25,878 nucleotides of DNA from a virus: the IMG/VR virus record IMGVR_UViG_3300043449_001191, positions 1 to 25,878 of that record; one strand, written 5' to 3'. The notes below the pieces were generated by a model. That model was not told the origin of the DNA. It saw only the letters and a program-made list of their open reading frames with translations, and searched no databases. The position numbers and the translations under genes were made by a program. Shown in pieces: positions 1-25,878 of this stretch (positions are counted from its first letter, which is position 1; each line of letters begins with the position of its first letter).

Positions 1-51
1 AACAGTTTTGGCTGTAATTGTTGATACGTTGACTATGTTTGGTGCTGCCAT
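1..51 (-). CDS. Virion-associated protein, N-terminal fragment
   Basis: An ATG (complement of CAT at 49-51) opens a frame that runs off the left edge. Seventeen residues are visible, beginning MAAPNIVNV and continuing STITAKTV. From memory, this opening is typical of small virion proteins in marine and freshwater phages. The start lies 4 nt after the TAA of the preceding gene, as expected for the tightly packed virion operon. Nothing can be said about the rest of the protein. Confidence 0.6.
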   Translation of the reverse strand, partial: MAAPNIVNVSTITAKTV

Positions 52-54
52 GTT

Positions 55-246
55 TTAGCCTCCAAATACGATCGCCATCGCGATTGATTTGCCTGTGCTT
101 GCAGGCGTGAAACCGAGTTTGTCTGTCACGGCAGTGCTAGACAATTTCGTGGCTGTTACTGCGCTATCCTGAATGTCAACCGTTTCAACTGTGTTGTTAT
201 CCAGCTGCAATTGTTTCGGCGCGGGCGGTGATCCTAGGTAAGCCAT
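55..246 (-). CDS. Short virion protein (tail-fibre-like motif)
   Basis: A 63-aa protein. Its middle, around residues 26-50 (DSAVTATKLSSTAVTDKLGF), resembles the short linker repeats of phage tail fibres and whiskers, where VTxxKL...KLGFTP segments recur. The C-terminus, SIAMAIVFGG, is nearly the same as the end of the 70-aa protein two genes upstream (AVAMAIALG). It overlaps the TGA of the upstream gene and is followed 4 nt later by the next ATG, so it belongs to the virion operon. The function is not known. A small accessory fibre or fibre-assembly protein is an inference from the motif and position. Confidence 0.65.
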   Translation of the reverse strand: MAYLGSPPAPKQLQLDNNTVETVDIQDSAVTATKLSSTAVTDKLGFTPASTGKSIAMAIVFGG

Positions 247-566
247 CAGGTGATCTCCAGGACAGAGGCGATGACATCAGCAGACGTAGCTGCGGATGAC
301 ACGACTTTGAGAGCGTCACCATTTTCTAGAACGAGTTTCTGGTCTCCACCAATTGGAACGAGCGAACCACCGACAGGGACTGTTGCATCCTTGACTAGGT
401 AGTAGTTCGTTGCGCTGATTGTCACGTAGACACTCACTGTGATTGCCGAGGCAGATACATTTGCCACTGTCATACCGATCACGGTGGTCGCCGTACTTGC
501 CGTAACCACCGTTGCGGCTGACGTACCTACGTTCTGATTTACGTAGTTCTTAAAGGTATTTGCCAT
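246..566 (-). CDS. Short beta-rich virion protein
   Basis: A 106-aa protein dominated by Thr, Ala, Ser and Val in alternating patterns, so probably all-beta. It contains YYLVKDATVPVGGSLVPIGG near residues 54-73 and ends SADVIASVLEIT. That arrangement (YLVKxxxVPxGGxLVPxGGDQKxVLExGDxLKV) is one I associate with small conserved virion proteins located between tail genes of podoviruses and siphoviruses. It has no signal peptide or membrane segment. It lies 3 nt after the preceding gene. A decoration or head-tail joining role would fit, but the sequence does not prove it. Confidence 0.7.
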   Translation of the reverse strand: MANTFKNYVNQNVGTSAATVVTASTATTVIGMTVANVSASAITVSVYVTISATNYYLVKDATVPVGGSLVPIGGDQKLVLENGDALKVVSSAATSADVIASVLEIT

Positions 567-569
567 TTG

Positions 570-782
570 TTATCCGAGAGCGATTGCCATCGCAACTGCG
601 GTACCAGCAGGATCAGTACCTGAGCCCGCTGCTACCGTGACATTGCCTGAGCCATCTGGGGTCGTCCCGTTCACGGACTTGACGGTTACGCCAAGTTCCG
701 TGTTCAGGTTGCTGAAGTTATCGTCAACTTCGTTATTGGTAAGCGGTGACCCCTTGACGCTGCGAAGGGTTATAGATGCCAT
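570..782 (-). CDS. Short virion protein with fibre-type linker motif
   Basis: A 70-aa protein. Residues 14-29 (LTNNEVDDNFSNLNTE) match the 'LTNxEVDxNFxNLN' helix seen at the start of many phage tail-fibre and fibre-attachment proteins. Residues 37-50 (SVNGTTPDGSGNVT) are the common beta-linker motif of fibre proteins. The C-terminus, AVAMAIALG, resembles that of the 63-aa protein downstream. The start codon overlaps the TAA of the upstream gene by one base. It looks like a free-standing piece of a fibre architecture. A fibre adaptor is the best guess, and the assignment rests on motif resemblance only. Confidence 0.65.
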   Translation of the reverse strand: MASITLRSVKGSPLTNNEVDDNFSNLNTELGVTVKSVNGTTPDGSGNVTVAAGSGTDPAGTAVAMAIALG

Positions 783-1222
783 TACGAGACGGTGACTTGC
801 CAGGTAATCGTCATTGAGTCGTTGGCGCCCTTGTTAACCACCGAGAACACGGTGCGGCAAAGCAGCGTGCCACTCGAGGAGGCGTTCAGGATGCCGGCCT
901 CAGTCACTGCGCCGGTACCGGCACCAGCACCGAAGGTGGCCACGTAGGTCACAACGGCGGCAGAAGCGGTTCCAGAGGTCAGTGCAACACGACCGAGCTC
1001 AGAGCCAAGTGCTGTGTCACCAGCTGCAGCGGCAGTGTTGCCGGAGCCAATGGCCATGTGGCTCATGACGGAGCTCGAGGTTCCAACCATGCGCGAAGCG
1101 ATGAAGTCTTTGCCGGAGGTTACGACCAGGTTGTTGATGTCTTGCTCTTCTTTGAGGTTTCCAAACTCATCGAAAATCCGGACATTTACTTTGCCGGTTA
1201 CTTTGAAGTTGTCTTGCAACAT
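782..1222 (-). CDS. Virion protein, tail-fibre/tail-tip type
   Basis: A 146-aa protein. The N-terminus (VTGKVNVRIFDEFGNLKEEQ) is followed by a segment with HMAIGSGNTAAAAGDTALGS around residues 55-74 and a beta-rich C-terminal half ending SMTITWQVTVS. The 'MAxGSGxTA...DTALxxEL' motif is recurrent in small phage tail and virion proteins of unknown detailed role. It sits 9 nt after the stop of the large repeat protein and overlaps the next start by one base. It is part of the virion operon, and structural function is inferred from motif and location. There is no enzymatic motif. Confidence 0.65.
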   Translation of the reverse strand: MLQDNFKVTGKVNVRIFDEFGNLKEEQDINNLVVTSGKDFIASRMVGTSSSVMSHMAIGSGNTAAAAGDTALGSELGRVALTSGTASAAVVTYVATFGAGAGTGAVTEAGILNASSSGTLLCRTVFSVVNKGANDSMTITWQVTVS

Positions 1223-1231
1223 TTGATGCTC

Positions 1232-2878
1232 CTATGTAAATGTTCGGGAATCCCCGACGTAGTCTTCTGCGAAGTAAGTAAGGTCGCAGTAGCCCTGTGA
1301 GATCAACGAGCCGGAGTCATCCGGGATTGCGCTGTCCAAAACGGTCTTTCCAATTCCCAGTACGGAGCTGTCCGAAGCGAACGCTACGTTTGAGAATGAA
1401 GTTGTGTAGGTAAATCCAAAGCCCACCGAGTCGTTCATTCCGACTCCGTCCGAGAAGGACCGGGCCATGTCGTAATTCAAGGTATCCGATAGAGACGGGG
1501 TATCGGATGGGTTCTTGTCGAGACTCCAGTTGGAGAAGTCAGACGAAGAGACAGAGTCAGACTTGCCAAGACTTGACGCTAGAGAAGCGCTGTCAGCTGC
1601 TGTGATTGACTCTGTGTAGGAGGTTGAGAAATCAATGACCGCGTGTTCACTGATGAGCGCGGTATCGCTAACCGTCGTTTCAAAAAGAAACGATTGGGTG
1701 TCTGTTGCACTGGCGGTATCTGTCCGGCCAAGAGCCAGGTCAAGTACCTGGGAGTCATTGATCGATGTGCTGTCGGCTGTGTCAATTTCTCGGGCATACG
1801 AGAACAGATCTGCCACCGACACAGAATCAAAGAATGCTGTCTCAAAGCTCTTAGATAGAACCTCGGAGATCGATACGCTGTCATCGAGCGGCTTCTCAGA
1901 ATCAAGCTGAGAGATTGCATCACTCGGCGTTATCGACTCGTCGGCAGCCTTGCCAAACTCTTGTGTTGAGCTATCAGATGTGGATACGCCGTCTTGCTTC
2001 TGCTCGGGCTCGAAGGCGATCGCCAGCTGCTCGGCAACGTTTGCCTGGTCAGAAATGGCTTTCGCCAAGTCGCGTATCAGGTCTTCACTGATGAACGCCA
2101 CGTTGGTAAACGCAGCCTCAAACTGGAACTCAAACCCATCGTTAACGTCAGCCAGGTCATTCATTGCTACGCCGTCAGATACGGCTTTGGCAAACGTACG
2201 ATTCAGGACTTGATCCTGGGCTAGTGTTTGGTCTGTTAGGTTCTTGCCAAACTCCAGCACGTTGGCGTCAGACGTATTAACCGAATCTACGTATGCTTGA
2301 ACGATGAGCAGCGCAACAAGGATCTGCTCGGTAATGTTGGCCGCATCAGACAGAGCCTGGGGGAAATCATAACTTAGTACATAACTTAGTACATCTGATA
2401 CCACCGCCGAATCCACTAGTGCCTTGGCAAACGTACGATTCAGGACTTGATCCTGAACTAGCACCTGATCTACCAGGTTCTTGCCAAACTCCAGCACGCT
2501 AACGTCAGACGTATTAACCGAGTCTGCATATGCTTGAACGATGAGCAGCGCAACAAGGATCTGCTCGGTAATGGTGGCCGCATCAGACAGAGCCTGGGAG
2601 AACTCAGAGCTCAGTACATCTGATACCGCCGCTGAATCCGCTAGTGCCTTGGCAAATGCAATTACCCTGGCATCAACCACCACCGTCGAATCTGCGACGT
2701 AGGGGTTCCTGTTCAGCGGATCGAGCTCGGCGCTTACCGCCAGCAAGATGTAATCAATGGCCGCCACCGGCAGCGCGTACTCGACGGAAGCTACCGGGTC
2801 TACTACGGAGATACTGACTCTGGGTTTGACTGCCGATACGGACGCTGCAGTGACGGTAGTGTTAACCGTCGCCGCCAT
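1232..2878 (-). CDS. Large repeat-rich virion protein
   Basis: A 548-aa acidic protein almost free of Cys and Trp. After a 65-residue N-terminal part it is built from about twenty degenerate 16-22 residue repeats of the pattern F-x-K-x-L-x-DS-x-x-x-SD (examples FAKALADSAAVSDVL, FGKNLVDQVLVQD). Two four-repeat blocks are near-identical in protein and DNA, offset by 237 bp, so a segment was recently duplicated. The last 22 residues (QGYCDLTYFAEDYVGDSR, then TFT) are non-repetitive and resemble a conserved C-terminal motif of phage tail proteins. Its place between the BppU-N-like protein and the short fibre-like proteins suggests an elongated tail or fibre component, or a length-determining protein. 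Repeat proteins of this type evolve by unit gain and loss. The specific role is unknown. Confidence 0.75.
   Translation of the reverse strand: MAATVNTTVTAASVSAVKPRVSISVVDPVASVEYALPVAAIDYILLAVSAELDPLNRNPYVADSTVVVDARVIAFAKALADSAAVSDVLSSEFSQALSDAATITEQILVALLIVQAYADSVNTSDVSVLEFGKNLVDQVLVQDQVLNRTFAKALVDSAVVSDVLSYVLSYDFPQALSDAANITEQILVALLIVQAYVDSVNTSDANVLEFGKNLTDQTLAQDQVLNRTFAKAVSDGVAMNDLADVNDGFEFQFEAAFTNVAFISEDLIRDLAKAISDQANVAEQLAIAFEPEQKQDGVSTSDSSTQEFGKAADESITPSDAISQLDSEKPLDDSVSISEVLSKSFETAFFDSVSVADLFSYAREIDTADSTSINDSQVLDLALGRTDTASATDTQSFLFETTVSDTALISEHAVIDFSTSYTESITAADSASLASSLGKSDSVSSSDFSNWSLDKNPSDTPSLSDTLNYDMARSFSDGVGMNDSVGFGFTYTTSFSNVAFASDSSVLGIGKTVLDSAIPDDSGSLISQGYCDLTYFAEDYVGDSRTFT
2191..2660 (-). 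repeat. Two near-identical tandem copies, period 237 bp, inside the repeat protein
   Basis: The block caaacgtacgattcaggact starts at 2191 and again at 2428. The block tgcttgaacgatgagcagcg starts at 2294 and 2531, and catcagacagagcctggg at 2344 and 2581. All are offset by exactly 237 bp (79 codons). The register shifts by 12 bp where the left copy carries an extra 12-mer. The high DNA identity contrasts with the rest of the repeats, which match only at protein level, so this duplication is recent relative to the older repeats. Confidence 0.9.
2368..2391 (-). repeat. 12-bp direct tandem duplication
   Basis: The 12-mer cataacttagta occurs twice back to back. It adds four codons (VLSY repeated) to one copy of the 237-bp unit and is absent from the other copy. 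It preserves the reading frame. It is consistent with replication slippage. Confidence 0.9.
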
Positions 2879-3211
2879 TTAGAAATCCTCTCGTAGCTTG
2901 AACTTGATTACGTCGTATACCGTTTGTTTCTGGCCATCGGAGAAGGTGATTTCAATCTCACCTTCATACTCACCTGGGTCTCCATCAAGGGAGCCTGGGA
3001 CTGACGCCCAATAGAACGTCACCTCACCAGCTGCTGCATTGGTTACGGTCCCTGTGAGGGTGGCTTTGAGGGTAGAAGAAGCGAGCTCGCGGAACTTCAG
3101 TAGGCAGGTAGCGCCAGACAGGCTCACGGCGTTGCCGGTGTTCTCATCGGTAATCGTGCAAACTAGCGCTGGGCGAGAGTTTCCTTGTACAAGTTTGATC
3201 TTGTCTGCCAT
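2879..3211 (-). CDS. Ig-like/BppU-N-like virion protein
   Basis: A 110-aa all-beta protein. The layout KLVQGNSRPALVCTITDENT near the start, then L-SGATCLLKFRE, G-EVTFYW in the middle and PGEYEGEIEITFSDG near residue 80, matches the N-terminal domain of phage baseplate upper proteins (BppU_N type). These domains usually anchor receptor-binding or fibre proteins to the tail. Here it is free-standing, directly upstream of the large repeat protein with no intergenic gap, so it may join that protein to the tail. The start overlaps the TAA of the preceding connector gene. Family assignment is by motif pattern only. Confidence 0.65.
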   Translation of the reverse strand: MADKIKLVQGNSRPALVCTITDENTGNAVSLSGATCLLKFRELASSTLKATLTGTVTNAAAGEVTFYWASVPGSLDGDPGEYEGEIEITFSDGQKQTVYDVIKFKLREDF

Positions 3212-3861
3212 TACATATTCCTTAATCGAACCTGTTTGCTCGCACGTACGTAGCCGTGATTTGCTCGTTGGCGTGCAAGGTTTACCCCAGCCGTGTACTG
3301 AACGTTCCTGGCACCAGCCAGGTTAGGGCTCGAGTACGGCTTGTTGGGTGATAGGACCAAGCGGGTCAATGCGCCATGTCCAATGATCTCGGCATAGTCT
3401 TCATATATAAGATCGTCGCATTGAGTTGCTGATCGAGTTGGCTTTAGCGCGACCCGCAAGGTAAGGGCCAATTTCTCCGTGTCTTTTGGAAACGGGTAAA
3501 TTGAAAATGTTCTGGCGTCCTTCTGGGTGTAGACCCGTGGAGGTCCTTCTTCAACCTGGGCGCCAGGGTAGTTCCTGTTAAACATTGATGCGGCTGTGAT
3601 GTCCTCCGGCGAAACGGCGTCGATCGGGGCATCCTTGTAGTAGACCTTCATGATCTTGGTGACCTGGTGATCCTTGGGAGGCTCGAGGTCGTAATCGATG
3701 TTGCCGCGTACCAGGGTGACAGGTTCGTGATCCCTTTGAAGGATCAGGCTCTTCTCACAGAAGTCCAGGACCGTACTCTTGATCGCAAGCAGGGCTACCT
3801 CGTTGGTGCATCCCGGAGCATCCGGTAATACGTAATCTAGGAATGAGGTGTATGGCGTCAT
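3211..3861 (-). CDS. Phage head-tail adaptor/neck protein
   Basis: A 216-aa protein that begins with a helical segment (residues 5-42: LDYVLPDAPGC, NEVALLAIKSTVLDFCEKSL) and continues with short beta segments including Y-DLEPPKDHQV. It then has a P-RVYTQKDARTFSIYPFPKD block, an L-PTRSA segment, and YEDYAEIIGHGALTRLVLSP near residues 150-170. This arrangement is typical of neck or adaptor proteins that join portal and tail in podoviruses and related phages (T7 gp11/P22 gp4-like in role, not in sequence). The start overlaps the upstream stop by 4 nt (ATGA). Position after portal and capsid genes and beside a second adaptor-like protein supports the role. Confidence 0.65.
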   Translation of the reverse strand: MTPYTSFLDYVLPDAPGCTNEVALLAIKSTVLDFCEKSLILQRDHEPVTLVRGNIDYDLEPPKDHQVTKIMKVYYKDAPIDAVSPEDITAASMFNRNYPGAQVEEGPPRVYTQKDARTFSIYPFPKDTEKLALTLRVALKPTRSATQCDDLIYEDYAEIIGHGALTRLVLSPNKPYSSPNLAGARNVQYTAGVNLARQRANHGYVRASKQVRLRNM

Positions 3862-4184
3862 TTTTGTAGCCTCGTTTCAAAACGCGCCATGAACAATGCA
3901 GCTCTTCCGTCGTTGTTGTATTCGTCGTCACGCGCTTCAGCGCGAAACACAACGTAGTGCTTCAGAAGCATCTGATAGAGGTCTGGCATCGGCACATTGT
4001 TATTGGCCGTGTAGGTCAGAAACGCAGCGGTAAAGGTACCCAGGCGAAAGTCAGGACGAATCCGGAACGCTTCCCTCACGCCATCGTTGGCGTACTCGAG
4101 CAGCTCGGCGTCTGTGTAGCGGACCTTGTCTGCGTCTTGTAGATCTACGCGAGCGCTATCAATGATTTGTTGGAAGGTTGCCAT
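3858..4184 (-). CDS. Connector/head-completion protein (DUF6682-like)
   Basis: A 108-aa protein. The N-terminal helix bundle reads TFQQIIDSARVDLQDADK, then RYTDAELLEYANDGVREAFR. This matches a conserved phage family I know as DUF6682, found next to portal/neck genes (R-Y-xDxELLxYxNDGxxE). I start it at ATG 4184, which overlaps the TAA of the upstream gene by one base and has AAGGA about 10 nt ahead. Two residues can be added upstream only through a TTG, which is less likely. It is probably a small neck protein acting with the 216-aa adaptor that follows. Confidence 0.7.
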   Translation of the reverse strand: MATFQQIIDSARVDLQDADKVRYTDAELLEYANDGVREAFRIRPDFRLGTFTAAFLTYTANNNVPMPDLYQMLLKHYVVFRAEARDDEYNNDGRAALFMARFETRLQK

Positions 4185-4495
4185 TACCAAAGTTCCTTAC
4201 GCGCCCAATAGTTGGGGCTGAATTTGTCGTCCTTTGTCAGCTGTCCGTCTTTGTTTCGGATGCCGCCCGATCGCTTCAGGTAGTTCTCCCGGCGCTTGGG
4301 GTCCTTGTGTTGGGTGAAATCCTCGTAGCCCTTTTGGCCAAACTGAACGAGCTTTACTTCTTCACCCTTCTTTGCCAGCACCATCTTTTTCTTTGGGCTG
4401 TCCTTTGGTGCGCTTACTGGTTTGTTGAATCCCGGGAACTCCTTGCCCCGGTACATCAGCTTTCCGTTCTCCCGCTTTACGTTCGATGCTTTCAT
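4184..4495 (-). CDS. DUF5754-like small phage protein
   Basis: A 103-aa very basic protein. Residues 47-103 carry VKLVQFGQKGYEDF, then a lysine/arginine-rich turn (HKDPKRRENYLKRSGGIRNK) and a C-terminal SPNYWARKELW. That is the pattern of the DUF5754 family of phage proteins (KLVxFGxxxxxxxx...R+xxFRxRH...xxYWaxKxlW). The function is unknown. The basic character suggests contact with DNA or with an acidic virion surface. The ATG has AAAGGA 6 nt ahead, which lies inside the upstream glycosyltransferase ORF. The first 134 nt of this gene overlap that ORF in another frame, an unusually long overlap for this genome. Confidence 0.7.
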   Translation of the reverse strand: MKASNVKRENGKLMYRGKEFPGFNKPVSAPKDSPKKKMVLAKKGEEVKLVQFGQKGYEDFTQHKDPKRRENYLKRSGGIRNKDGQLTKDDKFSPNYWARKELW

Positions 4496-5345
4496 TGATG
4501 TCCTTTATCGCCTGGTCTGCCACCTCAAAAGGTGAGATCAGCTGCAGAGCGCTGCACTTCCTGTCGCACACGGAAGTGAATCCTCCTTGCGGCGTCCAGT
4601 GGCACATGCGGCATGGGATCTGTTCTGGCGGCATGACGGGCTTTACTGTCGGGCTGTGACGAAAAACAAAGTTCCCGTCGATCTGCCCGCACAATGCGAT
4701 TGCTTTGCTGCCATACAGGCCCGCCACATGAGCTGGGCCGCTGTCGTTACCGATCAGAATCTTGGCGTTACAGATGGCATTGACCACCCACTCTGGAGAC
4801 TGGCCCCAGAAGTACCTCACGCCAGACTTGGTAAACGCCTCGGTGAGCCGATCGCCATCGGTTGGTGACCCAATGGCTATGACGGTGTGCCCCTCGTTCA
4901 TCAGCAGCTTGGCGAGCATGCGCCAGTGATGGATGTCCCACTGCCTGTCTTCGTAGGCAGAGAAGGGTGCCAGGACGATGTAGTCTGTCGGCAGATCTGA
5001 ACAAGTGCCGAGCTTCTCGTACTCGAGCGGGCGGGCCGGCTGGGGCTTGCCCTTGATTACAGGGTGCAGAGTGTGAAGGTTCTGCATGTACCACAGGGAT
5101 CGCGACTCACATGTGCCAGTGCGCGATGCCTCTAGTTGCTCCGGATAGCCAGCATTGGCGTTAAAGACCTGTGGGTCTTTCTCTGGAACGATGGTGAGGT
5201 TAGGGTGCTTGAACCACTTCAGCCACGCAGTGTGCTTGGCGTGGAAAGTAACCAGGTGCCCTCTGTCTGCCAATCCGCATGCCGTATAGACACCGCAGAT
5301 CGCATCTCCTATTCCTTTTGCGTCTAGTCGAAATTCAATATTCAA
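4362..5345 (-). CDS. GT9-family (ADP-heptose transferase-like) glycosyltransferase
   Basis: A 327-aa GT-B-type glycosyltransferase. The N-terminal Rossmann lobe starts with a GIGD motif (11-14). The C-terminal lobe carries YIVLAPFSAYEDRQWDIHHW around 122-141 and the family signature LIGNDSGPAHVAGLYGSKAI at 197-216. Two Cys pairs (245/248, 260/264) follow. The GT9 family transfers heptose or similar sugars in LPS core synthesis. In a phage the acceptor could be host LPS or a virion protein. Here it sits between the capsid and connector genes, in the virion operon. The start is TTG, 8 nt after the stem of an intrinsic terminator, with no clear Shine-Dalgarno sequence. The last ~45 residues are low-complexity, basic, and overlap the next gene, so they look like a recent extension past an older stop. 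Confidence 0.85.
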   Translation of the reverse strand: MNIEFRLDAKGIGDAICGVYTACGLADRGHLVTFHAKHTAWLKWFKHPNLTIVPEKDPQVFNANAGYPEQLEASRTGTCESRSLWYMQNLHTLHPVIKGKPQPARPLEYEKLGTCSDLPTDYIVLAPFSAYEDRQWDIHHWRMLAKLLMNEGHTVIAIGSPTDGDRLTEAFTKSGVRYFWGQSPEWVVNAICNAKILIGNDSGPAHVAGLYGSKAIALCGQIDGNFVFRHSPTVKPVMPPEQIPCRMCHWTPQGGFTSVCDRKCSALQLISPFEVADQAIKDINESIERKAGERKADVPGQGVPGIQQTSKRTKGQPKEKDGAGKEG

Positions 5346-5349
5346 TATG

Positions 5350-5376
5350 AAAAAGGGAGGGGTTTCCCCCTCCCTT
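5350..5376 (-). terminator. Intrinsic terminator after the capsid gene
   Basis: Read on the minus strand, a perfect 10-bp stem (5367-5376 with 5353-5362) closes a 4-nt loop (5363-5366). It runs into T residues opposite A5350-5354, two of which also pair in the stem. It lies 15 nt past the capsid stop and ends just before the TTG of the glycosyltransferase. It would reduce transcription downstream of the abundant capsid protein; downstream genes need read-through or antitermination. Confidence 0.85.
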
Positions 5377-5390
5377 CCTTACTGGGTTAA

Positions 5391-6377
5391 TCAGACCCCA
5401 GATCCACCTGCAGCTGCCTTGGCAACGATCGCAACGGCGAGTGCTTCCGGCTTCGTTACTTTGTAGCCGTAGACATTCAGACCGCGAACGATGTGACCGA
5501 AGGTGGTCTCCGAACGGATCGTCTCAACGTTGGTGATCTGCGAAGCAAAGGAGATTGCATCGCGGGTACCAGCGAGGACGGTGTACTTGGCGGTCGAACC
5601 AGAGCCACTCTTCTCGAGGTTGTTCGAGACAAACAGAGTGAAGCGGTCGATCGTGCCGAGCTTGCCGTTACGCAGAACGGAGGTGTCGTCACCAGTCAGG
5701 TATGCCTGCTTGAGATCGGAAGCCTTGATCATTGCAGCCATCCAGGGCGGGATAACGAGCCAACGGCCTTCTTCGGGAACGTTCTGCTCGTCCAGAGCCT
5801 GGCCAATGTCCAGGATCAGGTTGAGAACAGTCGAAGCTGTGGGAACAACCGGCGAAGCCGAAGAACCCAGGTCAAGAGCAGCCGAGGAAACACCAGCAGC
5901 GGTGCCCTTGTTGTTGCCCGAAGCGTCACCATCAACACCGGCGAGAACGTCGGCATCGATAACGATCTTCATCTGCTCAGCAGCGTCGTTCGTGAAGATG
6001 TCCATCAACTTGACATCAGCCTGTACCTCATCCACATCGTCAACAACGACGGAGAAGTACTTGCCCTTGTCAATCGACAGCTCGATTGGGGTGGAGGTCG
6101 GAGCCTCGTTCACCAGTGACTGGCCTTTCTGGTAGTCACGGATGGTGATCGTGGGGACAGAGCGAATGAACACTTTGTCACCGGAGCCCTTGATCTCGCC
6201 TTCCCAATCGTTGTTGGTGATTTCACCAAGAACGGTGGACTTGTAGAACTTGACCTGGAGTTTTCCAGACCAGATCTCGGGGATGAAGTTGCCAGCAGAG
6301 CCACCAACGGCGTACTGGGGGAAGTTAGAACCCGACGCCAGAAGCGCGGTCGGGCTGGTTTTGGCGGTAATAGACAT
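5391..6377 (-). CDS. Major capsid protein (HK97-fold, P22-coat-like)
   Basis: A 328-aa shell protein. It opens with a flexible N-arm, then FIPEIWSGKLQVKFYKSTVL at 31-50 and a long beta stretch with VFIRSVPTITIRDYQKGQ (69-86). A spine helix region (AAEQMKIVIDADVLAGVD, 132-149) follows. Then come VPEEGRWLVIPPWMAAMIKA (199-218), an AYLTG..LRNGKLGTIDRFTLFVSN block, and a C-terminal GLNVYGYKVTKPEALAVAI. This order is that of coat proteins of P22-like and related podophages. Length is typical for the short class. It follows the scaffold gene, has AAAGGA ahead of its ATG, and is followed by a terminator, as expected for the most abundant virion product. Long antisense ORFs opposite it are shadows. 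Confidence 0.93.
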   Translation of the reverse strand: MSITAKTSPTALLASGSNFPQYAVGGSAGNFIPEIWSGKLQVKFYKSTVLGEITNNDWEGEIKGSGDKVFIRSVPTITIRDYQKGQSLVNEAPTSTPIELSIDKGKYFSVVVDDVDEVQADVKLMDIFTNDAAEQMKIVIDADVLAGVDGDASGNNKGTAAGVSSAALDLGSSASPVVPTASTVLNLILDIGQALDEQNVPEEGRWLVIPPWMAAMIKASDLKQAYLTGDDTSVLRNGKLGTIDRFTLFVSNNLEKSGSGSTAKYTVLAGTRDAISFASQITNVETIRSETTFGHIVRGLNVYGYKVTKPEALAVAIVAKAAAGGSGV

Positions 6378-6421
6378 TTGGAATTTCCTTTATGGATATT
6401 GCCCGCCTGTTGCTGATCGCA

Positions 6422-6436
6422 GTTAGCAAGGCTAAC
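6422..6436 (-). promoter_or_regulatory. Small hairpin between scaffold and capsid genes
   Basis: GTTAGC-aag-GCTAAC (plus-strand reading) is a perfect 6-bp stem with a 3-nt loop. It covers the scaffold stop codon. It has no T-run, so it is not an intrinsic terminator. It could protect or punctuate the capsid mRNA, where scaffold and coat need different expression levels. This is inference from position. Confidence 0.4.
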
Positions 6437-7364
6437 GAACGCGACCCTCAATTGAGGCGGTATGGATTTCAGATTCCATTGCCACCAACTCCTTTTGGCC
6501 GATCTCACCCCTTCGAGCGCGGGCGTAGAAGTCCGCAATCTCTGCTCGGGTAAAGAATCGTTTGCCTGCTGGCGGCTTTACGACAGGCTTGCTGTCAGGA
6601 ACCGTTTGCGCGGCAAGCGCCTGGGTAGTGTTGGCTTTGGAAGATTCTTGTTGGGCTTTCCACCGCGAGAAGAATCTCGCCACACGATCCGCATCTTTTG
6701 ATGTCTCTGCCTCGGAGAGGAGGTCTTGACGCCGTTTTCCGGTCAACTCTTCGTATTCATCGAGCCACTCATGGAAGTTCGGGTCATCGTTAATTGCGGG
6801 CCAATCTGAAACCAGCTGACCAAGTCGATCGTAGAAGCTGACCTCGCTTTGCTTTGCCGTTGTCGATGTGATCGACTCGAGCTGCTTTTTGAGGACTGCT
6901 ATCTCCGCTTCCTTGGAGCCAACTTCTTCTTTGGCTGCGCGTTTGATGACATCGAGAAGGTCGTCTCCGTACTTCTCGCGATCTTCCGGACTGATGAGCG
7001 TTTGAGCTGGCGTTGCTGGCCGACTCTTCAACTCTTCGTTTTCGGCAGATAAGGAATCTACCTTTTGACTCAGTTCTCGGATCTGTGCTGCAAGGCGAGG
7101 TACCTCAGCTTTGTACTTTCCATCGATAACCTTGAACTTGTGTTCCCACTTGTCCTCTGCGGGAGGATCTTGTGGCGCCGCCTTTACCTCGGGCTCTGTT
7201 GCCGTTGGTTCTTGCTTTGCCTGTAGATCTTCCTGGGGAGGATCCGCGGGAGCCTGCTCGGGCTCTTGGGCTAGTTGTGCTTCCGGTTGCTCTGCCTGGT
7301 AGACCTGTTGGTAGAGCGCCTCAGCCTTATCGGCTGCTTCTTTCACTTTACGTGGGATTGCCAT
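6432..7364 (-). CDS. Capsid scaffolding protein
   Basis: A 310-aa, very acidic, Gln/Glu/Pro-rich protein. Residues 25-70 are a low-complexity PE/AQ linker. Residues 85-115 and 145-168 are predicted coiled coils (QIRELSQKVDSLSAENEELK; EAEIAVLKKQLES). The C-terminal part has FFTRAEIADFYARARRGEI and ends MESEIHTASIEGRVR, a basic helix-turn-helix like the coat-binding end of P22-type scaffolds. Scaffolds guide coat assembly inside the procapsid and leave before DNA packaging. It lies just before the capsid gene and has a GGAGAG site ahead of its ATG. Sequence composition, length and position all agree. Confidence 0.88.
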   Translation of the reverse strand: MAIPRKVKEAADKAEALYQQVYQAEQPEAQLAQEPEQAPADPPQEDLQAKQEPTATEPEVKAAPQDPPAEDKWEHKFKVIDGKYKAEVPRLAAQIRELSQKVDSLSAENEELKSRPATPAQTLISPEDREKYGDDLLDVIKRAAKEEVGSKEAEIAVLKKQLESITSTTAKQSEVSFYDRLGQLVSDWPAINDDPNFHEWLDEYEELTGKRRQDLLSEAETSKDADRVARFFSRWKAQQESSKANTTQALAAQTVPDSKPVVKPPAGKRFFTRAEIADFYARARRGEIGQKELVAMESEIHTASIEGRVR

Positions 7365-7484
7365 TTACTCTCCATCAGCCAAGTGTTAATAGACGCAAGC
7401 CTTTCGGTGATTGCGCCAATCAGGGACTGGTCTTGATTGCGTGCTACCTACGGCCCCAGGTAGCGGGGGTTTGAGGGTTGCCCC
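7365..7484 (-). other. Short intergenic leader with two hairpins
   Basis: A 120-bp gap before the scaffold gene. Two dyads are visible: GCTACCT/AGGTAGC (7443-7449 with 7458-7464, 8-nt loop) and GAGGG/CCCTC (7473-7477 with 7482-7486, 4-nt loop), the latter touching the upstream stop codon. Neither is followed by a T-run on the minus strand. No clear sigma-70-type promoter is seen. Possible roles are mRNA processing or stability upstream of scaffold and coat. Confidence 0.4.
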
Positions 7485-7682
7485 TCAGCGAAACTTACGG
7501 AGCGTCTCCTGTGCGTTCCTGCACGACTCGATGGTCTGCTGCAGTACTTGCATTGCGCCTTGCTGCCAGCGAAGTACAACCTCGTCTTTGGTGCTTGCGC
7601 TTTCAGAAGCAATCTCGTTGAGACTGCCGTTGAGATACTCCAGGAATTTTTGGAAATCAGGGTGAGCGGATAGGGTAGACAT
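7485..7682 (-). CDS. Short head-operon protein of unknown function
   Basis: A 65-aa helical protein beginning MSTLSAHPDFQKFLEYL, with a polar amphipathic helix and ending with a basic CRNAQETLRKFR. I chose ATG 7682, 25 nt after the preceding stop. A GTG at 7718 would add 12 residues and overlap the preceding gene. Its place between the ADGG-motif protein and the scaffold is usual for small conserved head-operon proteins. No motif links it to a known function. Confidence 0.6.
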   Translation of the reverse strand: MSTLSAHPDFQKFLEYLNGSLNEIASESASTKDEVVLRWQQGAMQVLQQTIESCRNAQETLRKFR

Positions 7683-7707
7683 TGCCGCTACAACCTGGCG
7701 ATTGGGT

Positions 7708-8328
7708 TTACTCAGCACGCTTACGTTCGGCAGCGCGACCTAGATTGCGCTTGCCTTTGATCGGTGTACGCACTGCTTCAGCCTGGCGGTTCAGTCTTGC
7801 TGTCTCAGCTTGGGACTGATTCTCGTTAGGATCGGGAAGAGAACGCTCGGGCGTTTTCTTTACTGCCGCCTTTGCTGCGGGCTTTGGCTTGCTTTGGTTA
7901 ATCGGTAGGGCATCCCGCTCCTGGCGGTCCAATGGAGAGTAGGCCGCGTCCTTTTCCTGGCGCGACATCGTCTCTGGCTCGCTTGTTTGTTCTGGCTTGG
8001 CGCTCTTGAATGCCTCTGCCATCGCTGCATCCCGCATGTTTTCTTGACGATCGGCTTGTCCTCGGCCAGCGCCAAAGCGGCGATATGCCTCAGAGCTGGG
8101 GTCGTCAATGTTTCCTGCGCGGAGGCGCTCAAAGAAGCCAACCTTCTCATCGGCAGATGCCTTGAGACCTTCTTGCTTCATGGCCTCAACCTCACCACCA
8201 TCGGCATACCCTTTGGGGCCGTGGAACAGGCTACCCATATCTCGAGAGTTGGTCTTGGTCTTGGGCCCAGCCGAGGCGGATGACCCCGACTTACTCATGT
8301 CCTTACGGAGCCATTCGGGGCAACTCAT
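7708..8328 (-). CDS. Head-operon protein with ADGG motif
   Basis: A 206-aa hydrophilic, likely disordered protein starting MSCPEWLRKDMSKSGS. It has GPKGYADGGEVEAMKQEGLK around residues 37-56, then Arg/Glu/Gln-rich low-complexity sequence to a basic C-terminus (KGKRNLGRAAERKRAE). I start it at ATG 8328, which overlaps the TGA of the 54-aa gene (ATGA). A GTG at 8385 would run far into that gene. The ADGG motif also occurs in the 54-aa protein and at the portal C-terminus. Its position between portal and scaffold suggests a minor head or assembly protein. The function is unknown. Confidence 0.65.
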   Translation of the reverse strand: MSCPEWLRKDMSKSGSSASAGPKTKTNSRDMGSLFHGPKGYADGGEVEAMKQEGLKASADEKVGFFERLRAGNIDDPSSEAYRRFGAGRGQADRQENMRDAAMAEAFKSAKPEQTSEPETMSRQEKDAAYSPLDRQERDALPINQSKPKPAAKAAVKKTPERSLPDPNENQSQAETARLNRQAEAVRTPIKGKRNLGRAAERKRAE

Positions 8329-8489
8329 TTTCTGGCCTTTGCTGCGCACATTCCCATCTTTGCGCACTTGCCTGGAGTGGGACACCCGGGGCAGGGCTTG
8401 AATGCTTTTGCCTTGCCGCCGTCCGCGTACTTCATGGGCTTTTTTGCGCCGGCTTTCTTTGCGCCTGCCATTTTGGATTTACCGTGCAT
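8325..8489 (-). CDS. 54-aa basic Cys-rich protein
   Basis: The frame starts at ATG 8489 with a perfect AAGGAG 5 nt ahead, formed partly by the portal stop codon, and ends in an ATGA overlap with the next gene. The protein starts MHGKSKMAGAKKAGAKK, has a KYADGGKAKAF segment (20-30) and four Cys at 33, 36, 42 and 48 (C-x2-C-x5-C-x5-C), which could bind zinc. It is very basic (Lys-rich) and suited to binding DNA or acidic proteins. It is conserved in position between portal and a minor head protein. The function is unknown. Strong RBS and coupling on both sides make it a convincing gene. Confidence 0.78.
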   Translation of the reverse strand: MHGKSKMAGAKKAGAKKPMKYADGGKAKAFKPCPGCPTPGKCAKMGMCAAKARK

Positions 8490-8498
8490 GCTGTCTCC

Positions 8499-10592
8499 TT
8501 AAGCCAGGCCGTAAGAACGCAGGTTCTGTACTACCAGGTCTGTTTTGGTTACTTGTCCGCCGTCCGCCATAGCCATCGGCTGGACTACGTTTGCTTCTTG
8601 ACCACCCGCCGGCATTCCGTTCGGGAGCATTCCTTGTGGGGCAGGGGGCTGTGCAGCCTGCTGCTGGGCCATTGCTTCCTGGATCATCTGTTGAGCCAGG
8701 GCTTGGGCCTGCATTTGCAGGGTTTGCTGCTTCATGCTGTCCTGTGAAGGAACGATCTTCTCCGTGTCCATCTGGAGTCCTCGAGCGAGCTCGCGGAGCA
8801 GATAAGCACGGCCCTCGGGGCCAACGATGTTGGAGTCAATCGGGTTAGCAGTAGCAACCAGGAATTCGTTGCGGCGCATCTGGAGAGCCTCTTTGTGGAT
8901 GAGGCCGATCGCGCCCTTTGCTACTACTTTGAAGTCGCCTTTGATGTATGGATCATCGTCATACATCATATTGTGCAGATATAGTCTCCGCACTATGCCA
9001 CTTACTATTCTATCAATGTTTGCTACTGCTTGTTTGATTCCCTTCGATGCATTGTCCATCAGCATAGACAATCCACTTGCAGTTCTACCGGCCCCGCTAA
9101 CTGCACTACTACCATATACATAATTCGGAATACCGGTTACTTCATCAGCCTGCTTGGCAAAATTCTGGAAAACCGACATCAGAACGTCGGCGTTCATGTT
9201 TGGCTGGAAGAAGCGAACAGCTGGCTGACCACCACCCGTACGATCGGTTGTTACCTGCCAAATCTTCCACGGGTAGACATCGGAGATTTCTTCACCGTCC
9301 GGTAGGCGATCGACCGTGACCTCAACCTGGGGGCCAGAGGCAATGCCCATGTTGTTGGCCAGCGCCCGGGCAGCGGCGTTACACATGACCTGGGTATCCC
9401 GCATAACCTCGGGTAGCGCCACACCCCAGAAGGAGTCAGGCACGTTTTCCCAGGAGGCGATGTCATAAGGACGCTCGCCCAGGGGATCTGGGTTGATGAT
9501 GCAGCGCCAAACGATGTTGCCGGTCATCCAGACATTCACCTCGTAGATCTTGTCTTCGAGGATGTCCTTGTCCTTCATGCCCCACTCCTGGAGCCAGAAG
9601 CCGTTGACCGAACCCCAGAACTCCTGGGTCTCTACGGTCTGCTCATTGGTGGCCATACGGAATGGCTTGCCCTCGAGCAGCCGGTGCTCTGAGTCGCCAG
9701 CATTCCAGTCGGTGTACCCGGCAGCGGCATAGCGCTCCATGACGGTACGCAGGGCGTCATCATTGGTTCCTGGTACTCCCAGCATGGACTCCAGCGCGGC
9801 CTTGGACAGGCGATGCTTCTGGAACAGATAGGCGTCGTTTACGCCCGTCGATGCGGGGGCAGGGAAGATGTCATAGGGTGAGACCCGTTCCACTTCTCGG
9901 ATGTACTCGGTAACGACTACGGGGGAATAGTTGTTACCCCAAGCCAATGCCTTGCGCCGCTTCACAGCGGGACCTTTGATGACGGCAGCGGGGAAGGTGA
10001 CAAAGTCCGAGATGAATTTGGACAGGGCCTCATTGAACTTTCCGTGATCCAGTTGGTCTTGTATCTTGTCGCTCATGCGCCTGGCTGCGTCGGCAGCCTC
10101 TTCGCTCAGGCGGTTACGAATATCCTCATGCACCTCTTCCATGCGGGCACGGAAGGTCTCAGGGTGCAGCTCTCCACCCTCAGCCAGGAATGCTTCTGCC
10201 TCTGACCTGACCAGGTCAACAATGGTCATCTGCATTTCCTTGGGCATCTTTGGATCTTTGGAAGGCTTTAACTCAAAGACGCGCTCTTGCTGGTTGAGCA
10301 TGACATCCTTGATCCAGGATTCAGCTGCCCGGCACTTCACATCAGTGAGCATCATGTAGATGTCTGAGCCACCGGTCTTGGCAATTTCTGCCGCCCGATC
10401 GGGGTCATAGACACCACGACGCTGGCGCTCGCACTTGAGCAGACGCTCGAGCACTTCTTCTTTGGCGGTCTTCGCCTCGGCCCAGCACTTCTTGACGTAA
10501 GACGCTAGCTGGGACTCGAAGAGAAAGTTCTCTTTCATGTCCCCTTCGGTGCGTACATCCACCTCGTTGTTTCGTTCGACCAAGTAACTCAT
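8499..10592 (-). CDS. Portal protein (P22-like family)
   Basis: A 697-aa portal, the dodecameric ring at the capsid vertex through which DNA enters and leaves. The size matches the large P22-type portals. Features include an N-terminal helical region (residues 25-60), ESWIKDVMLNQQERVFELKP near 90-110, RVSPYDIFPAPASTGVNDAY in the wing/stem region, and VYGSSAVSGAGRTASGLSML in the C-terminal core. It has a Gln/Ala-rich helical tail (QQTLQMQAQALAQQMIQEAM) that could form the barrel. The last 30 residues carry MAMADGGQV. The ATG overlaps the terminase TGA by 4 nt. Codons for the GSSAVSGAGRTASGL region and the next ~50 residues are clearly more AT-rich than the flanks. Confidence 0.93.
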   Translation of the reverse strand: MSYLVERNNEVDVRTEGDMKENFLFESQLASYVKKCWAEAKTAKEEVLERLLKCERQRRGVYDPDRAAEIAKTGGSDIYMMLTDVKCRAAESWIKDVMLNQQERVFELKPSKDPKMPKEMQMTIVDLVRSEAEAFLAEGGELHPETFRARMEEVHEDIRNRLSEEAADAARRMSDKIQDQLDHGKFNEALSKFISDFVTFPAAVIKGPAVKRRKALAWGNNYSPVVVTEYIREVERVSPYDIFPAPASTGVNDAYLFQKHRLSKAALESMLGVPGTNDDALRTVMERYAAAGYTDWNAGDSEHRLLEGKPFRMATNEQTVETQEFWGSVNGFWLQEWGMKDKDILEDKIYEVNVWMTGNIVWRCIINPDPLGERPYDIASWENVPDSFWGVALPEVMRDTQVMCNAAARALANNMGIASGPQVEVTVDRLPDGEEISDVYPWKIWQVTTDRTGGGQPAVRFFQPNMNADVLMSVFQNFAKQADEVTGIPNYVYGSSAVSGAGRTASGLSMLMDNASKGIKQAVANIDRIVSGIVRRLYLHNMMYDDDPYIKGDFKVVAKGAIGLIHKEALQMRRNEFLVATANPIDSNIVGPEGRAYLLRELARGLQMDTEKIVPSQDSMKQQTLQMQAQALAQQMIQEAMAQQQAAQPPAPQGMLPNGMPAGGQEANVVQPMAMADGGQVTKTDLVVQNLRSYGLA

Positions 10593-12028
10593 GTCCAGCC
10601 TTTCGCGGATTTCTTAATGACGGGCTTGGCCTTAACGGGGGCCGTGCCGCTTCGCACTTTCATGCAGGCATACTGAAGCGCATCATGGATGTGCGAGTAG
10701 TCGTCTTTCAGGGGCCTGTCTTTGAACCTCGACGGCCCAGAAGTCTTGAGCCGTTCAAATTTGTAGCGACCGTTGAAGCCCTTGCGCAGCATCGTGCAGC
10801 TGGGGTTCAGCATGAAGGAGGGCTGGCCATCGGACATCTTGGTCAGATAGAACGCCACTGCCTCACGACGGATCACAAAGTCGTTGGTACCAGCTGGCTC
10901 GGTCGCAATGCCAGCTTCATAGAGCTCTTGCAAGCAGGTGCGCTCGTCGGTCTGCGCCCTGATGTTTCCGGCAGGGTCTGCGACGGATATGCGCGGAATC
11001 CCCGAGTACTTGTTCAGTAGGGCTGGCTTGACGATGTCGTTGGCAAACTGCCTGATACCCATGTCCTCGGACACGTACTCCTCGAGCACGATGATCTGGC
11101 CACGCGGGGTGATCTGCATAACGACACAGGCCGGCGTGAGACCAAAGTCCCAGCCCAGGATGATGGGCAGGTTCTTGTCGGGCTGAACGTCTTCGGGCAG
11201 GGTGTGGATCTTGTCCCTGAACTCTGGGTAGACGGGCTTGCCGTCAGCGGTAGAGCCGTAGTTGCCTAGGAGAAATACATTGATCCAGTCCTCGGTCTTG
11301 GACGGGATCTGCTGCTGGTAGTAGTTGTAGCCACCCGGCAGGTTTAAAACGTTTTCCGCTTCCGGGTTTGGCTCGTAGCGGATTTCTGCCCCTTCGATGA
11401 ACCGGATGAGGCCGCCTGGCTGTCGGAAGAACTCCCACTCTTTCGGCTTCTCTTCTTCCGCGAGGCGGTAGTACCAGTGGTCGTCGTCGGGAGGGTTGGT
11501 ATCGAGGATGATTCCACACCAAGAGGGACCCCCTTGGAGCTTGCTCGGAAAACGTCCAACCCGCTGCGTAACCATGTCAAAAATCTCTTTAGGAATTTCA
11601 CTAGACTCATTAATCCATGCTCCTGTTAATTCAAGTGAACGGAGCTTTCCGGTCTCGGTCGGGCGGTCTAGCGCCATAAAGAGAACTTCGAGCTCAACTC
11701 CGGTGCCGTCCCCAATATCCGGAATCTTCGCGGTAGAGGAGATCGGGGCATCCCACTTCATGGGCGCCACGTTGTCAGGGAACCAGGTCTGCCAGGTCTT
11801 GATCGTGGTGGACTTCAGTTCCGGGTAGGTGTTACGAATGATCAGCCAGCGGGATCTGCGGATTCCATCGCGCCCAGGCTTTTGCTTAACCGACCTGGCC
11901 ATGATCTCGACGCAGCAGGATGAGGACTTCCCCGATCCGACTGGGCCCATCAGGCCCCGTACAAACGCATCTGAGTTGTGAAACGCCCGGGCATTCGGAC
12001 CAGGCGGTACGTATTTAATGATCTCCAA
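10589..12028 (-). CDS. terL: Terminase large subunit
   Basis: A 479-aa DNA-packaging motor with ATPase and nuclease domains. Walker A is GPVGSGKS at 28-35. Walker B with catalytic Glu is AWINE at 137-141. Nuclease acidic residues are D294 (GWDFG), D351 (VADPAG) and the DDYSHIHD block around 442-449. Length is normal. The gene begins with TTG directly after the terS TAA (TAATTG), because the preceding in-frame codon is that stop and the first ATG lies too close to Walker A. AAGAAG lies just ahead. The 3' end overlaps the portal start. The codons for the Walker B region are unusually AT-rich (20 G+C of 60 at 11581-11640). Confidence 0.95.
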   Translation of the reverse strand: MEIIKYVPPGPNARAFHNSDAFVRGLMGPVGSGKSSSCCVEIMARSVKQKPGRDGIRRSRWLIIRNTYPELKSTTIKTWQTWFPDNVAPMKWDAPISSTAKIPDIGDGTGVELEVLFMALDRPTETGKLRSLELTGAWINESSEIPKEIFDMVTQRVGRFPSKLQGGPSWCGIILDTNPPDDDHWYYRLAEEEKPKEWEFFRQPGGLIRFIEGAEIRYEPNPEAENVLNLPGGYNYYQQQIPSKTEDWINVFLLGNYGSTADGKPVYPEFRDKIHTLPEDVQPDKNLPIILGWDFGLTPACVVMQITPRGQIIVLEEYVSEDMGIRQFANDIVKPALLNKYSGIPRISVADPAGNIRAQTDERTCLQELYEAGIATEPAGTNDFVIRREAVAFYLTKMSDGQPSFMLNPSCTMLRKGFNGRYKFERLKTSGPSRFKDRPLKDDYSHIHDALQYACMKVRSGTAPVKAKPVIKKSAKGWT

Positions 12029-12262
12029 TTACTTCTTGCCCATATCAAACTGAAAGGTGATCGGGGCGGTGTCGCCGTTTACGGTCATATTGCTCAGGTC
12101 AGGCAGCGCCTTACGAAGCAGGATCTCGATCGCTCGCACCTGAGTGGGACTCAACTCAACCTCACCTGCCGCATGAGCAGTCAGACGGTTCAAGAGCTGG
12201 GTCACTTTGATCTTCAGGCGAGTCTCTTCGTCGTGTCTTATTTTTCGGATTCGTGCAGCCAT
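12029..12262 (-). CDS. Small terminase subunit-like protein
   Basis: A 77-aa basic protein, RIRKIRHDEETRLKIKVTQL in the first third, then SPTQVRAIEILLRKALPDLS and a C-terminal beta segment. The 'QxRAxxILLRKxLPDLS' motif recurs in the short proteins found directly before large terminases. They are usually called small terminase subunits and recognise the packaging site. It is shorter than classic TerS proteins (120-180 aa), so a separate oligomerisation domain is missing or reduced. The ATG has AAAGAG ahead. The terL TTG follows its stop with no spacing, indicating translational coupling. Confidence 0.75.
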   Translation of the reverse strand: MAARIRKIRHDEETRLKIKVTQLLNRLTAHAAGEVELSPTQVRAIEILLRKALPDLSNMTVNGDTAPITFQFDMGKK

Positions 12263-12276
12263 TTGTCTCTTTCAAT

Positions 12277-12316
12277 AAAAAACCCACCCGTACACCTTTC
12301 GGCGTAGAGGGGTGGG
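12277..12316 (-). terminator. Intrinsic terminator upstream of the packaging/head operon
   Basis: On the minus strand a GGGTGGG/CCCACCC stem (12310-12316 with 12283-12289) continues into an inner, partly mismatched stem closed by a TTTC/GAAA loop. It is followed by six T (opposite A12277-12282). It would end transcripts of the methyltransferase unit. It lies only 14 nt from the terS start, so there is no space for a promoter between them. Reading of the head operon would need read-through or antitermination. Confidence 0.8.
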
Positions 12317-12479
12317 CCGTGTAGTAACCCCGGTTGGTGCGCTTGTCTTACCAGCCAGAAGGCGTCCAGGGTGTTGTTGTTAGGGCAGGGTCACGCATCT
12401 AAGGATCTTGCGTAGAAGGAGGGACACGCCCCTGCTGCCGGTGTTATTAGCCCCACATCCGGCTGGGGTCGAACCACTT
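12317..12479. other. Intergenic region with small dyads, no gene seen
   Basis: Between the 86-aa gene and the terminator. Short dyads are visible: GGTTGGT/ACCAGCC (12332-12338 with 12350-12356, one G-T pair), ACGCA/TGCGT around 12392-12412, and CCCCA/TGGGG around 12451-12468. No T-run follows them. I checked for a tRNA and found no valid set of arms. No convincing promoter is seen. A leader or packaging-related site next to terS is possible. Confidence 0.35.
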
Positions 12480-12740
12480 CTAAACCGTTTCGCCGCGCTC
12501 AGCCTTCTCAAAGGAGGACAAAAGCGCCTTGATCAACAGCTCGACATCTTCCCGGGTGCTCAGACTCAGGAGATCGACCTCGAGCTCGTACATGTGAGGC
12601 TCACCCTTGATCGAAACGATCCCCTGGAGGATGACCAGGTTGGGCATGAGTGCGTGTTTGAACGTGCCGGGGAAGTTGACCTCCACTCCCTTCATCGGCT
12701 CGTAAGAGCGCAGGGTTTTCTCGAGCTCCTGGCGCCTCAC
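12480..12740 (-). CDS. Small protein of unknown function
   Basis: An 86-aa protein, MRRQELEKTLRSYEPMKGVE at the N-terminus, a beta-rich middle (NLVILQGIVSIKGEPHMYEL) and a C-terminal helix with STREDVELLIKALLSSFEKA. The start is GTG, overlapping the TGA of the preceding gene by 4 nt (GTGA). No known motif is recognised. The alpha/beta layout and coupling to a conserved phage gene support its being real. The function is unknown. Confidence 0.65.
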   Translation of the reverse strand: MRRQELEKTLRSYEPMKGVEVNFPGTFKHALMPNLVILQGIVSIKGEPHMYELEVDLLSLSTREDVELLIKALLSSFEKAERGETV

Positions 12741-12892
12741 TTCTTGCGTCCTTTGGCCGTCTTGGCCGAATCACGGAACGCTTTCTCGGTGGGTGCCCCT
12801 TTGGTGCCGGGCTTGCGCATCTTTTCCCCGGAACCCTTGGCGATCCGCTCCCGCTTAGCGTTGATATTGTCGTAAAGTCCTTTATTAGCCAT
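12737..12892 (-). CDS. Conserved small basic phage protein
   Basis: A 51-aa protein that reads MANKGLYDNINAKRERI, then a Gly/Lys stretch (GSGEKMRKPGTKGAPTEKAF) and a Lys-rich end. The pattern 'KGLYxNIxAKRxRI..GSGEKMRKPGxKGAPT' is very common in phages of proteobacteria. Its function is not established; its basic, glycine-containing nature suggests nucleic-acid or virion contact. I start it at ATG 12892 rather than at an in-frame codon 18 residues upstream, because the family begins M-x-(N)KGLY and AGGA lies ahead. It overlaps the next GTG by 4 nt. Confidence 0.75.
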   Translation of the reverse strand: MANKGLYDNINAKRERIAKGSGEKMRKPGTKGAPTEKAFRDSAKTAKGRKK

Positions 12893-12906
12893 GCTGATAA
12901 TCCTAA

Positions 12907-13566
12907 TCAAAAAAACCAGGCTTGTATACCCGGGTACCCCTGCCACTTCTGGATGCTTTTCACCCCCAGCTCTTCAGCCAGGATGTCAAAAGCGCCCTCT
13001 GAATAGAGAGATACGTGTCCATTTGCCGGGCCCAGGTACCACCAATCTCTTCCACAAGATCTTGGGTCGTAATAGGCGGTTTGAAACGCGAAAGATCCTC
13101 GAGCCAGCTCTCGAACATGTTTGAAACTCTCCATTGGATTAGTGAAATGCTCGACCACCTCACAGGCGGTCACGATATCGGCTCTCGGAGCCTGCTCTAG
13201 CGGGTAGAGACCTACCCCCCGGGGGTCACCCAGGTCGGCACCATAGGCCGTGAGACCCATCTCGCGGGCTTTCTTGACGAAATGCCCCTTGCCGCAGCCG
13301 TAATCGAGGACAGAAACCCCTTGCCGGCCTCCTGCCCATAGAAAAAGCCTAAGCGTCTCTAGAACACGCCCATCGTGGACGGGATCAAGACCAGACCAAT
13401 AAGCAGAACCGTAGTCAGCTTCATGATTGGCGAACAAAAAGTAACAGCTTTGACATTCATAGTAGAAAACAGCCTCCCCTTTAACGTCGATCGGACCCCC
13501 CGAACGCTTCAGTGAGGGGAGAGAGAACTTCTCAATAGCTTCTTTGCTACAAATTTTGCATTTCAT
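12907..13566 (-). CDS. SAM-dependent methyltransferase with N-terminal zinc ribbon
   Basis: A 219-aa class I methyltransferase. An N-terminal CxxC pair (3/6) and a second CxxC (38/41) form a zinc-ribbon-like head. Motif I is VLDYGCGKGHF at 86-96, with an acidic residue D111 ending strand 2. CEVVEHFTNPMESF (135-148) is the conserved motif of the Methyltransf_23-type family. Enzymes with this head often act on sugars or small molecules, and the substrate here is unknown. It is the first gene of the minus-strand set leaving the divergent region. It could act with the GT9 enzyme on glycans, but they are not adjacent. A run of A residues (12909-12915) spans the stop. Confidence 0.82.
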   Translation of the reverse strand: MKCKICSKEAIEKFSLPSLKRSGGPIDVKGEAVFYYECQSCYFLFANHEADYGSAYWSGLDPVHDGRVLETLRLFLWAGGRQGVSVLDYGCGKGHFVKKAREMGLTAYGADLGDPRGVGLYPLEQAPRADIVTACEVVEHFTNPMESFKHVRELARGSFAFQTAYYDPRSCGRDWWYLGPANGHVSLYSEGAFDILAEELGVKSIQKWQGYPGIQAWFF

Positions 13567-13574
13567 GAGTCTCT

Positions 13575-13615
13575 AAACCCCCCGGGTAGGCGATTTTTTG
13601 GGTCCATAGGGGGGT
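13575..13615. repeat. C6/G6 inverted-repeat element, copy 1
   Basis: AAACCCCCC at 13575-13583 and GGGGGGT at 13609-13615 frame a 25-nt middle that contains TTTTTTGGG. The two arms can pair (ACCCCCC with GGGGGGT) into a 7-bp stem. An equivalent element begins exactly 200 bp downstream. Confidence 0.75.
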
Positions 13616-13635
13616 GTCTAGCCCACTTTGCCAGC

Positions 13636-13652
13636 CATCAGCTCTGCTGATG
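13636..13652. promoter_or_regulatory. 7-bp perfect dyad CATCAGC-tct-GCTGATG
   Basis: A perfect inverted repeat with a 3-nt centre, suitable as a regulator-binding site or a small RNA hairpin. It lies between the two C6/G6 elements. The GCTGAT core recurs near 13839 after the second element, as part of the degenerate 200-bp duplication. No T-run follows. Confidence 0.45.
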
Positions 13653-13678
13653 CAGCGTTTCCTGGCGTAATTCGTTAC

Positions 13679-13688
13679 CCCGTACGGG
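13679..13688. promoter_or_regulatory. 10-bp palindrome CCCGTACGGG
   Basis: A perfect self-complementary 10-mer. A related palindrome, CCCGATCGGG, occurs 50 bp downstream, a spacing near five helical turns, so both could lie on one face of the DNA. They may be operators for a dimeric regulator. This is inference. Confidence 0.45.
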
Positions 13689-13728
13689 ATATTTCGGGTA
13701 GTCACAGGCGGTTTGAGAGGGGAATTAA

Positions 13729-13738
13729 CCCGATCGGG
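13729..13738. promoter_or_regulatory. 10-bp palindrome CCCGATCGGG
   Basis: A perfect palindrome that differs from CCCGTACGGG at 13679 only in the two central base pairs. It is placed exactly 50 bp from it. The pair sits midway in the divergent region. Confidence 0.45.
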
Positions 13739-13774
13739 GCAGTGTGCGTGCGATACGGATACTGCTGGAGCCTC

Positions 13775-13814
13775 AAACCCCCCTGGTCTACATCGTTGGT
13801 GCCGGTAGGGGGGT
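13775..13814. repeat. C6/G6 inverted-repeat element, copy 2
   Basis: AAACCCCCC at 13775-13783 and GGGGGGT at 13808-13814 surround a 24-nt middle. ACCCCCCT and AGGGGGGT can pair over 8 bp. A third arm, CCCCCT at 13820-13825, could pair with the same G-run and give an alternative structure. Similarity to copy 1 continues weakly downstream (GCTGAT, then a TCCTxGC). Confidence 0.75.
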
Positions 13815-13930
13815 ATCCACCCCCTCATCTAACACCTTTGCTGATTGGTAATCCGCAGGATTCCTAGCAGTGGTGCGGCTTTCAGCCGCTCTTGTGACTA
13901 AAACCTGGCTTCTTCAGCCGCTGGTCGGCG

Positions 13931-13952
13931 CCCTCCACCGGGGGTGAGAGGG
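13931..13952 (+). promoter_or_regulatory. Leader hairpin A (CCCTCCACC/GGTGAGAGGG)
   Basis: CACC pairs with GGTG across a 3-nt loop, and CCCTC pairs with GAGAGGG with a small bulge. The same arrangement, with a TTCG loop, is found as the terminator after the next gene (14207-14234), and a related hairpin precedes the amidoligase. This copy lacks a T-run and so may act as an mRNA leader element. Confidence 0.5.
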
Positions 13953-14043
13953 TCGCCTCTCTCAAAACTAGGGAACTGTCCGTTAGCTTCTCCCTATCCC
14001 ATTTGATTCGCAATAGTTTCTCTCAACTAACTAGGAGTCTCAC

Positions 14044-14199
14044 ATGTCCAGTCCAACTTACTTGTTCTTCATCTCGGTTCTGTACCTATGCCTTGCCTTC
14101 TTGGCTGCTCATCTAGGCCATATCACTCACTCGCTGGTGATGCTGTTCTTCTCTCTCCTAGCGGTTGGATCTGGCTTTTGGGAGCTTGATCGTGACTGA
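14044..14199 (+). CDS. 51-aa small membrane protein
   Basis: The first gene of the plus-strand unit. The ATG has TAGGAG 7 nt ahead. The protein has two hydrophobic stretches, YLFFISVLYLCLAFLAA (about 6-22) and SLVMLFFSLLAVGSGF (about 30-45), joined by a short His-containing loop, and ends WELDRD. It is probably an integral inner-membrane protein with two passes. The leader ACTAGGAGtcTCACATG closely matches that of the next gene. A strong terminator follows. No family is recognised. Small phage membrane proteins at the start of accessory units may act in host takeover or exclusion, but this is only a possibility. Confidence 0.65.
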   Translation: MSSPTYLFFISVLYLCLAFLAAHLGHITHSLVMLFFSLLAVGSGFWELDRD

Positions 14200-14206
14200 C
14201 GGGTTC

Positions 14207-14254
14207 GCCCCCTCACCTTCGGGTGAGAGGGGGCTCTCCCTTTTCTTTCTTTTT
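14207..14254 (+). terminator. Terminator with TTCG tetraloop
   Basis: GCCCCCTCACC (14207-14217), loop TTCG, then GGTGAGAGGGGGC (14222-14234) pair with a 2-nt bulge. A pyrimidine tract with T-runs (TTTTCTTTCTTTTT) follows. The next gene's RBS is only ~10 nt beyond, so there is no room for a promoter. It may be partial or subject to antitermination. Confidence 0.8.
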
Positions 14255-14275
14255 AACTTTGACTAGGAGATTCAC

Positions 14276-14602
14276 ATGACTACTAAGACCGTTTCCGCTA
14301 AGCAGATTGACCTTATCAACAAGCAAGCAGCAGTTCTCTCAGCCTTTGGTATCGATGTTACTGAGGCTACCAAGGACACATGGAGAGCTTCTGGCGTCTT
14401 GGGACGCATCCTCAATCCCAAGGATGAAGTCATCGGTGCCTTGAAGGTACTGAACGCTCGTCCGTTCTACCTTCGTTCCAGCCGGGAGGCTGAGATGCAA
14501 CTGACCGTTCTCCAGGCAATTAATGCCTATGAGAAGGATCAGAACTCGGCTGCCTTGATTGAGGCGCTGAGCAAGTACTTCAAGAAGCGTGAGACGGCTT
14601 AA
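14276..14602 (+). CDS. 108-aa protein of unknown function
   Basis: Mainly helical: KQIDLINKQAAVLSAFGID at 9-27, a middle with GVLGRILNPKDEVIGALKVL (40-59) and a C-terminal helix (TVLQAINAYEKDQNSAALIE, then ALSKYFKKRETA). It has no Cys and no membrane segment. The ATG has TAGGAG 7 nt ahead in a leader shared with the previous gene, and a very strong terminator follows the stop, so it may be expressed as a single-gene segment. No family is recognised; the basic C-terminus might bind nucleic acid. Confidence 0.75.
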   Translation: MTTKTVSAKQIDLINKQAAVLSAFGIDVTEATKDTWRASGVLGRILNPKDEVIGALKVLNARPFYLRSSREAEMQLTVLQAINAYEKDQNSAALIEALSKYFKKRETA

Positions 14603-14610
14603 GTCTCGAC

Positions 14611-14655
14611 TGGGTAGGCGGTGGCTTCGGCTGCTGCCTACTCACCTTTTTTTTC
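14611..14655 (+). terminator. Strong intrinsic terminator
   Basis: A stem of about 15 bp (14611-14625 with 14630-14644, a few G-T pairs) with a TTCG tetraloop, followed by CC and eight consecutive T (14647-14654). The next RBS (GGAGG) is 30-35 nt away and no promoter is seen between. It starts 9 nt after the preceding stop. Confidence 0.9.
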
Positions 14656-14698
14656 TAGCGAATGTCCGACTTACTTATCTTTCCGTGGAGGAATCATC

Positions 14699-14977
14699 AT
14701 GCCTTGCAGCTCACTTAATACTGATTGCCATCTAGATGATCTTGTCTCTGCTATCCAGGATGTTAAGGGTGGCTTTGATGAGGATGTTCTTTGCGCCTCG
14801 GAGTATTCCCGGCGATTCTTTTCTGTTCATTACCCGCGACTGTCTGACGCCATCTCTGAGGCTGTCACCTTACTGGCTATTGTCGAAGAGGGTGACCAGC
14901 GTAATCGCCTGGTCTCCGGCCTTCCGGCAGAGACAGCCAGAAATCTAGCCAATCGGAGGGGGTCCAATCGTGCCTAA
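14699..14977 (+). CDS. 92-aa protein of unknown function
   Basis: Starts at ATG 14699 with GGAGG 7 nt ahead. A GTG at 14621 in the same frame lies inside the terminator and is rejected. The protein begins MPCSSLNTDCHLDDLVSAI, continues with helices (SDAISEAVTLLAIVEEG) and ends LANRRGSNRA. It has three Cys in its first third and no recognised motif. It overlaps the next GTG start by 8 nt. Probably a small soluble helical protein; no function can be given. Confidence 0.65.
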   Translation: MPCSSLNTDCHLDDLVSAIQDVKGGFDEDVLCASEYSRRFFSVHYPRLSDAISEAVTLLAIVEEGDQRNRLVSGLPAETARNLANRRGSNRA

Positions 14978-15170
14978 GTATTTTGTCCCTATGCACTTCA
15001 TTACCAAGACCGTAGTCGAGGCAGACAGCCTAGAGGAAGCCAAGGACTTTGCCGGCGATGACGACGACGAGTTCGAGGTAACCGCCAACTACTTACACAA
15101 ACCCGGTGGCCCATCGGTTGAATTCTCACATTTGGGAGCACCAGAACTCTTTGAAGGGGAACTCGAATGA
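14970..15170 (+). CDS. 66-aa acidic protein
   Basis: Starts with GTG, preceded by GGAGGG, inside the end of the previous gene. The sequence starts MPKYFVPMHFITKTVVEADS, with LEEAKDFAGDDDDEF following, and ends LFEGELE. The 'xxxxVEADSLEEAKxxA' pattern is common in small phage and bacterial proteins of a beta-alpha-beta type that have no known function. It is strongly acidic, which raises the possibility of DNA mimicry. Its TGA overlaps the next ATG. Confidence 0.7.
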   Translation: MPKYFVPMHFITKTVVEADSLEEAKDFAGDDDDEFEVTANYLHKPGGPSVEFSHLGAPELFEGELE

Positions 15171-15289
15171 CCACCATCCTGGTTCAAAAGCGTGGCGTTG
15201 ACTGGTATCGACATCAGGGACGCCTCATCCGCATCTTGTCCAAGTCCACGGCTGGATACCTTATCCAAGTCTCGACTCACAAACTATAG
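15167..15289 (+). CDS. 40-aa basic protein
   Basis: ATG overlaps the previous TGA, with AAGGGG ahead. The protein begins MTTILVQKRGVDWYRHQGR and ends STAGYLIQVSTHKL. It is basic, with a beta-strand-rich pattern. It is short, but it fills the gap between two well-supported genes and is translationally coupled. The function is unknown. Confidence 0.5.
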   Translation: MTTILVQKRGVDWYRHQGRLIRILSKSTAGYLIQVSTHKL

Positions 15290-15298
15290 GAGGTAGAC

Positions 15299-15601
15299 AT
15301 GGAACTTTCTTTTTACATGCCGGTGGAGTGGGTAGAAAGCATCTCTTCCGGCGGAGATCCAGATAACGCTGACTTCGAGTCATATTATCTGGTGGAGTGG
15401 CTATCCGAGAACGATCATCTCAGGCTGGACCGTGTCGGTGACAGGCTATACACCGCTGACCATGTAGTGCCCGGCGATTACGAGGGCGATGAGCTGCTCT
15501 GTCGGGAAGTTCACTTCGTCCTCAAAGATCCTCGCCACCGTACGGTTCGCAAGGAGCTGCGTATTTCCGTGCCGGCGCCTACCAAACTACCACTACCTTA
15601 A
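15299..15601 (+). CDS. 100-aa protein with LPLP C-terminal tail
   Basis: AGGAGG lies 5 nt before the ATG. The protein begins MELSFYMPVEWVESISSG, is acidic in the centre (YYLVEWLSENDHLRLDRVGD) and has beta-rich sequence to residue 92. It ends PAPTKLPLP. Two more proteins in this operon end in LPLP. The stop codon TAA forms part of the next gene's AAGGAG. No family is recognised. The tail looks separate from the folded part and may be a tag. Confidence 0.7.
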   Translation: MELSFYMPVEWVESISSGGDPDNADFESYYLVEWLSENDHLRLDRVGDRLYTADHVVPGDYEGDELLCREVHFVLKDPRHRTVRKELRISVPAPTKLPLP

Positions 15602-15611
15602 GGAGATTCAA

Positions 15612-15797
15612 ATGATTCGAGAACTACTGCTGTCTGTGGATATCAGCAATCGTGATTCCATATTGTCAACTATCAGCTACCTGTATTCCATTGTCCCGGC
15701 GACAGACGACGAAGCCTTCATGACCCTGGACTACAACCAGCTGGGCGATCCCTTCAACCAATCAGGAGCAAGCCATGCCGAACTGGACCATCAATGA
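15612..15797 (+). CDS. 61-aa protein of unknown function
   Basis: ATG 15612 has AAGGAG 6 nt ahead. The protein starts MIRELLLSVDISNRDSILST, has a helix-rich first half and an acidic/polar second half ending SHAELDHQ. The last 23 nt overlap the next gene, whose RBS (AGGAG) is inside this frame. A longer in-frame ORF starts inside the previous gene and is not preferred. No function is recognised. Confidence 0.65.
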   Translation: MIRELLLSVDISNRDSILSTISYLYSIVPATDDEAFMTLDYNQLGDPFNQSGASHAELDHQ

Positions 15798-16377
15798 TGT
15801 GACCTTCACCGGCCCGAAGGAGACCGCTCTCAAGATTCTTGAGGCGTTCCGTTCCGACGCGCCGTTCAATGCGCTGCGACCCTGTCCCGAGGAGCTTCGC
15901 AATCAGAAGACGACTACCTACGGTGGAGATAGCGCGGAATCCTTAGATCAGCTTCGGGCTGAGATGAAAGCAAAGTACGGCTATGAAAGCTGGTACGACT
16001 GGCAGATCGCCAACTGGGGTTGTAAGTGGGATACCTCAGACATCCAGATTATTCACAGTGGGGAAGGGCTAACTGATAACTCCGTGGGCCTGTCCTGGTT
16101 TGCCGTGCGATTCGATACTCCCTGGGGACCGCCAGACCGGCTACTTGAGTGGCTCAGTACGCAGTACCCAGACCTCGAGATCGAAGGCTTTCACACCCAG
16201 GAGGAAGACGGACATGACACCGCTTACAACTTTCAGATCTTCAAAGGGGAGTGGATCAACAAAGGAGAGGAGAGCCTTATATCCGACGAGTCGTGGGACG
16301 ACGACGAGGAAGACTGTCCAGACGACCCATCTTTCCGTGCCGTTACCGGTACGGCCACCAGATTGCCACTGCCATAA
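15775..16377 (+). CDS. Api92/YubB-like (DUF1281-type) protein with LPLP tail
   Basis: A 200-aa protein. MPNWTINDVTFTG at the start, PFNALRPCPEEL in the first third, YGYESWYDWQIANWGCKWDT at 68-87, and a later FDTPWGPPDRLLEWLSTQYP block match the Api92-like/YubB (DUF1281) family. That family occurs on plasmids and phages and has a ferredoxin-like domain, but its function is unknown. The C-terminal ~30 residues are acidic and end VTGTATRLPLP, a tail shared with neighbouring proteins. CAGGAG precedes the ATG. The stop is immediately followed by the next gene's GGAGG. Confidence 0.8.
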   Translation: MPNWTINDVTFTGPKETALKILEAFRSDAPFNALRPCPEELRNQKTTTYGGDSAESLDQLRAEMKAKYGYESWYDWQIANWGCKWDTSDIQIIHSGEGLTDNSVGLSWFAVRFDTPWGPPDRLLEWLSTQYPDLEIEGFHTQEEDGHDTAYNFQIFKGEWINKGEESLISDESWDDDEEDCPDDPSFRAVTGTATRLPLP

Positions 16378-16385
16378 GGAGGCGC

Positions 16386-16727
16386 ATGAAAACAGAAGAC
16401 TTCTTAACCAAGTGCAAGACCGACCTCGAAGAGGTTATGTCTTCGATCGCCGCCATCAAAGGTAAGTCTTTCGTAGAGATCCTAACTATCCACATCAACA
16501 TGTGCACGCTTGTAACTCTTATCGGCCTGCTAGAGGAAGAAGAAATCAACGAAAAACTACATCAGATGCTCACCAAATCATCATTGGTATGCGCTAGTTC
16601 ATCGCTGCAAAAGCTGTCTGAGTTGGCCAACCTCAGCGAGGAGGATGTCAAAGAGATCATCGCCTGGGGCGATCGGCTGCATTTAATGATGGATCAGAAC
16701 GTACAAAACGCGAAAGGAAACAAATGA
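16386..16727 (+). CDS. 113-aa helical protein of unknown function
   Basis: ATG 16386 has AAGGAGG 3 nt ahead. All helical by composition: an N-terminal helix (EDFLTKCKTDLEEVMSSIAA), a central hydrophobic stretch (FVEILTIHINMCTLVTLIGL, 29-48), then a charged EEEEINEKLHQML and C-terminal helices. The central stretch may be a membrane or helix-bundle core segment. It overlaps the next start by 4 nt. No family is recognised. Confidence 0.7.
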   Translation: MKTEDFLTKCKTDLEEVMSSIAAIKGKSFVEILTIHINMCTLVTLIGLLEEEEINEKLHQMLTKSSLVCASSSLQKLSELANLSEEDVKEIIAWGDRLHLMMDQNVQNAKGNK

Positions 16728-17077
16728 AGTACTTCACCCACAACCAGCTACCCGTCAGCATCGATAACACCTGTCTTCAGGGGCACATCAGAACCGGATA
16801 CCAAGAGCTGGTGTCTGCCTTTGGTAAGCAGGTAGGGCCAGAGTTGTTTGACACCATCAAGTCAGATGCCGAGTGGCACATCCAGTTCGAGGATGGGTTG
16901 ATCGCCACTGTCTACAACTGGAAGAACGGCAGGAATTACTGCGGACCCAGCGCTCCGGCGGCCCATGAAATTACTGAATGGAACATCGGCGGCAAGTCAG
17001 AAGAGGTAGTGCAACGTATCCATTCGCTAGTACGAGGAGACGTTACTGGTTCGGCAGCCGCTCTTCCTTTGCCTTGA
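16724..17077 (+). CDS. 117-aa protein with LPLP C-terminal tail
   Basis: It begins MKYFTHNQLPVSIDNTCLQG, has a segment EWHIQFEDGLIATVYNWKNG at about 50-69 and EITEWNIGGKSEEVVQRI near 82-99. The 'EWxIxFxDGxxATIYNxKxG...WxIGG' pattern is one I have seen in phage proteins of unknown function. It ends VTGSAAALPLP, matching the tail of the DUF1281-type protein. The ATG overlaps the preceding TGA. The last 10-12 residues look like an appended tag. Confidence 0.75.
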   Translation: MKYFTHNQLPVSIDNTCLQGHIRTGYQELVSAFGKQVGPELFDTIKSDAEWHIQFEDGLIATVYNWKNGRNYCGPSAPAAHEITEWNIGGKSEEVVQRIHSLVRGDVTGSAAALPLP

Positions 17078-17087
17078 GATATCAGCT

Positions 17088-17228
17088 ATGCACAACATCT
17101 GCACAGTAGTAGCTATTCTATTAGCAATAGTAACACATCTGTTTGGTTTCTGTGTAGTTCTAGTGGTGAAGCCCGCCCCTCTTGGTGAGGGCGGACTTCC
17201 CCTCAACCTTAACTGGAGGAATGTATGA
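17088..17228 (+). CDS. 46-aa putative membrane protein
   Basis: The frame starts at ATG 17088 and ends in an ATGA overlap with the amidoligase start. It begins MHNICTVVAILLAIVTHLF, a hydrophobic segment running to about residue 27, followed by KPAPLGEGGLPLNLN and a basic end. The RBS is weak. The hairpin at 17168-17199 lies within the frame. The stop/start coupling and one clear hydrophobic segment support a real gene; shortness and weak RBS argue against. No family is known. Confidence 0.45.
   Translation: MHNICTVVAILLAIVTHLFGFCVVLVVKPAPLGEGGLPLNLNWRNV
17168..17199 (+). promoter_or_regulatory. Hairpin ahead of the amidoligase
   Basis: GAAG-CCCGCCCCTC pairs with GAGGGCGG-A-CTTC, with a TTGGT loop and one bulge and one mismatch. 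It resembles leader hairpins A and B. Pyrimidine sequence follows, but no T-run, so termination is unlikely. It may control translation or stability of the amidoligase mRNA, whose GGAGG site lies 15 nt downstream. Confidence 0.5.
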
Positions 17229-18754
17229 CACCTAAGTTTCTTTTCTACCTGCATCGCAGGATCTTCGTTGAGCAGTACGGTCGGGCAGAGATGCTCGACA
17301 TCCTGGCACGCAAGACTCTCAAGTCAATGGCCAGGGCAACGGGCGGTCGCATGTCAGCCAACAAGTGGATGCGCACAATCGAATGGCTCTACCGCACCAC
17401 GGGTAGCGGTTCTTTGGTGCGCTACCCCGAGCTCGATCAGTTCGTCGAAGCATTTAAGGATGCGCTGTCCAAGTACGTGCGTACTCACAAGACATCTATT
17501 GGCAGGGTCTTGATGATGCTCGACTACCTTGACTACAAGGTGGGATTTCCATCTGATTCGACCGCGCCTGTGTATGAATTTACCAGGCGTTTGACTCAAC
17601 ACCTTCCGGAGTTCGAGGCACGCAATGACTTGGAATTCTTCAGGGAGTTCACCGGTTGCATCGATATGGTCACTGCTTCTTGTGGCCACATCCACATCGG
17701 CAGCCAAATCGTGCACTTTGTGGGCAACGAGGAAAGCCCAAACATCCGATCCTCCGTTTGTCCAGCTTGCGCTCAAGCCGCCATCGATTCGGGCCTGCGA
17801 CAGTACACACGGGACAACGACCTGGTGCTGACTCAGTTCATAGAGACAATCCATACGAACGCAGAACGCACCTACCGAAGTGACCGCCGAGCGGATGGGA
17901 TTACTTTCAACGAGCGGCTTCAGGTCTACGTTGACCGGTACTGGACACCGTACTCCAACGTTATTGACGCATACCACAGCTCACGTACCCGTGGCTTTGC
18001 CATCGTTGAGAGTGCCTGGTTCAAGCGCCATCGCCGTGCTTATGGCCTCGAGCTAGAGGTTCAGAACCGAAACGGGGAGAACAGTCAGACAGCAGCTGGT
18101 CGTATCCATGAGGTACTCAACCCGTCGCTGCGGCGTGGCGAGTACTGCTACTTCGAGCGGGATGCGTCCATTGGCGAAGGCTTTGAGATCGTCACCCAAC
18201 CTGCTGGCCTGGACATTCACCGGGAAAAGCTGGCTCTGTTCCTCAACAACGAAGATCTCAAGCGTGGCTTGCGCTCACATGAGGGTGGCAACTGCGGCTT
18301 ACACATCCACGTTGGCCGGCAGTTCCTGACTCAGGCTCAGATCTACCGAGTCCAGTCGTTCCTCAATGACGTACGCAACGAGGGTCTGATCCGCAAGATC
18401 TCTCGCCGTTACAGCAACAGCTACGCCCGCATCAAGTACGAGATGGCCAAACTGTCAGCGATCGGCAAGAACTCAGGCGAGCGTTACGAAGCACTGAACG
18501 TAACCAACCGAGACACGGTGGAGTTCCGCATCTTCCGTGGCTCACTGCGATACGAGTCTGTGGTCGCAGCCCTCGAGTTCGTGGATTCCTTGCTGACCTT
18601 CTGCATGCCAGGTCAGACCTCGATCATGGACTTCAACGCCATCGGTTTCAGGAAGTTCGTAACCAGACCAGAGAACCACGAAGACACCACCTATCTTCGT
18701 AGTTATCTATCTCTCAATGCAAACACTGACAACGAGCACCGCCTCGCTGCCTAA
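17225..18754 (+). CDS. Amidoligase_2-like ATP-dependent ligase with N-terminal Cys/His domain
   Basis: A 509-aa protein. Residues 1-140 are mostly helical. A Cys/His cluster (C153, H155, H157, C179, C182) may be a zinc site. The C-terminal half carries the amidoligase core: GLELEVQ (274-280), ERDASIGEGFEIVTQP (311-326), CGLHIHVG (357-364) and NVTNRDTVEFRIFRGSL (425-441). In the glutamine-synthetase-like superfamily such residues bind ATP and metal and form an amide between a carboxylate and an amine. The substrate here is unknown. GGAGG precedes the ATG. The neighbouring gene is a class II glutamine amidotransferase. The protein ends HRLAA, similar to ssrA-type LAA degrons. Family assigned by motifs, not by search. 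Confidence 0.82.
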   Translation: MTPKFLFYLHRRIFVEQYGRAEMLDILARKTLKSMARATGGRMSANKWMRTIEWLYRTTGSGSLVRYPELDQFVEAFKDALSKYVRTHKTSIGRVLMMLDYLDYKVGFPSDSTAPVYEFTRRLTQHLPEFEARNDLEFFREFTGCIDMVTASCGHIHIGSQIVHFVGNEESPNIRSSVCPACAQAAIDSGLRQYTRDNDLVLTQFIETIHTNAERTYRSDRRADGITFNERLQVYVDRYWTPYSNVIDAYHSSRTRGFAIVESAWFKRHRRAYGLELEVQNRNGENSQTAAGRIHEVLNPSLRRGEYCYFERDASIGEGFEIVTQPAGLDIHREKLALFLNNEDLKRGLRSHEGGNCGLHIHVGRQFLTQAQIYRVQSFLNDVRNEGLIRKISRRYSNSYARIKYEMAKLSAIGKNSGERYEALNVTNRDTVEFRIFRGSLRYESVVAALEFVDSLLTFCMPGQTSIMDFNAIGFRKFVTRPENHEDTTYLRSYLSLNANTDNEHRLAA

Positions 18755-18767
18755 GAAAGGAATTCCC

Positions 18768-19856
18768 ATGTGCATTCTGATTCATCACACCGCTGACACC
18801 AACTTCGAGCTGGGTCACCTGCAAGACTTTTACTCCAAGAACCCAGACGGATTCGGCGCAATGGTCAAGAAACCAGACGGCGTCAAGATCATCAAGACCG
18901 TTGGCAATCTCGATGAGATCCATGAGCTGTACAACAACGAGATCAAAGGGCACGAAGCTGTCATCCACTTCCGTATGAAGACACACGGTGACATCGACCT
19001 GTTCAACTGCCACCCCTATCAGGTGACAGAGAATCTGTGGATGGCACACAACGGCATCCTATCCACCGGTAACCACGCAGACCTCACCAAGTCTGACACC
19101 TGGCATTACATCCAGAACTTCCTGCGCCCGCTACTCATGCGTGACCAGTCACTGATCCATGAGCCAGCTTTCCAAAAGCTCATCGAATCTCACATTAGTA
19201 GCAGCAACAAGTTCGGTTTCATGGACAACGACGGCAAGGTCGTCGTCATTAACCGCAGCGCCGGCGTCAATCACTTCGGCGCATGGCTATCCAATACCTA
19301 CGCCTGGTCGCCCATGAAGTGGGGCTACTACTCCGCTACCTACGGCAGTGGATATAGCAATGGGCATGGCAGCTACTACGGCGGCAGCCTGCTCAATGGC
19401 AATCGCTATGGCTATGCCTCAGAAGATCCCATCTGGGATCAGAAGAGCAAGACATGGGTTGATCCGGCCCCCAAGAGCAAGCCACTTACGAGAAAGGAGA
19501 AGAAAGCACAAAGAAAAAAGTCCCAAAGGTTCGACGCAATCGACCGTGGAATAAAGCCCGTCAAACAACTGTCCACTGACTCGCTGGGTCGAATCATTCG
19601 CTCTTGCTACAACGCCATGTCCAGGAATCCAACGGCTGGCCTGACTGACTGGGTAATCATGAATCCAATGAAGGCGATGTACATGATTCGAGAGTTCTAC
19701 CCAGAAATGTACGAGCCATCTGAGATCTCAGACATCGTCAACTCAGATCCGGACGAAGCAGCCGCCATCCTCGAGGCCGCTTGGTATGAGTGCGAAGAAG
19801 ACATGATGGCTATAGCAGGAATCCCATTCACTTACGAACAAGGAGCATTAATTTGA
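18768..19856 (+). CDS. Class II glutamine amidotransferase (Ntn hydrolase)
   Basis: A 362-aa protein whose second residue is Cys (MCILIHH), the usual nucleophile after Met removal. That decides the start at ATG 18768, with AAAGGA ahead; an earlier ATG at 18717 would bury the Cys. Further motifs are NPDGFGAM (25-32), HFRMKTHGDID (67-77), and the oxyanion pair in AHNGIL (93-98). The family releases ammonia from glutamine for a partner synthase or ligase, here presumably the amidoligase 13 nt upstream. Residues 186-216 are a Gly/Tyr/Ser-rich insertion and 235-254 are strongly basic. The C-terminal ~100 residues are helical and unassigned. It overlaps the next start. Confidence 0.88.
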   Translation: MCILIHHTADTNFELGHLQDFYSKNPDGFGAMVKKPDGVKIIKTVGNLDEIHELYNNEIKGHEAVIHFRMKTHGDIDLFNCHPYQVTENLWMAHNGILSTGNHADLTKSDTWHYIQNFLRPLLMRDQSLIHEPAFQKLIESHISSSNKFGFMDNDGKVVVINRSAGVNHFGAWLSNTYAWSPMKWGYYSATYGSGYSNGHGSYYGGSLLNGNRYGYASEDPIWDQKSKTWVDPAPKSKPLTRKEKKAQRKKSQRFDAIDRGIKPVKQLSTDSLGRIIRSCYNAMSRNPTAGLTDWVIMNPMKAMYMIREFYPEMYEPSEISDIVNSDPDEAAAILEAAWYECEEDMMAIAGIPFTYEQGALI

Positions 19857-20221
19857 ACGCAACCCTATTCAGCAGAGGCGTGCACAACATTCTCAATGGG
19901 TGGTCAAACACCATGCCAGTCGAATGTTCAACGTGGCGCCAGATGATGCGCAGCATTGGCAACAGCACCGATGGAACTAGCTCTCCTCACTTTTACAGGA
20001 ACGTCGTCGGCCCCACTTGCGCCAGCCGTAACGTTCCGTTCTTTCATCTAACCGATGAGGAGAGGAAGGAGTACCGGAATTTGTGGACAGCGCTTAACCC
20101 AATCACAGATGCACCAAAGCACACCGCTTTGTATCTGTACCTGGTCAAGCACAACCGACTCGATGAGTTTCTTACCGCATACAAGGAGGCTGAGAATGCG
20201 CCCGCTACCCAGCCTGCTTGA
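19853..20221 (+). CDS. 122-aa protein of unknown function
   Basis: Starts at TTG 19853 with AAGGAG 7 nt ahead and the upstream TGA overlapping, so an upstream in-frame start inside the amidotransferase gene is rejected. It begins MNATLFSRGVHNILNGWSN, contains TWRQMMRSIGNSTDG and a conserved-looking FFHLTDEERKEYRNLWTALN at 73-92, and ends NAPATQPA. It is helical and soluble. It is translationally coupled to the amidoligase/amidotransferase pair and may serve as a partner or substrate. No family is recognised. Confidence 0.65.
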   Translation: MNATLFSRGVHNILNGWSNTMPVECSTWRQMMRSIGNSTDGTSSPHFYRNVVGPTCASRNVPFFHLTDEERKEYRNLWTALNPITDAPKHTALYLYLVKHNRLDEFLTAYKEAENAPATQPA

Positions 20222-20429
20222 TGAGATCGATGACGATTTATGGTTGCGCCCATCTTTCTGTGGAGGATCTCCAAGACAGGTGATCTACAAACTCAAATGG
20301 AACCCGGGAGGGAACAATGTTTATGCACAACCAAGGTACAAAGGAGTTGGTAGACGCCTTGATAATCTGCCGCCATGTGATGTCTGGGTTACAAGTCCAG
20401 CCCATTCACCACTGCGCTGGCTTCAGTGA
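20196..20429 (+). CDS. 77-aa protein of unknown function
   Basis: ATG 20196 with AAGGAGG 6 nt ahead, starting inside the end of the previous gene. It begins MRPLPSLLDEIDDDLWLRPS, has a beta-strand region (RQVIYKLKWNPGGNNVYAQP) and ends SPAHSPLRWLQ. It overlaps the next ORF by 113 nt, so one of the two could be spurious. The strong RBS favours this one. No function is recognised. Confidence 0.55.
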   Translation: MRPLPSLLDEIDDDLWLRPSFCGGSPRQVIYKLKWNPGGNNVYAQPRYKGVGRRLDNLPPCDVWVTSPAHSPLRWLQ

Positions 20430-20517
20430 CACAGGTCAGCTAGCACAACACCTAGACTCACTCATCCACTCAGCCGAAGGAGGCACAACTAAATTTAATC
20501 GAGGCAATCTTTCGTGA
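20317..20517 (+). CDS. 66-aa ORF overlapping the previous gene
   Basis: ATG with GGGAGGG 4 nt ahead. It begins MFMHNQGTKELVDALIICRH, then a second half with a helix (TGQLAQHLDSLIHSAEG). It overlaps the 77-aa frame by 113 nt, but extends 88 nt further and couples to a short membrane ORF. It is plausible because otherwise the 3' part would be empty. Function unknown. Confidence 0.5.
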   Translation: MFMHNQGTKELVDALIICRHVMSGLQVQPIHHCAGFSDTGQLAQHLDSLIHSAEGGTTKFNRGNLS

Positions 20518-20612
20518 TCACATTCCTCATATTCATCTTTTCAGTTCTTGTGTTTGCCTTTTGGTACTCATTCAAAGCAGACAAAAAAAAGCCCCGGGGT
20601 TACCGGGGCTGA
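20514..20612 (+). CDS. 32-aa putative membrane peptide
   Basis: GTG start overlaps the preceding TGA (GTGA), with GAGG 9 nt ahead. It begins MITFLIFIFSVLVFAFWYS, one membrane segment, followed by a basic tail (KADKKKPRGYRG). The codons for the tail are the terminator of the opposite operon. It could be a real small membrane protein or an accidental frame; the evidence is a coupled start plus one hydrophobic segment. Confidence 0.35.
   Translation: MITFLIFIFSVLVFAFWYSFKADKKKPRGYRG
20583..20610 (-). terminator. Terminator of the replication/recombination operon
   Basis: On the minus strand an 8-bp perfect stem AGCCCCGG/CCGGGGCT (20603-20610 with 20590-20597) with a 5-nt loop is followed by eight T (opposite 20583-20590). 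It is a textbook intrinsic terminator. On the plus strand there is no T-run after the stem, so it acts in one direction. Confidence 0.92.
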
Positions 20613-20614
20613 AG

Positions 20615-20670
20615 CACTCACATGGAGTGAAGGGTAAGTTGTCATCGGGAGATGACCAGGAAATCTTACC
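20615..20670. other. Nested stem-loop element in the 3' region of the minus operon
   Basis: CACTC/GAGTG (20615-20629) is one dyad. Beside it GGTAAG (20633-20638) and CTTACC (20665-20670) enclose an inner GTCATC-GGGA-GATGAC hairpin (20641-20656). The nested pairing can form on both strands. It lies between the last minus-strand stop and its terminator, and may protect the 3' end or form a small RNA. No sequence family is recognised. Confidence 0.4.
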
Positions 20671-20672
20671 TT

Positions 20673-21164
20673 TCATTCCGCCTCACTTTCACCACTGTTT
20701 GGTTCTAGCCAAGTCCACAGTGCGTCCATCAATGAGTTGCGTGCAGTCTCCATGACTCCCGCAATCTCCCGCCTTAACTTCCAAGACTTCCACTCTGTTA
20801 GTCCAGTCTCCTGAGCTACATGTCGGACTGAGCGTGCCATGATGGCACGCCTCAGCTCCAGCTTATTTAAGCCAAAGCGCCCGAGCCGATTCCTATATTT
20901 CCGTGCGAAGAAGTTTGCCGCTATCTTTTTTTCCCTTGGTTCTCCGTACAAGTAGAAGGCATACGCCTGCTCCGCCTCTGGTCTGCGACTGAGAAAGGAG
21001 AAGATCATCCCGGCCTGGGCATGAAGGTCATACTTGCTGAGCGAGTCAGATGTGCTTTGACTCTGGATCTTCTGGGCGATGTACACCGTGCTCGGCAGAG
21101 ATATGACTGTTGACCCCCGGGTACGGAAGGCAAAGGCTAGCGCCTGCTCAGGTGATCTAAACAT
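20673..21164 (-). CDS. HTH-like protein of unknown function
   Basis: A 163-aa basic protein. It begins MFRSPEQALAFAFRTRG. The middle has KYDLHAQAGMIFSFLSRRPE, and the C-terminal third contains MARSVRHVAQETGLTEWKSW, a helix-turn-helix-like segment (residues 109-128), followed by a long helix. An AAGGAG site precedes the ATG. It is the last gene of the replication operon, a usual position for a late regulator or antiterminator. It could be such a regulator, which would fit the many terminators in this genome; this is inference. Confidence 0.6.
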   Translation of the reverse strand: MFRSPEQALAFAFRTRGSTVISLPSTVYIAQKIQSQSTSDSLSKYDLHAQAGMIFSFLSRRPEAEQAYAFYLYGEPREKKIAANFFARKYRNRLGRFGLNKLELRRAIMARSVRHVAQETGLTEWKSWKLRREIAGVMETARNSLMDALWTWLEPNSGESEAE

Positions 21165-21570
21165 GATTGCTCCTTACCTGGTGGGCAAAGAGCTGCAGCC
21201 CCATCTCACATGTCAGATCCCAACTGTCCACCTCCGACGCTGGCGCTGGCATCTGAAGATCCAATGACCTGACCACGACTCTCCAGTCCTGCCTGTCTTC
21301 TCTGTAAGCGAGCGCGGGCCGGCCATTATCTTTCCGTGCCTGCTCACATGCCTGATCCCAGAACCCACGCAGATCCGCCTGAGTCACTCGGCTGTAGCGC
21401 TTAACTTCAATCGCCCACCCGGGTAGCCCAAGAATGTCATGCCCCCCATTACGGGTCTGCTCTAGGTTTCTTTCAAAGTCAGATGCGTACTCAGGTAGTA
21501 GCTCTCGCAGCACCAGGATGAGCTCACGCTCACCTGACTTCCCCTTTGCCCTGCTGTTTATCTTTCCCAT
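21157..21570 (-). CDS. PD-(D/E)XK nuclease, resolvase-like
   Basis: A 137-aa protein. N-terminal basic GKINSRAKGKSGERELI, then Q-TRNGGHDILGLPGWAIEVKR carrying the nuclease core: an early Glu (15 or 17), D46 and E56-V-K58 in the long-frame count (one less in the form starting here). The Gln-Ala-rich helix FWDQACEQARK follows. The layout is that of phage PD-(D/E)XK enzymes related to Holliday-junction or VRR-type nucleases, used in recombination or DNA branch resolution. I use ATG 21570 (TGATG overlap, AAGGAAGG ahead) rather than the TTG one codon upstream. Confidence 0.8.
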   Translation of the reverse strand: MGKINSRAKGKSGERELILVLRELLPEYASDFERNLEQTRNGGHDILGLPGWAIEVKRYSRVTQADLRGFWDQACEQARKDNGRPALAYREDRQDWRVVVRSLDLQMPAPASEVDSWDLTCEMGLQLFAHQVRSNHV

Positions 21571-21953
21571 CAACCGCCTTCCTTATCTGAGATTTCCTCA
21601 AGGCCAGTCAGGTCACCCCATTCTTCTTTCTCCTTGAAAGCCTTGAAGACGTACTGCCCCTTCATTACCTTGGGCCACCACTTGGAGTTGGTTGCCACGC
21701 CCACCGTCTCAACCTCATTGAAACGGTTAACGTGCTGCACGAACACAGTTTCCGGGTGATCGCACCGACCCTTGGCCATCATCTCTTCCTTGAACTCAGG
21801 CGTGCAGTCGGCGCACACGCCACGATGCAGGTGAGTTTCAAGTGAGAGCCGCTTCCAATGCAGGTACTCTTTGTATTGTTGGGCGCTTGCAAAACAAGAC
21901 GGCTTTCCCTCCGAGTGACTAGCATTCAGGATGTATCGCGGGTCACGCACCAT
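21570..21953 (-). CDS. 127-aa protein with possible zinc site
   Basis: A basic N-terminus (MVRDPRYILNASHSEGKPSC), then residues around 46-65 with CADCTPEFKEEM, and a C-x-H (RCDHP) close by. This gives a Cys/His set that could bind zinc. The second half has VFVQHVNRFNEVETVGVATN and a charged end. It overlaps the preceding gene by 11 nt and the next start by 1 nt, so it is part of the operon. No specific family is recognised. Confidence 0.6.
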   Translation of the reverse strand: MVRDPRYILNASHSEGKPSCFASAQQYKEYLHWKRLSLETHLHRGVCADCTPEFKEEMMAKGRCDHPETVFVQHVNRFNEVETVGVATNSKWWPKVMKGQYVFKAFKEKEEWGDLTGLEEISDKEGG

Positions 21954-22278
21954 AGGCTTTGCGTTCTATCCTCTCGTCTGCTCGTAGCGTTCTCCATATC
22001 TCGATCTCCATCTCTATGCGGCGCATGTTGTAACGAACCCGTTCCTCAGCTTCTATTGCCACCCGTAAACCTGATAACAAATGCTGATACTCATCGGCAG
22101 CAAGAGCCTCTCGTTCTTGGGCGGCGCTGGTCTTGAATCCTTTAACCTCAGCAGCTTTCATTAGGATTGCCAGCTGAGATTTCTTGAACTCCTCCAGGTA
22201 CACGCGCTGGGCCTTGGCTGCGGCGTACTCATCTGACATCTCCCGGTAGTCTTGGAGCAGCGACTCATTCAATTCCAC
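21943..22278 (-). CDS. Coiled-coil protein of the replication operon
   Basis: A 111-aa protein almost entirely helical and rich in Ala/Glu. It starts with GTG (MELNESLLQDYREMSDEY) and has long heptad-compatible stretches, for example AAAKAQRVYLEEFKKSQLAI and RVAIEAEERVRYNMRRIEME. Small proteins with this layout lie near phage recombination genes and have no known activity. It overlaps the preceding gene by 10 nt. A dimeric coiled coil is likely. Confidence 0.7.
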   Translation of the reverse strand: MELNESLLQDYREMSDEYAAAKAQRVYLEEFKKSQLAILMKAAEVKGFKTSAAQEREALAADEYQHLLSGLRVAIEAEERVRYNMRRIEMEIEIWRTLRADERIERKAYGA

Positions 22279-22556
22279 GCGCTGTCTCCATTCTTCATCA
22301 ACCGGTACTCATACAGCCCCTGAGATATGTATCTGCGTTCCACTGTATGTCCGCCAAACCTTGGCTTTCTTAGATGCCTGAGCTGTGCGCTGACGCTGGC
22401 TTCCGGATCGCCCGTTTCAACTGCGATCTGCCGAAGGCTGTGCCACTCTCCGTCTTCGATAATCCTCCACACCCGCGCCAGCTGCCCACTGAGGCGCTCG
22501 TTGTCTCGACCGGGCCGATAGTCGGCGCCATCAAATCTGAGTCCATTTACCTGCAC
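22269..22556 (-). CDS. Winged-helix DNA-binding protein
   Basis: A 95-aa protein starting at GTG 22556 with AAGGGG 6 nt ahead. A longer frame from 22817 overlaps a DUF7220-like gene and is rejected. Residues 24-60 hold GQLARVWRIIEDGEWHSLRQ, then IAVETGDPEASVSAQLRHLR as recognition helix region, and a wing with TVERRYISQGLYEYRL. This is the small wHTH type common in phages (the conserved 'TGxPxASVSAxLRxLRK'). It may be a transcription regulator of the operon or a replication accessory protein. Evidence is motif-based. Confidence 0.72.
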   Translation of the reverse strand: MQVNGLRFDGADYRPGRDNERLSGQLARVWRIIEDGEWHSLRQIAVETGDPEASVSAQLRHLRKPRFGGHTVERRYISQGLYEYRLMKNGDSAWN

Positions 22557-22558
22557 GT

Positions 22559-22864
22559 TTATCCCCTTATTAGTTTGCTGTTGAACCACCGCCTGACTGC
22601 GTACTGCCTGATGACTGAGACGGCGGTGTACATCCAGCCCAGCCAAAAGTTCTCCATCAATGTGAACCGCGCCCCCACCAATGGCAGGAAGATCAGGTTG
22701 GCTACCCAGTTCACACCAAACCCGATCGTGATATTTGTCCATGCCTCCACCATCGCTCCGCGCCTGGTCTGCCCACGCCCCTGGTCGGGGTGACTCACCT
22801 GATACCAGGTGAACCAAGCAACAAAGAGGAAACTGACTAGGCCGCCTGTCTCGAGGATGCTCAC
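22559..22864 (-). CDS. DUF7220-like small membrane protein
   Basis: A 101-aa protein with two or three hydrophobic segments (LVSFLFVAWFTWYQVSH, a middle ITIGFGVNWVANLIFLPLVG at 45-64, and a third FTLMENFWLGWMYTAVSVIR). It ends YAVRRWFNSKLIRG. The 'NxxxGxxxxxxxxxFPLxG...FTxxSxxRxYxxRRxFN' layout is the DUF7220-type phage family, function unknown, probably inner-membrane. The start is GTG overlapping the upstream TGA (GTGA). The next GTG start uses the AAGGGG at its 3' end. Confidence 0.75.
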   Translation of the reverse strand: MSILETGGLVSFLFVAWFTWYQVSHPDQGRGQTRRGAMVEAWTNITIGFGVNWVANLIFLPLVGARFTLMENFWLGWMYTAVSVIRQYAVRRWFNSKLIRG

Positions 22865-23358
22865 TTGGAATCCTTGATGGTGTAGTGACGAGGGTTCTTA
22901 CCTGTATGTTTATCCAGTATCTCTCCTGACCTCAGATTGAGATCTGAATAGAACTCTTTGGAACGGGGAGGGCGGTCGTCTACCCACATCTCCTGGTGCA
23001 TGGCATCTCTGAGTACTGTCATGCAGGCCAAGAGCTTGGTGATATGAGACATGCCTGAGTCTGGGTCGATGTCTTCGCCCTCCCACCAAGCCATCAGGTG
23101 ACGCATGGCAGCGTCGTAGTAGACCGAGGCACGCACCCCTGCCGCCCGGTAGTTGTGCCGACCGTACTTGCTAGCACCCTCCAGCATTGCCACGCCGACT
23201 TCGGCAAGGACGTTGGCAGGTACGGTAGACATCGGCGCCTTACGGATACCGATCGCGTCTTTCGGGTTGGTGTCTTTGGTATCGATTGGCCCGAAGGTAA
23301 GGGCTTCATGTGGGTCGCAGTAAGGTAGATCCCACGGGGCAGTACGTAACATCGTCAT
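22861..23358 (-). CDS. dATP/dGTP diphosphohydrolase-like protein (DUF5664 type)
   Basis: A 165-aa protein. TNPKDAIGIRKAPMSTVPAN (30-49) begins the domain, followed by VLAEVGVAMLEGASKYGRHNY and the signature YYDAAMRHLMAWWEGEDIDP (80-99), then DSGMSHITKLLA. The DUF5664 family, now described as the dATP/dGTP diphosphohydrolase N-terminal domain, is an all-helical, MazG-like pyrophosphatase. Catalytic acidic residues lie in E53/E60 and WWEGED (91-96). It would convert dATP or dGTP to monophosphates and alter nucleotide pools. TAGGAG lies ahead of the ATG. It is coupled to both neighbours by 4-nt overlaps. Substrate not proven. Confidence 0.82.
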   Translation of the reverse strand: MTMLRTAPWDLPYCDPHEALTFGPIDTKDTNPKDAIGIRKAPMSTVPANVLAEVGVAMLEGASKYGRHNYRAAGVRASVYYDAAMRHLMAWWEGEDIDPDSGMSHITKLLACMTVLRDAMHQEMWVDDRPPRSKEFYSDLNLRSGEILDKHTGKNPRHYTIKDSK

Positions 23359-23729
23359 CTGTCATCTCCTAAGATTGCGTTCTCGAGAGATCGAATGACG
23401 GCGTGCTCAAGTGCGGTGATCTTTTCTTTCTCTGTGTGAACTGTGTACCAACGAAACTCAGTGAACAGCACATGAAGAACTTCGTGTAGCGCCCACTGAT
23501 CTAATGTCACCCGGTCATTGGGCCGGCTGGAATCTGCGTTCTTGGGTAGGTTCAGCAAGATCTCAGCAAGCCTGGCTTCATGGCAGGCCGTGGCAGCAGC
23601 GCCAATGCTGTCTTGTTTAAGGTCGGCAAACTTCACGACGATGTCCCAGTCACTGAGACCGAACGCCCGCTTCCAATGCATGACCCGGTCTTTGAAAAAC
23701 TTGAACTCAGCGTTGCTCCACCTCTTCAT
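23355..23729 (-). CDS. HExxH metallopeptidase-like protein
   Basis: A 124-aa protein starting at ATG 23729, overlapping the previous stop by 4 nt. An upstream in-frame start 12 codons earlier is not preferred. It begins MKRWSNAEFKFFKDRVMHWK, a beta-rich part follows (WDIVVKFADL), and LDQWALHEVLHVLFTEF at 76-92 carries HEVLH (82-86), the zinc-binding HExxH. A downstream Glu or His in EHAVIRSLENAI may be the third ligand. It resembles the small phage SprT-like/zincin group found near replication genes. The substrate is unknown. Confidence 0.72.
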   Translation of the reverse strand: MKRWSNAEFKFFKDRVMHWKRAFGLSDWDIVVKFADLKQDSIGAAATACHEARLAEILLNLPKNADSSRPNDRVTLDQWALHEVLHVLFTEFRWYTVHTEKEKITALEHAVIRSLENAILGDDR

Positions 23730-24022
23730 CTGGCTACCTTTACTGTTATCAATTCGTTTTCCCACATACGCATATAAGTCCTGCTGATAGCTGTGAGTAT
23801 GAAATCACGCGCTTCAGATTTCGTCATACCCCCCTGGTCGTACTGCGCATGACACCTGTGACACAACCATGCATGCATACCGTCGTGCGCCTTCAGTGAT
23901 CTGCCTTTGCCATGCTCCAGTAGGTTGGAGTGAGCAGCGACCACTGTTCCGTCATCGTTGCCACACATGACACACGCTTGCCCATCGGCCAGGTTCAGGA
24001 GTTTCCTGTTTCTGAATGTCAC
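23726..24022 (-). CDS. YbcO/Ref-type HNH-like nuclease (DUF1364)
   Basis: A 98-aa protein. The pattern 'LNLADGQACVMCGNDDGTVV', AAHSNLLEHGKGRSLKAHD, then AWLCHRCHAQYDQGG is that of the DUF1364 family, which includes E. coli YbcO and the nuclease part of P1 Ref. It contains CxxC (17/20), H31 in AHSN, and C54/C57 with H58. Such proteins are zinc-containing His-Me finger (HNH-type) nucleases linked to recombination. The start is GTG overlapping the upstream TGA (GTGA). It lies in the replication operon, as is usual for the family. Confidence 0.82.
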   Translation of the reverse strand: MTFRNRKLLNLADGQACVMCGNDDGTVVAAHSNLLEHGKGRSLKAHDGMHAWLCHRCHAQYDQGGMTKSEARDFILTAISRTYMRMWENELITVKVAR

Positions 24023-24222
24023 TGAAGCGGACCCTTCTTGCTGGCCTTGTGAATGACCTCTTCTGCATCTTTCTCATCCAGCTTGGTGGCATTGCTAAAC
24101 AACTCACCTGAGTCGGCCAGGGCCTGCAACTCAGCGATCAGTTCATCAAGCTCTTCTTGGGTTCCATCAAAGGAATCGAAGCAGCCAGGTGCAAATTTGA
24201 GTTCGATCTTTTTCTCTGTCAT
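24019..24222 (-). CDS. Conserved small phage protein
   Basis: A 67-aa acidic protein, MTEKKIELKFAPGCFDSFDG, then TQEELDELIAELQALADSGE. That opening is very common in small phage proteins next to replication genes, but its function is not known. AAGGTGAG lies ahead of the ATG and the gene starts 3 nt after the primase-helicase stop. It has no membrane segment. Confidence 0.75.
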   Translation of the reverse strand: MTEKKIELKFAPGCFDSFDGTQEELDELIAELQALADSGELFSNATKLDEKDAEEVIHKASKKGPLQ

Positions 24223-24225
24223 GTC

Positions 24226-25878
24226 TCACCTTATTGAAAGAAATTCGCCTGGCCCCTCGAGGAACCTGCCTGACTGCGCATCCCACTCAAGTGTGGTGGT
24301 GCCGAGCTGACCCAGCCAACGTGATCGAATCTTCTGGATGTGCACCTCAGTCTTGGCGAAAGGATCTCGCTTGTCCCGGTGTACGACCACGATGTTGTCG
24401 GCCTTGTTAAAGAAGTGAGCCGAGCCCGCTACGTCATAGCCTGTGGGTACAGGGTAGGAACCATCTGACCCTTCCTTCCTCAGCATCTTGGGGTGAGCCA
24501 CTAGCCACACATGCACGCCCATATCCCGGGCGAACACACGCAAGTCAGATAGAAACTCGGAGATGTACTCGGTCTCTGACATTCCCTCTTTGCGCCCACT
24601 GTGTACGAGCTCGTTGTAGGGATCGATGACCAGGCCCTTCATGCCGTAGCGTTTGACCAGCATCTTGGCTTTGCATAGTACTGCGCTGAGCGTGCGGTCT
24701 TCGGGTAGGATGAACTTGTAGAAGATCGACAGCCAGGTCTTGGCGTCGTCGTATTCCTCACGGGTCATCTTGTTGATGCGCTTGCCCACGTACTTCTCCA
24801 TGAGCTTGACCCCGTGGTAGGTAACGGGCTGGTTCTCAGGTGAGCAAACACCAAAGACCCAATGATTCTGGGTGACCAGGTTCACCGTGAGCGCATCGAG
24901 CCACTCAGATTTACCCATGCCTGGGATGCCGGTCACCAGAGTCCACTGACCTGGGACTGGTTTGTAGTAGAGATCGACACACTTCCACCCGGTGGACTGA
25001 CCATCGGGTAAACCGTTCTCGTAGATGTCATCTATCTCAGCCGAGAAGTCTTCGATGTTGAAGACACCCTCGACGGGTAGGGCAGTGGCCGACTGGATGC
25101 AGTGCCTGAGAATCTCGGCGCCATGCTTGAGCAGGACTTCGTTGGCATCCTTGCAGTCCTCTGGCCAGACCACACGCCAGCATCTCTCCTTGCCTAGCCG
25201 GCGAGCGAGCTCTTCCTCGAGCCTCTTACCTGGGGCATCGTTGTCCACCGCCAGGATAATCTTCTCAACTGAGTCGAGGACCGGGTCATCCAGGTAGGTG
25301 AACTTGTTCTCAAGGTTCTTGGCCTCCGGGGTGGGGGCGCCATCGGGTACTGAGATGGCATTCCTGTAACCCGCCACCTCGAGCGACAGCGCATCCATCT
25401 CACCCTCAGTAATGATGGTGCACTTGGGATCGATGTCGTCGTACTTGTAGAAGGTTTTCTCTGCGCCGGATTCCTGGCGGAAGTTCTTCTCGTTGTCCCG
25501 GTACTTGACGTTGATGACGGCGCTTTCCTTGATGAAAGGAAAGGCGATCGTCTCAACCTCACCCTCGACCTGGGGCATGTAGACCGTAGAGATCGAGATC
25601 TGATTGCGCCCAATGACCTCGGGTGTGATGCCGCGCTTAGAGAGAAAGCCGAGCGCACCTAAACTTAAAGGTTGCGGTTTGAATTCGGGTTTGCGATATG
25701 TCGCCTTCATCGTTTTGCGTTGTAGATTTCCGGTGCCGCCCGACCACCCACAGTGCCAACAGTGATAGACGCCCTGATCCAGGTTCACATTCAGACATGG
25801 ATAGGATTTCTTCTTGCGATGTGGTGAGCACTGAGGACAAGTGGTTTTGATCTCGCCCGAGACCCTGCCTCTTGTGTC
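24226..25878 (-). CDS. Primase-helicase (T7 gp4 type), 5' end outside window
   Basis: The frame stays open to the right edge, and 550 aa are visible. An N-terminal zinc ribbon has CPQC (14-17), C28 and CWHC (40-43). The TOPRIM primase core has ITEGEMDAL (156-164) and VDND (211-214). The RecA-type helicase has Walker A GIPGMGKS (317-324), Walker B LVIDP (416-420) and WLVAHPK (458-464). The architecture is that of T7 gp4: synthesis of RNA primers and unwinding of DNA at the phage fork. A GTG at 25788 is in frame but lies after the first zinc Cys residues, so it is not the start. The true start lies upstream of the window. Confidence 0.95.
   Translation of the reverse strand, partial: DTRGRVSGEIKTTCPQCSPHRKKKSYPCLNVNLDQGVYHCWHCGWSGGTGNLQRKTMKATYRKPEFKPQPLSLGALGFLSKRGITPEVIGRNQISISTVYMPQVEGEVETIAFPFIKESAVINVKYRDNEKNFRQESGAEKTFYKYDDIDPKCTIITEGEMDALSLEVAGYRNAISVPDGAPTPEAKNLENKFTYLDDPVLDSVEKIILAVDNDAPGKRLEEELARRLGKERCWRVVWPEDCKDANEVLLKHGAEILRHCIQSATALPVEGVFNIEDFSAEIDDIYENGLPDGQSTGWKCVDLYYKPVPGQWTLVTGIPGMGKSEWLDALTVNLVTQNHWVFGVCSPENQPVTYHGVKLMEKYVGKRINKMTREEYDDAKTWLSIFYKFILPEDRTLSAVLCKAKMLVKRYGMKGLVIDPYNELVHSGRKEGMSETEYISEFLSDLRVFARDMGVHVWLVAHPKMLRKEGSDGSYPVPTGYDVAGSAHFFNKADNIVVVHRDKRDPFAKTEVHIQKIRSRWLGQLGTTTLEWDAQSGRFLEGPGEFLSIR

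Follow-up and report, generated by a model that had tools for sequence, protein, structure and literature searches.

A phage amidoligase–glutamine amidotransferase pair and a C-terminal motif on neighboring proteins that may be its clients

The window, i.e. the whole stretch of 25,878 nucleotides analyzed here, is a 25.9-kb virus contig, with nothing of the genome beyond it. Based on its gene content, with a terminase and structural-looking genes on the minus strand and small accessory genes on the plus strand, we assign it to a tailed phage. The accessory region harbors the genes for a predicted amidoligase and a class II glutamine amidotransferase, preceded by a group of small genes (Table 1). 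Both open reading frames of the enzyme pair were found where the initial annotation had placed them, separated by an intergenic gap of 13 nt. The 148-nt gap in front of the ligase gene (17077-17225) holds a GC-rich imperfect inverted repeat (GCCCGCCCCTCTTGGTGAGGGCGG). On the minus strand, a glycosyltransferase of family 9 (heptosyltransferase-like) is encoded among the structural genes at 4362-5345 (PF01075, E 3e-11; partial NCBIfam matches to LPS heptosyltransferase). A methyltransferase-like protein with several cysteines near its N-terminus is encoded at 12907-13566 on the same strand and shows weak NCBIfam matches to a DNA phosphorothioation-associated methyltransferase and to UbiG. Rfam gave no match, and PADLOC gave no defence match.

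Table 1. Genes in and around the enzyme pair. "Tagged" denotes the C-terminal motif described in the text.
Feature	Position	Strand	Remarks
w100: small acidic tagged protein, 100 aa, pI 4.7, ends ISVPAPTKLPLP	15299..15601	+	tag kept in L106 and L215 homologues
w200: small acidic tagged protein, 200 aa, pI 4.2, Api92-like DUF1281_C (PF18406), ends AVTGTATRLPLP	15775..16377	+	
Protein H: conserved, predicted helical, untagged	16386..16727	+	second gene upstream of the ligase in aligned relatives (alignment A6); no family match
w117: small tagged protein, 117 aa, pI 5.6, ends DVTGSAAALPLP	16724..17077	+	tag also in L106 homologue (...DITGQSTRLPLP)
GS-fold amidoligase (Amidoligase_2), 509 aa	17225..18754	+	N-terminal helical domain, Cys/His knuckle, C-terminal catalytic domain 263-500
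Class II (Ntn) glutamine amidotransferase, 362 aa, catalytic Cys2	18768..19856	+	begins MCILIHH at 18768, stop at 19856; glutaminase 1-190, disordered linker, C-terminal helical domain 270-350
Gene, 122 aa, untagged	19853..20221	+	overlaps the amidotransferase stop; ORF position; no family match

The ligase passes the threshold of the Pfam family Amidoligase_2 (PF12224; 28 bits, cut-off 22). An alignment of 55 diverse homologues revealed G274, E276, E278, D313, G319, E321, C357, G358, H360, and H362 as invariant, together with R395, R420, N425, T431, E433, and R435. The AlphaFold2 model (pLDDT 92) returned glutamine synthetase, Dop, and YbdK as the top Foldseek matches, with PafA lower, and the matches include the small-substrate enzymes GS, GmaS, and YbdK. 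VIA alignment of residues 263-501 gave Z values of 11-12 to YbdK, GS, and glutamate-cysteine ligase (GCL), a comparison that barely covers the N-terminal half. Fold and active site support an amide-forming ligase, which would act in an ATP-dependent manner. Its N-terminal part contains a CxH/CxxC..CxxC knuckle (C153, H155, C179, C182), which had initially been regarded as unusual. Since none of the 55 homologues deviates at C153, C179, or C182, the knuckle is normal for this family.

The amidotransferase carries the class II signature, with C2 following the initiator methionine and R69, N95-G96, and D110 of the glutamine pocket. In 45 homologues, C2, R69, T72-H73-G74, H82-P83, N95-G96, and S109-D110-T111 are invariant. 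The window copy scores 22.6 bits against Pfam GATase_4, 0.4 under the cut-off of 23, which is exceeded by its relatives in L017 (26.7) and L020 (30.2). NCBIfam yielded only partial GlmS/PurF matches and no family membership, and the top match of a profile search against PDB was GlmS (E 0.0075). Likewise, the AlphaFold2 model (pLDDT 82) matched the glutaminase domain of GlmS (3.1e-6) and EgtC (2.7e-4) in Foldseek. The Gly/Tyr-rich and basic insertions of this protein, which had also been called unusual, fall into residues 192-263, a linker modelled with low confidence that joins the Ntn domain to the C-terminal helical domain, and are ordinary for the family. The motifs that the initial annotation quoted for the two enzymes were all found and are conserved among homologues. 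Moreover, the catalytic residues are kept throughout the 55 ligases and 45 amidotransferases, and GS-like and Ntn folds were indeed predicted (AlphaFold2, Foldseek, VIA).

A single-sequence scan of viral contigs with the amidotransferase gave no matches, whereas an alignment-based scan did find loci. Searching from the amidotransferase alone resulted in 80 loci, with the ligase gene directly upstream in 78 and the other two amidotransferase genes starting at a contig edge. The search from the ligase also gave 80 loci, 75 of them with the amidotransferase and three of the remaining five ending at a contig edge; both searches share many contigs, so that these counts do not represent independent samples of phages. 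The expected co-occurrence of the two genes in related phages is therefore borne out. Annotated relatives with the pair include Caudoviricetes sp. MW202733, Methylophilales phage MEP401, the Marvin-like mycobacteriophages, and Acinetobacter phage vB_AciJM_313. With regard to the amide-forming route proposed initially, the ligase and its partner glutaminase are well supported by folds, active sites, and near-universal adjacency, whereas we infer the transfer of ammonia between the two proteins.

The pair had been presented as a new cassette, but it represents a known phage module, since an amidoligase together with a glutamine amidotransferase has been reported in several phage groups, namely the LUZ24-like phages (PMC3517423, PMC3890496) and the OM43 phages (PMC10580990, which cites Mageeney et al. 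2012 for Marvin). Hence, we regard the enzyme pair as confirmed and of an already known kind, which PMC10580990 and PMC11318856 attribute to Iyer et al. 2009, along with a cell-wall, anti-superinfection role in phage phiEco32. None of the papers found on phage amidoligase-amidotransferase pairs states a substrate. As in the window, Amidoligase_2 and class II amidotransferase genes lie close together in the accessory or early region of the LUZ24-like phages tf and UFV-P2, the Marvin-like mycobacteriophages, and the OM43 phages MEP401/402. In the Marvin-like and MEP phages they are directly adjacent and in the same order. UFV-P2 differs in that an HNH endonuclease gene separates the two and in that a COOH-NH2_lig protein and an ATP-grasp enzyme are also encoded in the vicinity. 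The Pfam families searched for these two enzyme types, PF14395 and PF18299, had no match in 12 contigs, which may be fragments and in which the controls were likewise without a match.

The initial annotation missed the tagged proteins encoded beside the pair; these are relevant to the question of the substrate. Upstream of the ligase, the window encodes three unrelated small proteins with the endings VPAPTKLPLP, VTGTATRLPLP, and VTGSAAALPLP. The consensus of this tag, located near the C-terminus, is roughly [VIT]G-x-x-[TA]-x-[LIVM]P[LF]P, and at least five protein families beside the pair bear it in relatives with the same ligase clade: A5, w117, the Api92-like w200, w100, plus single genes in G001 and G004. 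A5 directly precedes the ligase gene in most relatives, and the tag is the most conserved part of A5. To quantify the motif, we took the 16 contigs whose ligases are closest, three of them as their first 20 kb and the others in full, and called genes with a simple codon-usage caller. The window and G001 were left out of the enrichment count because their motifs had defined the pattern. In the 15 contigs counted, 15 of the 159 genes close to the pair and 0 of the 650 genes elsewhere had [LIVM]P[LF]P among their last 30 residues (Fisher p 1.5e-11, which is overstated, as orthologues account for many of the matches). In its strict form, G-x(2,3)-[TASV]-x-[LIVM]P[LF]P, the motif was present in the last 34 residues of 17 of 899 genes, compared to 0.02 on average when each C-terminus was shuffled, and it had no internal occurrence among the 899 genes.

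Codons differ in every copy of the tag. The terminase of L215 is 93% identical to that of the window, and its w100 and w200 orthologues are 47-48% identical overall; despite this drift elsewhere, they keep KLPLP and RLPLP exactly. Between 0 and more than 20 residues follow the motif. Because these tails vary in length, the tag is not an exact C-terminal signal, and the enzyme is unlikely to simply amidate a conserved C-terminus. Codon use and conservation mark the tag as a feature of the peptide, and as a sequence feature it is real. No C-terminal tag has been described for the known phage modules (tf, UFV-P2, Marvin-like, MEP401/402), and our literature search found no mention of one, so that it is apparently new to the literature. 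The stretch "VGSYTK" bears what we take to be a faint resemblance to encapsulin cargo peptides (LTVGSL-type).

Some counts and candidates were discarded. A count of the loose motif over all ORFs (plus strand 56/4567, minus strand 11/4303) was too crude owing to shadow ORFs and repeated contigs, and was replaced by called genes on the longer contigs. An unbiased pairwise comparison of C-termini within loci placed pairs from the window and L107 near the top, but without a clean separation from noise. An LPLP-like match in L283 proved to be a shadow ORF, and the family-A alignment was too diverged for a scan of the collection. In L071, L074, L087, and L097, which carry distant-clade ligases, the gene immediately upstream of the ligase ends in the tag-reminiscent KKARRIPVPA, KKARRIPAPA, RKARVLPAVG, or KNVRRIPTPS. 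These "IPVP" endings of L071-like loci were not counted as tags because they are confined to one homologous family. The region 14970-15170 (+) of the window and 9327-9554 of L106 both match phrog_14649, and only the L106 copy carries a tag (...VGEMTRIPFPDGRAYA).

The distribution of the tag was compared with both the ligase and the phage lineage. Homologues of w117 are untagged in L211, L212, L258, L260, L266, and L290, where no ligase was found (judged by a search of the phage collection for L211 and L212, in which the homologues stop before the tag, and on the fetched stretch for L258 to L290; the latter four are the few ligase-less close relatives examined). They are also untagged in L061, L064, L065, L067, and L092, phages with a distant-clade ligase. 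The tag of w200 is kept in the homologues from L107 and L215 and absent from those of L213, L214, and L235. Among the terminase relatives, the tag is present in every contig whose ligase is at least 45% identical to that of the window, and in no contig with a distant-clade ligase. L235, with a terminase 75% identical to that of the window and a distant ligase, encodes untagged homologues of two tagged window proteins, whereas L272, with a 71% identical terminase and a window-clade ligase, is tagged, which suggests that the tag goes with the ligase. The state of the tag changes once on the ligase tree and twice on the terminase tree. These trees slightly favor an association of the tag with the ligase over one with the terminase; given how weak this difference is, much of the distribution is accounted for by vertical descent. 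In L246, the sister of the tagged clade, a degenerate version, IGSLAKPNLP, is present (in the same contig as L014). The distribution of protein H nearly equals that of the tag, and protein H could be its reader. Most phages with the pair belong to distant ligase clades and have no such tag, which must therefore be dispensable for the chemistry as such. At 4114-5291 of L211, a w117 homologue directly follows a gene that phage MW202796 has annotated as "antirestriction protein", which hints at a possible role of the w117 family against host defence.

Two known types of system offer a comparison. PafA, the pupylation ligase, and Dop, the depupylase/deamidase, share the GS fold with the window ligase, are among its best Foldseek matches, and work on a small protein partner. 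In contrast, the window system has a separate amidotransferase, and a PDB-chain profile search gave no sequence relationship to them. No Pup-like gene was noticed on inspection of the list of window ORFs. Microviridin ATP-grasp ligases are peptide ligases of the RiPP type, whose precursors contain a recognition sequence. The likeness here lies in a short conserved motif on otherwise different clients beside an amide-forming enzyme, but those ligases have the ATP-grasp instead of the GS fold, and in our case the motif is located near the C-terminus of larger proteins and no core peptide was recognized.

On this basis, we propose that Cys2 of the Ntn glutaminase would release ammonia from glutamine, which would pass to the ligase. 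The GS-fold amidoligase would use ATP to activate a carboxylate as acyl phosphate and couple it with ammonia, resulting in an amide. In the phage clade of the window, the clients would be the small, mostly acidic, motif-bearing proteins of the same putative accessory operon, with the motif acting as a docking peptide that brings the tagged protein to the enzyme. The tagged protein could then be the substrate itself, amidated at Asp/Glu or a terminal carboxylate, or an adaptor delivering the enzyme to a host target. The adaptor role, with diverse domains sharing one docking peptide, fits as well as the substrate role. That the two proteins form an amidation enzyme with the motif-bearing neighbors as its most likely clients falls just short of an even call. 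Binding of the tag by the enzyme seems possible, if a shade more doubtful. The full proposal of tag-directed protein amidation, in which a 10-residue C-terminal docking motif marks unrelated proteins as clients of the amidoligase-glutaminase, is put forward only tentatively.

The main rival is an ordinary phage module that has the cell wall or a metabolite as its target, e.g. by amidating a peptidoglycan or surface carboxylate against superinfection, with the tag unrelated to this chemistry. Consistent with it are the phiEco32 role that PMC10580990 and PMC11318856 ascribe to Iyer et al. 2009, the distant-clade pairs that work without any tag, and the Foldseek matches to small-substrate enzymes. 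But no recognized cell-wall gene adjoins the pair, and a peptide tag on unrelated proteins that is restricted to the genes around the pair would be left unexplained. We consider this alternative possible, though doubtful.

It is also possible that the tag has a lineage-specific role apart from the enzyme, since it largely follows the phage lineage, too. It might be a short linear motif by which a host protein is recruited or early phage proteins are brought to one site (e.g. a polymerase, clamp, or capsid), with the enzyme merely located in the same accessory region. The tagged proteins are indeed small accessory-region proteins, the tag tracks the lineage almost as closely as it tracks the ligase, and protein H shows almost the same distribution; the lack of tagged genes among the 650 counted elsewhere in these genomes and the opposite tag states of L235 and L272 argue against such a role, which we regard as unlikely. 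A feature at the DNA level, such as a recombination linker or an overlapping regulatory element that reads as LPLP by chance, might be suspected where copies of the tag overlap the ribosome-binding site of the next gene (CCTTAAGGAG, CCATAAGGAGG). However, codon choice varies between copies (CTACCACTACCT, TTGCCACTGCCA, CTTCCTTTGCCT) as well as among relatives, both the reading frame and the residues are conserved, and the tails differ in length, all of which disfavors such an origin and makes it appear highly improbable.

Amidoligase-amidotransferase pairs have been predicted since 2009 and are present in many phage groups, and the tag now yields named candidate clients for a test at the bench. 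If the preferred reading, tag-directed protein amidation, holds true, these proteins would be the first identified protein clients of a widespread phage enzyme module. Phages would then have their own counterpart of tag-guided protein modification, and the tag would be a new short linear motif.
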